Positions 1-64,000 of a stretch of 64,000 nucleotides of DNA are shown one piece after another. This DNA is from Flavobacteriales bacterium (lineage in GTDB: Bacteria > Bacteroidota > Bacteroidia > Flavobacteriales_D > Sanyastnellaceae): the NCBI GenBank assembly GCA_019694805.1, contig JAIBBG010000007.1, forward strand, positions 1 through 64,000, read 5' to 3'. The first letter of the stretch is position 1; every line of letters starts with the position of its first letter. The notes below the pieces were generated by a model. That model was given only the letters and a program-made list of their open reading frames with translations. It had not been told where the DNA came from and searched no databases. The position numbers and the translations under genes were made by a program.

Positions 1-3000
1 CCATCACTTGTCCTGCTGATGTAACTGTGAACGCCGACAATGCCGCTTGCGATGCAACTGGTGTTGACCTCGGTACTCCGGTAACTGCCGACAACTGCTC
101 TGTAGCTTCTGTAACCAACAACGCTCCAGCTTCTTACCCTGTTGGTGCAACCAACGTGGTGTGGACTGTGACAGATGCGAATGGTAATATGTCTACCTGC
201 ACTCAAGTGGTGACAGTTGTAGATAACCAACTTCCAACTATCTCTTGTCCTGCTGATGTAACTGTGAACGCCGACAATGCCGCTTGCGATGCTACCGGTG
301 TTGACCTCGGTACTCCGGTAACTGCTGACAACTGTTCTGTAGCCTCTGTAACCAATAACGCTCCTGCTTCATTCCCTGTTGGAACAACCAACGTGGTATG
401 GACAGTAACTGATGCTTCTGGTAATACAGCTACTTGCACTCAAGTTGTGACTGTAATCGATAACCAACTACCAACCATCACTTGTCCTGTTGATGTAACT
501 GTGAACGCCGACAATGCCGCTTGCAATGCAACTGGTGTTGACCTCGGTACTCCTGTAACTGCTGACAACTGTTCAGTGGCTTCTGTGACCAACGATGCAC
601 CAGCTTCATTCCCTGTTGGTTCTACCAACGTAGTGTGGACTGTGACTGACATCAATGGCAACTCAGCTTCTTGCACCCAGGTTGTGACTGTTATTGATAA
701 CCAACTTCCAACCATCACTTGTCCTGCTGATGTAACTGTGAACGCAGACAATGCCGCTTGCGATGCAACTGGTGTTGACCTCGGTTCTCCGGTAACTGCT
801 GACAACTGTTTCGTAGCTTCTGTAACCAACGATGCTCCTGCTTCATTCACTGTTGGCACAACTAACGTGATTTGGACTGTTGTGGATGTAAATGGTAATG
901 TGTCTACCTGCACTCAAGTGGTGACTGTAATTGATAACCAACTCCCAACCATCACTTGTCCAGCTGATGTAACTGTGAACGCAGACAATGCCGCTTGCGA
1001 CGCAACTGGTGTTGACCTCGGTTCTCCGGTAACTGCTGACAACTGTTCAGTGGCTTCTGTGACCAACGATGCACCAGCTTCATTCCCTGTTGGAACAACC
1101 AACGTGGTATGGACAGTAACTGATGCTTCTGGTAATACAGCTACTTGCACACAAGTTGTGACAGTTGTAGATAACCAACTTCCAACCATCACTTGTCCTG
1201 CTGATGTAACTGTGAACGCCGACAATGCCGCTTGCGATGCAACTGGTGTTGACCTCGGTACTCCGGTAACTGCTGACAACTGTTCCGTAGCTTCTGTAAC
1301 CAACGATGCTCCTGCTTCATTCCCTGTTGGTTCTACCAACGTAGCGTGGACCGTAACTGACATCAATGGCAACTCAGCTACTTGCACCCAGGTTGTGACA
1401 GTTATTGATAACCAACTCCCAACCATCATTTGTCCTAACGACATGACAATTTCACCAGACAATGGATCATGCGATGCAACCAACGTTAACATTGGTTCAC
1501 CAACAACTGCGGACAATTGTTCAATTGCATCAATAACCAATAATGCACCTGTAATCTTCCCAGCAGGTCCAACTACAGTGACTTGGACTGTTGTAGATGT
1601 CAATGGAAATACAGCCACATGCACACAAATCATCACCGTAACGGATGACGAGCAACCTACCATTACTTGTCCATCTGATATCACTATAAATGCGGATAAT
1701 GCATCTTGTGCTGCCACTGGTATTGATCTTGGCACTCCGTTAACTACTGACAACTGCTCAGTGGCTTCAGTGACCAACGATGCTCCTGCTTCATTCCCTG
1801 TGGGTTCTACAAATGTGGTATGGACAGTTTCAGACTCCAACGGCAACACAGCATCATGCATACAAATCGTGACGGTATTGGATAATCAACTCCCAACCAT
1901 CACTTGTCCTGCTGAAGTAACTGTGAACGCCGACAATGCCACTTGCGATGCAACTGGTGTTGACCTCGGCACTCCAGTAACTGCTGACAACTGCTCTGTG
2001 GCTGCTGTAACCAACGATGCTCCTGCTTCATTCCCTGTTGGTTCTACCAACGTAGTTTGGACAGTAACTGATGCTTCTGGCAACACAGCTACTTGCACAC
2101 AAATTGTCACCGTAGTGGATAATCAACTCCCAACAATCACTTGTCCTGCTGATGTAACAACAACAATTAACCAAGCAAACTGCACAGCCACCAATGTTAG
2201 TCTCGGCAATCCAACTACGACCGACAACTGTGCAATAGCTACAGTAACCAATAATGCTCCAAGTATTTACCCAGTGGGTACAACCACGGTAACCTGGACA
2301 GTTACTGACGTCAACGGAAACAGTGCTACTTGTGAGCAAATGGTAACCATCCTTGACAACGTTGAGCCAACCATTATTTGTCCTGCTGATATCGAGACTA
2401 CAACTGATGATGCAAGTTGTGTTGCAACCATCGAGCTTGGTACTCCAGTAACTGGTTTCTCATGCGCACCACTTGATGTTACCAATGATGCACCAGCTCA
2501 ATTCCCGTTAGGTATTACCGAGGTAATCTGGATGGTGACCAATGAAAATGGCAACACTGCAACTTGCAGTCAAATGGTTCAGGTTACTGATGTTATCCTT
2601 CCAGAAATCGTTTGTCCGGACACTCTCGAAGTGTATAGCACAAGCGATCAGTGTGGATATCCATCGGCACTTCTTGAATTGCCAATGACATCAGATAACT
2701 GCACTGTTGCATCGATCAACAACAATGCTTCTGAGTTCATATTCCCAGGAACATCCACTATTGTTTGGACTGTAGCAGACGGAAGCGGCAATCTAACAAC
2801 TTGCGAACAAGTAATCATTGTGATAGACACAATTGCGCCAACAGTAATTGTGTGTAACACAGACATGGTAGTAAACAACGATCCCGGATTGTGCGGTGCA
2901 ATCGTGAATTATGATCTCCCAGAAGTAATTGATAATTGCAATGTTATTGACACTATACAGGTGAACGGACTAGCGAGTGGTGAATTCTTCTCTGTTGGGG

Positions 3001-4130
3001 TTCATCAAATCACTTATGAATTCGTAGACGCAAGTGGAAACACTGTAGACTGTAACTTCCAAATTGAAGTTATAGATAATGAAGCTTCAGTATTGAATTG
3101 CACCAGTGATATCAATACCACAACTCAGCCAAATCAGTGCGGTGCAGTCGTGACATATAATGTTCCAACCATCACCGATAACTGTTCTACAGGTAATGGT
3201 GATCCAGTGATGATCTCAGGTTTGGCTTCCGGTGAACTCTTCCCTGTTGGTAGTACGGAAGTCGTATATCAATTGACTGATTTCGACGGTGCGGTAGTGA
3301 CTTGCAGTTTCACTGTAATGGTTGTTGATACCATCGCTCCAGAGATTGTTTGCAATGAAAACATCTTGGTTAATGACCCTGAGCTCGACGGTACCATGGT
3401 TGATTACGAATTGCCAGAAGTGAATGACAACTGCGGTGCCCTGCTCAATCTGATCGAAGGTGAATTACCCGGAGGAATCTTCCAGCACGGATGGACAGAC
3501 GTAAGCTTTGAAGCAGTTGACACTTATGGTCTTGTTGATACTTGCACATTCAGTATCCTCGTGAACAACGCACCAAATGCAGTTGATGATTCATTGAATG
3601 CAGATATTCTGAATCCATATGTAAACATCAATGTCCTGGGTAATGATTTCGATATTGATGGAGATAGTATCTCTGTAATTTCAGCTTCAGCAGCACTCGG
3701 AAATATTACCTTCCAAGCTGATGGACTGATCTTCTATGATGCTGATCCGAATGTATTCTGCGGCATGGATACCATTACCTATGTAATTGCCGATATCTAC
3801 GACGCTGTTGACACAGGTTATGTTTATGTAAACGTTGATTGTCCTTTGGACTTGGATGTTCCAGAAGTCATCACTCCAAACGGTGATGGTGTGAACGATG
3901 TGTTCCAAATCGCAGGAATTGAAAAATATCCAAACAGTCATCTGCAGATCTTCACCAAACGTGGACATAAGATCTTTGAAAGTAAAGGATTCGAAACCAA
4001 ATGGGATGGTAAATCACAAGCTAAACTGACCATTGGTAGCGGATTATTACCTCAAGACACCTATTACTACACATTAGATCTTGGTGATGGATCAGAACTC
4101 ATGAAAGGATTCATTTACCTCAGCTATTAA
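1..4130 (+). CDS. Giant HYR-repeat surface adhesin, type B T9SS sorting domain (5' end outside window)
   Basis: The reading frame is already open at base 3 and has no stop upstream, so the gene starts before the window; the GTG at 27 is only an internal codon. About 15 HYR (hyalin-type, immunoglobulin-like) modules of about 79 residues are visible. Each carries conserved Cys residues, a DNC motif, a V.WTVTD.NGN core and a PTI.CP linker. Units 1-6, 8 and 9 are nearly identical; units 7 and 10-15 diverge towards the C-terminus. After them come an Ig-like/cadherin-like module (about 3570-3840; motifs AVDDS and VLGNDFDIDGD) and a CHU_C gliding-motility-type C-terminal domain (from about 3862; VITPNGDGVND). 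Such proteins are exported by T9SS and displayed on the cell surface, where HYR arrays are thought to act in adhesion. A PorP/SprF gene follows 40 bp downstream and is the likely export partner. The adhesin role is inferred. Confidence 0.9.
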   Translation, partial: ITCPADVTVNADNAACDATGVDLGTPVTADNCSVASVTNNAPASYPVGATNVVWTVTDANGNMSTCTQVVTVVDNQLPTISCPADVTVNADNAACDATGVDLGTPVTADNCSVASVTNNAPASFPVGTTNVVWTVTDASGNTATCTQVVTVIDNQLPTITCPVDVTVNADNAACNATGVDLGTPVTADNCSVASVTNDAPASFPVGSTNVVWTVTDINGNSASCTQVVTVIDNQLPTITCPADVTVNADNAACDATGVDLGSPVTADNCFVASVTNDAPASFTVGTTNVIWTVVDVNGNVSTCTQVVTVIDNQLPTITCPADVTVNADNAACDATGVDLGSPVTADNCSVASVTNDAPASFPVGTTNVVWTVTDASGNTATCTQVVTVVDNQLPTITCPADVTVNADNAACDATGVDLGTPVTADNCSVASVTNDAPASFPVGSTNVAWTVTDINGNSATCTQVVTVIDNQLPTIICPNDMTISPDNGSCDATNVNIGSPTTADNCSIASITNNAPVIFPAGPTTVTWTVVDVNGNTATCTQIITVTDDEQPTITCPSDITINADNASCAATGIDLGTPLTTDNCSVASVTNDAPASFPVGSTNVVWTVSDSNGNTASCIQIVTVLDNQLPTITCPAEVTVNADNATCDATGVDLGTPVTADNCSVAAVTNDAPASFPVGSTNVVWTVTDASGNTATCTQIVTVVDNQLPTITCPADVTTTINQANCTATNVSLGNPTTTDNCAIATVTNNAPSIYPVGTTTVTWTVTDVNGNSATCEQMVTILDNVEPTIICPADIETTTDDASCVATIELGTPVTGFSCAPLDVTNDAPAQFPLGITEVIWMVTNENGNTATCSQMVQVTDVILPEIVCPDTLEVYSTSDQCGYPSALLELPMTSDNCTVASINNNASEFIFPGTSTIVWTVADGSGNLTTCEQVIIVIDTIAPTVIVCNTDMVVNNDPGLCGAIVNYDLPEVIDNCNVIDTIQVNGLASGEFFSVGVHQITYEFVDASGNTVDCNFQIEVIDNEASVLNCTSDINTTTQPNQCGAVVTYNVPTITDNCSTGNGDPVMISGLASGELFPVGSTEVVYQLTDFDGAVVTCSFTVMVVDTIAPEIVCNENILVNDPELDGTMVDYELPEVNDNCGALLNLIEGELPGGIFQHGWTDVSFEAVDTYGLVDTCTFSILVNNAPNAVDDSLNADILNPYVNINVLGNDFDIDGDSISVISASAALGNITFQADGLIFYDADPNVFCGMDTITYVIADIYDAVDTGYVYVNVDCPLDLDVPEVITPNGDGVNDVFQIAGIEKYPNSHLQIFTKRGHKIFESKGFETKWDGKSQAKLTIGSGLLPQDTYYYTLDLGDGSELMKGFIYLSY
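30..2162 (+). repeat. Tandem 237-bp repeat array encoding HYR modules
   Basis: Nine consecutive units with a period of exactly 237 bp (79 codons) begin at 30, 267, 504, 741, 978, 1215, 1452, 1689 and 1926. A tenth, more diverged unit begins at 2163. Units 1-6 and 9 share long identical DNA stretches around the NADNAAC and DNC segments, and differences are often silent. Unit 7 is clearly diverged, which suggests that the similar units were spread by duplication or gene conversion around an older core. The copy number may be unstable or misassembled. Confidence 0.9.
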
Positions 4131-4170
4131 TACACAACCATCCAAAAATAACTTCTAAAAAAGAAAGAAC

Positions 4171-5106
4171 ATGAAAAAGATCATTGCAATAATCGCGGTA
4201 ATACTTCCGATGGTTGTGTCTGCACAGCAGGAAGGTATGATCAATCAAGTTGCGTTCAATAAACTCACGATCAACCCAGGATACACTGGGTATCGTGAGC
4301 GAGGAACGATCAACATTGCACATCGTCAGCAGTGGACAGGTTTCAAAGGAGCACCAATGACCAGTCTCATTAGTTATGACACCCCGCTTTCGGCGAAAGA
4401 ATTTGCAGTTGGCGGTGCATTCATCAATTACAAAATCGGTCCGGTATCCAAAATGGAATTGGCGAGTTATTTCGCGTACCGTTTGAAACTGAATAACAAG
4501 TCAACCATCTCCTGGGGACTATCAGCTGGTGGACAACTCTATCAGGTAAACTTGACAGACCTTCAAGCTTATAGCGATATAGTAGGTGTGCAAGATGATG
4601 CGTTGTTGTCAAACACGAAAGGCTACTTCACTCCAAATTTTGGCTTTGGTATGTTTTATTCCAATAACGACTACTACGTCGGCTTATCCATACCCAAATT
4701 GTTGTCGATTCAATCTGTTTCGAAATCAAATGCACCGATGCAAAATTTCAAACAGAATAGCTTCAGGACAATCTATTTGAATGGTGGATATCTTCACAAG
4801 ATCAGTACGGACATGTTATTCACCTATAATCTTGCTGTGCTATCGAGTATGAATTCACCAATGACAATAGGCGGGTATGCCACATGCATTTTACAAAAGA
4901 ACTACACTTTCGGCGCATATTATTATTTAGCACAAAGTGCGGGTCTTATGTTCCAAATGCAAATGGAAAACCAATTCTCATTCGGCTATGCACTTGAATT
5001 CGCAACCAATTCATTGTTCCGCACGAACTATGGAACCCACGAACTCAGCTTGAAGTATGCTTTGAACAGCAAAGTGAAAAGGATCACTTCAGCGAAGTAT
5101 TTCTAA
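4171..5106 (+). CDS. PorP/SprF family type IX secretion membrane protein
   Basis: The 311-residue protein has a signal peptide (MKKIIAIIAVILPMVVSAQQ), followed by the family hallmark near the N-terminus (KLTINPGYTGYRERG, matching the NPAxAG motif), and a series of amphipathic strands typical of an outer-membrane beta-barrel. It ends in a basic segment closed by KYF, like the PorP/SprF copy at 23391. Family members are needed for secretion or surface anchoring of T9SS cargo with type B (CHU_C) domains. It lies 40 bp after the HYR adhesin on the same strand and ends at a strong terminator, so the two form a cargo/partner operon. The family call is firm; specificity for the upstream adhesin is inferred. 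Confidence 0.88.
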   Translation: MKKIIAIIAVILPMVVSAQQEGMINQVAFNKLTINPGYTGYRERGTINIAHRQQWTGFKGAPMTSLISYDTPLSAKEFAVGGAFINYKIGPVSKMELASYFAYRLKLNNKSTISWGLSAGGQLYQVNLTDLQAYSDIVGVQDDALLSNTKGYFTPNFGFGMFYSNNDYYVGLSIPKLLSIQSVSKSNAPMQNFKQNSFRTIYLNGGYLHKISTDMLFTYNLAVLSSMNSPMTIGGYATCILQKNYTFGAYYYLAQSAGLMFQMQMENQFSFGYALEFATNSLFRTNYGTHELSLKYALNSKVKRITSAKYF

Positions 5107-5125
5107 TTGATTTTCAAATCAAAAA

Positions 5126-5154
5126 AAAACGCCATCCCCAAAGGATGGCGTTTT
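5126..5154. terminator. Bidirectional intrinsic terminator
   Basis: An 8-bp GC-rich stem, CGCCATCC/GGATGGCG (5130-5137 with 5143-5150), has a 5-nt loop and is flanked by an A tract and a T tract. It can therefore stop transcription from both sides. It sits between the convergent PorP/SprF gene (+) and the FG-GAP gene (-). Confidence 0.85.
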
Positions 5155-5175
5155 CATTTTATATCCATATCGTAA

Positions 5176-8100
5176 TTATTCCACAATTACGATTGTAACC
5201 AGGTTGTCCGCTGCACTGTCAATGATGAGCGAATATATTCCACTGTTCAAATTTGATATATCAACTTCATTTTTGTTCGAATTTTCCTGCATCCAAGTCA
5301 ACTGACCCACTGAATCATACAACGATATTGATTCATGGCCAGATAAGCCATGAATTCTTATATCACCCAGTGTTGGATTAGGGAATATGGTAATCCCCTT
5401 GGAATTTAATATCCGCAATCCTGTGTATTGAATAAAAATAGGATCACTTACTTCCACGCATCCGTTAAATCCAGTAACGACAACAGCATAATTGCCTGAC
5501 TCTTGCACCTCGTAAAATTGTTGATCGGCGCCGGAAATTTCTTCACCGTTCAACAACCATTGATAAGTTTGATTTTCATCCACGGAGAGTAAATTCTGCT
5601 GTTGTGTTATACCAACATTCACTGAATCCACAAGCAAATAAAACTCCTGTTCCACCGTGCAAAGTGAGTTGTCTGCCACCATGTTCAGCACCCCTGATTG
5701 TTCGATTTCAAAAGACATAACACCACTTCCAATAAATGCGTCATTGAATGTCCATGATAAATTGTCAATCCATATGGCATCATTGGAACATTCAATCAAA
5801 GTACCTTCACATATAACTCCCGAGACTAAATCTGATTCAAGTAGATCATCGCAACTGTAAACCGTATTCAATTCCTCATTGGTAGTGATAGCAGGATTAT
5901 AGTCAAAGTAAATTTCCGCTTGCGCAAAGATTTCGGTTCCTGCATCCAATCCCGCCAAAGGTTCAATGCGATACGTAAAGAATCCTTGACTCAATCCAAA
6001 GTCACTGGATGAATCAGGTAAATTGATAAAGGGAAATTGAATGATCAACTTATTATTCTGGTCAATCGACAATTGATAGTCATGAGATGATGCCAGCGGG
6101 ACCAACGAATTTGACTCTAAGAATTGATCGAGCACACATTCTATCCGCACGGTTGTTGCAGGCGCATTGCCCGTATTCTGAAATCTGATTGTGTACTCCA
6201 AGAAATCAACACCATTGACGTAACCAGCAGGTGTAAATCCTGTATTTTCAGTAATATCATTAGGATCATATGCGCATGATATGAGTTCCTCGATCATTAA
6301 GGAATCAGAAAAAATCATCAATTCATTAAAAAACTCTTCAATATGGATTTCATGATTTAGCTCAATACCAATTGAATCAATTCCTGGATAAAGAAGCTGC
6401 AGGTAAATGGGAGTAGAAGATTGATAGCCGAGTGAATCCATTTGCCACGTTATGGTATTACCCGAAACCCCTGCCGGAATGGGGTTTGCACTTATCAAAC
6501 TACAATGAGAATCTAAAGTGAGAGAAATGGTAGCATCACCGCGTACGTTTCCATCATTGAATAGAAATATAGTAGAACCTACAGTGTCAAGACAAGTTTG
6601 AGACGGCGGTAAATAGAAGAGCTGAATATCGCCCACGACGCCATTAGGTTTTAGTCCGAATTCGATGTTGAATAATGAAGACTGATTCGTTGATGTAATG
6701 GTATCTGAAAAATATTCTGAAACCAACCATAAATCCGAAGGAGACAAACATTGCACTATGTAGTCACCTTCGTTAATGGCAAGACTAACATTTCCATTCC
6801 ATTCGGTGTATAAGCTTTGATGTGGGGGTTCTGTAATGATTGGCACTGAAAATAGCGGTGGCTCGTCGTCATTATACCCATTTTCATTTTCATCCGCATA
6901 TACATGTACGGTAAGGCTACTCATAGTCTCATCAGATCCACGGGCCAACATAACGCCAAATCCATTTAGCCAAATTAAATCAGAAATCGAATCTAGATCC
7001 ATATCCAACTGATTGATCTCGCCATACGACAATCCCGGTAAATTGTATTGTCCATAATTCTGAAAGTTACCAGTTCCGTCATTCATATATGCATAGACCA
7101 GTAGAGGTGTTGATGTCGCAGAAAGCACGTCCAAATATCCATCGTGATTCAGGTCAATTAACCATCCTGTATAACCGTTAAATGATTGTCCCTCGTCATT
7201 CATCACATTAGCATTGGTAATCTCAGCGAGTACAATTTCATTCGCATAATTCGAATTCATTAAACATTCGATATTGGAATCCAAGTCAACGTTTCCTGAA
7301 CTCAACGGTGTGTCCCAAATAGTACTGCCTAATTGTTCAATAGAGAAATTTCCACTACCATCACCAAAAAACATCTGCAAGTAATAGTAGGAATTAGCTA
7401 CATCCAGAAATCCATCTTGATTAAAATCTCTGATAGAAAGTTCAGCCACGTGATATATGGAGGTAGATTCATAAAGAGAATCATTTACCAAAAACAATTG
7501 GTCACTTGGAAAGTCAAAATCAACATTGGTTAAAACAAGATCTTCAGCAAAAGATTGCACATTTGGCCACACACCCAAGTGTGTAATTCTACTGCAAAAC
7601 ACATCCTCCAAACTATCTCCAAGAAAATTTCCGAAACCAAATTCAACATCGCATTCATATGTGGTTATTTCTTCACCCACAGGTTCAAGCAAAAGAGTTT
7701 CTGGTTCAAATGAATTTCCACCTGCATTTCGCTGAAACCATAAACCTCCATTAGATTTCGAATAAAACAAATCTAAATCGCCATCCGAATCAAGATCATA
7801 GAATTGGAATGATCGCATTCGATCCGAAGCAGCAATTTGTACTGGATCGAAAAAGTAATTTCCAGTTTGATTTTCCATCAAGTAAATGGCATTTTCAAAA
7901 AGCAAGAGAATATCTGGATATTCATCAGGTGTGAACTTCGTCACTTTCATATCCAAAAAATTCGTCATCATGATATCCGAATTGAAAGGAGTCGCAAAGT
8001 TGCAATTTCCGAGGTTTTGAAAGATCACCTCCCGATCTGAGGAATCCACAGTTATTATCTCTGGCAACATGTCACCATTCAAATCTGTTATCAATGTTCC

Positions 8101-9237
8101 CCAGAAATAATCACCAAAACCAGTCAACTCAGAGTAATTCTGCATGATACCATTTTCATTCTGATAAACAACCAGTACGTCATTTTGATATTGGACATGA
8201 TCCTCATCCCCATCAAAGTCTAAATCCACAGAAAAACCATTCCAACCATAAAGCGGAGTCGTTTGAGAAAAAACATCATATGGTATATCATAAGTTCCAT
8301 CCGCATTACCAGTTGCAACATAAATCCAATCCTCTTGATTCGTGTCCTGAATCAATACAATGTCTGGAATACTATCCTGATCCCAAAGCACAAATTGCAT
8401 ATCGGTTACGTATGTAATCTCCGGAACCGACACAACCACAATAGACCAACCGGTAGGACTATACTCGGCGATATAGAGCGTTTCATAGTCATAATAGGCA
8501 AAATCCACATATCCATCAGAATCTGCATCGTTGGCGCAAAAGCGATGATCGTAACCTGAAAGTCCAATCAGGCTTGCATCTGCAGTTGGAAAATTACCAT
8601 TTCCATCATTGAAATAAACGCCAGTTTCGGTTACAAGATCCGCGGCACCATCGGCGTTAAAATCATCTGAGAGAGCAATATAATCGTTAGGTATTTGCAC
8701 ATCTACCAATTGAAAATTCAACATACCAAGATTCATCATGAGATGATTTGTATGAGTGGTATTTTGGTAGACACGGAATAATAAATCCATATCTCCATCC
8801 GCATCATAATCACGAAACTGTACAATGGATCCGTTGGAATCAAAAAATTGCGCATCACCAAACTGGTTGTATCCAAAATTCAATATATACGCATTATGAA
8901 GAATGATGTCCTTATAGCCATTTTCATCGATATCCCAAAGAGCCACAACACCGGTCTGCATAGGAGTTAAAAGTGCAGTTCCACCAGAAGGTCCGATGAC
9001 CAAAGGTTCTTGCAATTCGCCATTAAAACAGTAGCGAATATTCAAATAGTAAACGGAAGACAACACATCATCACAACCGTTATTGTCCAAATCCGCCACG
9101 AATCGACCATATGACGAGATTGCACTTTTCGCATCAGCAAGGATAACATCGGTAGGTTCAAACTGCCCCTTCATGAATTCAGGGTTCATCACGAAAAATA
9201 AAAAGAATACACGAAGACACGAAATGGGAAGTTTCAT
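5176..9237 (-). CDS. FG-GAP/VCBS repeat secreted protein with DUF7619-like domain and type A T9SS sorting signal
   Basis: The 1353-residue protein has a signal peptide (first about 24 residues, hydrophobic VFFLFFV core). About 12 VCBS/FG-GAP motifs of the D-x-D-x-D-G-x-x-D type follow (for example DYDADGDMDLLF and DLDSDGDLDLFYS), which form Ca-binding beta-propeller blades. Next is an SdrD-B-like module (YADENENGYNDDEPP), a DUF7619-type repeat (starting at DPNDITENTGF, with EYTIRFQNTGNAP), an Ig/PKD-like region, and a C-terminal type A sorting domain (ITIFPNPTLGDIRI). It is probably a large extracellular or surface protein exported by T9SS; its ligand is unknown. It is transcribed alone. No clear -7 element was found directly upstream. 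Confidence 0.85.
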   Translation of the reverse strand: MKLPISCLRVFFLFFVMNPEFMKGQFEPTDVILADAKSAISSYGRFVADLDNNGCDDVLSSVYYLNIRYCFNGELQEPLVIGPSGGTALLTPMQTGVVALWDIDENGYKDIILHNAYILNFGYNQFGDAQFFDSNGSIVQFRDYDADGDMDLLFRVYQNTTHTNHLMMNLGMLNFQLVDVQIPNDYIALSDDFNADGAADLVTETGVYFNDGNGNFPTADASLIGLSGYDHRFCANDADSDGYVDFAYYDYETLYIAEYSPTGWSIVVVSVPEITYVTDMQFVLWDQDSIPDIVLIQDTNQEDWIYVATGNADGTYDIPYDVFSQTTPLYGWNGFSVDLDFDGDEDHVQYQNDVLVVYQNENGIMQNYSELTGFGDYFWGTLITDLNGDMLPEIITVDSSDREVIFQNLGNCNFATPFNSDIMMTNFLDMKVTKFTPDEYPDILLLFENAIYLMENQTGNYFFDPVQIAASDRMRSFQFYDLDSDGDLDLFYSKSNGGLWFQRNAGGNSFEPETLLLEPVGEEITTYECDVEFGFGNFLGDSLEDVFCSRITHLGVWPNVQSFAEDLVLTNVDFDFPSDQLFLVNDSLYESTSIYHVAELSIRDFNQDGFLDVANSYYYLQMFFGDGSGNFSIEQLGSTIWDTPLSSGNVDLDSNIECLMNSNYANEIVLAEITNANVMNDEGQSFNGYTGWLIDLNHDGYLDVLSATSTPLLVYAYMNDGTGNFQNYGQYNLPGLSYGEINQLDMDLDSISDLIWLNGFGVMLARGSDETMSSLTVHVYADENENGYNDDEPPLFSVPIITEPPHQSLYTEWNGNVSLAINEGDYIVQCLSPSDLWLVSEYFSDTITSTNQSSLFNIEFGLKPNGVVGDIQLFYLPPSQTCLDTVGSTIFLFNDGNVRGDATISLTLDSHCSLISANPIPAGVSGNTITWQMDSLGYQSSTPIYLQLLYPGIDSIGIELNHEIHIEEFFNELMIFSDSLMIEELISCAYDPNDITENTGFTPAGYVNGVDFLEYTIRFQNTGNAPATTVRIECVLDQFLESNSLVPLASSHDYQLSIDQNNKLIIQFPFINLPDSSSDFGLSQGFFTYRIEPLAGLDAGTEIFAQAEIYFDYNPAITTNEELNTVYSCDDLLESDLVSGVICEGTLIECSNDAIWIDNLSWTFNDAFIGSGVMSFEIEQSGVLNMVADNSLCTVEQEFYLLVDSVNVGITQQQNLLSVDENQTYQWLLNGEEISGADQQFYEVQESGNYAVVVTGFNGCVEVSDPIFIQYTGLRILNSKGITIFPNPTLGDIRIHGLSGHESISLYDSVGQLTWMQENSNKNEVDISNLNSGIYSLIIDSAADNLVTIVIVE

Positions 9238-10080
9238 TTGAAATAAGTTTTGTTTCAGTTTGGTCTTATAAGTTGTTACCTCGACAATTAAACTAAAGGA
9301 ACCAGAAAATTCGATGTCATCTTACATTCTGTGTACCATCCCACATCAACCGGAAATTTTCCGAAATAACTATATTAAATCGCCGAAAAAGCTGAAAGTG
9401 AATTCACTACCCATGAAGATGCAATCCCCCATTCAATTCCACAACACCTGATCAGTTTAAAATGAACAAGCGATGGTTACTATTGAATTAGAACCAGTAA
9501 TCAAGATTGAGACCTCACCAAAGAGTCGCTTATTAAATGCAAATACAAACCAACATGCCTTATTTTTTCCCTGGAAGTGACCCCAAAAAGCATCAAGAAT
9601 TAAGTTCACCTTTGAAAATACCCTTGGGACATTGAGAAACGGTAGTAAAAATTATGCAGTTGCGAGAACTCCAATCGGTACCAAAAAAAATCAAGATGCA
9701 ACATGCTGAATTAAATGTGCGGCTTTAGCATTAAACCAAAGAAATGGAGGTAATAAAATGTGAGGACATCATCCGAGCTAATTTCAAATTCGTGTTGATC
9801 CGTTAACGAGGCCGTTTTTTTAGGTCATTAAGAATTATAGGGGAGGTTCATCAGAACAAAAACGACAGGAAATCGTGCCGCATTTTCGAAAACTTGAACC
9901 AAATTCGAGATATTCAGAGATTAATAACCGCGAAGCGAACTTACAATTAACATGGATGTATCCTGAGAGCGAAGTGTTTCGAGATTCTTCCCTATGGTAG
10001 CGGTTTAATCTACGAAGTTTGTCCAATCTATCGCACCGGATTAGTCAAAGGCAGGGGTTATTTGAAGAAGAAAAAGGTAT
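9238..10080. other. Gene-free stretch between rRNA operon and FG-GAP gene
   Basis: About 840 bp hold no convincing gene. The only minus-strand frame (9835-10026) has a composition unlike a protein and no recognisable motif. I saw no tRNA, repeat or mobile-element end. The stretch may hold promoters for the FG-GAP gene, a small RNA, or a decayed gene. Confidence 0.5.
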
Positions 10081-10117
10081 AAAAACAAAAACCCCTGGAA
10101 ATCATCCAGGGGTTTTC
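10081..10117 (-). terminator. rRNA operon intrinsic terminator
   Basis: A 9-bp stem, ACCCCTGGA/TCCAGGGGT (10091-10099 with 10105-10113), has a 5-nt loop. On the minus strand it is followed by a run of T residues. It lies just downstream of 5S rRNA in the direction of rRNA transcription. Confidence 0.85.
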
Positions 10118-10121
10118 GAAA

Positions 10122-10231
<110 letters not shown>

Positions 10232-10239
10232 AAAAGTTA

Positions 10240-10255
10240 ATGTACTGATAGAGTT
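10240..10255 (-). other. 23S processing stem, 3' arm
   Basis: The sequence ATGTACTGATAGAGTT on the plus strand is the exact reverse complement of 13044-13059, on the other side of 23S. In the transcript the two arms make a 16-bp helix enclosing the 23S gene. This is the usual arrangement for an RNase III cut site in pre-23S rRNA. Confidence 0.75.
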
Positions 10256-10261
10256 CTTAAT

Positions 10262-13040
<2,779 letters not shown>

Positions 13041-13043
13041 TTA

Positions 13044-13059
13044 AACTCTATCAGTACAT
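13044..13059 (-). other. 23S processing stem, 5' arm
   Basis: The sequence AACTCTATCAGTACAT on the plus strand pairs perfectly with 10240-10255. It sits directly between the boxA-like site and the start of 23S. Confidence 0.75.
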
Positions 13060-13069
13060 CAAAGAACTT
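13059..13069 (-). promoter_or_regulatory. boxA-like antitermination site in the 16S-23S spacer
   Basis: The minus strand reads AAGTTCTTTGA. This resembles the bacterial rRNA boxA (NusB/NusE-binding) element and repeats the site in the 16S leader (15083-15094). It lies just upstream of the 23S processing stem, where a second boxA is commonly found. Assigned by similarity and position only. Confidence 0.55.
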
Positions 13070-13129
13070 GTTAGAACCGATTTCTAAGTTCGGTTCAACA
13101 CTGTAATTGTTTTCACAATACAGCAGCTG

Positions 13130-13201
13130 TGGAGAATTGTGGATTTGAACCACTTCCTTTTCAACACAAGGTTGAAATGCTCTTCCATTGAGCTATTTCC
13201 C
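13130..13201 (-). pseudogene. Degenerate tRNA-like element in the rRNA spacer
   Basis: The minus strand gives GGGAAATAGCTC at the 5' side, a D-arm-like GCTCAATGGAAGAGC, a T-arm-like GTGGTTCAAATCCAC, and a 3' acceptor strand ATTCTCCA identical to that of the neighbouring tRNA-Ala. The fold is abnormal. The acceptor has an A-C mismatch, only one base separates it from the D stem, and the anticodon arm is a 7-bp stem TTTCAAC/GTTGAAA closed by five bases (CTTGT) instead of a 7-base loop with U33. No anticodon can be read with confidence. It is best seen as a tRNA relic or a processing element. Confidence 0.55.
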
Positions 13202-13245
13202 AAATAAATTTCAAATTAAATCTCTACACATTTGTTGAGATGGAG

Positions 13246-13319
13246 TGGAGAATAACGGATTCGAACCGTTGACCCCCTGCGTGCAAGGCAGGTGCTCTAG
13301 CCAGCTGAGCTAATTCCCC
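13246..13319 (-). tRNA. tRNA-Ala(TGC)
   Basis: The cloverleaf is complete on the minus strand. The acceptor GGGGAAT pairs with ATTCTCC, the D arm is normal, the anticodon stem CCTGC/GCAGG encloses CTTGCAC (anticodon TGC), and the T arm ACGG TTCGAAT CCGT is intact. CCA is not encoded directly after the discriminator A. It is the second tRNA in the 16S-23S spacer. Confidence 0.95.
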
Positions 13320-13367
13320 ATTTTAGATTCAGGTATGCAGCAGTATGATCATGCTAGCCCTGATTTG

Positions 13368-13441
13368 TAGTCCTGAGCAGATTTGAACTGCTGACCCCTA
13401 CATTATCAGTGTAGTGCTCTAACCAACTGAGCTACAGGACT
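13368..13441 (-). tRNA. tRNA-Ile(GAT)
   Basis: The cloverleaf is complete on the minus strand. The acceptor AGTCCTG pairs with CAGGACT, the anticodon loop is CTGATAA (anticodon GAT), and the T arm is AGCAG TTCAAAT CTGCT. It is the first spacer tRNA after 16S, in the usual Ile-Ala order. Confidence 0.95.
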
Positions 13442-13454
13442 GAAAATAAAATGG

Positions 13455-13490
13455 TAATGCAGAACGAACAGGAATTGCTTCTAAGAAGCA
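13455..13490 (-). other. 16S processing stem, 3' arm
   Basis: This segment, just after 16S, is largely complementary to 15044-15081, just before 16S. The paired blocks include CTTCTTAGAA, CTGTTCG and TGCATTA with only short mismatches between. The two should form a helix of about 35 bp around the 16S gene for RNase III processing. Confidence 0.65.
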
Positions 13491-13498
13491 TACTCTAT

Positions 13499-15027
<1,529 letters not shown>

Positions 15028-15043
15028 AGATGTTTAATCTCTT

Positions 15044-15081
15044 GGCTTCTTAGAACAATTTACCTGTTCGCTGCTGCATTA
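15044..15081 (-). other. 16S processing stem, 5' arm
   Basis: The arm lies in the 16S leader and is complementary to 13455-13490 on the far side of 16S (blocks CTTCTTAGAA, CTGTTCG, TGCATTA). It is located between the boxA-like site and the 16S 5' end. Confidence 0.65.
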
Positions 15082-15082
15082 T

Positions 15083-15094
15083 ATCAAAGAACTT
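15083..15094 (-). promoter_or_regulatory. boxA-like antitermination site in the 16S leader
   Basis: The minus strand reads AAGTTCTTTGAT, the same 11-base core as the site before 23S (13059-13069). A third variant, AACGTTCTTTGAG, is at 15232-15243 between the two promoters. The repeated placement ahead of each large rRNA supports a Nus-factor role. Confidence 0.55.
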
Positions 15095-15133
15095 CTTTTC
15101 ACTTTTCCCCAACCCGTTTTTGAATTGGGGGCG

Positions 15134-15166
15134 CAAACATACTGCTTTCAATTTCTGTTTTCCAAA
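15134..15166 (-). promoter_or_regulatory. rRNA promoter P1 (proximal)
   Basis: On the minus strand, TTTG (15163-15166), a 21-nt spacer and TATGTTTG (15134-15141) match the Bacteroidota sigma-ABfr consensus TTTG-N19-21-TAnnTTTG. Transcription would start near 15127-15130, giving a leader of about 100 nt that contains boxA and the 16S processing arm. Confidence 0.65.
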
Positions 15167-15264
15167 TTTTCTTGAAAAAAAATTTTATTTTTTTTTCTAG
15201 AACCCTTGACAGATGTGCTTTTGATGTTTGCTCAAAGAACGTTGTCGTTTTTCAAAAGCGGGTG

Positions 15265-15294
15265 CAAATGTACACCTGTTTTTTGTCTGCGCAA
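15265..15294 (-). promoter_or_regulatory. rRNA promoter P2 (distal)
   Basis: On the minus strand, TTG (15292-15294), a 19-nt spacer and TACATTTG (15265-15272) match the Bacteroidota promoter consensus. It lies about 130 bp upstream of P1, and a further boxA-like site lies between the two. Tandem promoters are common for rRNA operons. Confidence 0.6.
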
Positions 15295-15540
15295 GTCCCC
15301 CCACCAATTATTTTTTCGACTACTATCTTAACCGCTGGTTTCCAGTCATAAAAAACTTCAACTTTTTTTTTGCGCGTTTTTGTGTGTTCCTTTTTCACTT
15401 CCCGACTCCTTCGATCCATTTGGACAGACATTCTCTCCACTTCACCAATAAACACAGGTGTTTCAACTGAATTTATCCTGTTGTACATGAAGCATTCTTC
15501 AAGTTACCGCTAACTTCGCCACCTACATACATATGTATAT

Positions 15541-16332
15541 ATGAGCAATACTTTCCATTCTGATCGTCGACCTAATCATAAACCCACCGAGCGAACCGCA
15601 CGAAATCAAATGCTCATTGGCATCAGGCCGTTGATTGAAGCAATACAGGCGGGAAAGGACATAGAAAAAGTGTTGGTCCAGAAAGGACTTAGAGGTGATT
15701 TGTTCAACGAAGCACGCAAAGTGATGCAAGAACACGGCGTGGTATTTAAAACTGTACCTCCAGAAAAACTCAATAGCATCACCACGAAGAACCATCAAGG
15801 TGTGATTGCATTTATATCACCTATCACTTTCGGCAATATCGAAAACATTGTACCCGCTATATATGAACGAGGCGAAACACCTCTACTGGTTTATCTCGAT
15901 GGCGTAACGGATGTGCGCAACTTCGGCGCAATTGCCAGGTCGGCAGAATGCTTCGGCGCCCATGCCGTGATCATTCCACAAAACAATAGTGCAGGTATCA
16001 ATGAAGAAGCCATCAAAACATCTGCAGGTGCTCTTAACAATATACCTGTGTGCAGAATTCAATCTACCAGCGCATTTACTGAATACATGCAACAATGCGG
16101 TATTGCTCTTGTCGGCTCCACTGAAAAAGGTTCGGTATCTCCTGACAGCTATAATTTCAATCAACCTATATGTGTTGTTCTTGGGAATGAGGAGACAGGG
16201 ATCAGTCATGAACTGATCAGAAAGTGTGATGCATTGGTAAAAATCCCAATGACCGGCAAAACATCTTCACTGAATGTTTCTGTTGCAACCGGAATAGTGC
16301 TCTATGAAACCCTACGGCAACGAAATGTCTGA
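15541..16332 (+). CDS. rlmB: 23S rRNA (guanosine-2'-O)-methyltransferase RlmB (SpoU/TrmH family)
   Basis: The 263-residue SPOUT-class methyltransferase has an N-terminal substrate-binding domain (about 22-95, starting IGIRPLIEAI) and a catalytic domain with the three SpoU motifs: DVRNFGAIARSAECFGA (motif 1), VVLGNEETGIS (motif 2) and KIPMTGKTSSLNVSVATGI (motif 3). RlmB methylates a conserved G in domain V of 23S rRNA (G2251 in E. coli) using S-adenosylmethionine. The length fits the family. The gene is divergent from the rRNA operon. A 12-bp palindrome, ATACATATGTAT, lies directly before the ATG. TACATATG at 15528-15535 is a weak -7 candidate. Some SpoU paralogues modify other RNAs, so the target is inferred. 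Confidence 0.9.
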   Translation: MSNTFHSDRRPNHKPTERTARNQMLIGIRPLIEAIQAGKDIEKVLVQKGLRGDLFNEARKVMQEHGVVFKTVPPEKLNSITTKNHQGVIAFISPITFGNIENIVPAIYERGETPLLVYLDGVTDVRNFGAIARSAECFGAHAVIIPQNNSAGINEEAIKTSAGALNNIPVCRIQSTSAFTEYMQQCGIALVGSTEKGSVSPDSYNFNQPICVVLGNEETGISHELIRKCDALVKIPMTGKTSSLNVSVATGIVLYETLRQRNV

Positions 16333-16354
16333 CTATCGTCATAAAGTAGAGAAT

Positions 16355-16386
16355 TCCCGAGGAGTTTAATCATAAATTAAACGGGA
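16355..16386 (+). other. Hairpin between rlmB and the next gene
   Basis: A perfect 7-bp inverted repeat, GTTTAAT/ATTAAAC (16364-16370 with 16376-16382), has a 5-nt loop and is extended by TCCC/GGGA across a small internal loop. No T tract follows, so it is not a typical terminator. It may be an mRNA 3'-end structure. Confidence 0.35.
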
Positions 16387-16478
16387 AGAGCAGGAAATTC
16401 ACAGAATTGAAACATATTTGCCGAAATTGTGGAGGAGCATGCCCGCTCATTTCACAAGTCACCCATATTCTAATCCGT

Positions 16479-16856
16479 ATGAGAAAAGTTTTTACAATTC
16501 TTCTTTTGACCATCGCATTTTCCATGAGTCTAATGAGCACTCACGCACAAAATGCACCACAAAATGGCCAGTATTTTTATGTACTGGCAACCAATCTGAA
16601 TGTGGATAATTATGCCACACTTCATCAACAACTCAAGAATGACGGCCGGTTTGAAATAACATCCGCCTGCATTCCATCGCATGTGATGAAGATCAAAGTG
16701 ATTTCGACCAATGGTCAAAACACTACACTTGAATCAAACAAGGAAACTTTCAAGAGTTTCATCGGAAATATCAGCTTGGGTGCGATCAGCACTCCTGCGA
16801 ATTATTCCGAGCAGATGTTTATGGACGCCTGCAAAGCTGCGCGTACCGGAAACTAA
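16479..16856 (+). CDS. Small secreted protein of unknown function
   Basis: The ATG at 16479 is preferred over the upstream in-frame TTG at 16407 because a clean signal peptide (MRKVFTILLLTIAFSMSLMSTHAQ) begins there. The mature part is about 100 residues (YFYVLATNLNVDNYATLHQQL...). It has alternating strand and helix character and ends in a short Cys-containing helix. I recognise no family. It precedes the SprB-like operon by 64 bp on the same strand and may be cotranscribed with it. Confidence 0.7.
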   Translation: MRKVFTILLLTIAFSMSLMSTHAQNAPQNGQYFYVLATNLNVDNYATLHQQLKNDGRFEITSACIPSHVMKIKVISTNGQNTTLESNKETFKSFIGNISLGAISTPANYSEQMFMDACKAARTGN

Positions 16857-16920
16857 TCAGGAGTAATACATCCCTCCTACTCTTTCAATTTTTAGACAGA
16901 ACGATTACTTCTTCATAGTT

Positions 16921-19900
16921 ATGATGAATATTTTCAACCAAAAATCCCTCCACCTCATAGCATTGATCATGCTTACAGGTGTGATGTCACGTGCACAGTC
17001 GTACAACGTGGACATTAACATGACGCCGGAACAGATGATTCAAAATCTGGTCGGACCCGGTGTTACCATTTCAAACGTTGTAGTTACTGCATGTGATAGC
17101 ACTTACGGTTATTACACATCCAATGGAACAGAAATTGGCTCGAATCAGGGGCTTCTGCTTACCACAGGTAAAGCGCTTTATTCTGTTGGCCCGAACAACA
17201 CCATTGGTAACTGTTCAACGAGTCAGGGCACTTGCGATTATTTCGACAATGACTGTCCCGGCAGCACGCTGCTCAATCAGGCTCAAGACAGAACAACCTA
17301 TGACGCCACGATGTTCGAATTTGACATCGTGCCCCAAGGTGATTCACTTCGTTTCAATTATACTTTCGCATCTGAGGAATATAATGAATGGGTGAACTCT
17401 CCATTTAACGACGTATTCGGCTTTTATATCAGTGGTCCGAATGTCGGAACGGATGTAAACATTGCGTTGATTCCAAATACAGCGCAGGTTGTAGCCATCA
17501 ACACTGTAAACGCGTTATCGAATTCTTCATACTTCTATAATAATCAAAATCCCCTCGGACAATTCATCCAATATGATGGATTTACTGTTGGACTTTATGC
17601 TGCGGTAGGTAACCTCATCCCTTGTGAAACTTATCACCTCAAATTGGTCATTGCCGATGGAACTGATCACGTTTACGATTCAGGTGTATTCATCAATGCG
17701 ATTGAATCGAATCCGATAGTAGTTCTGACAGCCACATCAAATGGACTTGATTACATGGTTGAAGGCTGTAACACCGGTACGATTTCGTTTTCAAGAAGTG
17801 TAGTAACACCAGAACCACAGGACGTTCTCTTTTGGATCGGTGGTTCAGCTACAAATGGTGTAGATTATTCACCACAAATTGGAAGTGGTATCCCATTGGA
17901 TTTGAACAGCATTACAATACCAGCCAATTCGCAAACAGTTTCATTCGACATCAGTGCTGCTTTGGACAATATTGATGAGGGCCAGGAGTATATCACGATA
18001 TATCTTGGAAACCCATTGTGTTCAGGGAATCAAGTGCTGGATAGTGTAAATTTCTACATCTACGATTTCCTTGATTTGGATCTGACTCCTGATGTTTCTT
18101 CCATTTGCGCAGGGCAATGCGTAGACCTCATTGCCAACAGCAACGCTAGCGATTTGGCTGACTTCGTATGGTCACCAAACGTTGTCAATTCGACTGACAC
18201 TACAGCACAGGTTTGTCCAACTGAGACAAGTACTTATACAATTACCGCAACCGTTGGAGAATGTGTTGTTTCAGATGAAGTAGTTGTGAATGTTTCAAGC
18301 ATTACGCTTGAATTAACCGGCACTGACATCAATTGTGAAGGTGGAACAACTGGAAGCATCACCGTTACTGTAAACGATGGTTTAGCACCATATACCTATT
18401 CTTGGACAGGGCCAGATGGTTTTACCAGCACAGATTCCATTCCAACTGATTTACTACCTGGAGAATATTGTGTTGAGGTAACCGATGCGGCTGGTTGTGT
18501 TGCAACAGGCTGCATTACATTGGTTCAAACCAATGAACTCACCGCCACTTCCGAATTGTCGGACTATAACTGTTCTATGGTATCATGTTTTGGATCTTGT
18601 GATGGAAGCATTGATATCACCACCTCAGGCGGTGTTGAACCATTTGCATATAGCTGGACCGGTGCTAACGGTTTCGCTGCAATTACTGAAGACATTGCCG
18701 ATTTGTGTGCGGGTACATATGAACTCACCATCACTGATGACGTTGGTTGTCAATACACGAATAGCTACACCCTCACAGAACCAGATAGCCTCACACTGGA
18801 GGTTATCGGCTCTACAGACTTGCTCTGTACTGGTGTAGAAACAGGTGAAGCAAGCGTTCAGGCAACAGGTGGTTGTCCTGTTTACACCTATATCTGGAGC
18901 CATGATGCTGCAGTAACAGGTCCAGTGGCAACGAATCTTGGAAGTGGTACTTATGAAGTGAGTGTTACAGACCAAAATGGCTGTAGCAATGATGGATTCG
19001 TGACGATTGTGATCAACGATCCTATCGATCCACTTAACGTTACTGTCGATGAAATTTCCATCTATCCGGGCGGTTATTCTGTAAGTTGCCCTGGTGCTGA
19101 AGATGGATACATCAATATTACCATCGCAGGCGGTTTGCTTCCTTATACCAGCACTTGGCAGAACACAACGACAGGTTTAATTTACAATACCGAAGATTTG
19201 TCTGCAGCTCCTTGCGGAGAATACTCATTGGTTGTTCTTGATGGCAACGGATGTATCTTCACTCAATCGCTACAGCTTACATGCGTTCCCGAGATAGACG
19301 TTGAATTAGACGTAACGGATAACCCATGTGGTGAGCCAGATCTCGGAGCTGGAGCCATTGATGTCATTAGCACTTCGGGTGGTCAGGGAATTCCTTATAC
19401 TTACGTGTGGAATGGTCCGAGCTGCAGTCCTTGCAATACTCAGAACATCTCAAACCTGATTTCAGGAGATTATGTACTTACAGTAACGGATGCACAAGGA
19501 TGCGCAGCTGAGTTCACAGCCAATATTGGACAGAACGATGCATTTGAGGCCGATGCAACCGTAACACAGCCAACTTGCGCTGGAAGTTGTGACGGCGAAA
19601 TCAATATCGCCATTACAAGCGCCGGCGGTGGCGGTGGCGGCGGTGGCGATGCCTTCCTCGTGAATTCATCTACACAAATGACTTTCTGCTTCACCGGAAC
19701 ACATAGTTGGGTTTCGGATATTTCCTTTAAACTCATTGGTCCGGCTGGATGCGGAAGTCCTGAAGTCATGTTATCTGCACACCCTCTCAGTATCGGTCAA
19801 CCGGCTAACTGTAACAGCGGAAATGACTTCTCAAACCTTTGTTTTTCTACTGAAACATCAAACAATCTCAATGTGTGCGCTGCGGCAGTTCCGTTGAGTG

Positions 19901-22900
19901 GTACATATGGTACATATGGCACGGCAGTTATTCCTATTGATTGGGATGCACTCAATGGTTGCGATGTGAATGAAGCAGGTTGGGAATTGCGTGTTCAGGA
20001 TTGTGTTCTCACCGATTTTGGAGCATTGACTGGTGCAACGTTTAGCTTCGATGGCACCGATACCGGCGGCAATCCTGCGAGTGTCACTTATAGTAGCCCC
20101 GTTGGATATAGTTCAGCCATCAATAACCCTCCAGTACAAGGATGTGATCCAGCCGTATTTGGTTCTTTCATCGTTGATGAAAGCATGGTTAGCGGCGGAG
20201 GCGGCGGTAATTCGGGCGATTATAACTTCTCATGGACAGGTCCGAATGGCTTTGTTTCTTCATCAGAAGATCTAACAGGCCTTTGTCCCGGAACATACAC
20301 TGTGACTATTACTTCGGGCACTTGTGAGCAAACCCTCAGCTTTGATATCGTTGATCCAGCTGCTCTTGAAGTAGTTGAAGTTGATGTTACAAATCCTGTT
20401 TGCTTTGGTCAAAACAACGGTTGTATCGACATTGATGTGATCAATGGTTCAGGTAACTACACCTACAACTGGATACCTTCACCATCATGCTTCTTCTTCG
20501 GAGCAAACACCCAAGATATCTGCAACCTTTTTGAGTGCACATACAACTACTCCATTACTGACGTTGCAACTGGTTGTAATATCACAGGAGCTATTGAACT
20601 TGTGGCACCGCAAGTGATGGAAATTGTGATCGTAACATCTGAGTTTGATGGCGGATACAACATCAGTTGCCAGGGCGCGAATGATGGTCAGATTTCTGTC
20701 TTCGTAACTGGCGGTTCACCAGATTGCACCCAATTTGCTCCTTATTGTTACCAATACGACTGGATCACGGATTGCTCGGAAATCGATCCAAGTTTATATG
20801 GCAACGACCCGAATGGATCCAATATGGCTAACCTTCCAGGTGGTACATATGGTGTCAATGTTTATGATTCGAATGGATGTCTCGCGACAACCTGTCTCGA
20901 TTTGATTGAACCAGATTCCATCCAGTCACCAGCTCTGATTGAAAACATCGACTGTAACAATACTTCGGGTTGTATTACCCCAAACCTTACTGGTGGAAGT
21001 GGTCTGTACATTATTTATGAATGGACAGGCGACATTGGTTCGAATAACCCCGATGCAGCAACACTCTGTGGATTGGCTGCAGGTAACTATTCACTGACTG
21101 TAACTGATTCTAACAACTGTGAAGACACTTTTGAATATGAAATTACGGAAATACCACAATTGACAGCGACTGTCGTATCTACTACAGATGCTTCATGTTA
21201 TGGTGCATGCGACGGTGAAGCCGAAGTACTTCTCGAAGGAGGTGAAGCGCCGATCACGTGCACACTTACAGGTGGTACACTGCCGAGTCCAGTTGTTTTC
21301 ACTGATTTGCCACTTGGAAATATGGTGATACCAAATCTTTGTGCAGGTGATTACAGCATGACCCATGAAGACGCGAACGGCTGTGTTGCTACAAGTAACT
21401 TTGTAATCAACCAACCAGATTCTATTGTGATTGACTTGGTTTCAGTCATTCAGGAAGCCGGTCAGATTTTCGATCTGCAATGTCTTGGTGATTCATCGGG
21501 TGCAGTGAATGCAACCATCACTGGTGGTACATTCCCTTACACCTATATCTGGACCAATGAATTGTTGGAAATCATTGGTAGCGATGAGGACATCGATTCG
21601 CTTAAAGCTGGCACATATTGCCTCACCATTTTGGATGCTCATGGCTGTTCAGGTCAGACATGCATCACATTGACAGAACCTACCGAAGCACTTACAGCAA
21701 GCGGTGAAGTTTCAATTTACAACGAGATCTACAATATCTCATGCTACAATGAAACAGATGGATGGATTGATATTACTGTCAATGGCGGCGTTCCTGGATA
21801 TATTTTTGAATGGAACGGCGATGGAACCATCAACAATGTAGAAGATCAAAATGATCTTGGAGCAGGCACATACGATGTTCTTGTTATCGATGCCAACTTC
21901 TGTACAACCTTATTAGAATTTGAATTGATCGAGCCAACACCAATCACTGTTGACGCCACCATCTCATTATTTGACGGTGGTTACAACGTTAGCTGTAATG
22001 GTGTTTGCGACGGCTTTATCACCACAACCATCAGTGGTGGAAATCCAGGATATACCATTTCATGGACTGGACCAAACGGGTTCACCAGCACAGAAGAAAG
22101 CTTAACTGATCTCTGCGGTGGTACCTACACGATCACAGTAACTGACGCCAATAATTGCAGTATTTCTCAAAGCTTTACACTCACTCAACCATCAACTCTG
22201 ACGGTTGAAATCAACGACAGTCCTAACTGCTCGACTGGTAATGTTGACTTGTGTGCAACAGTAACTGGCGGAAGTGGAAACTACAGCTATAGTTGGAGCA
22301 ATAGCTCAACCAGCGCCTGCACAGTGGTTACACAGGATGGTCAGGTTTGCGTTACTGTAACCGATTCCAACGGATGTACTGCAGAAGTATGTATGGATAT
22401 CGATGTTGAAGCACCACTTGATGTAGATGGCGCTGTGACAAACACATCCTGCGGCCTTTGCATTGGTGCGATAGATTTGACTATTACAGGAGGGTTTGAA
22501 CCATACATCATCACTTGGGCTGGTGGCGGCAATGCTGAAGATCTCACAGACCTTTGTGCAGGTACTTACTCTGTCACTGTAACAGATGCATCAGGTTGTT
22601 CTATCGAGCAGACTTTCACTATTCTGGATACACCAGGTGTTACTATCACAACACAACAACAAAATGTTGCATGTAATGGTGGCGCAACTGGATCAGCTAC
22701 AGCGTTAATTACTGGTGGTACTCAACCTTACGACATCGTTTGGACAGATGCTCAATTCAATCAGATTGGCACTGGGTCAAGTGTTGAGGGTCTTGCAGCA
22801 GGTGTTTACACTGTAACGGTTACAGATGCGAATGATTGCGGAGGAAGTGCGATTGTAACGATCACTGAAGCACCAGGATTGGTCATTGACGATGTTGAAG

Positions 22901-23388
22901 TAAGTGTTTATGGAAATTACAACATCAGTTCACCAGGAGGTGAAGATGGAACAATCCACGTTGAGGTTATTGGTGGAACACCACAGTATACCTACACATG
23001 GACACCTGAAGGATTGCCGGCAGAACATGAAATCACTGGATTGTCAGAAGGTGATTACACCATTACTGTAACCGATGCCAATGGCTGTACAGTTGATTCA
23101 ACGATCACTTTAACTGCACCAAGAGAATTCGCCATCTATACGGCACTTTCACCTAATGGTGATGGCTTCAACGATGCTTATGTCATTGATGGTGCGGAAT
23201 ATTGCCCGGGCAACCAGTTCAAGGTGTTTAACCGCTGGGGTAATCTCGTGTATGAGAAGAACAACTATTACAACCAATGGTATGGTCAGGATAAAGACAA
23301 TGCTCCATTGGCTGATGGTACATACTTCGTGATTTTCGAAGGATGTAATAAAGAAGTAAGTACTTATGTAGATCTCAGGAGGGAATAA
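16921..23388 (+). CDS. SprB-like giant T9SS adhesin: choice-of-anchor L, SprB repeats, P-domain-like insert, type B CTD
   Basis: The 2155-residue protein has a signal peptide (to about 25). A choice-of-anchor L domain follows (about 30-260; TFASEEYNEWVNSPFNDVFGF motif), then a Calx-beta-like module (about 262-380). Many SprB/PKD-like repeats come next, with the signature Y.WTGPNGF...L..L..GTY.VTVTDANGC. At residues about 910-1090, flanked by two Gly-rich linkers, lies a segment resembling a proprotein-convertase P domain. The C-terminus is a CHU_C type B sorting domain (LSPNGDGFNDAY, VFNRWGNLVYE). By analogy with SprB of Flavobacterium it is probably a T9SS-exported, cell-surface adhesin that could work in gliding or attachment. 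The next gene, 2 bp away, is its PorP/SprF partner. Confidence 0.9.
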   Translation: MMNIFNQKSLHLIALIMLTGVMSRAQSYNVDINMTPEQMIQNLVGPGVTISNVVVTACDSTYGYYTSNGTEIGSNQGLLLTTGKALYSVGPNNTIGNCSTSQGTCDYFDNDCPGSTLLNQAQDRTTYDATMFEFDIVPQGDSLRFNYTFASEEYNEWVNSPFNDVFGFYISGPNVGTDVNIALIPNTAQVVAINTVNALSNSSYFYNNQNPLGQFIQYDGFTVGLYAAVGNLIPCETYHLKLVIADGTDHVYDSGVFINAIESNPIVVLTATSNGLDYMVEGCNTGTISFSRSVVTPEPQDVLFWIGGSATNGVDYSPQIGSGIPLDLNSITIPANSQTVSFDISAALDNIDEGQEYITIYLGNPLCSGNQVLDSVNFYIYDFLDLDLTPDVSSICAGQCVDLIANSNASDLADFVWSPNVVNSTDTTAQVCPTETSTYTITATVGECVVSDEVVVNVSSITLELTGTDINCEGGTTGSITVTVNDGLAPYTYSWTGPDGFTSTDSIPTDLLPGEYCVEVTDAAGCVATGCITLVQTNELTATSELSDYNCSMVSCFGSCDGSIDITTSGGVEPFAYSWTGANGFAAITEDIADLCAGTYELTITDDVGCQYTNSYTLTEPDSLTLEVIGSTDLLCTGVETGEASVQATGGCPVYTYIWSHDAAVTGPVATNLGSGTYEVSVTDQNGCSNDGFVTIVINDPIDPLNVTVDEISIYPGGYSVSCPGAEDGYINITIAGGLLPYTSTWQNTTTGLIYNTEDLSAAPCGEYSLVVLDGNGCIFTQSLQLTCVPEIDVELDVTDNPCGEPDLGAGAIDVISTSGGQGIPYTYVWNGPSCSPCNTQNISNLISGDYVLTVTDAQGCAAEFTANIGQNDAFEADATVTQPTCAGSCDGEINIAITSAGGGGGGGGDAFLVNSSTQMTFCFTGTHSWVSDISFKLIGPAGCGSPEVMLSAHPLSIGQPANCNSGNDFSNLCFSTETSNNLNVCAAAVPLSGTYGTYGTAVIPIDWDALNGCDVNEAGWELRVQDCVLTDFGALTGATFSFDGTDTGGNPASVTYSSPVGYSSAINNPPVQGCDPAVFGSFIVDESMVSGGGGGNSGDYNFSWTGPNGFVSSSEDLTGLCPGTYTVTITSGTCEQTLSFDIVDPAALEVVEVDVTNPVCFGQNNGCIDIDVINGSGNYTYNWIPSPSCFFFGANTQDICNLFECTYNYSITDVATGCNITGAIELVAPQVMEIVIVTSEFDGGYNISCQGANDGQISVFVTGGSPDCTQFAPYCYQYDWITDCSEIDPSLYGNDPNGSNMANLPGGTYGVNVYDSNGCLATTCLDLIEPDSIQSPALIENIDCNNTSGCITPNLTGGSGLYIIYEWTGDIGSNNPDAATLCGLAAGNYSLTVTDSNNCEDTFEYEITEIPQLTATVVSTTDASCYGACDGEAEVLLEGGEAPITCTLTGGTLPSPVVFTDLPLGNMVIPNLCAGDYSMTHEDANGCVATSNFVINQPDSIVIDLVSVIQEAGQIFDLQCLGDSSGAVNATITGGTFPYTYIWTNELLEIIGSDEDIDSLKAGTYCLTILDAHGCSGQTCITLTEPTEALTASGEVSIYNEIYNISCYNETDGWIDITVNGGVPGYIFEWNGDGTINNVEDQNDLGAGTYDVLVIDANFCTTLLEFELIEPTPITVDATISLFDGGYNVSCNGVCDGFITTTISGGNPGYTISWTGPNGFTSTEESLTDLCGGTYTITVTDANNCSISQSFTLTQPSTLTVEINDSPNCSTGNVDLCATVTGGSGNYSYSWSNSSTSACTVVTQDGQVCVTVTDSNGCTAEVCMDIDVEAPLDVDGAVTNTSCGLCIGAIDLTITGGFEPYIITWAGGGNAEDLTDLCAGTYSVTVTDASGCSIEQTFTILDTPGVTITTQQQNVACNGGATGSATALITGGTQPYDIVWTDAQFNQIGTGSSVEGLAAGVYTVTVTDANDCGGSAIVTITEAPGLVIDDVEVSVYGNYNISSPGGEDGTIHVEVIGGTPQYTYTWTPEGLPAEHEITGLSEGDYTITVTDANGCTVDSTITLTAPREFAIYTALSPNGDGFNDAYVIDGAEYCPGNQFKVFNRWGNLVYEKNNYYNQWYGQDKDNAPLADGTYFVIFEGCNKEVSTYVDLRRE

Positions 23389-23390
23389 TC

Positions 23391-24362
23391 ATGAAAACAA
23401 ACTTCAAAAACATCCCATTCACAAAAAAGACATCCGGAACAATGAAAAAATATATAGCCATATTCATTCTGATGATCAGCTTCGTTGCTGCCAAATCGCA
23501 ACAGGAAATCATGATCAGCCAGTACATGTTCAATGGACTTGTACTCAACCCGGCCTATGCCGGAACCCATCCCTATTGGAGCGGTAGCATCCTGCATCGC
23601 AGCCAATGGGTGAAGTTTGATAAAGCCCCTAAAACACAGACACTTTGTTTAGACGGTCCAATTGCCAATGGCAAGCTTGGCGTTGGGTTGAACCTCAGCA
23701 ATGATGCATTAGGTATCACCAATCAATTGGACATCGGTGGAAACGTAGCCGGAAGAGTTTCTTTAGGTGCTGGTTTCCTCAGTGCTGGTATCAGACTGGG
23801 TGTGACACGTTATAGCGCCAACCTTACTGATGCTATCATCCGTGATTCAGAAGATCCGGTTTATGCTCAAAACATCAAAGGCGCTATGGTACCACGTTTA
23901 GGTATGGGCTTGTATTACTACCAACGCAATTGGTTCGCTGGTGTTTCTATTCCTTCTCTTCTCGCTGCTGACTCTAAAATCAGCAACTACAGCGATGGAA
24001 TGAACAGCTTTTACAAATCGCACGTTTACATCAACGGAGGATTCGTTTTCGAACCATCTCCTGAAGTTGCCATTAAGCCAAGTGTTTTGTTGAAAGTACA
24101 AGGAAGCGCGCCTGTAGAACTTGACTTGAATTGCAATGCCCTTTTCCTCAATAAATTTTGGATTGGTGCAGGCTACAGGACAGGTGATGCTATGATAGCG
24201 ATGGCAGAATGGAACATAACACATCAGCTTCGCATCGGTTATGCTTTTGATTACACATTAACGTCCATTTCAAACTACAGCAGTAATTCACATGAAGTGA
24301 TGTTGGGATACGATTTTGGAAAAGACGTAGATCTAAAAGCCCGTTCGCCACGTTATTTCTAA
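23391..24362 (+). CDS. PorP/SprF family type IX secretion membrane protein
   Basis: The 323-residue outer-membrane beta-barrel protein has the motif QYMFNGLVLNPAYAGTHPYW near the N-terminus and closes on SPRYF. The first ATG lies 2 bp after the adhesin stop and has a good SD-like AGGAGG inside the end of the upstream gene, suggesting translational coupling. An alternative ATG at 23442 would give a tighter signal peptide (MKKYIAIFILMISFVAAKSQ), so the true start is uncertain. Its position between the SprB-like adhesin and the PorE-like lipoprotein points to a role in export or anchoring of the adhesin. Confidence 0.9.
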   Translation: MKTNFKNIPFTKKTSGTMKKYIAIFILMISFVAAKSQQEIMISQYMFNGLVLNPAYAGTHPYWSGSILHRSQWVKFDKAPKTQTLCLDGPIANGKLGVGLNLSNDALGITNQLDIGGNVAGRVSLGAGFLSAGIRLGVTRYSANLTDAIIRDSEDPVYAQNIKGAMVPRLGMGLYYYQRNWFAGVSIPSLLAADSKISNYSDGMNSFYKSHVYINGGFVFEPSPEVAIKPSVLLKVQGSAPVELDLNCNALFLNKFWIGAGYRTGDAMIAMAEWNITHQLRIGYAFDYTLTSISNYSSNSHEVMLGYDFGKDVDLKARSPRYF

Positions 24363-24404
24363 CCCTGTTCTGGAAAATATTCATGAAAGAAATTTTTTAA
24401 TCGT

Positions 24405-26402
24405 ATGAAAAAAAGCATTCAAATCACCCAACTACTGGCTCTGCTTATTTCAGCAATGATGCTGGCTAGTTGTGCGTCTCTTTATATTCAGAATGGAAAA
24501 GAAGCATATGATAACCTTAAGTATCACGATGCCATTTATTATCTGAATAAAGGTGTGGCGAAAAAGCAAGATCCGGATGCCGTGAGAAAACTCGGTGAAT
24601 CGTATCTCAAGGTGAATGATTTTGAGCACGCCGCTTCGACCTATGAGCAAATCGCGACATTCACAGATAATACTGATGCCGATCGCATCAATCAAGCCAG
24701 AGCCTTGATGGGCACCGAGCGCTACAGTGAGGCCAAAACCATTCTCGAAGGCATCATCAGTCGTGATGCAGGCAATCAGGTGGCAAAAGAGCTCCTGCAA
24801 AGCTGCAAGACAGTAGATAAGATGAAAAGCGATTCCTTGCTTTACTTGGTAGAGCCTGTGAACATCCCAGTATTAGAAGCCGTTTTTTCTCCTTATCCAT
24901 TCAATGGTGGATTGATTTTCAGCAGTCCAAGCGGTAAAGGCGAAAGCGATCCTTACACGGATAAATCATACACCAACCTTTTCTTTTCGAAAAAAGAAGG
25001 TGCTTCATGGACGAATCCTGAACCATTGGAAGGTGTAAATGGACAATATCATGATGCAGTTGCAGCAGTGAGTCCATCCGGTCAGACACTTGTTTTCACC
25101 AGAAGTTTCCAATTAAACGGTGGTGCACTTGCAGGTAACGACCAGCGCGTAAGCATGACACAACTGTACACCAGCAAGATGGGCGCAGATGGTAAATGGG
25201 AAAAACCTTCATTGGTTCCATTCTGCGACAGTAAATACATGTTTGCTCACCCAGCATTTTCTCCGGACGGTAAAACGCTGTATTTCGCGTCGGATATGCC
25301 TGGAGGATTCGGTGAAATGGATATTTGGGAATCTCAACTTTCCGACAATACTTGGGGTACTCCTAAAAATTTAGGTGGTGATGTCAATTCGAAAGGAAAT
25401 GAGGTTTTCCCAACTGTGAAGGACGAAAACACTCTTTTCTTCAGCAGTGATGCACATGAAAGCTTAGGTGGATTGGATATTCTTCAATCAAGTCGTAAGA
25501 ACGGCGTTTGGGAAAATCCAGTGCATATCTCCTACCCTATCAATACATCAACAGATGATTTTGGTATGGTATGGAATGCAGATGGTAAAGGTGGTTACTT
25601 CACCAGTGACAGATATGGTTCAGATAAAATCTACAGCTTTGCATTCGATGATACCCGTGTAACGCTGAATGGCTTGGTTACGGGTAAAGACAGCATGTTG
25701 CCACTTGGTGGCGTGCGCGTGACCATCAAGAATCTCACTGATGGCACAGAACAGATGGTGATCACTGATGGTGATGGAAAATTCACTGCCGACCTGATCA
25801 AAGGCAAGGACTATCAAATGATAGCTGATCTTGAGGGCTACTTCAAACAAACCGAACCTGTCAATACCAAAACAGGAGAAAATCCTATCAGTAAGGTCAT
25901 AGAGATGAGTGAAGTCTATATCACCGACAATAAAAACGGCGAAAATGGCGGTAATGACGGTGGTAACAACGGTGGTAACAACGGTGGCAATAATGGCGGA
26001 GGCAACAATGGTGAAAACGGCAGTGGCACCGGTAAAAAAGGCGTCTATGACCTTCCTGAAATCCATTGGGATTACAACAAATGGGATATCCGACCAGACG
26101 CCGTTCCTTATCTCGACAATCTTGTGAAGCTTTTCAAAGACAATCCAGATCTGAAATTCGAACTGCGCAGCCACACCGACTGCAGAGGTAGTCATGAATA
26201 CAATGATGACCTTTCTGCGAAGCGCGCGAAAGCAGCAACAGATTACCTGGTGAAAAAAGGTGTTCCAAGAGCGATCATCGTATCTAAAGGTTATGGTGAA
26301 AGGGAACTCTTGAATGAATGCACCGATGGTGTGTTCTGTGATGAATCTAAACACGAACAAAATCGTCGTACTGAATTCATTGTAACAGGAAAGAAAAAGT
26401 AA
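24405..26402 (+). CDS. PorE-like lipoprotein: TPR, PD40 beta-propeller, carboxypeptidase-regulatory domain, OmpA
   Basis: The 665-residue protein has a lipoprotein signal (LLISAMMLASC, Cys at about 23). TPR helices follow (about 30-140), then WD40-like PD40 blades (about 150-410; FSPDGKTLYFASD and similar), a carboxypeptidase-regulatory-like domain (about 418-500; LNGLVTGKDSMLPLGGVRV), a linker of Gly/Asn repeats (about 510-545), and an OmpA peptidoglycan-binding domain (from about 551; SHTDCRG, RRTEF). The order equals that of PorE, the T9SS periplasmic lipoprotein that tethers the machinery to peptidoglycan. It ends the operon with the SprB-like adhesin and PorP/SprF. Whether it is the core PorE or a cassette-specific paralogue cannot be told here. 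Confidence 0.85.
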   Translation: MKKSIQITQLLALLISAMMLASCASLYIQNGKEAYDNLKYHDAIYYLNKGVAKKQDPDAVRKLGESYLKVNDFEHAASTYEQIATFTDNTDADRINQARALMGTERYSEAKTILEGIISRDAGNQVAKELLQSCKTVDKMKSDSLLYLVEPVNIPVLEAVFSPYPFNGGLIFSSPSGKGESDPYTDKSYTNLFFSKKEGASWTNPEPLEGVNGQYHDAVAAVSPSGQTLVFTRSFQLNGGALAGNDQRVSMTQLYTSKMGADGKWEKPSLVPFCDSKYMFAHPAFSPDGKTLYFASDMPGGFGEMDIWESQLSDNTWGTPKNLGGDVNSKGNEVFPTVKDENTLFFSSDAHESLGGLDILQSSRKNGVWENPVHISYPINTSTDDFGMVWNADGKGGYFTSDRYGSDKIYSFAFDDTRVTLNGLVTGKDSMLPLGGVRVTIKNLTDGTEQMVITDGDGKFTADLIKGKDYQMIADLEGYFKQTEPVNTKTGENPISKVIEMSEVYITDNKNGENGGNDGGNNGGNNGGNNGGGNNGENGSGTGKKGVYDLPEIHWDYNKWDIRPDAVPYLDNLVKLFKDNPDLKFELRSHTDCRGSHEYNDDLSAKRAKAATDYLVKKGVPRAIIVSKGYGERELLNECTDGVFCDESKHEQNRRTEFIVTGKKK

Positions 26403-26428
26403 TTCCACTTCAATTCCGGCAACGAATG

Positions 26429-26453
26429 GGCCTCCCTTATGGGGGGCCTTTTT
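26429..26453 (+). terminator. Intrinsic terminator after PorE-like gene
   Basis: An 8-bp GC-rich stem, GGCCTCCC/GGGGGGCC (one G-T pair), has a TTAT loop and is followed by TTTTT. It ends the adhesin/PorP/PorE-like operon. Confidence 0.85.
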
Positions 26454-26569
26454 CGTGAATGACATGGCCAAAGAAAACTGACATGAATAGTCCAATGTCG
26501 CTCCATCACCAAGCTTTGACTTAAAGCCCATTGATGACACTCAACGTATCCTGAATAACTAAAAACACG

Positions 26570-26596
26570 AGAAAAGCCCATAAGCGTAGGGCTTAC
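26570..26596 (-). terminator. Probable terminator after GWxTD gene
   Basis: On the minus strand, TAAGCCC and GGGCTTTT form a stem of at least 6 bp with a 9-nt loop and a short T run. It lies about 75 nt after the stop of the GWxTD gene. Confidence 0.45.
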
Positions 26597-26670
26597 TCTT
26601 TCATGTGGAAACAAAATGAGCGGTATCCAGAGAAAGATTGCAGAGACGAATTCAGTTTGAAGAAAAGCGA

Positions 26671-27930
26671 TTATTCGTTGTATACCCTACCGTTGCGCCA
26701 GTTCTGCACGCCACGTTCCCAAAAAGTCTTGAACCCAGGATCTCTTTCCAGAACATAAATATTACCACTGAGCGGATGCTCAACTTTATGGAAATTAAAG
26801 GTGAGCATACCAGCTGAGCCATCCTCGCCATATTGCCAGGTTTCTGCATCATTGTACCGATTGATTTTGGTTGGATTACCGAAAATCAAGTGGATCATAC
26901 CACGGTCGGTGCGCCAACCTTCGGTATAAGTGCTGAAATAGTAATTGGCCTCTTGAACTCTTCGGTAATAAGTTTTGATCAATTCCCTCGCACGTTCTTT
27001 GGTTCCACCGCATTCAAGCCAGAATTTATCGATCATCAGCTTGGGGTAATTGTTCTTTACAATGTCATCATGTTCAGATTTGGTCGTGATATACCGCAAT
27101 GGCCATTCCAACGCTTCAACACTGCGCACTTCAGGATAATAACTATTGGACGTCTTGATGGTTATTCCTGATTTTAGGAACACGTCATGTGTTACAAAGT
27201 AGTTTCCGCTTTCTACTTCAAAAATCATTTCTCCGGTTTTGCTGGATGTGTTCACCACAGCGGAGTTGGTCAAGTCCGGCAACTCCGGCTGGCTGGTAGA
27301 AAAAGGTGGCGGCGGTAATTTGACCTCACCGATCAGGTGAAGGATTTTGGGGAGTGATTTATTTTTATTCCTTGCCGATTCCACTTCAACTATTTGTCCC
27401 GGTGTGGCAAATCCACCGAAAATTGGTTCACCAGTTTCAAACTTTCGAAGCAAATAATTCTGGCCAGAATACGCAGTCGTCTTATCTGCAATCAAATATC
27501 CAGGCTGTGTTTGATTTTTAGTCAGGTCGGTGAATTCCACGACTACATTCCAAATCCCTTGCGGCAATTTCATTTTGACCGATCCGAGCAACCAGCCTTG
27601 CCTTTCGTGTGCTGTATCAACTATTCGCACCGAAGTTGTATCCATCCTGTCGCCGCCAATCTCGGTGGTAGTGACATTGAGTCTGATTTTAGCTTCGAAA
27701 GGAGAACCAGATCCGTCGCGCGCATAAAGCAATTCAGAAGATTTCACCCTGAAAAAAATAGTAGACGAATCATCTCGATGATGGTAGATGATGTATTCAG
27801 GATGTAACTCTCTGCTTTCGTAGTCATACAAAAATTTATATGATCCACTTTGCATATTCATACCTGAGTCACATGCCATCAAGAGCATGATGCAAGAGAT
27901 AACCACGAATATGGAACCACTATTCTTCAT
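26671..27930 (-). CDS. GWxTD domain-containing lipoprotein
   Basis: The 419-residue protein has a lipoprotein signal (CIMLLMAC, Cys about 20). The middle is beta-rich. The C-terminal third holds the naming motif (EGWRTDRGMIHLIFGNP) followed by the aromatic WQYG segment. The family is found mainly in Bacteroidota and its biochemical role is unknown; it is probably periplasmic or outer-membrane attached. Its start overlaps the end of rmuC by 11 bp, so the two are likely cotranscribed. Confidence 0.85.
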   Translation of the reverse strand: MKNSGSIFVVISCIMLLMACDSGMNMQSGSYKFLYDYESRELHPEYIIYHHRDDSSTIFFRVKSSELLYARDGSGSPFEAKIRLNVTTTEIGGDRMDTTSVRIVDTAHERQGWLLGSVKMKLPQGIWNVVVEFTDLTKNQTQPGYLIADKTTAYSGQNYLLRKFETGEPIFGGFATPGQIVEVESARNKNKSLPKILHLIGEVKLPPPPFSTSQPELPDLTNSAVVNTSSKTGEMIFEVESGNYFVTHDVFLKSGITIKTSNSYYPEVRSVEALEWPLRYITTKSEHDDIVKNNYPKLMIDKFWLECGGTKERARELIKTYYRRVQEANYYFSTYTEGWRTDRGMIHLIFGNPTKINRYNDAETWQYGEDGSAGMLTFNFHKVEHPLSGNIYVLERDPGFKTFWERGVQNWRNGRVYNE

Positions 27931-29212
27931 CCGCCTTATCCAATAGAGTTTGATTGAGTTGTTTTTGTTGTTTTACACCGAGCTTCTTCATGTTTTCAGC
28001 GCGTCTAATCAAGTTTCCTGTACCAGTAGATAGTTTTTTCATCGCTTCATCATATTCCTTTTTGGAAGCTTCGATTTTACTACCAATAGCCAGCAGATCA
28101 TCGGTGAATGCCACAAACTTATCGTATAGTTTACCTCCCTCTTCCGCGATGGCTTCAGCGTTGATGACCCTTCTTTCTTGCATCCAAATGCTGGCAACAG
28201 TTCGCAACGAAGCCAATAAAGTGGTTGGAGAAACTAGAACGATTTTTCTGTCCCATGCGAATTGATACAATTCCTGATCATATTGCATTGCAGCAGAAAA
28301 TGCAGCTTCTATCGGCATGAAGAGCAGCACAAAATCAGGGCTATTGAGGGTCTTGGCTGTTTGGTAGTTCTTTTCTCCCAAATCTTTGATGTGCTTGCGT
28401 ATGCTCTCACTATGTTGTTTGAGGAAACGCATTCTTTCTTCATCACTTGAAGCCGAGATCATATTGTTGTAGGCGATCAGTGACACTTTACTATCAATGA
28501 TCAAGTGCTTTTTTTCTGGAAGAAAAACGACCACGTCAGGGCGAATGACAGTTCCGTCTACGTTCTGAGCGGATTCTTGTGTTTTGTATTCACTGCCCTC
28601 GACCAAACCACTTCGCTCAAGGATTTTCTCCAGAATCATTTCACCCCAGTTTCCTTGTGATTTATTGTCACCTTTCAGCGCAACTGCCAGATTATTCGCA
28701 TCGCCTGAAAGCTGTTTATTCAATCCAGCCAATAGCTCAATTTCCTTTTTGAGGTTAATGCGTTCCTTATTTTCATCTTGATAAACTCTTTCCACTTTCT
28801 CTTCAAATTCCTTGAGTTTTCTACTTAGTGGTGTAAGAACGAGATCCAGTTGTTCTTTATTCTGGGCTGTCGCATTCTTCGTCTTTTCTTCAAAAATGCG
28901 ATTGGCCAAATTTTCAAATTCCGTTTTGAATTCACTTCTTGCCTTTTGAAGCACATCATCTTGTTGTGCAAGTGCCACTTCCAGAGATTTTCTGTTGGCC
29001 TCCGATGTTGCCAGCAAAGTATTGGCTGAATCCTTCTCCTTGCGGACATCACGGAGTTCATTTTGTACGTCTGATAGATTCCTGCGCAGTTCTGCAACAA
29101 TAGGATGCTGAGCAATCTGAGCGTCCGAAACCGCACCAGCCTTAGCCTTCAAAGCGAACCAAGCCAGTGTTACACCAATGACAATACCTGAGATGAGCCA
29201 AATCAATTCCAT
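27920..29212 (-). CDS. rmuC: DNA recombination protein RmuC
   Basis: The 430-residue protein has an N-terminal membrane anchor (about 2-22, LIWLISGIVIGVTLAWFAL), a long coiled coil (about 40-170) and the conserved RmuC nuclease-like domain (about 180-390; QGNWGEMILEKILERSGL, RPDVVVFLP, IIDSKVSL). These motifs (G.W.E, PD, DSK) match the PD-(D/E)xK-like core. RmuC limits inversions at inverted repeats in E. coli. It overlaps the downstream GWxTD gene by 11 bp. It is divergent from the TonB-C-domain gene. Confidence 0.93.
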   Translation of the reverse strand: MELIWLISGIVIGVTLAWFALKAKAGAVSDAQIAQHPIVAELRRNLSDVQNELRDVRKEKDSANTLLATSEANRKSLEVALAQQDDVLQKARSEFKTEFENLANRIFEEKTKNATAQNKEQLDLVLTPLSRKLKEFEEKVERVYQDENKERINLKKEIELLAGLNKQLSGDANNLAVALKGDNKSQGNWGEMILEKILERSGLVEGSEYKTQESAQNVDGTVIRPDVVVFLPEKKHLIIDSKVSLIAYNNMISASSDEERMRFLKQHSESIRKHIKDLGEKNYQTAKTLNSPDFVLLFMPIEAAFSAAMQYDQELYQFAWDRKIVLVSPTTLLASLRTVASIWMQERRVINAEAIAEEGGKLYDKFVAFTDDLLAIGSKIEASKKEYDEAMKKLSTGTGNLIRRAENMKKLGVKQQKQLNQTLLDKADEE

Positions 29213-29239
29213 GCAGGTAAAATTATAACATGTTCTGAC

Positions 29240-29247
29240 TACCTTTG
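29240..29247 (+). promoter_or_regulatory. Candidate -7 element for the TonB-C-domain gene
   Basis: TACCTTTG matches TAnnTTTG perfectly and lies 27 nt before the ATG at 29275. No clear TTG is seen at the usual distance upstream, so this is a partial match only. Confidence 0.4.
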
Positions 29248-29274
29248 GGTTTTACTAGCCATTTCCTTAACTAC

Positions 29275-29727
29275 ATGAGAAAAACCCTTTTCATCTTCAC
29301 AGGTGTCCTGTTCTTCGTGTATGCAGGCGCTCAAAACGAACCGATGACCCAAGATTCGGTTCTGCAAAATGCGACCGAAGAAGAAATTTTTTCAGTTGTT
29401 TCGCAAATGCCCGAATATCCTGAGGGACAAGCTGGTCTTAATAAGTTCATCACAGAAAATCTGATCTACCCTCAAGCTTGCGTAGAGAACAGCATTCAAG
29501 GAACCATTGTTGTCTCATTCGTTGTAGAAAAAGATGGAAGCACCTCTAATCATTCCATCATCAGAACAGTATCATATGGAGGCGAACTCAATAAAGAAGC
29601 CCTGCGGTTATGCCGATTGCTCCGATATAAACCCGGTGCTCAAAATGGTGTGCAAGTGCGTGTGAAGGTGAATCTTCCCATTGAGTTTAACCTTCGCGAA
29701 GAAAGAAAGAAGCAAAAGAATAAGTAG
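29275..29727 (+). CDS. TonB C-terminal domain protein (energy transducer TonB-like)
   Basis: The ATG at 29275 is chosen over the TTG at 29245 because a signal peptide (MRKTLFIFTGVLFFVYAGAQ) begins there; the product is 150 residues. The core is MPEYPEGQAGLNKFITENLIYP...GTIVVSFVVEKDGS...EALRLCRLLRYKPGAQNG, the TonB_C fold of stand-alone Bacteroidota proteins. Unlike classical TonB it has no N-terminal inner-membrane anchor with a Pro-rich stalk, so it is probably periplasmic and may not energise transport. It converges on the SBBP gene with a 7-bp gap. Confidence 0.82.
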   Translation: MRKTLFIFTGVLFFVYAGAQNEPMTQDSVLQNATEEEIFSVVSQMPEYPEGQAGLNKFITENLIYPQACVENSIQGTIVVSFVVEKDGSTSNHSIIRTVSYGGELNKEALRLCRLLRYKPGAQNGVQVRVKVNLPIEFNLREERKKQKNK

Positions 29728-29734
29728 AAATATA

Positions 29735-32380
29735 CTACTGAACTGAGATCATGAACACTTTCCTTTCATCATGATCAGATCTTACAGCAACAAAGTATTG
29801 AGCAGCAGGCCATGCACTCAAATCCAATTGCAATTGACCCGTGGTGTTACTCAAAAATTTTTGCTCAAAAATGAGTTCACCCATGACATTGTAAACATCA
29901 ATGTGGGTGATGACATCCGGAATGGAGATATTCAGAAACCCGGAAGTTGGGTTGGGATAAATAGCCCAATCATCCCTGTTTTCCAATTGGATGCTTTTCA
30001 CCAACGATGAAATTTCACCGTTGTCATTTTGTTGTGAAATGCGGTAATACTGCAATCCCTTTTCGGGATGTTGATCAACTTCAAAAAAATGAATACCATC
30101 TGAAGCCTGCGAGCAATCCAACTCCTTGATCAACTGCCAATGGATGGCATCAGTGCTCTTTTCCAAAATATATTCATGACATTGTATTCCTTGAGAAATG
30201 GTCCAATGGCACTCCACTTGATGAACATGACTCGCGTAGTGAACGTCGAATGAAATCAATTCCACGGGTAAAGACATTGCCAGGGTATAATCAGCGAGAA
30301 AACCATCGTATACCCCTGAAGAACTCAATGCAGTTTGAAATGCTCCTGGCGTAGCAATACTATTGGCCGATGAAGTAAATCCTCCTACAAACAAATGTGT
30401 CACTGCATCACCTACAACTGAACGAATAAAGTCGTCCGAGCTACCACCGAAATACGTGATCCAGTTTACTGTGCCGGAAATATCAAAGCAACTCAAGAAG
30501 CCATCATAAGAACCTCCGCCAAAAGTAGTTTGTGTGGCACCTGCCGTAACCAAACCGGAGTTTGACGCAGTATTGCCACCGATGTAAATACTTCCAGCAC
30601 CATCAGTCCAAATAGAATATGCGATGTCCTGAGAAATACCACCCAAATAAGTTGACCAATTTCTGGTTCCTGCGCTACTCAAACTAAGAATAAATGAATC
30701 CGACGGGCCATTGAGAACAGTATCGTAGGCGCCGGCTGTGGCTATTCCAACTGTAGAATTGGTTTGGCCTGTAATCAAAAGATCACCGCTGAGGTCAATA
30801 GCCAACCCATAACCGTTGTCCGATAAATTGCTACCGAAATAAGTTGACCACACCAGGTTTCCAGCATTACCGAACTTGGTTATCAATGCGTCATTTGATC
30901 CACCAATGACCGTTTGAAAAGCGCCAGCGGTAGACAATCCTGATGAATTCGTTGAGGAAAGCAAAATATATTCGGATGCTGCATTGATTTTAATTTGATA
31001 GGCCACATCCACTCCAGTTCCCCCGAGATAACTTCCCCAATTCAATCCGCCTGTTGAGTTAAACGATGCGATGAATCCGTCAGAACTTCCGCCTGCCAGT
31101 GCCAATTGGTGTGCACCTGCGGAAGCGATGGCATTTGTTGATGCCGTCTGTCCGCAAATGGCAATGTCACTTCCGTTAAGCGTAATGCCCCGCCCCATCT
31201 CATTCAAAGTGCCGCCGTAGTAAGTGCTCCAGATCAAACCTCCGACAGGACTCATTTTCGCGAGAATCACATCAGAATTTCCACCGAGAATGGTTTGATG
31301 CGTGCCTGCTGTTGCCAAAGCAGTTGATGCAGATGATCCTGTAAAATAGAGGTTACCCGAAGCATCTGTGACCATGTCAATGAGCTGTTCATCCGCAGTA
31401 CCACCAAAATAGGTCGACCACAAACGATTTCCATTGATATCAAACTTCGCAATAAAAATGTCGAAAAACGGTGATCCACCATAGGTTCCCTGATATGCTC
31501 CGGCTGAAGCGATACCTCCGGCAGATTGAGTAATACCACCGAGGAATACACCTCCCATACCATCTATGACAGTCTTTAATCCTTGTTCTACTGAAGCTCC
31601 ACCGAAATAGGTAGACCAGTTAACCGTTGGTGACGGAATGGGATCAATTATCAATGGAGCTTTCGAATGCGTAATCACTTCGCTGGCTGTAAAACCGATC
31701 ACATGAGGTTCACACAACATGTATCGGATGTCGACTTCCTTTTTACGCTCGTTTTCAAATAAAAAACTGAAAGGAATTGATTCTGTAATGATTCCCAGCG
31801 AAGTCTGCAGTTCAAAATGATTGCGATCCTCACCCATCAATATCTTATCCTGACCCTGGTATTGGAGTTTAATCATTCCCAGATCCGAAGCATGTTTCAG
31901 GATGAAATTGATCTTTGGAACCCAAACTCCATGTTCATTGAGAAGCGATGTGAATTCTACATCAATGCCTTTCCAAGCATCGTGGCAAATCACAGTGCGG
32001 AAGGTCAGAACATCGCGTATTTCCTCAGGACCGTTTTGACCGGAAAAAATGTAATGACTGATCTCACCCACAGGCTCAATGAACTCCATCCATGATTCTG
32101 ATTGATGATCCGTTTGAAAAAGTGCATCTACCCGATGGAATTGGGTTTGCTGATTGAGTTGTTGGCGGAGTTGGTGAGAAAAACCGTTCGAGGTGATGAG
32201 CAAATCGTATTCATCAGAAAAGAATGCTGCTACGATATGGTGATTGTGAGTTCCGTACTGATCCAATATCTGTCCTTTGTTGCATACATATCCATCTTGA
32301 TGAGGTTGATGAGCATATGCATCAGCCCATCCCAAGAAGGAAGACATAGAATACAACAATGCCAATAATGCAGTTCTCAT
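29735..32380 (-). CDS. DUF7948/SBBP beta-propeller secreted protein with type A T9SS sorting domain
   Basis: The 881-residue protein has a signal peptide (to about 24), a DUF7948-type N-terminal domain (about 30-245; NKGQILDQYG start, APLIIDP end), and about seven SBBP repeats (WSTYFGGAS..., A.A.G.ITQSAGGIA...GAYQ). These are predicted to build a beta-propeller. A short fibronectin-like segment follows, then a type A sorting domain (WAIYPNPTSGFLNISIP). It is probably an extracellular surface protein of unknown ligand. It is transcribed divergently from another DUF7948/SBBP gene 250 bp away. A -7-like TATTTTCG (minus strand, 32402-32409) lies about 21 nt before the start. Confidence 0.87.
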   Translation of the reverse strand: MRTALLALLYSMSSFLGWADAYAHQPHQDGYVCNKGQILDQYGTHNHHIVAAFFSDEYDLLITSNGFSHQLRQQLNQQTQFHRVDALFQTDHQSESWMEFIEPVGEISHYIFSGQNGPEEIRDVLTFRTVICHDAWKGIDVEFTSLLNEHGVWVPKINFILKHASDLGMIKLQYQGQDKILMGEDRNHFELQTSLGIITESIPFSFLFENERKKEVDIRYMLCEPHVIGFTASEVITHSKAPLIIDPIPSPTVNWSTYFGGASVEQGLKTVIDGMGGVFLGGITQSAGGIASAGAYQGTYGGSPFFDIFIAKFDINGNRLWSTYFGGTADEQLIDMVTDASGNLYFTGSSASTALATAGTHQTILGGNSDVILAKMSPVGGLIWSTYYGGTLNEMGRGITLNGSDIAICGQTASTNAIASAGAHQLALAGGSSDGFIASFNSTGGLNWGSYLGGTGVDVAYQIKINAASEYILLSSTNSSGLSTAGAFQTVIGGSNDALITKFGNAGNLVWSTYFGSNLSDNGYGLAIDLSGDLLITGQTNSTVGIATAGAYDTVLNGPSDSFILSLSSAGTRNWSTYLGGISQDIAYSIWTDGAGSIYIGGNTASNSGLVTAGATQTTFGGGSYDGFLSCFDISGTVNWITYFGGSSDDFIRSVVGDAVTHLFVGGFTSSANSIATPGAFQTALSSSGVYDGFLADYTLAMSLPVELISFDVHYASHVHQVECHWTISQGIQCHEYILEKSTDAIHWQLIKELDCSQASDGIHFFEVDQHPEKGLQYYRISQQNDNGEISSLVKSIQLENRDDWAIYPNPTSGFLNISIPDVITHIDVYNVMGELIFEQKFLSNTTGQLQLDLSAWPAAQYFVAVRSDHDERKVFMISVQ

Positions 32381-32627
32381 CAGATACTTTTCACTCAGCT
32401 ACGAAAATACCATGAATAATCCGTTGTTTTTCAGTGTTTCAGTAGAGAATTGAGCACAATCCACTGTTCAATCCATTAATCCTTAAAAATTCACGACAGA
32501 ACCCCGACAACGTTTCTATGAATATAGATGTCATCATCATAGAAATTCCACAATGAGGATCCAAAAACATGTCCATACAAGTTTTGGGTAGTGAGAAAGA
32601 TTCAGATAATCGCATTAATTTCGGAGC

Positions 32628-35600
32628 ATGGGTTTGAAGACCTACACATTTTTCGCCTTCCTTCTGATTTCGCTGAGACTTTGTGCGCAGCACAACAATG
32701 GTCTATCGTATATCATGAACCGGGGGCAATGGCCAGAACACGTTAAGGCCAGTGCTGATTTGGGAAGTGGAAGAGTTTTTATCGAAAGGCATGGATTTAC
32801 ATACCACTTCTTTGACCTCAGTTCGCTTCGTGATGCTCACGATGAAGGGGGCCTTTTCAAATCAAATGATCCACGAATCAAAGGTCATGTTTATCGCGTA
32901 GTACTCGAACAATCACAGCGTGCTACGACCCAATTCTCAGATCAGAAAAAAACCTATTTCAATTATTTTCTTGGAAATGATGAAAAAAGCTGGGCTTCCG
33001 GATGTCCGGCTTTTGGCGATGTATTCATGAACCAAGTATATCCTGGCATTGACATGCATGTCTACTCTTCCGGACCATTCATGAAGTATGATTTTATCAT
33101 TCAACCCGGAGCCGACGCGTCTCAGATCAGCATGAGGTACGAAGGCGTTTCTGACATTTATCTTGAACACGAAAGAGTGATCATCAAAACTTCTGTTCAC
33201 GAAACAGCGGAACAAAAACCTATTGCATGGCAAATCATTGATGGTGAAAAGCGCATGATCAGATGTCAATATGTACTGGAACAAGAGTCCATCCGATTCC
33301 TTTTTCCAGATGGATATAACACGAAGTACGAACTCATCATAGACCCTGAACTGGTGTTCTCGACGTACAGTGGAAGTTCAAGTGACAATTTTGGATATAC
33401 GGCAACATATGATGAAGATGGCTATCTCTATAGCGGAAGTTCTGCATTCGGTCAAAACTATCCTGTAACGACAGGTGCTTATCAAACAACACATCAGGGT
33501 GGTGATAGTGGTATTGAGCAAGGTATTGACATGGCGTTATCGAAATACGATGTGAGCGGTACCTTCATGGTATGGTCAACATTTTTAGGAGGAAGTGGTG
33601 ATGATCTTCCACACAGTATCATTACAAATAGTCATGATGAATTGATGGTATATGGTTCAACCGGGTCGAACGACTTTCCAACTACAACAGGAGCTATCCA
33701 AACCGGATTCAATGGAGGGTCGCTCGTTGCACCATCAGGCACCGGAGCCAATTTCCCGAATGGATCTGACATTGTTGTCGCCCACTTCAATTCAACATGC
33801 ACTGATTTGATTGGATCGACTTATCTCGGAGGCTCCGGAAATGACGGCGTTTGTACATCTACCAATCTCAAACACAATTATGCCGATGAATTTCGCGGTG
33901 AGATTTCATTGGATGAAAACGAAAATATTTTGGTGGTTTCATCGACATTTTCTAATGACTTCCCAGTAGCCAATGCCATCCAAAATAGTATAGGAGGCAG
34001 TCAAGATGCAGTGATACTGAAACTGGATCCGACACTTGATCTCATGATTTGGGGTACCTATTTCGGAGGAACAGGCGACGATTCGGGTTTTTCAATATCC
34101 AACAACAGCGCAGGCATTTTGTATGTGTGCGGTGGAACCACTTCAAGTAATTTAAACCTTGGAAATTTCGGTGCTCAAACTTCCAATGCAGGTGGTCTGG
34201 CAGATGGATATGTGATACGAATTTCAGCGAATGGATCGAATTTGATCAGCGGCACTTATTGGGGATCGGACCAGTATGATCAATTGTATTTCATAGAAAT
34301 CGACAGCGATGATCAGGTATACGTTTTTGGACAGACCACGGCTTCTGGTAGCACGATGATGATCAATGCTACTTACGGAACACCGGACAGCGGAAACTTG
34401 CTCACCAAATTCACACCATCATTGAGTAGTGTCACTTGGTCTACAGTATTCGGCACAGGTGATGGTAAACCCAATCTCTCACCGTCAGCATTTCTTGTGG
34501 ACTACTGCAATCGCATTTACATCAGTGGTTGGGGTATCACAACTGTGAACAACAATCCACTCAATCCGGGTGCGAATTTGTTTTCCATGAATACACTGGA
34601 AACAACGCCGGATGCTTTCGACAACGCTTGTTCGACAGGAGATTTCTACATGGCCGTATTTGATGAAAACATGACCCAATTGGAATACGGTACTTTCTTT
34701 GGCGGCGGCACAAGTAGCGAACACGTAGATGGCGGCACCAGTAGATTCGACCGCAAAGGTGTGATTTACCAAAGCGTCTGTGCAGGTTGTGGTGGCAACA
34801 GCGATTTCCCCATATTTCCTTCGAATGCATGGTCAGCCATCAACAACAGCTCATGTAACAATGGTGTTTACAAATTTGATTTTCAATTGCCGCTTACTGT
34901 AGCTGATTTCACCACAACGCCCACCGGTTGTGTGAATGTTCCTATTCAATTTGAAAATACGAGCACCTATGCCCAAACATATTCATGGGACTTCGGAGAT
35001 GAAACCACCTCATTGGCACAAAATCCAGTGCACACCTATGATGAAGCCGGAACATATACCATCACACTTATCGTAACACACAATCTCACATGCAATGGTT
35101 CGGATACCATCATGCACGATATTGTGATACTTGCTCCCGTGTTTCAAGATTTGGATGACCTGAATATTTGTGATGGTGACGAACCAGAGCTTGGACCAGA
35201 TAATTCAAATCCGGACTTCACATACTTATGGTCTCCAGATCTCTATCTCAACTTCGCGAATATTCCCAATCCAACTTTCATTGGTAATGTGGATACCGAA
35301 TACACGCTGACCGTCACGCATGACGGCTGCACAGATGTATATCATCAATTCGTTGATGTAACCGACCTCGTATTGCAAGTTCCAAATGACACAACACTCT
35401 GTGATGAAGTTCCTTTGACACTGAATGCCATTTATTCTCCACCCAATGCTAATATTACATGGAGTGACGAAGCTAATTTCAGCAATGTTTTAAATGACAG
35501 CAACAATGATCCGGATATCACGGTCATGATTCAGACACCATCGACATTCTATGTACAGATCGAAGCATTTGGATGTCAACTCACCGCTGATGTAAATGTA

Positions 35601-36374
35601 GGCCTGGTAAGTTTTCAAGCTGTAATTCAAGGTGATTTTACTGTGTGTGCCAATGATACCACCACACTGAGTGTTCTATCACCGAATCCTGATTTTCTCT
35701 ACTCGTGGTTACCAGAAGAACTCGTGATCGATGGACAGAATACACCAATCGCAGAAGTCATGGTACCACAACAAACCATGTTCTATCTCAATGCTGAGAC
35801 ACCATTTGGTTGTTCAGCGAGCGATTCCGTTGAAGTGAATATCAGCGGACTGACTGCTGAATTGTTGAGTGCGACTGCAACACCTGAAATCATTTTGGAA
35901 GGTCAGACATCACAATTGAATGTACTTCCTTCCGGTTACCAATACAATTGGACACCGGGTGCAACGTTGAATCATCCGAATATTCAATCACCCATCGCAA
36001 CTCCATTGCAAACGACAACCTATACGGTTACCGTGAGCGACGGCGAGTGTCAGGCACGGTCTGAAATAACCGTTCGGTTGGTTGATTTCGTATGCGGGCC
36101 GCCGAGCATTTATGTTCCTAATGCATTCACTCCAAATACAGATGAGCGCAATGAAAAGCTCTTCGTTCATGCCAATAACATCAGTAAACTTTACTTTGTG
36201 ATTTACGATAGATGGGGTGAAAAAATTTTCGAGACCGACAAAGCAGCAATAGGTTGGGATGGCACTTATGAAGGTCGTGAGCTCGATCCTGATGTTTACG
36301 TTTATTATCTGGAGGCTACTTGTTACGGTGGAGAAACCTATTTTGAAGAAGGAAACATCACATTGATCAGATGA
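32628..36374 (+). CDS. DUF7948/SBBP/PKD giant secreted protein with type B T9SS sorting domain
   Basis: The 1248-residue protein has a signal peptide (MGLKTYTFFAFLLISLRLCAQ), a DUF7948-type N-terminal domain (NRGQWPEHVKA start, IIDPELVFSTYSG end at about 245), SBBP repeats (WSTFLGGSGDD, GSTYLGGSGND, WGTYFGGTGDD), and a PKD domain (about 755-830; YSWDFGDETTS..HTYDEAGTYTITL). Ig-like repeats follow, then a CHU_C type B domain (VPNAFTPNTDERNEK, IYDRWGEKIFE). It is a T9SS cargo whose stop overlaps the start of a PorP/SprF gene by 4 bp. Exactly 4 nt before its ATG lies TAATTTCG, a near match to the -7 element, so the mRNA may be leaderless. Confidence 0.88.
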   Translation: MGLKTYTFFAFLLISLRLCAQHNNGLSYIMNRGQWPEHVKASADLGSGRVFIERHGFTYHFFDLSSLRDAHDEGGLFKSNDPRIKGHVYRVVLEQSQRATTQFSDQKKTYFNYFLGNDEKSWASGCPAFGDVFMNQVYPGIDMHVYSSGPFMKYDFIIQPGADASQISMRYEGVSDIYLEHERVIIKTSVHETAEQKPIAWQIIDGEKRMIRCQYVLEQESIRFLFPDGYNTKYELIIDPELVFSTYSGSSSDNFGYTATYDEDGYLYSGSSAFGQNYPVTTGAYQTTHQGGDSGIEQGIDMALSKYDVSGTFMVWSTFLGGSGDDLPHSIITNSHDELMVYGSTGSNDFPTTTGAIQTGFNGGSLVAPSGTGANFPNGSDIVVAHFNSTCTDLIGSTYLGGSGNDGVCTSTNLKHNYADEFRGEISLDENENILVVSSTFSNDFPVANAIQNSIGGSQDAVILKLDPTLDLMIWGTYFGGTGDDSGFSISNNSAGILYVCGGTTSSNLNLGNFGAQTSNAGGLADGYVIRISANGSNLISGTYWGSDQYDQLYFIEIDSDDQVYVFGQTTASGSTMMINATYGTPDSGNLLTKFTPSLSSVTWSTVFGTGDGKPNLSPSAFLVDYCNRIYISGWGITTVNNNPLNPGANLFSMNTLETTPDAFDNACSTGDFYMAVFDENMTQLEYGTFFGGGTSSEHVDGGTSRFDRKGVIYQSVCAGCGGNSDFPIFPSNAWSAINNSSCNNGVYKFDFQLPLTVADFTTTPTGCVNVPIQFENTSTYAQTYSWDFGDETTSLAQNPVHTYDEAGTYTITLIVTHNLTCNGSDTIMHDIVILAPVFQDLDDLNICDGDEPELGPDNSNPDFTYLWSPDLYLNFANIPNPTFIGNVDTEYTLTVTHDGCTDVYHQFVDVTDLVLQVPNDTTLCDEVPLTLNAIYSPPNANITWSDEANFSNVLNDSNNDPDITVMIQTPSTFYVQIEAFGCQLTADVNVGLVSFQAVIQGDFTVCANDTTTLSVLSPNPDFLYSWLPEELVIDGQNTPIAEVMVPQQTMFYLNAETPFGCSASDSVEVNISGLTAELLSATATPEIILEGQTSQLNVLPSGYQYNWTPGATLNHPNIQSPIATPLQTTTYTVTVSDGECQARSEITVRLVDFVCGPPSIYVPNAFTPNTDERNEKLFVHANNISKLYFVIYDRWGEKIFETDKAAIGWDGTYEGRELDPDVYVYYLEATCYGGETYFEEGNITLIR

Positions 36375-37453
36375 TGGGCACTTCATTCATATGGGCTAAG
36401 CTTATCGGTTTAAAAATCAAACTGATCATATGCATTGGATTGACCACGTCGCTGATCACGTATGCACAAGATATTCATTTCTCACAGTTTTATCAATCGC
36501 CCTTCAATTTGAATCCCGCGCAGGCCGGACAATTTGACGGCGCCTACCGTTTTGTAGGAAATCAAAGAACCCAATGGCGATCAGTAACCACTCCCTACTC
36601 CACTTTTGGATTGAGCGGAGATGCCGCACACCTCGAACTTCCTGATGGCATACTCAACACCAAGGATGGCATGCCCTATCAGACAAAATGGAATGTTGGG
36701 TTATCATTCTATCATGACAAAGCTGGTGATTCGCAACTTAAATCCACCATCATTCAATTAACATTAGGTCAGGACTTTCAAATGGGTAATGATGACCTAT
36801 CGAGAATTTCCATTGCTGGGATGATTGGATACAATTCCATGCGTATTGATTATTCAGCATTACGTTACGACAATCAATGGAATGGTTTTGCTTATGATCC
36901 GGGTATTTCATCCGGCGAAAATTTCCCACGCGATTCAAGAGGTTATTTGAATACCGCTGCAGGAATCTGCTGGTACAAAACATGGAACAGAAAAAAAGAA
37001 ATGATTGGAGGTATTTCACTCATGAATATTTCTAAACCCAAACAAAGTTTTTTCAATGATGGTTATGTAAAACTGGATACTCGTTTGAATGCACATGGCG
37101 GCTATCGATTCCCCATCAAAAACAACTGGCTTGGCGAACCGATGATTCTGGCAATGGTTCAAGGGACATATCGGGAAATAAATTTTGGAGGCCGTGCGCT
37201 TTTTGTCATGAATGACAAACCATGGTTTTGGCGGTCAGTGTATTTCGGTGTTTTTGGTCGAGCCAAAGATGCAGGCTACGTCGTTGCCGGTTTGCAATAT
37301 GATACATGGGATGTTGGAATCAGTTATGACATCAACACAAGCAATCTGAAGCCTGCCAGCAACGGCCGTGGTGGATTCGAAATTTCAGCGGTGTATATCA
37401 TACCAAGAAAACCACATCTTCTTCCGGTTAAAACATGTCCGGATTATCTCTGA
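36371..37453 (+). CDS. PorP/SprF family type IX secretion membrane protein
   Basis: The 360-residue protein has an N-terminal hydrophobic signal (KLIICIGLTTSLITYAQ) and the family motif HFSQFYQSPFNLNPAQAGQF near the start, followed by VGNQRTQWRSV and a beta-barrel pattern of strands. It belongs to a longer subgroup than the two other copies in the window (311 and 323 residues). The ATG overlaps the upstream cargo stop by 4 bp (ATGATG context), indicating coupled translation. The second codon is also ATG, and the signal peptide may begin further in. Its 3' end overlaps the convergent S8 peptidase gene by 10 bp. Confidence 0.9.
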   Translation: MMGTSFIWAKLIGLKIKLIICIGLTTSLITYAQDIHFSQFYQSPFNLNPAQAGQFDGAYRFVGNQRTQWRSVTTPYSTFGLSGDAAHLELPDGILNTKDGMPYQTKWNVGLSFYHDKAGDSQLKSTIIQLTLGQDFQMGNDDLSRISIAGMIGYNSMRIDYSALRYDNQWNGFAYDPGISSGENFPRDSRGYLNTAAGICWYKTWNRKKEMIGGISLMNISKPKQSFFNDGYVKLDTRLNAHGGYRFPIKNNWLGEPMILAMVQGTYREINFGGRALFVMNDKPWFWRSVYFGVFGRAKDAGYVVAGLQYDTWDVGISYDINTSNLKPASNGRGGFEISAVYIIPRKPHLLPVKTCPDYL

Positions 37454-39627
37454 CCAGAGATCATCAATTTTGTTCTGCTCACAGAACCATCCGTCTTGAC
37501 TTCCAAAGCATAGATCCCTGTTGCAAGTTGTGACACATCAACCAGATTTCCATTCAACTGTAGCGTCATCACTTTTCCTGACATATCAGTGACAACAATT
37601 GACAAACACTTTTCTTTCGATGGTATCACGACATGAATATAGTCCGCGGCTGGATTGGGAAAAACCCGGATTTCCGCAGTTGGATATTCATCTACACGAA
37701 GACCTTGCGTTGCCAAAGCAGCCTGAACCGCAGCATACGCATTGATCTTACCATAGCCCCACATCACATCTCCCGGGGGTGAGATCGGACCCGTAAATTC
37801 ATCCTCTCTGGCAGTTGCTTGTAAAATTTCTTTGACTTGTTGCGCAGTCAAAAAAGGGTTGGCATCCAACATCAAAGCAACGATTCCAGCCACACATGGA
37901 GAAGCCATAGAAGTTCCAGATAATCTTGCAAAATCGTAATCATGTCCGTTGAAAGTAATGGTTTCAATAGACGTAAATGAAGCATCAGTATAAGACGACA
38001 TGGAAGAAGCAACATTCACTCCTGGTGCAGCGATATCAGGTTTCATGGCACCTGTAATCAAAGGACCAATGCTGGAAAATCCAGCACGCTGACCACCAGC
38101 AGGGTTTCCTATCACATTGATGTATTCGGCGGTATATGCCGCGACGCTGATCACGCTGGCCGCACATGTGGGCTCGCTGATGCTGTATTCGGAATCGCCG
38201 CTCATGCCAGAAGCACCGCCGAATGTTGTGAGCGGCAATCCCCAATTGCCAACGCCATTGGTCAATTCTACCAGGTTCCAAAAATGCACTGTGCCAGAAG
38301 CGGCCGTCGCATTCAATACTACACGAAGTGACCCATTGGTATTTTTCACACGCAATCGCATATGCGGCCTTCCATTCAATGGATGCGCTGCATCCGTTGT
38401 TAAGTTAAACCAAATCGTGTCATTGTTCGGTGTAACCAACACGCTATCCAGATACGACTGTGCTGTATTAGTCAAATGCATGGGAGTTTCATCCAGCAAA
38501 GTATTTCCTGAATTGTATACTTTGAAACCTGCAGAAAATGATTCTCCAACTTCTCCCCACATCGTTACGCTTTCTCCCCACATTGTCGGATTCGTGTAAG
38601 TATCAAATTCAATCCTCGTCGTCAATAAATCATTATTGAATGTTTTCTTGATGTGAAAATTATTGTCGCCATTATTTCCTCCCGAGGCCACGAAAACCAA
38701 ACCTTCTTCAGACAATTGATCGAGAGCTTGTGAAATCAAAGAATTGCCATCAAGTGTCCCGATGTAATAGAGTCCCCAACTCATATTCACGACCAAACGT
38801 TTTCCTTCTGAGTCTGCAACTCCTTTCATCCAATGAAAAGCGTCAATAACCGAAGCGTAATCCACCAGAAACGTAGCAAATACAAAATTTGCTTCAGGTG
38901 CCATTCCACGATAAATGGTTGTCCCGCCGCTACCTCCAGCAATACCGGCTACGTGAGATCCATGATAAGCATAGCTATAAATATTCGCAGTATCGGATTG
39001 GGCATCGAACAATTCTGACTCGCCAACATACTCTGCACCATAAGCAAATCCATTCGGATGATTTCCGGAAGTTTTATACTGATCCCAAGCAGCTAGAATG
39101 CGAGTGGTTTGGTATAGCGTGTCGTAAAACATGGGATGCGTGTAATCGAAGCCCCAATCAGTAACGCCAATGATCACATCCTTACCAGTATAAGCTTGTG
39201 GTAAATTGATGCCCAATTGAACGCTATCGGCGCGAACATCTTTCATGACTTTATCCAAATGAGGTTGTGTCTTACCCGGAATTTCGAGATAACTGAAAAC
39301 ATCTTCAAAATTCACCTCGTCAAACACACGGATTGGAACCTTCATGGTGACAATTTTACCAGTGGTGCTTCCACGCAATACACCAGCCTGTAGCATTGCC
39401 TCCCATGACGGAGTATCATGTATTTTACCAATGATGGATACAAACACTTCACCGCCAAAATCATAAATCGGCAGTGTATTCCAATCGGAAAGGCTCAATA
39501 AATCCGGACTTTTTCCCAAATCCACAAGCCTTTCAAAGTCATGTCGACTCGATGCAGACATGATTAGATTGGCCTGAGATGTTAGGGCCAACAAACATGA
39601 AATAATGACACAGCTAAAAATTCTCAT
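37444..39627 (-). CDS. S8 family subtilisin-like serine peptidase with type A T9SS sorting domain
   Basis: The 727-residue protein has a signal peptide. The catalytic triad is visible: Asp about 157 (VIIGVTDWGFDYTHP), His about 222 (YHGSHVAGIAGG) and Ser about 570 (LSGTSMASPCVAGIVALML). A beta-rich insert of about 180 residues lies between His and Ser. The C-terminal type A sorting domain (IRVFPNPAADYIHVVIP) targets it to T9SS. It is probably an extracellular protease for nutrition or cargo processing. On the minus strand, GATATTTG lies exactly 4 nt before the ATG, a near match to the -7 element. Confidence 0.92.
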   Translation of the reverse strand: MRIFSCVIISCLLALTSQANLIMSASSRHDFERLVDLGKSPDLLSLSDWNTLPIYDFGGEVFVSIIGKIHDTPSWEAMLQAGVLRGSTTGKIVTMKVPIRVFDEVNFEDVFSYLEIPGKTQPHLDKVMKDVRADSVQLGINLPQAYTGKDVIIGVTDWGFDYTHPMFYDTLYQTTRILAAWDQYKTSGNHPNGFAYGAEYVGESELFDAQSDTANIYSYAYHGSHVAGIAGGSGGTTIYRGMAPEANFVFATFLVDYASVIDAFHWMKGVADSEGKRLVVNMSWGLYYIGTLDGNSLISQALDQLSEEGLVFVASGGNNGDNNFHIKKTFNNDLLTTRIEFDTYTNPTMWGESVTMWGEVGESFSAGFKVYNSGNTLLDETPMHLTNTAQSYLDSVLVTPNNDTIWFNLTTDAAHPLNGRPHMRLRVKNTNGSLRVVLNATAASGTVHFWNLVELTNGVGNWGLPLTTFGGASGMSGDSEYSISEPTCAASVISVAAYTAEYINVIGNPAGGQRAGFSSIGPLITGAMKPDIAAPGVNVASSMSSYTDASFTSIETITFNGHDYDFARLSGTSMASPCVAGIVALMLDANPFLTAQQVKEILQATAREDEFTGPISPPGDVMWGYGKINAYAAVQAALATQGLRVDEYPTAEIRVFPNPAADYIHVVIPSKEKCLSIVVTDMSGKVMTLQLNGNLVDVSQLATGIYALEVKTDGSVSRTKLMISGQR

Positions 39628-39676
39628 GAGTCAAATATCTAAATTGTTATTCGAAGGAAAGGATAAAAAAGCCTGA

Positions 39677-40582
39677 TTATTTTTTCCTGAACATGTGTAT
39701 TTGTAATAAAGCTGTCACTGCAAAATGATCCGACAAGTGCCTACCATTTGTTCTCACATCTTCAGAAACATCGCAACTCAATACTTCACATTCGTGAATA
39801 AAAATATGATCGATCATTTTGCCACCATCATCATTCGTTTTAAATCCATTAAAAGTTGCCGGAACATTTTGAACTCCCGATCCGTCAGTTGTTTCAGCAG
39901 TGGGTTGAACATGAGGTTCATTTTGATGCTGACTTAAAAAACAACTACGCATTTTGGATGAAAGAGTCCTTACAGATTGTTCGGAGAAATCTGCATTAAA
40001 ATCACCCATGACCACAGAAGCTATCTGTCCATGCTTCGAAAGGATTTCCATTTTTTCAAGCATGAGAAGTGCTGATTGTTGGCGTGCGTTCAAACCCAAA
40101 TGATCGAAATGAGCATTCATGATCAACACTTCAGTTTGGAGCAATTTCGACTTCAATATGCACCAAGTACATATACGAGGAAGAGCGGCATCCCAACCTA
40201 CACTCGGCACATCGGGGGTTTCCGAAAGCCAAAACGTTCCTTGATCAAGAAGTTCAAATTCATTGGTTCGATAAAAGATCGGTGCAAATTCTCCAGCCCT
40301 CTTGCCATCCTCACGACCAACACCTACATAATCGAAATCGACCAAAGCTGAATCCAGGAAAAGCAATTGCGCATACAACACCTCCTGAAGCCCAATCACA
40401 GCATACTCTCGATCATTCAGGAACATCGCCACTTCGGTTTTGCGTTCTGGCCATGCATCTGGTCCATCGGTTGGATTATCGTACCTGATATTGAAAGTCA
40501 TCACGCGCATCATTTGAGCATGAGTGGTTGTCATTTCAAATAAAATCAATCCAATAAGAATGGATAACTTCTTCCATGTCAT
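39677..40582 (-). CDS. Endonuclease/exonuclease/phosphatase family protein
   Basis: I chose the ATG at 40582 (301 residues) over that at 40603 because it opens the signal peptide (MTWKKLSILIGLILFEMTTTHAQ). EEP-fold motifs follow in order: MTFNIRYDNP, IGLQEVL (metal-binding Glu), NAHFDHLG, MGDFNAD, and a C-terminal LSDHFAVTA (catalytic His). The export signal means the enzyme acts outside the cytoplasm. The family includes nucleases, sphingomyelinases and sugar-phosphate phosphatases, so the substrate is open. No T9SS domain is present. Confidence 0.85.
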   Translation of the reverse strand: MTWKKLSILIGLILFEMTTTHAQMMRVMTFNIRYDNPTDGPDAWPERKTEVAMFLNDREYAVIGLQEVLYAQLLFLDSALVDFDYVGVGREDGKRAGEFAPIFYRTNEFELLDQGTFWLSETPDVPSVGWDAALPRICTWCILKSKLLQTEVLIMNAHFDHLGLNARQQSALLMLEKMEILSKHGQIASVVMGDFNADFSEQSVRTLSSKMRSCFLSQHQNEPHVQPTAETTDGSGVQNVPATFNGFKTNDDGGKMIDHIFIHECEVLSCDVSEDVRTNGRHLSDHFAVTALLQIHMFRKK

Positions 40583-40684
40583 GCGGTGAAAGTAATGAAA
40601 CATTCAATACTGGAATTAAACTACGTGATTTGAAGGATGAAAGAAAGTATCCACTTCGACGATATGAATATTGATCAGATGTCA

Positions 40685-40714
40685 TTGCAAGACATGCATC
40701 ATGATTTATTTTTG
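40685..40714 (+). promoter_or_regulatory. Promoter of the choice-of-anchor L gene
   Basis: TTG (40685-40687), a 19-nt spacer and TATTTTTG (40707-40714) match the Bacteroidota consensus fully. It lies 15 nt before the ATG at 40730 and inside the upstream extension of the frame, which argues that 40730 is the real start. Confidence 0.65.
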
Positions 40715-40729
40715 ACCAAAGTCAACTTC

Positions 40730-43318
40730 ATGATCAGAAATACCACGATAACCTTTCTTCTGCTTTTCGGAATAAACGCTTCCTCTCAGCTCATCATCAA
40801 CAGCAATCAGAATGCAGGTAATTACATTCAGGATATGCTCCTGGGCTCGGAAATTCAAATATCCAACCTTTCCGTAAATGGCGGTAGTGCCGAATTGCCA
40901 ATCACATCCATCGGTGAATTTGAGTGTATAAATTGCGCCATTGGCATTGATGAAGGGATTATCCTTTCCACCGGAATTGCCACATCTGCCATGGGGCCCA
41001 ACAACGTTACCAATACTTCTGCATCGTTGTCATTGAGTACCATCGATGCAGACATGGACGATCTTGCCTCCGAAGCTCAATTATCTAATATCAATGATTT
41101 GACAGTGATTGAATTTGATTTTGTGGCATACAGCAACAACTTAGATCTTGAAATTGTGTGGGCTTCTGAAGAATATGATTCATATGTCTCTTCGAACTAT
41201 AATGATTTTTTCGGAGCATTTCTAAGCGGTCCGGGCATTGCAGGTCCTTACTCCAATGATGCCGTAAATCTTGCCCTTGTTCCTGGTACATCATTGCCGA
41301 TCGGAGTGAGGAATATCAATAATGGTTACGGCAATATCGGCCCATGTGCGCACTGTGAATATTACAATCAATATGAGAACGATGAATATTTATCGACTCA
41401 TCCGTTTGACCCCCATTTTTCGAATATTCATTTTTCGCAATTCGATGGATGGACCGTTCCTATTCATCTGCAATACGAACTGCAATGTGGAGAGACATAC
41501 CATTTGAAACTTGCCATAGCCGATGCTACCGACAGCAGCTTTGACTCTGGATTGTTCATCAGGAGCAGGATTAACTCCAATGGTACGGCAGTTTTAGTTT
41601 CAAGTCAGTTCGGAGATTCTTCCGAGAGCGATGATGTTTTTTTTGAAAGCTGTAACTCAGGGAGTATAACATTTCAACGCCCTGCCTCTACTGACATCAA
41701 TGTAGATTTCCTGGTGGACCTTACCTATAGCGGATCTGCCAGTAGTGGATCAGACTATGTGAGTTTGCCTTCGCAGATTGTCATACCGGCGGGAGAGACT
41801 CAATTTATTCTTCCCATCGAAATCATAGCTGATGATGTCATTGAAAATTTGGAAACCCTCATACTTCAATTGAGTTATTTGGGTCCATGTCCAAGTGGTA
41901 TCGCCACATCCATGTACACCATGAACATTTCCGATTCTCCACCGAGTCTTGGAATTGTGCAACAATCACCATTGGTTTGTCCTGATCTTGAAAATTTCAT
42001 ACATCCGAACATCGTAGGTGGTTCTGGTAATTTCACCTATGCCTGGGATAATGGCTCTCATGAAGACACATTATTCTATACTACGAGCAATGACACAACT
42101 TACACATTTACACTTACGGATAATTGCAATGGAAATTCTGTATCTTACAATTATGAAGTAAGTGTTTTCAATGCGCCTCCAATCACGTTGGACATTGTTG
42201 ACACCGATAACTCATTACCCATTGTTTGCCTGGAATCGACAATACTTGATGTGTACACTTTTGGCGGTATTAGCCCATTCTTTTATACATACGCCTCGCA
42301 TAACGCTAATTATACGACGACTTTCTTAAACGAATTGTGGACGAGTGCATATAACGTCGGAATGAATGTGGTTACTGTTACAGACTATTGCAACAATTTC
42401 TCTGCAGACTCAATATTCGTTGAAGTTGAAATTGATGAAATCACCATCAACTTGCCAGACACGATTACATATCACTGCGGCGAACACATGACAACCATTG
42501 TAAATTTCGAATATTCAGGAAATACTGAAAATAGTATTTACTTCGAATGGCGTCTAGACAATAATCTATTATCTACTGAGAATGATACTTGTGAATATGT
42601 AGGATACGATGTGAATAACCTTCAGGTATCAGTTTATGGTGATTGCATTTTGAGTGACTTTGATGAGGCCACTCTTGTGATGTTGCCCTATGACCCGAGC
42701 AATTCAGACCCTGCTTATGAATCTTTGTGTCTAACTTACAACGGCTGCATAGATTCTTTAGCTTGTAACTATAATGAGAATGCCATCTTCGAAGATGCAT
42801 CTTGTGTATATAGTGTTCCTTCATCCATCATAACCGGAAGCATAACTCCTGGCAACTCCAATCTGTTTACCTATACCTATGATGCCGTTTCTAATAGCGA
42901 TTTCATATGGACCATTACCAATGGCGAAATCGTGAATGGTCAAGGCACCTCTGGTGTTGAAGTTCAATGGTACGATGCCGGGCAGGGAAGCATTACTGTG
43001 CAGGAAATATTGAATAGTTGTTCATCTGAGCCAGTCACCCTCAACGTTGAAGTATTGTCTATAGGTGAAAACAACGATCTCCATATCCGCATTTATCCGG
43101 TTCCTGCGCATGAATACTTCAATATTCAATTAAGCTCAGAATGGGTAGGCTCAAATTATTCCATCACTGATGAGACAGGTCGATTGTTGCAACAAGGATT
43201 GTTCAATTCAAGGAACAACGTGATCCCCACTACGAATATGGCGCAAGGCAACTATCAACTCACCTTGATTTCAACGCGTGGTGAAACCATGCACAAGAGA
43301 TTTATGGTGATGAACTAA
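40730..43318 (+). CDS. Choice-of-anchor L domain protein with type A T9SS sorting domain
   Basis: The ATG at 40730 is preferred over 40637: the signal peptide (MIRNTTITFLLLFGINASSQ) begins there and a consensus promoter lies in the excluded part. The 862-residue product has a choice-of-anchor L domain (about 20-270; WASEEYDSYVSSNYNDFFGAFLSGPG), a Calx-beta-like module (about 285-385), SprB/Ig-like repeats, a Cys-rich segment of the C.DSLACNYNENA..EDASC type, and a type A sorting domain (IRIYPVPAHEYFNIQL). It shares its N-terminal architecture with the giant adhesin at 16921 but ends in a different CTD type and has no PorP neighbour. Probably a surface protein of unknown ligand. Confidence 0.87.
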   Translation: MIRNTTITFLLLFGINASSQLIINSNQNAGNYIQDMLLGSEIQISNLSVNGGSAELPITSIGEFECINCAIGIDEGIILSTGIATSAMGPNNVTNTSASLSLSTIDADMDDLASEAQLSNINDLTVIEFDFVAYSNNLDLEIVWASEEYDSYVSSNYNDFFGAFLSGPGIAGPYSNDAVNLALVPGTSLPIGVRNINNGYGNIGPCAHCEYYNQYENDEYLSTHPFDPHFSNIHFSQFDGWTVPIHLQYELQCGETYHLKLAIADATDSSFDSGLFIRSRINSNGTAVLVSSQFGDSSESDDVFFESCNSGSITFQRPASTDINVDFLVDLTYSGSASSGSDYVSLPSQIVIPAGETQFILPIEIIADDVIENLETLILQLSYLGPCPSGIATSMYTMNISDSPPSLGIVQQSPLVCPDLENFIHPNIVGGSGNFTYAWDNGSHEDTLFYTTSNDTTYTFTLTDNCNGNSVSYNYEVSVFNAPPITLDIVDTDNSLPIVCLESTILDVYTFGGISPFFYTYASHNANYTTTFLNELWTSAYNVGMNVVTVTDYCNNFSADSIFVEVEIDEITINLPDTITYHCGEHMTTIVNFEYSGNTENSIYFEWRLDNNLLSTENDTCEYVGYDVNNLQVSVYGDCILSDFDEATLVMLPYDPSNSDPAYESLCLTYNGCIDSLACNYNENAIFEDASCVYSVPSSIITGSITPGNSNLFTYTYDAVSNSDFIWTITNGEIVNGQGTSGVEVQWYDAGQGSITVQEILNSCSSEPVTLNVEVLSIGENNDLHIRIYPVPAHEYFNIQLSSEWVGSNYSITDETGRLLQQGLFNSRNNVIPTTNMAQGNYQLTLISTRGETMHKRFMVMN

Positions 43319-43345
43319 TTGAGGAGAAATCTGATCTTTACTCAT

Positions 43346-43371
43346 CAAAAAAGCCCCTTTCGGGGCTTTTT
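43346..43371. terminator. Bidirectional intrinsic terminator
   Basis: The 6-bp stem AGCCCC/GGGGCT with a TTTC loop is flanked by A and T runs on both sides. It serves the anchor-L gene (+) and the metalloprotease gene (-), which converge here. Confidence 0.85.
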
Positions 43372-43392
43372 ACTTTCTGTTTGGATTTAAAA

Positions 43393-45984
43393 TTATCCTT
43401 TGGGTTCAAGAGCGCTCTTCACGATGCTTCTGACATAATCTCTGTGTGCTTTGGTAAGTGCATCAGGGCTGGTGCCTGTTGCCATCATATTGTCGATACG
43501 TTTCAATTCACTCATCGCCATGGCACGGCTGATATGATCATATCTTCCTTTCGGATCAAGCATTTCAGCGAGTCTTGTGGTGTATTCCACTTGCAAATTT
43601 TGACGAAAAGTGTTCACCCCAGTCTTCGCATCCGCTTGGAACATGGCGTTGGTCAACGAAGTGAAGTACTCATCGAGTGAGTAAGTATTCCCATACATTT
43701 GGCTGTCAGTGATGCGTTGGAGTACCGAAGCATGCAAGAGGTGGCTCAAACACTCACGTTGCATACTCAAGACACGCTGATGGATTTTTGGATCTTCGCT
43801 GAACGCGAAATGATCAAATCCACGTCTTTGCTCGAGGAGGTAGTTATAAAGTGAATTGGCTTTGCTCCAAGCGTCTGGAGCAAATGCATATTTAGCCAAT
43901 GCATCCAATGCTGCTTTTTGTTTTGCTTCTGACACTGGCTCGAAAGGGCGAACTTTTGCTCCTTGACCGGCATATGATCGATCATAGTGAACACCACCAA
44001 TTTGTCTGGTCATGATGCGAATCTGGTTAGCGTATTCACCACTGGCAATCAAATAAGCTTGCAACAATTCATGGTAACTCTGATTGTTCTTTTCAAAACG
44101 ATCCTTCAGTTTAGGAAGAATATGATTGACCAACTCGCAACGTTCAGCAGCATAGGCAACTGGATCATTGGTTAGGTCATAAATGTTCACATCAGGATCA
44201 ATACCTTTTCCACTCATACGCATATCATCTGCGTCGTTTCCGTACATCAGATTGGGCTCGGTACTTCTTTCTGTAATTTTCTTAAGTCGGTATTCTTCAA
44301 GTTTTGGATCATCCAACGCCGGACTATATCCGTATTCGATAACCCATAGATCGTATGGGCCGGGTTTGGTATCACAATACAAAGTTTGATCTTTTGGATT
44401 CAATTGATAATTGAATGCCGGGTATTCCATCACAGAATTCGCAAGACCATCTTTCTCCACTTTAGCTGGATTCTTGACATCTGCCATGGTACTCATAGTG
44501 CTAGCACGCATGTTATGGGTAAGCCCAAGCGTATGCCCTACTTCGTGCAACACAAGTCTGTAGAGCAATTGCCTCACGATTTCCTTTTCTGCTGCATCAT
44601 TCATACCCAATGCAGAAGCTGCTGTTGTTCCAAAGATCACATCATGGTTGGTCATTTGAGATGCAGAACACAAGAAAGGGTTTCGGATTTGTTGTCCAAT
44701 CTGTGCTTCCAATTCATCATCGTTCAAATAACCTGCGGTGCGGAATACATTTTCAGCATTGACGCGATTGACAATGGCTACAAACTCCAACATGATATCC
44801 GCTCCAAGTATTTGTCCTGTGCGAGGATTCACGAAACTTGGACCATAGCCACCAAATGGTGGCAATGGAGAAGATGTCCAGCGCAACACATTATAGCGGA
44901 TATCCCCTGCATCCCATGTTGCGTCATCTGGTTGTTCCTTACACACCACTGCATTGCTGAAACCAGCTTTTTCAAATGCCACATTCCATCTTTCGCATGC
45001 TTCCTTAATAATAGGTCTCAATTCTTTGGGCGTGGTGTTTTCGATCCAATAAGTGATCGGTTCTACGGGATCAGAAATTTTAGCTTTCGGATCCTTCTTT
45101 TCAAGATTCCACTTATGAATAACGTCTCTGTATGGTGTAGCAGAGAAGCTTGTCATATCATTCACCTGTGTGCTGAAATAACCAATACGAGGATCATCGA
45201 ATCTTGGCTGAAAATTGTTTGATGGCACTTCCAGAATACTATGCTGGTATTTGATAGAAATATTTCTGGGATCGGCCAATGCTTCCGAATTCATCATCGG
45301 TGAAGAGTTTTCATAGACATAAGTGACACCGATTTCCGTGTTCTGCGGATAGTTATTGATATCGTGAACTTTCGACTTGGAAGAGCTCAAACCACCTAAC
45401 AAACCAGGAGGCGCGCCTGGAGGCGATGGATATTTGATGATCTGAAATTTCTCAGAGAGAAAAACGGCATCACCATCAATGAGGTACTTCGACTTGTCCT
45501 TGCTTACCGCTTCAATTTTTTCACTGGCCAGAAGCGGGTCATTGATATTGGCTTCGGCCGCTTTACTCAATTCTGTGTTGGGATCAAACCAAAAATTGGT
45601 ATTCTCCTGAATGATGTCCAATTTCTCATAAGACTTGCTGAATTTGATGACCTTGCTTCCACCGTAAGAACCACGGAAATAGCCAGCTTCAACCGGTGCA
45701 TCAATGATGTGGTTGAAATAAATGAATTCTTTTCCCAATTGATCCTCGCGAACCTCAAGATACGTTTTACCGGAAGTAGAATCACGCCATATGGTGAACA
45801 AACCTTCCGACTTCGCACACTTTTTTGTGATGTCGGTGTATTTGTCTTCTTCCTTCTTTTCGTCCTTTTTTTCGGCAGATTCAGTTTTACCCTTTTTCTT
45901 TTTTGTTTCCTTTTTATCCTGTGCATGGATAGCAGGACAAGTGAATAGGAATGCAGAAATAATCAGCAGTGTAGTTTTCTTCAT
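43393..45984 (-). CDS. Zinc-dependent metalloprotease (DUF5117/DUF5118 family)
   Basis: The 863-residue protein has a signal peptide (TTLLIISAFLFTCPAIHAQ), then a Lys/Glu-rich charged linker (about 20-48) and the DUF5118/DUF5117 regions (about 50-330). The zinc site is HEVGHTLGLTHN at about residue 480, the HExxHxxGxxH pattern of metzincin-like peptidases. No T9SS sorting domain is seen, so it is probably periplasmic or released another way. The family is widespread in Bacteroidota; substrates are poorly known. A minus-strand promoter candidate lies at 46014-46045 (TTTG-N20-TAGCTTCG). Confidence 0.9.
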   Translation of the reverse strand: MKKTTLLIISAFLFTCPAIHAQDKKETKKKKGKTESAEKKDEKKEEDKYTDITKKCAKSEGLFTIWRDSTSGKTYLEVREDQLGKEFIYFNHIIDAPVEAGYFRGSYGGSKVIKFSKSYEKLDIIQENTNFWFDPNTELSKAAEANINDPLLASEKIEAVSKDKSKYLIDGDAVFLSEKFQIIKYPSPPGAPPGLLGGLSSSKSKVHDINNYPQNTEIGVTYVYENSSPMMNSEALADPRNISIKYQHSILEVPSNNFQPRFDDPRIGYFSTQVNDMTSFSATPYRDVIHKWNLEKKDPKAKISDPVEPITYWIENTTPKELRPIIKEACERWNVAFEKAGFSNAVVCKEQPDDATWDAGDIRYNVLRWTSSPLPPFGGYGPSFVNPRTGQILGADIMLEFVAIVNRVNAENVFRTAGYLNDDELEAQIGQQIRNPFLCSASQMTNHDVIFGTTAASALGMNDAAEKEIVRQLLYRLVLHEVGHTLGLTHNMRASTMSTMADVKNPAKVEKDGLANSVMEYPAFNYQLNPKDQTLYCDTKPGPYDLWVIEYGYSPALDDPKLEEYRLKKITERSTEPNLMYGNDADDMRMSGKGIDPDVNIYDLTNDPVAYAAERCELVNHILPKLKDRFEKNNQSYHELLQAYLIASGEYANQIRIMTRQIGGVHYDRSYAGQGAKVRPFEPVSEAKQKAALDALAKYAFAPDAWSKANSLYNYLLEQRRGFDHFAFSEDPKIHQRVLSMQRECLSHLLHASVLQRITDSQMYGNTYSLDEYFTSLTNAMFQADAKTGVNTFRQNLQVEYTTRLAEMLDPKGRYDHISRAMAMSELKRIDNMMATGTSPDALTKAHRDYVRSIVKSALEPKG

Positions 45985-46013
45985 CGTGATAAAATTTGGC
46001 GATTAACCTGAGG

Positions 46014-46045
46014 CGAAGCTAAGAGTTGCCCGACAACATGCCAAA
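46014..46045 (-). promoter_or_regulatory. Candidate promoter of the metalloprotease gene
   Basis: On the minus strand, TTTG (46042-46045), a 20-nt spacer and TAGCTTCG (46014-46021) differ from the consensus at one position. The start codon lies about 30 nt downstream. Confidence 0.45.
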
Positions 46046-46133
46046 CCGTTTATCCAATTTTCAGGAATCCTGAGAAAAAGGCGAATCGGTCTTGCATTGC
46101 GCGTTCTATCCCAAAATTCACTTACTTTGTGAC

Positions 46134-46427
46134 ATGAATTCAAGTGAATTTGTCTTTTCCAATCACGCCATAGAAAGCCTGAGGGCCATCATTGAAGACT
46201 TGCAACAGGTGTCTTTGTTATCCGCTGAAAAAGTTCGGTCACGGATCATGCACAAACTGCATTTGATTCAACACCAGCCGATGCAATCGTCCAAAAAAGT
46301 TGAAGCTGGCATGGATCGCCACATCCGCGTTGCAGCGGTTTTGAACTATAAAATCTTTTACATGGTTGAAGACACGAGAATTTCTGTTCTGGAAATTCTG
46401 TTGGATAAAGAAGTCAAAAACGCTTAG
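46134..46427 (+). CDS. RelE/ParE-superfamily-like small protein without a visible antitoxin
   Basis: The 97-residue protein starts at the ATG 46134; the longer frame from a TTG at 46092 is rejected. The helical hairpin (NHAIESLRAIIEDLQQVSLLSAEKVRSRIMHKLHLI) followed by strands ending RVAAVLNYKIFYMVEDTRISVLEILLDKE is typical of ParE/RelE toxins (Y.I.Y.V....I.VL.I). No antitoxin-sized gene is adjacent: 150 bp of intergenic DNA lie upstream and bestrophin lies 11 bp downstream. TTACTTTG sits 4 nt before the ATG. It may be a solitary toxin-fold protein with another role. Confidence 0.65.
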   Translation: MNSSEFVFSNHAIESLRAIIEDLQQVSLLSAEKVRSRIMHKLHLIQHQPMQSSKKVEAGMDRHIRVAAVLNYKIFYMVEDTRISVLEILLDKEVKNA

Positions 46428-46438
46428 TATACCGATTT

Positions 46439-47338
46439 ATGATTGCCTACAATCCTCGTGAATGGTTTTCACAAATCACCAGATTTCATAAGGCTGATAC
46501 GGTGCGCCAACTTGCACCAACCATGATCATTCTGGCAGCAGTAACTGCCATTGTAGTCATCCTCGAGCATTATTTCATCCATGTCAAAGCTGATGGAAGA
46601 CTATCCAAGATGTCCGTCATGTATGGTTTTTTAGGATTTGTTATTTCCCTATTACTCGTATTTCGAACCAATACGGCATATGAAAGATGGTGGGAAGGAC
46701 GAAAGCTTTGGGGAGCATTGGTGAATTGTTCGAGAAACCTTGCCATTAAAGTCAATGCAGTATTGGGAAATGTACATGAAACATCCAGACAACGATTGAT
46801 CGAACACATCATTCACTTTCCATATGCATTGAAGAATCACCTCCGCAATGTGACAACCATGAATGAACAAGAGCTCGCTGAATTATTCAAAATGGTTGAT
46901 TTCAAAAACAAAAAACATATTCCTCTCCAAATCAGCCAATCCTTTTATGAGGAATTACTCAAGCTACATCGCGAAGGAAAAATCAATGGTGAGCAATTGC
47001 TCATCATCAATCAGGAAGCCCAGCAATGGATGGAAATTTGTGGTGCTTGTGAACGAATCAGAAATACACCCATACCCTACTCTTATTCGACCTTTCTGAA
47101 GAAGTTCATTTTTATCTATGTGATCACCATGCCTTTCATTTACGGACCAGTGCTGATGTATTTCGCCATTCCTTTGGTCGTTTTCATTTTTTACGTGCTG
47201 GCTTCATTAGAAATCATCGCCGAAGAAATAGAAAATCCATTCGGAACAGATGCCAATGATCTTCCGCTGGATGAGATTTCGAAGAATATTAGAAATGCTG
47301 TAGAGCTCATCTCGAATTCTCCGCACCATGCAGGATAA
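46439..47338 (+). CDS. Bestrophin-family anion channel
   Basis: The 299-residue membrane protein has an N-terminal YNPREWFSQITRFHKADTVRQL, two N-terminal membrane spans (about 25-45 and 60-80; ending LLLVFRTNTAYERWWEGRKLWG, the bestrophin hallmark), and a second pair around 215-260 (FIYVITMPFIYGPVLMYFAIPLVVFIFYVLAS). It ends in the conserved acidic IENPFGTDANDLPLDEI. Bacterial homologues form pentameric ion channels. It lies 11 bp after the ParE-like gene and overlaps the next gene by 11 bp. Confidence 0.9.
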   Translation: MIAYNPREWFSQITRFHKADTVRQLAPTMIILAAVTAIVVILEHYFIHVKADGRLSKMSVMYGFLGFVISLLLVFRTNTAYERWWEGRKLWGALVNCSRNLAIKVNAVLGNVHETSRQRLIEHIIHFPYALKNHLRNVTTMNEQELAELFKMVDFKNKKHIPLQISQSFYEELLKLHREGKINGEQLLIINQEAQQWMEICGACERIRNTPIPYSYSTFLKKFIFIYVITMPFIYGPVLMYFAIPLVVFIFYVLASLEIIAEEIENPFGTDANDLPLDEISKNIRNAVELISNSPHHAG

Positions 47339-48077
47339 TCAAGAACTTTTAGAAGCGATTCAGAACGCTTCAGACCAACGCATTCGTGAGATCATTAAAA
47401 GAAAAAATGACTATAACCCGGATGCTGTAAAATTCGCTGAAGCGGAGTGGATTAAAAGGAATTTACAGGAAGAACCGCGAGCTGTTACCGAGAGCAAAAA
47501 ACTTCCTCCTCCATTGTGGGAGATTAAATTGAAGCGGTATCCATACAATCAGCTTTCGTCTCAAACACAATTACTGGATAGCCCAGAATCATCACACGCA
47601 TTACCCGTTTATTTGAGGGTATTTGCTCTTTTTATGTTCCTCCAGTATTTCTATCTGAACAGCACAGTTATCAGTCTATTCTTCGAAAATTTTGCATACC
47701 ATAATCTGGAAATTATCATCTTTTCAGCATTCCGCGCGATCCTGTCATGTATTCCGTTGATTGCTTATGGCCTTTTATTCTTTGGCTATCGAATCAGCTG
47801 GTTCTTGATACTCCTTCAGACCTTGAACATGGCGATCGAATTTTTCAGTCATTTCCATCGTTTGCGATTTATGCATTTCGATGACCCCGGATTGGAAGAA
47901 GTGATTTTTGTCTTACAATTTTTGGTTATCATCGTTTCTCTTTACCTCCTCCACAAATCCAAAGTATTGAAGACATTCGAAATCACTCCCGGCTTGAGAT
48001 ACAAGAGTTATCTCGCGTCGGTGATTTTTGCTTTGCTTCTTTTCTACCTTAATAAGTCCTTTTCGTTGACATTCTGA
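47328..48077 (+). CDS. Membrane protein of unknown function
   Basis: The 249-residue protein has a soluble, charged N-terminus of about 95 residues (IREIIKRKNDYNPDAVKFAEAEWIKRN). About five membrane helices follow (around 95-120, 130-150, 155-175, 190-210 and 225-245). I recognise no family. The start overlaps bestrophin by 11 bp, so the two are probably translated together. Its last 29 bp overlap the convergent M14 peptidase gene. Confidence 0.7.
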   Translation: MQDNQELLEAIQNASDQRIREIIKRKNDYNPDAVKFAEAEWIKRNLQEEPRAVTESKKLPPPLWEIKLKRYPYNQLSSQTQLLDSPESSHALPVYLRVFALFMFLQYFYLNSTVISLFFENFAYHNLEIIIFSAFRAILSCIPLIAYGLLFFGYRISWFLILLQTLNMAIEFFSHFHRLRFMHFDDPGLEEVIFVLQFLVIIVSLYLLHKSKVLKTFEITPGLRYKSYLASVIFALLLFYLNKSFSLTF

Positions 48078-49803
48078 AAATGGGATATAAACTTAGTGTC
48101 TGCTCAAAATAAGGTGAATGCTGATATATCCAATACAATTGATTCCAGTGATTGGCCTTTAGTGTCTCATCATCTTTCATAGCTGCATCAAATTGTTTTT
48201 TCAATGATTGATCATTCCTGAGCAACTCAGCGGCAATGTCTTCAAAGACGTAATCACTGAACCATTCCTTTTGTTGCAACATGGAATCAAAAAAATTCCA
48301 AGCGAAAAAACTGTCTTCACATTGTGGTTCCAACACATGGCAGATATATCGACAAGCAGGTTGGTTGGTCTTCACCATGACATCACCTGCGAAGAATTGA
48401 TGCCTCACATTCATCAATTCAGTCTTGACATCCTCATGGAGATAGTGACCTTCGTATGGCCTTTTTCCTGTTTGATAATCGATGATGCGATAAGCTTGAA
48501 CCGACATCACACTATCTATTGAAAGAACTTCCGTTTTCACTCCATTCCAGCGCAATCTTTCCAAGACATCAGTCCATCCTTGCGGAATGATATAATATTC
48601 TGGCATCTCCACCTCTTGTACAACCTTAAACTTGCGATACCAATTGATTTTCCTTGTCCAAGGCGATTGATGATCATATTTCAAGCGGTCACCACTGCCA
48701 ATAGATGAACTTTCATTTCTTGCCTCATAGCCGCTAAAGATCAGTGAATCCAACTTCGTAGTGTCCAATTCAAATCCAATCGGAAATCGCTTCATGGCCA
48801 ACATTTCCTCTTCTGCCTTGGCCACTTGCAATCTTATTTCTGCATCATGTTTTTGAACATAATCCAACAGTATTTTTAGAAAAAGAGACGTGCTTTTTAC
48901 ACGTTGATTGAATGGTTTTAGCATATGCGTCTCAGTAGTAAACCCAATGGTATTGAACAAAGCAGCATAACCGGTTGCAAAGCGCGGACTCTCGAAAAAA
49001 TCCACTATGCCTGTTTCTGGAGTACGTCCCATGGTATTTACATATGGACACATCTTATCACCTTCCTTCTCCATGGCTGAGAATAGTGCCGGCTCAAATT
49101 GGCTTTTCACATAACGCCCAAGGCTGCCACCCAGTTTATCTGTTTGTGTTGTGATCAGGGTCATGGTATAGGGATAGTCAGCACCATTGCTGACATGTGT
49201 ATCCACCAGAACATGAGGTTTAATCCTCGAAAATATTTGATTGAATGTCTGTGCATTCTTGCTGTCACACTTTACGAAATCGCGATTCAGATCCAGGTTT
49301 TTGGCATTCCCACGGAATCCATATTCCTTGGGTCCGTTCTGATTTGCCCGACTATAAGAACCACGATTTAAAGCACCATCAACATTATATATAGGAATCA
49401 TACAAACGATGACATGTTTCAACATCTCAGTTGATGCCGGTGAACCATCGAGCAATTGTTGGGCAAGCATCATGCTCGCATTCACACCATCAGGCTCTCC
49501 GGGATGAATCCCATTGTTGATCATAAGTATCACTTTGTTCCGATCAAACAATTCCGGATAAAATATACCGTCCTGATTGATGACGAATAAATGAAGTGGT
49601 TTACCAATATCCGTTGTTCCAATCTCCAATAAACCGGCTTGCGTTGATTGCTTATCCAATTCGCGGTAAAAACTGATGCATTCATCCCATGTTGGCGTCT
49701 GATTATCACCCGGAAGTACGAATTGGGCCTGTGAATTAACCAACATTAAAAAATGTATAGCAATTGTTAAGAAGTAGCGAACCAAGAAGGTGTAATTCGT
49801 CAT
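48049..49803 (-). CDS. M14 family zinc carboxypeptidase
   Basis: The 584-residue protein has a signal peptide (to about 26). Zinc-binding residues are visible: His and Glu in NNGIHPGEPDG, and the third His in LVDTHVSNG. The substrate-binding NLDLNRDF motif and a catalytic Glu candidate in TTETHML are also present. The C-terminal half (about 350-584) is a family extension of unknown fold. It probably trims peptides or peptidoglycan outside the cytoplasm. No T9SS sorting domain is present. Confidence 0.88.
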   Translation of the reverse strand: MTNYTFLVRYFLTIAIHFLMLVNSQAQFVLPGDNQTPTWDECISFYRELDKQSTQAGLLEIGTTDIGKPLHLFVINQDGIFYPELFDRNKVILMINNGIHPGEPDGVNASMMLAQQLLDGSPASTEMLKHVIVCMIPIYNVDGALNRGSYSRANQNGPKEYGFRGNAKNLDLNRDFVKCDSKNAQTFNQIFSRIKPHVLVDTHVSNGADYPYTMTLITTQTDKLGGSLGRYVKSQFEPALFSAMEKEGDKMCPYVNTMGRTPETGIVDFFESPRFATGYAALFNTIGFTTETHMLKPFNQRVKSTSLFLKILLDYVQKHDAEIRLQVAKAEEEMLAMKRFPIGFELDTTKLDSLIFSGYEARNESSSIGSGDRLKYDHQSPWTRKINWYRKFKVVQEVEMPEYYIIPQGWTDVLERLRWNGVKTEVLSIDSVMSVQAYRIIDYQTGKRPYEGHYLHEDVKTELMNVRHQFFAGDVMVKTNQPACRYICHVLEPQCEDSFFAWNFFDSMLQQKEWFSDYVFEDIAAELLRNDQSLKKQFDAAMKDDETLKANHWNQLYWIYQHSPYFEQTLSLYPIFRMSTKRTY

Positions 49804-49914
49804 TTGATTTGGAGTGGTATAATTTTAGGATTGAAATTTCACACTTGAAAAAACAGCACAAAAAAGCAACAATCTCCGACATTTTGCTGTTAAAAGACAA
49901 GGAAAGAATAGATT

Positions 49915-50487
49915 ATGGATCTCGGACCCGATAAAAATATTAAGCCGCACAAAGGACAAGTGCTACTTGCAGAGCCTTTTCTCAATGATCCTTATTTCCG
50001 CCGCACTGTTATTTTTCTGTGCGAGCACAACAACGATGGCTCATTCGGTTTTGTTTTGAATAACTACATTGATGTTGACCTAGAACAAATCATGGAAAAC
50101 ATGCCTTCATTCGAAGGTAGAATCAGCATCGGTGGACCTGTTCGCAATAGCAATCTCTATTACCTGCATACACTAGGCGAAACCATCGACGAAAGCGTTG
50201 AAATTATTCCCGGTGTATATATGGGCGGCAATTTCGATACGTTGAAAAAACTTCTCATATCAGGACAGGTTCATAAAGATCAGGTGAGGTTCTTCGTTGG
50301 TTACAGTGGCTGGTCACCAGAGCAACTCGAAAATGAAATCAAGTCCAACTCATGGTTCGTTACTTCAGTTCCCAAAGAAGTGGTGATGAACAGCGAAGTT
50401 TCTGATTTGTGGAAAGCCATCATGAAATCGATGGGTAGAAAAGGTCAAATGCTGGCCAATATGCCCGAAGATCCTTCTCTCAACTAA
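49915..50487 (+). CDS. YqgE/AlgH family protein
   Basis: The 190-residue protein matches UPF0301 (YqgE/AlgH): KGQVLLAEPFLNDPYFRRTVIFLCEHN near the start, GSFGFVLNN, IGGPV, and FVGYSGWSPEQLENEI towards the end. The structure of the family is known but its function is not settled; it is cytoplasmic. The length is typical. The 3' end overlaps the convergent ATP-grasp-like gene by 8 bp. Confidence 0.92.
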   Translation: MDLGPDKNIKPHKGQVLLAEPFLNDPYFRRTVIFLCEHNNDGSFGFVLNNYIDVDLEQIMENMPSFEGRISIGGPVRNSNLYYLHTLGETIDESVEIIPGVYMGGNFDTLKKLLISGQVHKDQVRFFVGYSGWSPEQLENEIKSNSWFVTSVPKEVVMNSEVSDLWKAIMKSMGRKGQMLANMPEDPSLN

Positions 50488-51400
50488 TCCGAGAAAAATT
50501 TGTCGCGATTTTCTCCTGAAACGTCTTTGACAGGAGGTCTACGGCCATTTCGTGTTCTTCCTTCTTCAGTCCGGCCGGTGGTCCATAAGGAGTCTTATTC
50601 ACATCAATGATGTAAATCTTGCCGTCTGTTTTATTGCGAAGAATATCCAATTCACAAAATTCTACTTTCATTTTCTGAGTGAAAGCAATGATACCTTCCT
50701 CTTCTTCACGGGAAAAAACACTGTTCACATCAGCAACCAATTCCGAGAAGGTGACATCGTTGGTAAATCGTTTGGCCATTGACTTGTACTTACAATACAA
50801 GATAGGAATGGTACCGTTGTAAACGGGAACACGATAGTCCATCACGAGTTCATCATTGAAGGTGTTATCAATCAAAACCTGATAGACTGATTTATCATCC
50901 ACAGTATCAGTGATTGGACATTGTATCATTTTTCCATCGTGCAGTGCATTGATATCGCTTTTCTGAACCGCGATACCAGAATAGGTAACAGGATTGATAA
51001 ACGTATTGTAACCAAAAACCGAAAGATGAATCTGATCCACTTTCACCTTCGAAATATCTGTGCAATGAATATTGACAACATTTCTGTCTTTCACCAACTC
51101 AGTTGGCAAATTGGCTTCTGCCGACGTGATATCATCAAAATAAATCACGATGTCTGCATGTTTCAACGGTTTATTCGTTAGTCTGTAACCAAGCTTACGA
51201 GCAATCTTAAAAATGGTGGTCTTCTTACTTGGAAAATCAGGATAAACTACGATGGTGCGCAGATGAAAACCGCTTTTCACCCAGAGAAAAAAATCCAACA
51301 AGGCAAATCGAATGTCTTTGCCAATCCTCTCAGCCAATGGCATTGAACTGCGGTAATTATTGCGCCATCCAAGACGATATGTTTTACGATTTGCTGTCAA
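50480..51400 (-). CDS. ATP-grasp-like protein
   Basis: The 306-residue protein has no signal peptide. The N-terminal half (about 45-120) looks like an alpha/beta domain (RTIVVYPDFPSKKTTIFKIARKLG, ADIVIYFDD). The C-terminal half ends with FCELDILRNKTDGKIYIIDVNKTPYGPP, resembling the metal-binding end of ATP-grasp ligases (acidic residue, then D.N). The substrate is unknown. The ATG overlaps the nth stop by 4 bp, so it is the last gene of a DUF6702-nth-ATP-grasp operon. Confidence 0.65.
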   Translation of the reverse strand: MTANRKTYRLGWRNNYRSSMPLAERIGKDIRFALLDFFLWVKSGFHLRTIVVYPDFPSKKTTIFKIARKLGYRLTNKPLKHADIVIYFDDITSAEANLPTELVKDRNVVNIHCTDISKVKVDQIHLSVFGYNTFINPVTYSGIAVQKSDINALHDGKMIQCPITDTVDDKSVYQVLIDNTFNDELVMDYRVPVYNGTIPILYCKYKSMAKRFTNDVTFSELVADVNSVFSREEEEGIIAFTQKMKVEFCELDILRNKTDGKIYIIDVNKTPYGPPAGLKKEEHEMAVDLLSKTFQEKIATNFSRIS

Positions 51401-52047
51401 CGTGATATGCTTTTCTTTTTCGTTCCTTTCGCATTCACAAAAGTCGTGATATAGTCCTTATCAGGATTCATTCCGCGCGCTGGAGAATATTCACGTGCGT
51501 AATAAATCATTTGCAGATGAAGTTTAATCCATGTTTCTTCCGGAAAAATTGATTTGGCATCTCGTTCTGTTTGCTCAACACTTTTACCGGTGCTCAACCC
51601 CCACCTTGCCATCATGCGGTGGATATGCGTATCGACTGGAAATGCCGGGACATCAAAGGCCTGAATCATCACAACACTTGCCGTCTTATGACCCACACCA
51701 GGAAGCATTTCCAATTCTTCCAGCGTTTGCGGAACATGGCCGTCGTATTTTTCAATAAGTATGGAAGACAGCCTATGAATATTCTTGCTTTTCGCTGGAG
51801 CAAGCCCACAAGGTCGAATGATGTTTTCAATTTCCGCCACAGTCAATTTGACCATATCGAATGGATTGTTGGCTTTGGCAAACAGGTGTGGTGTTACCAA
51901 ATTGACGCGTGCATCAGTGCATTGCGCTGAAAGCAATACAGCAATCAATAAAGTGTATGGATCGCTGTGATCGAGTGGTATAGGTGGATCAGGATAAAGC
52001 CTGCCAAGTTCTTGAACGATGAAAGCCGCCCTTTCCTTCTTTGTCAT
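51397..52047 (-). CDS. nth: Endonuclease III (DNA glycosylase/AP lyase), lacking the 4Fe-4S cysteines
   Basis: The 216-residue protein has the HhH-GPD fold: LSAQCTDARVN, the helix-hairpin-helix LEMLPGVGHKTASVV (with the catalytic Lys), and the catalytic Asp in FPVDTHIHRMMARWG. It removes oxidised pyrimidines in base-excision repair. Where E. coli Nth carries four Cys for a [4Fe-4S] cluster, this protein has REYSPARGMNPDKDYITTF with no Cys, so the cluster should be absent. It lies 1 bp after the DUF6702 gene and overlaps the next gene by 4 bp. Confidence 0.9.
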   Translation of the reverse strand: MTKKERAAFIVQELGRLYPDPPIPLDHSDPYTLLIAVLLSAQCTDARVNLVTPHLFAKANNPFDMVKLTVAEIENIIRPCGLAPAKSKNIHRLSSILIEKYDGHVPQTLEELEMLPGVGHKTASVVMIQAFDVPAFPVDTHIHRMMARWGLSTGKSVEQTERDAKSIFPEETWIKLHLQMIYYAREYSPARGMNPDKDYITTFVNAKGTKKKSISR

Positions 52048-52048
52048 A

Positions 52049-52534
52049 CTACCTAAAAATGATATCAGACTTCTTCGCTGATGAAAGCACCACTGTGCTT
52101 GTTGTGCCTTCTGCTTTTACATCAACGATATTCTGCTGGTCTGGAAAATCTTCCATCAAGCATGTTTGTTCAATTTTCAACGCATGAAATTGCGGACTTC
52201 TGAAAAACTCCAGATAACAATATGTCATATCCGCCTCTACTTCCTTACCGACATAACGCATCACGACAAGTTGATCATCGAACCACATTTTAAAATGGGA
52301 TTGGATATGCTCTTCTATGAGTTGTTCAGCTTTTGAAATTTCGCCTTCTCCCAATTTGAGGGCAGAACCATTCATCCTGGAAATAACCTTTTCGAGGTCG
52401 TCGGTAAAAAATTTACAGGTGACTTCAAAACCTTGTGTTCGGGCATTGTACTCGACCATGGTTTTACTGACATAAAACTTATGTGGAGCGAAGGAGAGTA
52501 GAATGATAGCAAAGAATGGCAAGAACTTTTGCAT
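52049..52534 (-). CDS. DUF6702 family protein
   Basis: The 161-residue protein has a signal peptide (MQKFLPFFAIILLSFA) followed at once by HKFYVSKTMVEYNA, the start typical of DUF6702 in Bacteroidota. The rest is predicted beta-sheet with a helix (AEQLIEEHIQSHFKMWFDDQ). The function is unknown; it is likely periplasmic. On the minus strand, TATCTTTG, a perfect -7 element, lies exactly 4 nt before the ATG, so the transcript may be leaderless. First gene of an operon with nth. Confidence 0.75.
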   Translation of the reverse strand: MQKFLPFFAIILLSFAPHKFYVSKTMVEYNARTQGFEVTCKFFTDDLEKVISRMNGSALKLGEGEISKAEQLIEEHIQSHFKMWFDDQLVVMRYVGKEVEADMTYCYLEFFRSPQFHALKIEQTCLMEDFPDQQNIVDVKAEGTTSTVVLSSAKKSDIIFR

Positions 52535-52538
52535 AAAA

Positions 52539-52546
52539 CAAAGATA
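52539..52546 (-). promoter_or_regulatory. -7 element of the DUF6702-nth operon
   Basis: The minus strand reads TATCTTTG, a full match to TAnnTTTG, then 4 nt, then ATG at 52534. A TTTG lies 23 nt further upstream (52570-52573), a slightly long spacing. Confidence 0.5.
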
Positions 52547-52656
52547 ATCCCAATGATGATTTCTGGTTTCAAATATTCATGTCATCTTCTGAGTTGATTT
52601 GGACATCTTTTAAGGAGTCATATCCTTCTCAGGTAAAATATGCATTTGCATTTTCT

Positions 52657-53949
52657 TCAATGATAAAACTTCAGCACATGGCTTTCATGATCATTCTTCG
52701 GTTTCCATTCGATCATATAGATGCCATGAGGAAGATCTGAAGGCAAAGATAAAATCGCTTCTCCGGAAGAGACACAAGACCATTTTGTAGGCAACATTTT
52801 ACCAGAGGATGAAAACAGATACCAACCATCATCGCTACTTATGCCTTGTCCGGTCATCCTATAAAGTCCATCCTGATTCATTTTTTGAATGACGAAAGGG
52901 CTGGAAACATGGTCTTCCACCAATACCGAAGTAATGAGTACTTCGGTTTCAAAAGACGCATCGTTGCCACATTGTGAAGCGGTGAGTATTGCCGTGTACT
53001 GACCTAAACCATACACATGAACGGGCTCAGCATCGGTGGAATGATTTCCATCTCCGAAATCCCATGTATAAGATATCGATCCGAAAGCATCCACATCATG
53101 CTCAAAAGTCACTTCGTTTTGATTGATCATTGGATTTATGCTTCCCGTCGGAATTTCCGCATTCAAATGATAGAGATCAGGTTGGTTTAGCACTTCACCA
53201 TCTGCAGCTTGTTGGAATGATGATGCAACAGTTGCATCAAGTGCTCCGATGTAGGTAGTACCTTCAGAAGCCTCCTTCCAAAACGTGGCGTACATGGTAC
53301 AAGCAGCGACATAACTGCCGGAGAAATTTGGATGACTGTTGTCGCCGGCATGCAATACTTCCTCTGTTTCATCGAGGATATGGCGCCAAGCTTCACCACA
53401 AGGAGCCACTTTGGCCTCAATGATATTCGACAAGCGGAGATAACTCGCTGTCAGAGAATCCTGCATATGTCCGAAGTCCACGAAATCCTCACTGCAATAC
53501 GTGCCAGATTGATCGCATTGCATACCTCCGTATCTTCTTCCCCAGGTCAAATAAAGCACGAGTTGAGCACATGGATTGTATGTCCTAATTGAATCGGCCA
53601 ATGCACTTCCACCAGGAATAAAATTGTTGTCATAAAAAAATGGAATGACGGGGATCTGACTCTGTTCCTGCATCACCACATAGTCCCAATTGCCCTGATG
53701 TATGAGATCTAAGCTCGTGGCATTTTGAGCATGTTGATCAAATGAATAACCGCCGGGAGTATTCGAAGCATGGATCAACGTTTTTCCTTTTCCTGCTGCA
53801 ACTTGTTCTACCATTCCCGGTAAATCGTTCACTGCCGTGTAACTATTGCCCAGAAATAGAACACGCAAAGTATCTGATTGGGAAAAGCACGCATGGGCAG
53901 ACCATACCATCAGCAAAAAAACCATCAGCGACTTTGATCTCAAAAGCAT
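52657..53949 (-). CDS. DUF4886/SGNH-hydrolase-like protein with PKD domain and T9SS sorting domain
   Basis: Starting at the ATG 53949 gives a clean signal peptide (MLLRSKSLMVFLLMVWSAHACFSQ) and a 430-residue product; the ATG at 53982 would add 11 mostly polar residues. The esterase-like domain has FLGNSYTAVNDLP (block I nucleophile Ser), WDYVVMQEQSQIP and a C-terminal D..H pair (HAGDNSHPNFSG). A PKD domain (YTWDFGDGNHSTDAEPVHVYG) and a short type A-like sorting domain follow. It may be a secreted esterase acting on polysaccharide or lipid acyl groups; the substrate is inferred only. Confidence 0.78.
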   Translation of the reverse strand: MLLRSKSLMVFLLMVWSAHACFSQSDTLRVLFLGNSYTAVNDLPGMVEQVAAGKGKTLIHASNTPGGYSFDQHAQNATSLDLIHQGNWDYVVMQEQSQIPVIPFFYDNNFIPGGSALADSIRTYNPCAQLVLYLTWGRRYGGMQCDQSGTYCSEDFVDFGHMQDSLTASYLRLSNIIEAKVAPCGEAWRHILDETEEVLHAGDNSHPNFSGSYVAACTMYATFWKEASEGTTYIGALDATVASSFQQAADGEVLNQPDLYHLNAEIPTGSINPMINQNEVTFEHDVDAFGSISYTWDFGDGNHSTDAEPVHVYGLGQYTAILTASQCGNDASFETEVLITSVLVEDHVSSPFVIQKMNQDGLYRMTGQGISSDDGWYLFSSSGKMLPTKWSCVSSGEAILSLPSDLPHGIYMIEWKPKNDHESHVLKFYH

Positions 53950-54147
53950 GTCATACCAATTTTCTTGTTTTTCATTCCGCATAACATTGGCGTTTAGAAA
54001 CAGGGACGAAATAAATCCACAGAAGTTGTATCATGCGTAGACCAAATAGCATCTGCTCATGGATTCCTGAGGCATATGGAGTGCAAGCTCGAAGAACTCA
54101 TATGACTTGCACCATTCTCCACTTTTCGAAGCTTCACACAACATCAT

Positions 54148-54155
54148 TAAATTTG
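54148..54155 (+). promoter_or_regulatory. -7 element of nrnA
   Basis: TAAATTTG fits TAnnTTTG fully and ends exactly 4 nt before the nrnA ATG. A TTTTC motif lies about 20 nt upstream in place of TTG. The start of transcription should fall at or next to the ATG. Confidence 0.5.
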
Positions 54156-54159
54156 CGCG

Positions 54160-55191
54160 ATGCCTAAAAAACTATCTACCGAAGAGATCAGCCTTGCTCA
54201 AGCATTAGTTAGCAAAGCCAATCGGATTGTCGTGACTTCGCACAAAAATCCGGATGGTGATGCGGCCGGTTCAGCATTTTCCATGAGTTTATTCCTTGCT
54301 TCGATAGGAAAAAATGTGACGACCATTTTACCCGATGGCTTACCCGAATTTCTGCAATGGCTACCAGGCTATGAGCGACTTGTTCAATTTGATACCCAAA
54401 CAGAAGAAGCAAAAGCAGCGATCGATGAGGCTGATTTGATTTTCGTTCTTGATTACAATGCCCTGCATCGAACTGGCACTGACATGCAAGTGGTTCTTGA
54501 AAATGCTACAGCCCAATTCATCCTGATCGATCACCATCAAATGCCCGGCGATTTTGCGGTTGTCACCTACAGCGACACATCAGCTTGCAGCACCGCAGAA
54601 TTGGTTTATCATTTCATTGAACAATGTTATGGTTCGGAAAAAATAGACCAAAACATGGCTCAGAATATTTACTGCGGTATCATGACGGACAGTGGTTCAT
54701 TTCGATTTCCTTCAGTGACACCGGATACGCACAGGGTGGTGGCCAGCTTGATTGAAAAAGGACTTGATCATGCTTTGGTGCATCGTCAGGTTTATGACAC
54801 GAATATGCTCGATAGGTTGAAATTGATCGGATATGCATTGAGTCAGAAACTTGAAATCATCGATGATAGTCTCACTGCTTATATATCTTTAAGTTCGGAT
54901 GAATTGCGCAGGCACAATCACAGACAAGGTGATACAGAAAGCTTGGTCAATCAGGCATTGAGTATTAAAGGGGTAAAACTTGCAGCCTTTTTCCGCGAAA
55001 CAAATCATGAAGTAAAGCTATCCTTTCGTTCAAAAGGGAGTTTCGATGTCAACAAATTCGCCCGCGACAATTGGAATGGTGGTGGCCACATGAATGCAGC
55101 CGGAGCAGCAACAACACTCAGTTTACCGGAAGCCATTCAAAAATTCAAAAGACTCGTACAACAATACCGTTTGGAAATCATCAATTCCTGA
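54160..55191 (+). CDS. nrnA: Bifunctional oligoribonuclease/PAP phosphatase (NrnA-type DHH-DHHA1 phosphoesterase)
   Basis: The 343-residue cytoplasmic protein has the DHH motifs in order: VVTSHKNPDGDAAGS (about 28-38), FVLDYN (about 94), and LIDHHQMPGD (about 124). The C-terminal DHHA1 domain carries GGGHMNAAGA (about 308). The family degrades short oligoribonucleotides and 3'-phosphoadenosine 5'-phosphate using Mn/Mg. The next gene, gldI-like, starts 3 bp after the stop, so both are cotranscribed. Confidence 0.92.
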   Translation: MPKKLSTEEISLAQALVSKANRIVVTSHKNPDGDAAGSAFSMSLFLASIGKNVTTILPDGLPEFLQWLPGYERLVQFDTQTEEAKAAIDEADLIFVLDYNALHRTGTDMQVVLENATAQFILIDHHQMPGDFAVVTYSDTSACSTAELVYHFIEQCYGSEKIDQNMAQNIYCGIMTDSGSFRFPSVTPDTHRVVASLIEKGLDHALVHRQVYDTNMLDRLKLIGYALSQKLEIIDDSLTAYISLSSDELRRHNHRQGDTESLVNQALSIKGVKLAAFFRETNHEVKLSFRSKGSFDVNKFARDNWNGGGHMNAAGAATTLSLPEAIQKFKRLVQQYRLEIINS

Positions 55192-55194
55192 AAA

Positions 55195-55719
55195 ATGCGC
55201 ATCCACCACCTCATTCTATTTTCTGCATTGCTGCTTTTTGGTTGCAACAGTTGTTCTGAGAAACGCGAAATCACAGACGAAGATGTCGCAGCTATGCAAA
55301 AAGACATGATTGCTGAAAGCAAAAAACAACACGAAAGAGAAATCAAAGACATTGATAAGTTCATCCGCAAGAAAGGCTGGCCAATGGAACAGACCTCAAC
55401 CGGACTGCGTTACTGGATATATGAAAAAGGCACGGGTGAGAAAGCAGAGAATGAAGATATCGCATTTATATCCTACAAAATTTCTTTATTGGATGAAACG
55501 CCATGTTATGAAACATCAGACGACAATCCCAAACGTGTTGTAGTGGGCCATGACAATGTGGAAACAGGTCTACATGAAGCCTTATTGCTCATGCATGTAG
55601 GCGACCGGGCACGATTCATACTTCCCTCACACCTTGCATTTGGATTTACCGGAGATTCCGGTAAGATTCCACAAAATGCTTCAGTGGTCTATGACATCAA
55701 ATTGCTGGCAGCAGAATAA
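55195..55719 (+). CDS. gldI: GldI-like FKBP-type peptidyl-prolyl isomerase lipoprotein
   Basis: The 174-residue protein has a lipoprotein signal (ILFSALLLFGC), a charged helix (EKREITDEDVAAMQKDMIAESKKQ), and an FKBP domain (about 65-172; VETGLHEALLLMHVGDRARFILPSHLAFGF). GldI of Flavobacterium johnsoniae is a lipoprotein of this kind required for gliding. Several FKBP12 active-site positions are altered (for example, ETGL replaces V-I-x-G-W), so catalysis is doubtful. The gene symbol is tentative. It lies 3 bp after nrnA, and another FKBP gene follows 72 bp later. Confidence 0.75.
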   Translation: MRIHHLILFSALLLFGCNSCSEKREITDEDVAAMQKDMIAESKKQHEREIKDIDKFIRKKGWPMEQTSTGLRYWIYEKGTGEKAENEDIAFISYKISLLDETPCYETSDDNPKRVVVGHDNVETGLHEALLLMHVGDRARFILPSHLAFGFTGDSGKIPQNASVVYDIKLLAAE

Positions 55720-55791
55720 TCTTGTTTGAAGAGCGATCATGAATAACTTGCGCTCCGCTAACATGTGAACGACATTCCACCCGAATCGTTT

Positions 55792-56673
55792 ATGCAACCC
55801 AAAGCATTCTATTATTTCCTCTCCATTGGTCTTTTGCTCGCGCTGGCATCCTGCGATCCGCATCCGGGATACGAAGAAACACAGAGCGGTATTTTCAGGA
55901 AACTGATTCAATTTGGCGATTGTGAACCGTCAGTGCATGATGCTGATTACGTCATCTTCAATGTGAGTTATGAAAAGGCGAGTCATGCAGATTCTTCATT
56001 TCACTTTCAAGTTCATCATAGTAAACTGGGAAGCACTCCATCCTATCCATCACCAGGCAATGCACCGGGATTAATTATCAGCAATGAATTGGATTCCATG
56101 AAATGTGGTGATCAATATGCTTACATCATTTCATATCAAGAAATAGCAGGATCTTGGTTGGCGTCTCAGTCGGACAGTGGCTATTTTCAACCTGATGATG
56201 AAATCAAATTCACCATTCATGCCTTGCGAACTTTCACTCAGGAAAAATACCGCAATTATCTTATGACGGCGGCCCAACAAGAAGAACTCACCGAAGCTGA
56301 TGCGATTGAATTGTTGTTGTCGAATGATCTGAAAGAAACCTATGAACGTCACGGTGAATGCTTCATTCAACATACCGAAAGAACATCTGGCGATAGCATA
56401 CATGCCGGAAGTGAAGTAACCATTGTTTACACCACACATCTTTTAGATGGAACAAGACTGGATACTTCCACCGAATTATCCTTCACATTTGGAAAACCTG
56501 GTCAGGTGATCGGAGGATTACAATATGCCTTGAGTTTTCTTCGCAAAGGAGAACAGGCCAGAATTTATCTTCCCAGTTACCTTGCATTTGGTATTGATGG
56601 CAATAGCAATGGCTTGGTGCCGCCTAAAACACCCGTCTTCTTTGAGCTTCGGGTAAAAGATGTAAAAAACTGA
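55792..56673 (+). CDS. FKBP-type peptidyl-prolyl isomerase lipoprotein with degenerate N-terminal FKBP-like half
   Basis: The ATG at 55792 is chosen over the GTG at 55765 because the lipoprotein signal (FYYFLSIGLLLALASC) begins there; the product is 293 residues. The C-terminal FKBP domain (about 190-290) has VTIVYTTHLLDGTRLDTS, FTFGKPGQVIGGLQYAL and LPSYLAFGIDG. The N-terminal half (about 30-165) follows the same plan (GIFRKLIQFGDCEPSVHDADYV, then MKCGDQYAYIISY, then DDEIKFTIHAL) but lacks the active-site residues, so it looks like an old duplication. Neighbour of the GldI-like gene; it probably helps fold envelope proteins. Confidence 0.8.
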   Translation: MQPKAFYYFLSIGLLLALASCDPHPGYEETQSGIFRKLIQFGDCEPSVHDADYVIFNVSYEKASHADSSFHFQVHHSKLGSTPSYPSPGNAPGLIISNELDSMKCGDQYAYIISYQEIAGSWLASQSDSGYFQPDDEIKFTIHALRTFTQEKYRNYLMTAAQQEELTEADAIELLLSNDLKETYERHGECFIQHTERTSGDSIHAGSEVTIVYTTHLLDGTRLDTSTELSFTFGKPGQVIGGLQYALSFLRKGEQARIYLPSYLAFGIDGNSNGLVPPKTPVFFELRVKDVKN

Positions 56674-56733
56674 GGCTCAGCTATAACACTTTCATTAATC
56701 CTTCGTTAAAAGGTAGTCCCTCACCTATCTTTT

Positions 56734-58161
56734 TTGAAGCAAGGAATCATCATATTAATAGCCATTAGTCTTCACTACGCCATGCTGGCGCAGGACAATC
56801 TAGGTATTGCCGGCAGCACGCGTTCACCGGTGAATACCATGCTCAATAATCCATCAACCATTGTTGACTCGAGGGCTTTTATTGATATCAATCTGATTGG
56901 CGCATCCATTTTTGCAAGAAACACTTTGACCTATTTGGATGGAAAATCATTTTCCACCTCGATGTTCGACACGATGACGACCGTTCCTCTTACCAAAAGA
57001 AAAGGCCCGTTTTCTGTTTATGGCGACGTGATGGTACATGGTCCATCAGCCACTTTTGCTGTGAAACAACACGCATTTGGCATTCATACGGGAGCAAGGG
57101 TCGTGGCAGATGTCCGCGGAATTCCAGACGAAGTGAAAGCCATGATCACACAAGGTTTTCAATACCGGGGTGCCATGGGCAAATTGCAGAAATTGAAAAA
57201 TGTAAGAGCCAATGCATTAGCCTGGGGAGAAGCCGGAATTTCATACGGCACTATTCTTTCGCGCGATGGTGATGCCATCCTTCAAGGCGCAGCTACAGTA
57301 AAAAGATTGTTCGGTGTTGCAGGTGCTGGAGTCAGACTCGACGAATGGGCATACATAGTCCATGATAGCACTCATTTGGAATCGCAAACCTTTAAAGGAG
57401 AATATGGATTCAATGACCCCTTATCAGGAGGTTATCTCAGTGGAAAAGGCTGGGGAGTCGATATTGGCTTCACCTATAAAGTGAGAAAAGGAAGTTCAGA
57501 TGATTATATTCCCTATAATCCTTGCACAGATGGCGACTACAGATACAGACTTGGTGTGTCGTTGCTTGATGTCGGTAAGGTGAGTTTCCAGGGACCATTC
57601 TACCACAACAAATTTGACCAAAGTGAAAGCAGCCAATGGAACGACTATCAATCGACCACTGCTGATGAGATTGGAGATATTGATAGTTTGATCAACAATA
57701 ACTTTCAACTGGTTGCAGAAAACAGCCAGGAAGGTCGATTCAAGATGAAATTGCCGACAGCACTCTCTGTGCAGATGGACTATAACCTTGAGCATAACTT
57801 TTATGTTTACGGCGTCATCACCTATGGATTACCGAGATTGAATAGCCTCGGAGTTCAACGCGCTTCCTACATGGGATTGGCTCCACGTTGGGAAACTAAA
57901 AGATTTGAGTTCTCATTGCCGTTATCGCTTTATGAATGGAAAGCTCCACAAATGGGATTTGCCATGCGCTTGAATAGTCTCATCATAGGTAGCGATAATT
58001 TGGGGTGGCTGCTCTTCAATCAGGATATTTATGGTGCCGACATTTATTTCAGTTTGAAGTACACCGCCTTCCGTCATTGGAAGTGCAAGACCAAATCCAA
58101 AAAGCAAAAACCGGTCATCAGACGTGGATCTAAAGACCCCCTCCCCTGTCCTACCTGGTAA
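56734..58161 (+). CDS. DUF5723 family outer-membrane beta-barrel protein
   Basis: The 475-residue protein starts with a TTG codon. The signal peptide (MKQGIIILIAISLHYAMLAQ) needs this start, and no ATG is available upstream. It continues with DNLGIAGSTRSPVNTMLNNPSTIVDSR, the DUF5723 opening, then long amphipathic strands (ending WETKRFEFSLPLSLYEWKAPQMGFAMR) and a basic tail. The family is thought to form porin-like outer-membrane barrels in Bacteroidota; the substrate is unknown. TATCTTTT lies directly before the TTG. Confidence 0.8.
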   Translation: MKQGIIILIAISLHYAMLAQDNLGIAGSTRSPVNTMLNNPSTIVDSRAFIDINLIGASIFARNTLTYLDGKSFSTSMFDTMTTVPLTKRKGPFSVYGDVMVHGPSATFAVKQHAFGIHTGARVVADVRGIPDEVKAMITQGFQYRGAMGKLQKLKNVRANALAWGEAGISYGTILSRDGDAILQGAATVKRLFGVAGAGVRLDEWAYIVHDSTHLESQTFKGEYGFNDPLSGGYLSGKGWGVDIGFTYKVRKGSSDDYIPYNPCTDGDYRYRLGVSLLDVGKVSFQGPFYHNKFDQSESSQWNDYQSTTADEIGDIDSLINNNFQLVAENSQEGRFKMKLPTALSVQMDYNLEHNFYVYGVITYGLPRLNSLGVQRASYMGLAPRWETKRFEFSLPLSLYEWKAPQMGFAMRLNSLIIGSDNLGWLLFNQDIYGADIYFSLKYTAFRHWKCKTKSKKQKPVIRRGSKDPLPCPTW

Positions 58162-58190
58162 TCAACCAGTTCCGTAGTTCATTTTCTAAA

Positions 58191-58220
58191 TTGTACTGTT
58201 TTCTCGATTTCCTATTTTCG
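58191..58220 (+). promoter_or_regulatory. Promoter of the acyltransferase operon
   Basis: TTG (58191-58193), a 19-nt spacer and TATTTTCG (58213-58220) match the consensus with one change. The ATG is exactly 4 nt downstream. Confidence 0.55.
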
Positions 58221-58224
58221 CGTC

Positions 58225-59433
58225 ATGCAGGACGCACCGATCGACGTACATCAATATGATGATATCCGGCCTTATACGGATATCGAATTGCGCGACGCCA
58301 TTGGCAGATTGATAGAAGAACCACTTCTTGTTAAAATGATGAAGTGGGTCTATCCCGGCTTGAGTAAAGCGGAGATTATCAGGATGTTCAAGAGTATTTC
58401 GACCGTTAGAGAATTTCAAGAAGAAATAGGCGCTCCAGCTATGAAAGTCATCACTCAGATGACAACCAGTGGCTTGAGTTTTTCCAACGTAGATTATATC
58501 GATAAAAACAAGGGCTATCTTTTTATCAGCAATCACCGAGACATCATACTTGACAGTGCTCTTTTGAATGTAAGTTTGATGGAAAGGGGGTTCAATACCA
58601 CGGAAATAGCGATCGGAGACAATCTATTGAAGGCTCCTATGGTTCGCGATATAGTCAGGTCCAACCGGAATTTTATCGTAAACAGGGACGTCAACACCAA
58701 AGAAGTCTATTACTACTCCCTGAGACTAAGTAATTATATCAGGCACACCATTTCAGAAAGGAATACTTCTATTTGGATTGCACAACGTGAGGGCCGCAGC
58801 AAAGATGGCGATGATAAAACATCGACAGGATTGCTCAAGATGTTCGCCATGAGTAGCAGCAAACCATTGGAAGATGCACTGGATGATTTGAACATTGTTC
58901 CGATGAGTGTGAGCTATGAGTACGATCCATGCGACATCCTCAAGACACACGAACTTTTGCATGTAAGGTATTTTGGTAAATACGAAAAAAAGTCAGGAGA
59001 AGATTTTCACTCTATGCTCACCGGAATCACAGGCCATAAAGGCCGTGTTCATATCGCCGTTGGACATGAGCTCTCCAATACGCTGGATCAAATGCGCTTG
59101 ATCACCAATAAAAACGAAAAGATTCGCATGCTGGGAGAAGCCATTGATGAGGAGATGTATCGTATCTACAAATTGTGGCCAACCAACTACATCGCCTATG
59201 ATATGCTTCATGGCACACGTGAATACCGCGACCATTACAGCAACATTCAAAGAATAGCCTTTGCGAATTATATCCGTGGCCACGTGATCAAACTTGCATT
59301 GGGAAGAAAAAAGACAGGCTTGCCATCAGAAAACCTCAATGCCAACGCAAGAGAAATTCTATTGCAGATGTATGCCAATCCAGTGACCAACAGAATGGTG
59401 GTCGAGAAAAAAGAAATGTTGCAGGAGAAATAA
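58225..59433 (+). CDS. 1-acyl-sn-glycerol-3-phosphate acyltransferase-like protein (PlsC family)
   Basis: The 402-residue protein has an acyltransferase core: ISNHRDIILDSALLN (the HxxxxD catalytic box), then GDNLLKAPMVRDIVRSNRNFIVNR, and WIAQREGRSKDGDD (the third, glycerol-phosphate-binding block, in place of FPEG.R). It has no signal peptide or clear transmembrane helix. PlsC-type enzymes add acyl chains to lipid precursors at the inner membrane. It is longer than PlsC (about 240), with N- and C-terminal extensions. The next gene follows after 6 bp. Confidence 0.82.
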   Translation: MQDAPIDVHQYDDIRPYTDIELRDAIGRLIEEPLLVKMMKWVYPGLSKAEIIRMFKSISTVREFQEEIGAPAMKVITQMTTSGLSFSNVDYIDKNKGYLFISNHRDIILDSALLNVSLMERGFNTTEIAIGDNLLKAPMVRDIVRSNRNFIVNRDVNTKEVYYYSLRLSNYIRHTISERNTSIWIAQREGRSKDGDDKTSTGLLKMFAMSSSKPLEDALDDLNIVPMSVSYEYDPCDILKTHELLHVRYFGKYEKKSGEDFHSMLTGITGHKGRVHIAVGHELSNTLDQMRLITNKNEKIRMLGEAIDEEMYRIYKLWPTNYIAYDMLHGTREYRDHYSNIQRIAFANYIRGHVIKLALGRKKTGLPSENLNANAREILLQMYANPVTNRMVVEKKEMLQEK

Positions 59434-59439
59434 GCTACC

Positions 59440-61386
59440 ATGAAAAACGGTCTGATTCGAATTTGTACTGCCATATTGTGCCTGTTTCATTTCGGGACAT
59501 TTGCCCAATGTGGAGATTGTGAGCAGTTGGTTGAATTGGTTACCAATGGTAATTTTTCATCCGGCAACAACGGCTTTAGTTCAGACCTGAATTATGTCAC
59601 CGGTTTCTTTTGTCCTCTTTGTCCTGAAAACACTTACACTGTAGGAGCCAATGCGACATTTTATCACAGTGACTTCACAGGTTCGGATCATACCAACCCT
59701 CCATTTGGAAATTTTTTCATTGCCAATGGTTCTGCCGTAGATGGAGCTTCAGTATGGTGTCAATCTTTTGCCGTTCAACCCGGAGTAGATTATACTTTCT
59801 CATTTTGGGCAAGGGATGTCACCAACAACAGTAATGCCCATCCATTGGCATTGCTTGAACCTGTTTTCAATGGCATTCCAGCCGGAGATACCTTACAGGC
59901 ATCAGGAGGATGGCAACAATTCACCTTCACCTGGAATAGTGGTTCCGAAACATATTTGGACCTATGCATCATCAATCATCAATCGCTTTCTGGAGGAAAT
60001 GACTTCGGATTAGATGACATCAGTTTGTCTGCATGCGAAAACATCATTTTATCTCAAACCGCTGATGCTGGTCCGGATTTAGTGCTATGCAGTCATGATA
60101 TCGCACAGATTGGTCAGACTTCTTTGAATGGATATAGCTACCAATGGGATAATGCAACGGGATTAAGTGCGACCAATCTGGGTAATCCACAATTCTTCGG
60201 AATCAATGAAACAACCTCTTCTCAGTTTCTCACTTACATACTGACCACGGATTCTGCTGGAGTAGGCTGCATCACTACCGATACAGTGAGTATTGAATTG
60301 AAAGGATTGCCAGGATTGGACCTCGGTCCGAATGAACAGATATGTCCAGGTAACACTATTACACTTGATGCAGGAAATAATTGGGATAGTCTGTTGTGGA
60401 GCGGAGGTGAAACCACACCTGTGATTGAAGTTGGCGCCGGAGATTACGCAGTAACTGCATATTACAATGGTTGTGACACCACCGATCAGATCAGTATTAC
60501 TGAAGTAGTCATGCCAATCATTGAACTGGGGAATGACACCACCATTTGCGAAGGATCATCATTGCTACTAAACGCCGGAGTGATCGGTTGGTGGAATGGC
60601 TCCATCTTGTCTGATACGCTTGGAGTCATCAATGCAGGTAATTATCAATTCACCTATACCAATGGTCCATGCACCACATCAGATGACATTGATATTGCTG
60701 TAACACCACTGCCGGAAGTAAATATTTCATCTGAAAATGAATTTTGTCAGGGATCGACCTTGACCATCACTGCAAGTACATCAGGATTATGGAGCACCGG
60801 GGAAAGTGGAACGTCCATCACGGTGAATGAAGGTGGTTACTATGACATTGTGGTGGTGAATCTAAATTGCACACGAAGTGCCGGAATAGATGTAGTAATG
60901 AACCCGTTGCCAATTATGCCGGAAATAGATAACCTGAGTATTTGTGAAGATGATTCTGTGCCTTTGGATGCTTACCACGAATACAACCAATACTATTTGT
61001 GGTCGAACGGAGACACGACTTCTTATACCACACTATCTGGTGCAGGTTATTACGAAGTGCAAGTGGGAAATGCTTGTGATACCTCAGAAGTTGAATTTTA
61101 CCTGGATACCTACAGGTGCAATTGGGGTTTGTACATCCCATCGGCATTTACACCGAACGAAGATGACATCAATGAAGGATGGGCCGTAGAGGGATACAAT
61201 GTGACTGAAGTTCGCATCCATGTTTACAACAGATTTGGCGATCTGATTTTTTATACCGATGAACTCGGGAAAAAATGGCAACCAGGAACGGGTGTAGGTG
61301 ATGACGTGTACAATTATTACGTCACCGCTAAAACCTTCGATGGTGAAGACTTTGAAGAGAAAGGCCGGCTATATCTGCTGCGCTAA
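59440..61386 (+). CDS. Secreted protein with galactose-binding-like domain, Ig-like repeats and type B T9SS sorting domain
   Basis: The 648-residue protein has a signal peptide (LIRICTAILCLFHFGTFAQ). A carbohydrate-binding-like beta-sandwich follows (about 30-200; VTNGNFSSGNNGF, VDYTFSFWARDV, GLDDISL). Four or five Ig-like repeats come next (LGPNEQICPGNTITLDAG..., ELGNDTTICEGSSLLLNAG), and a CHU_C type B domain closes it (IPSAFTPNEDDINEGW, VYNRFGDLIFY). It is a T9SS surface cargo. Unlike the three other type B cargos in the window it has no PorP/SprF gene beside it; accD follows. It is 6 bp from the acyltransferase gene, probably in one operon. Confidence 0.87.
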   Translation: MKNGLIRICTAILCLFHFGTFAQCGDCEQLVELVTNGNFSSGNNGFSSDLNYVTGFFCPLCPENTYTVGANATFYHSDFTGSDHTNPPFGNFFIANGSAVDGASVWCQSFAVQPGVDYTFSFWARDVTNNSNAHPLALLEPVFNGIPAGDTLQASGGWQQFTFTWNSGSETYLDLCIINHQSLSGGNDFGLDDISLSACENIILSQTADAGPDLVLCSHDIAQIGQTSLNGYSYQWDNATGLSATNLGNPQFFGINETTSSQFLTYILTTDSAGVGCITTDTVSIELKGLPGLDLGPNEQICPGNTITLDAGNNWDSLLWSGGETTPVIEVGAGDYAVTAYYNGCDTTDQISITEVVMPIIELGNDTTICEGSSLLLNAGVIGWWNGSILSDTLGVINAGNYQFTYTNGPCTTSDDIDIAVTPLPEVNISSENEFCQGSTLTITASTSGLWSTGESGTSITVNEGGYYDIVVVNLNCTRSAGIDVVMNPLPIMPEIDNLSICEDDSVPLDAYHEYNQYYLWSNGDTTSYTTLSGAGYYEVQVGNACDTSEVEFYLDTYRCNWGLYIPSAFTPNEDDINEGWAVEGYNVTEVRIHVYNRFGDLIFYTDELGKKWQPGTGVGDDVYNYYVTAKTFDGEDFEEKGRLYLLR

Positions 61387-61461
61387 CGGTAAAAAGAACC
61401 ATTTCACGCAAAACATGAGATTTCCCTCATATTTGCGACGAAATAGAAAAACGAATTCGAT

Positions 61462-62307
61462 ATGAGTTGGTTTAAAAGAAAAATAGACGGCATCACGACC
61501 AAAAGCAAAGAGAAGAAAGAAATTCCTGAAGGCTTATGGTATAAATGCCCTGAGTGTAAAAACGTGGTGACCTCCGACGAACATGCGGACACCAATTGGG
61601 TATGTGCAAAATGCGGTTATCATGAAAAAATAGGTTCTCGTGAATACTTCAGTATTCTTTTCGATGAAAATGAATTTACTGAAATAGCGACTAACCTCAC
61701 AAGTGGCGACCCGCTTGAATTCACCGATACCAAGTCTTATAAGGATAGGATCAAAACGACCATCAACAAAACCGGACTGAAAGATGCCATGCGTGTAGGT
61801 CGTGGAAAAATCAACGGTTATGACGCGGTTGTTGCTTGTATGGATTTCGCATTCATTGGTGGTTCCATGGGTTCTGTGGTAGGTGAAAAATTCGCTGAGG
61901 GAGTAAACGAAGCCATCAAAAACAAATGCGCTTTTATCTGTATATCAAAATCCGGTGGCGCACGCATGATGGAAGCTGGATTTTCGCTCATGCAAATGGC
62001 AAAAACCTCTGGCAAACTCACGCAACTTGCTGACGCCAGATTACCTTACATCTCTTTTCTCACAGATCCAACGACAGGTGGAGTTACAGCATCCTATGCC
62101 ATGCTGGGAGACATCAACATTGCTGAGCCCAAAGCACTGATTGGTTTTGCTGGTCCGCGAGTGGTGAAAGAAACCATCGGTAAAGATCTACCTCAAGGCT
62201 TCCAAAGTTCAGAGTTTGTTCTCGAACATGGATTCCTCGACTATATTGTAGAGAGAAAAGATCTCAAACACAAAATCAGTGAGTCACTGAAGTTCTTCAA
62301 GATTTAA
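61462..62307 (+). CDS. accD: Acetyl-CoA carboxylase carboxyltransferase subunit beta
   Basis: The 281-residue protein has a Cys4 zinc ribbon (about 30-55; [13 protein letters not shown]...CAKCGYHEK) and the carboxyltransferase crotonase-fold domain (about 85-275; [70 protein letters not shown]). With AccA it transfers the carboxyl group from biotin to acetyl-CoA, the first step of fatty-acid synthesis, in the cytoplasm. The length and motif order are standard. Confidence 0.96.
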
Positions 62308-62318
62308 TCACACATTCA

Positions 62319-64000
62319 TCAATCAACCATAAACGGTCTTCGGCATGAAAATCCGGAGACCGTTTTCATTTCAATAGTGTACAAGCCATTGCTGAGATGA
62401 TCAATGTTTTCAGACATTACACGAGACTGACAGCGATCTCTAAATTGAACCACCTTACCCTGTGCGTCGTAAATGACAAACGATTCGATCATCTCGGATG
62501 ATTTGAATTGAATCACATCATGCGCAGGATTTGGAAACATGTCGAAACTTACCCATGCGTTCTCTTTCACACCACTACAAAGCTCAACAAACACTTCTTC
62601 TGTATCCGTGTTTTCACATCCAAACTCATCAGTATAGTTGTATGTTAAAGTGACGTGGGAGAATGCATCAACAACACCGGGATTAAACTCGTTCGTATTT
62701 TGAATACCAACTCCGGAGAAAATTCCTCCTGCTGGAGATGCGGACAAAGTCACAATACCATCTTCTACGCAAACGGTATCAGCCAGTTCAAAAGAAAGAT
62801 CCACTTGGTCGATCACATCAATCTGAACAGATGTTGAGTTTGAACATCCATTGCCATCAGTACCCACGACACTTATTTCGACATCAGTTTCAGGAATAAG
62901 GGTCAAAACAGAACCTGTGGCTTCATTGTTCCACAAATAATTTACTCCGCCTGCAGCATACAGGTTTTGCTCAGCGCCATAACAAACAGGGTTCTCCAAA
63001 CCAGTGATCTGGATAATTGGAACAGAATCCACTGTAATGGTCAATGAGATTTCAGCAAAACACTCCTCGCTGTTGTAGCCTTCAACCATGTATGTAGTGG
63101 TTTGCGTCGGATTCAATTCCTGTGAGTCACCTTGCAATTCACCACTCCACCAATAAGATGATGCACCATAGACTTCAATGAATGTGCTTTCTCCTAAACA
63201 AATATTCATATCACCGAATACACTCAGTTCGGGAATTGGAACAACATTCACAGCAAACTGAAGCGTGGTGGTACATGTTCCGTTGGATGAGCTTACAGTA
63301 AACTCAGTCGAATCTGTTGGATTGGCTTCGATGGTATCTCCTGTTTGATCGTTAGACCAGATGTAGTTATCACTACCGCTGGCTATGATGGTCGTTGATT
63401 CACCGCTACAAATTTCAAGGTCTCCAGAAATATTGATTTCGGGACCGGCAAGTGCATTGATTTCCTGACTAACCCATTCCGTATAGCAACCATACTGATC
63501 AAGACTTCTTAAAGAAAGAATATCCAATGTCGAACTGACAGTCCAATAAAGAGTATCTGCCTCATAAACTTCTTCCAGAATCTGCCAGAAAGAATTTTCA
63601 AAATTTGGATCTGTTAATGTCACCACATCGCCAACACAGAGGTCATTCAGTGGCTGAGCATCAATGGTCGTGTTTTGCGTTTCATGTACCAAAAGCGTGA
63701 ATGATGTCGAATTGGAACATCCGTTTTCTCCGGTGCCAGTAACTGTATAGAGCTGGGTAGTGGTGCCTGTGATATCATGCATTTCGCCCATAGATTCATC
63801 ATACCATATGTAATTCACGCCACCTAAGGCCATGATTGTGGTTGTTTCTGATTCACAAATTTCAAGATCGCCTGACACTTCAATCAACGGCAATTCCAGA
63901 GAAGTCACTTCCAATTCTTGATGTGAAGTACATCCAAATGTATTTTCTGCATCTACGGTGATGACTGTGTTTTCTGTGATCGTCAGTGAAAAATCATTTG
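62319..64000 (-). CDS. Ig-like repeat secreted protein with type A T9SS sorting domain (5' end outside window)
   Basis: The frame is open to the right edge (upstream residues AENTFGCTSHQE precede the TTG at 63914), so the gene starts beyond the window. The visible part (about 560 residues) holds repeated Ig-like/SprB-type units of about 80 residues, each with SGDLEICESETT-like openings, W or Y cores (YIWSNDQTGDTI) and G.NGCSNSTS endings. The C-terminus is a type A sorting domain (VSFDMFPNPAHDVIQF). It is a T9SS cargo, perhaps a large surface adhesin. The last codons overlap the accD terminator hairpin. Confidence 0.85.
   Translation of the reverse strand, partial: NDFSLTITENTVITVDAENTFGCTSHQELEVTSLELPLIEVSGDLEICESETTTIMALGGVNYIWYDESMGEMHDITGTTTQLYTVTGTGENGCSNSTSFTLLVHETQNTTIDAQPLNDLCVGDVVTLTDPNFENSFWQILEEVYEADTLYWTVSSTLDILSLRSLDQYGCYTEWVSQEINALAGPEINISGDLEICSGESTTIIASGSDNYIWSNDQTGDTIEANPTDSTEFTVSSSNGTCTTTLQFAVNVVPIPELSVFGDMNICLGESTFIEVYGASSYWWSGELQGDSQELNPTQTTTYMVEGYNSEECFAEISLTITVDSVPIIQITGLENPVCYGAEQNLYAAGGVNYLWNNEATGSVLTLIPETDVEISVVGTDGNGCSNSTSVQIDVIDQVDLSFELADTVCVEDGIVTLSASPAGGIFSGVGIQNTNEFNPGVVDAFSHVTLTYNYTDEFGCENTDTEEVFVELCSGVKENAWVSFDMFPNPAHDVIQFKSSEMIESFVIYDAQGKVVQFRDRCQSRVMSENIDHLSNGLYTIEMKTVSGFSCRRPFMVD
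62331..62370 (+). terminator. accD terminator inside the convergent gene
   Basis: A 13-bp stem (62331-62343 with 62353-62365; AAACGGTCTTCGG/CCGGAGACCGTTT, one G-T pair) has a 9-nt loop and a short T-rich tail. It starts 23 nt after the accD stop and lies within the last codons of the minus-strand gene. Confidence 0.7.

Follow-up and report, generated by a model that had tools for sequence, protein, structure and literature searches.

The window (the whole 64,000-nucleotide stretch of DNA that was analysed) contains, at 16921-23388 of its + strand, a gene encoding a 2155-residue surface adhesin built largely of SprB repeats and ending in a T9SS type B C-terminal signal. The gene of a PorP/SprF-family partner begins 2 bases past the adhesin stop, and the order adhesin, PorP/SprF, PorE-like OmpA lipoprotein is kept in those orthologues that lie on sufficiently long contigs. 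With its type B signal and its cognate PorP/SprF gene, the adhesin has the marks of a T9SS type B surface protein. The features of the locus are:

16921-23388, + strand: surface adhesin gene; 2155 amino acids, SprB repeats, T9SS type B C-terminal signal
17032-17700, + strand: N-terminal choice-of-anchor L domain, residues 38-260 (NCBIfam NF038133, 5.4e-68)
18301-23124, + strand: SprB repeat array, ~16 units of ~80 amino acids (PF13573, 16 stretches, E 2.9e-78; the start of the first unit is approximate)
23134-23343, + strand: CHU_C/T9SS type B sorting domain, residues 2072-2141 (PF13585, 6.6e-21; TIGR04131, 2.2e-9)
23391-24362, + strand: PorP/SprF-family outer-membrane partner (PF11751, 2.5e-72; TIGR03519, 7.6e-77)
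24405-26402, + strand: PorE-like/OmpA lipoprotein, the third member of the conserved gene cluster (order kept downstream of orthologues)

The SprB repeats, the type B signal and the adjoining PorP/SprF gene are all features shared with SprB and SprF of Flavobacterium johnsoniae. In that organism a Cys-X-Cys in the C-tail of SprF couples it to the gliding track and is needed to ride it (PMC12635249). In contrast, the C-tail of the partner encoded here has no cysteine (the protein has cysteines only at 86 and 248), and the C-tail Cys-X-Cys is also absent from its orthologues. The adhesin is therefore probably static rather than gliding. A Pfam search of the entire 2155-residue protein finds no protease domain.

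Elsewhere in the window (10121-15026, - strand) is a complete rRNA operon, in the order 16S-tRNA(Ile)-tRNA(Ala)-tRNA-like(Gln)-23S-5S. The tRNA-like(Gln) element (13129-13201), third in the spacer, is unusual in that place and has a low score (33.9 bits).

The interrupted SprB repeat

One of the SprB repeats is interrupted. An earlier note on this DNA had described the interruption as a run of eight glycines, some 180 residues of insert and a second glycine-rich stretch; the sequence and a profile made from the adhesin's own repeats bear this out, and require only that the start of the repeat be moved from 19561 to nearer 19543. The parts are as follows:

19543-19623, + strand: leading half of the split SprB repeat (residues 875-901, with strands A and B; repeat profile positions 7-26; model strands E2-9 and E19-27)
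19624-19647, + strand: Gly8 linker, residues 902-909 (codons GGC GGT GGC GGT GGC GGC GGT GGC; pLDDT <50)
19648-20190, + strand: inserted module, 181 amino acids, residues 910-1090, of a divergent cysteine-rich P-domain family (see below)
20191-20217, + strand: second Gly-rich linker, SGGGGGNSG, residues 1091-1099 (five Gly at 1092-1096; pLDDT <50 at model residues 219-225)
20218-20364, + strand: trailing half of the split SprB repeat (residues 1100-1148, from strand C on; repeat profile positions 28-79)

The insert takes the place of the short 'GG-x-P-Y' turn by which normal repeats connect strand B (GEINIAITS) to strand C (YNFSW), and the SprB repeat picks up again at DYNFSWTGPNGF after the second linker. 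Apart from the two linkers, the 2155-residue adhesin has no runs of four or more glycines. The profile, built from 15 of the adhesin's unbroken SprB repeats, fits both halves in order (positions 7-26 before the insert and 28/30-79 after it); joined, the halves score 57 bits (E 7.2e-17) against at most 11.7 bits in 1000 shuffles, and the module itself scores nothing. Against Pfam PF13573 the joined halves reach 22.2 bits (E 1.1e-4), which is below the cut-off of 28.

Nature has provided the empty site for comparison. Orthologues were sought with the repeats just upstream of the insert, which found matches in 27 of the 114 genomes of the family. The site is filled, and the insert flanked by Gly-rich stretches, in the window's genome, in five others of its genus (g1) and in one of a second genus (g19): seven genomes in two genera, and thus six orthologues besides the window's, which answers the earlier note's proposal to look in related genomes. 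In 18 orthologues from nine other genera (L169-L182, L184-L187) the repeat is unbroken, as for example in L171, which reads CDGSIEIEVAGAVADSFSWTGPDGF at the site. (In G116, of the same genus as the window's genome, the site is cut by a contig end.) Because the natural empty sites have an unbroken repeat there, the splitting of the repeat is shown. The proposal that the flanking halves constitute one split SprB repeat is thus supported at the level of sequence, by the score of the joined halves and by the 18 uninterrupted orthologues. No other inserted domains were found in the SprB repeats of the proteins that were fetched, and we know of no description of an inserted domain in SprB.

A structure was predicted with AlphaFold2 for residues 874-1152 (44 sequences). 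The model has a mean pLDDT of 86.2, with block means of ~91-98 in the P-domain core and <50 in the glycine linkers. Both repeat halves come out with the expected strands, mostly at pLDDT 78-88. The model argues for a module that folds separately from the repeat. As regards the jelly-roll fold of P-domains, the model is confident and mostly beta; Foldseek searches with two multi-domain models gave no significant match: the hits were long and misaligned, and P-domain proteases (the Aeromonas sobria protease ASP, 3wqb, and furin) figured among the weak ones only.

A branch of the P-domain family

The earlier note had also seen in the insert a likeness to the P domain of proprotein convertases, and had proposed to check it by an HMM search with the one module sequence. 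That check fails: PF01483 has no curated Pfam match to the window's own module, and single-sequence searches of Pfam, NCBIfam and the PDB return nothing beyond chance, as does a PDB search with the profile of the module family. The likeness itself survives when the family is examined. Eight of 25 family members weakly match PF01483, as do 20 of 24 in a wider homologue set (best 5.6e-7), and at least one member, L133 with 23.6 bits, is above the Pfam cut-off of 21. Aligned by hhalign with 24 true P-domains of relatives, the family profile covers module residues 8-136 with a probability of 98.3% (E 1.6e-14); against SprB repeats, as a control, it gives 0.5%. The profile of the true P-domains retrieves ASP and furin from the PDB. 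The alignment places the core of the module thus:

19669-20055, + strand: P-domain core, module residues 8-136 (hhalign to PF01483-type domains)

Module family and P-domains have in common a motif order, H..SDL....GP...L....G.Y....W...D....G.L. They differ in that the module family has several conserved cysteines, greater length and a C-terminal extension, and in that the adhesin lacks the neighbouring subtilisin-like protease domain that is usual (though not required) for P-domains such as those of furin and ASP. The P-domains of other Bacteroidota proteins that were compared also occur in Ig/PKD or tandem contexts. In favour of an unrelated beta-domain that has converged on P-domain motifs are the several conserved cysteines, which are atypical of P-domains, and the empty single-sequence searches; such a domain would hardly be expected to yield family-level matches to PF01483 in the same motif order, and the hhalign result makes convergence highly improbable. 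Since the single sequence has no Pfam match, the homology is visible at the family level only. The comparison of profiles supports the reading of the insert as a divergent P-domain, belonging to a long, cysteine-rich branch that is spread across the Bacteroidota. An uncatalogued branch of the P-domain family, common in that phylum, is now defined.

Proposed projection from the fibre and ligand binding

RTX adhesins offer the closest architectural parallel. Their ligand-binding domains are recognised by their emergence from split Ig-like domains, which pushes them off the fibre axis (PMC12077191, PMC10865825). AhLap, FrhA and MpIBP are long extender fibres of which one Ig-like domain gives rise, part-way along its chain, to a folded domain (PMC12077191, PMC10865825). 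The adhesin here shares this feature: at the sequence level, one finds the foreign domain inside a single Ig-like domain that characterises the RTX arrangement. There are also differences: the fibre here is one of SprB repeats, of the T9SS and PorP/SprF type, the inserted domain is a relative of P-domains, glycine-rich linkers connect it to its repeat, and it lies in mid-shaft rather than in a distal ligand-binding region. Long glycine linkers are not described for the RTX split domains (PMC12077191, PMC10865825). Our search of the literature turned up no paper joining a P-domain module with an SprB repeat.

The chain would leave the repeat after strand B, enter a flexible glycine linker, fold as the P-domain-like module, come back by way of the second glycine linker and only then complete the repeat, making of it a split domain. 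The glycine strings would let the module fold independently and reorient. Since the split repeat (residues 875-1148 of 2155) belongs to the first half of the adhesin and follows the choice-of-anchor L domain of its N-terminus, the module would stick out from the side of the shaft. The suggestion that it was the 'binding tip' of the adhesin finds no support: the module is ~900 residues from the N-terminus, and it is the N-terminus that bears the best-conserved domain. Held sideways off the fibre, the module may bind a ligand on a surface, be it a glycan, a protein or a polymer. A ligand-binding role is suggested because the layout is that of the RTX split domains, and by that analogy the module is most likely a ligand-binding domain projecting sideways from a split Ig-like domain.

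In proteases, the P-domain is usually considered a stabilising element. The module could accordingly be a spacer that stabilises the fibre, structurally or in dependence on calcium, or a bulky side-branch, with recognition left to the choice-of-anchor L domain, which at 82% identity among orthologues is the best-conserved region of the adhesin (the module has 45%); many orthologues, moreover, manage without the insert. A spacer leaves unexplained why a whole fold is conserved, with invariant residues, and kept in different hosts, and why it is mounted on flexible glycine strings, and we think it rather unlikely. A faster rate of evolution in the module, as a mark of ligand selection, was considered and discarded: other repeats are equally variable, and the module does not stand out as the adhesin's most variable region. 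The account that we favour, and judge somewhat better than even, is of a T9SS-secreted, PorP/SprF-anchored SprB adhesin with a divergent P-domain, a putative ligand binder, in the B-C loop of a split repeat.

To our knowledge, few ligands have been identified for SprB-type adhesins. A domain budding from a split repeat points to a place where their recognition may be sought; it would extend the split-domain rule from RTX to T9SS adhesins, and by analogy suggests that surface fibres of Bacteroidota carry binding modules in much the way known from the RTX adhesins of other bacteria. The module makes a defined construct for expression, and the sister genera supply natural empty-site controls.

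Relatives of the module in other hosts

Relatives of the module occur in 51 of the 299 genomes of the order, and the window's genome has two further, paralogous copies (54% and 47% identity). A collection of species yields 120 module stretches, from Flavobacteriales, Chitinophagaceae, Sphingobacteriaceae, Saprospirales and others. Nearly all of these relatives have the module between '..NLSGTI...YYNPPP' and a 'YxWTSxPxxxIPN' strand, and in this other host, both paralogues of the window's genome included, the module apparently occupies the loop between strands B and C of a PKD-like Ig domain. (The joined halves of this host remain below Pfam cut-offs, with weak matches to FlaF Ig-like and PKD domains.) When one paralogue was modelled within its host, its module was likewise preceded and followed by a strand. 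In L043 and L052, by eye, a split Ig/PKD-like unit encloses a true PF01483 domain, nested as in the window. Because the other hosts and these two proteins appear to share this nesting, Bacteroidota seem to have lodged P-type domains in the Ig-like B-C loop repeatedly; the variant seen here is the SprB repeat with its glycine linkers.

The tree of the host gene requires two changes of state (two separate gains, or a gain plus a loss) and does not reject a single clade of filled sites (p-AU 0.128). In the module tree the SprB-borne copies are not grouped together, and a single clade is again not rejected (p-AU 0.126). A single origin of the SprB-borne modules is thus neither demonstrated nor rejected. 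The scatter of these copies, together with the presence of two module-bearing paralogues in one genome, is what one might see if the module were a neutral passenger, copied by recombination between the Ig-like loops of paralogous surface genes. A passenger should not be so faithfully retained: the site and its Gly-rich flanks are kept in seven genomes of two genera, despite proteins at ~57% identity, with an open reading frame in all, and we regard this explanation as improbable. On the favoured reading, the module was probably acquired from relatives of this lineage, which appear to carry it in the equivalent loop of a different Ig-like host.

More tentatively, and with less than even confidence, Bacteroidota may have a general plug-in system: the B-C loop of their Ig-like units, whether SprB repeats or PKD-like domains, would be a recurrent docking site for P-domain modules, which surface proteins would exchange with one another as swappable ligand-binding heads. 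If that is true, P-domains have a role in recognition outside proteases.

Some of the other proteins are peculiar in their own right. L108 (2721 amino acids) and L109 (2796 amino acids) have two P-like module copies each, and L039 (G018:C271) has tandem P-domain matches, seven of them listed, in one frame of 1981 amino acids. The module of L115 (CP034120.1, with the title Glaciecola amylolytica, Pseudomonadota) falls deep among those of Fluviicola, and the record may be mislabelled.
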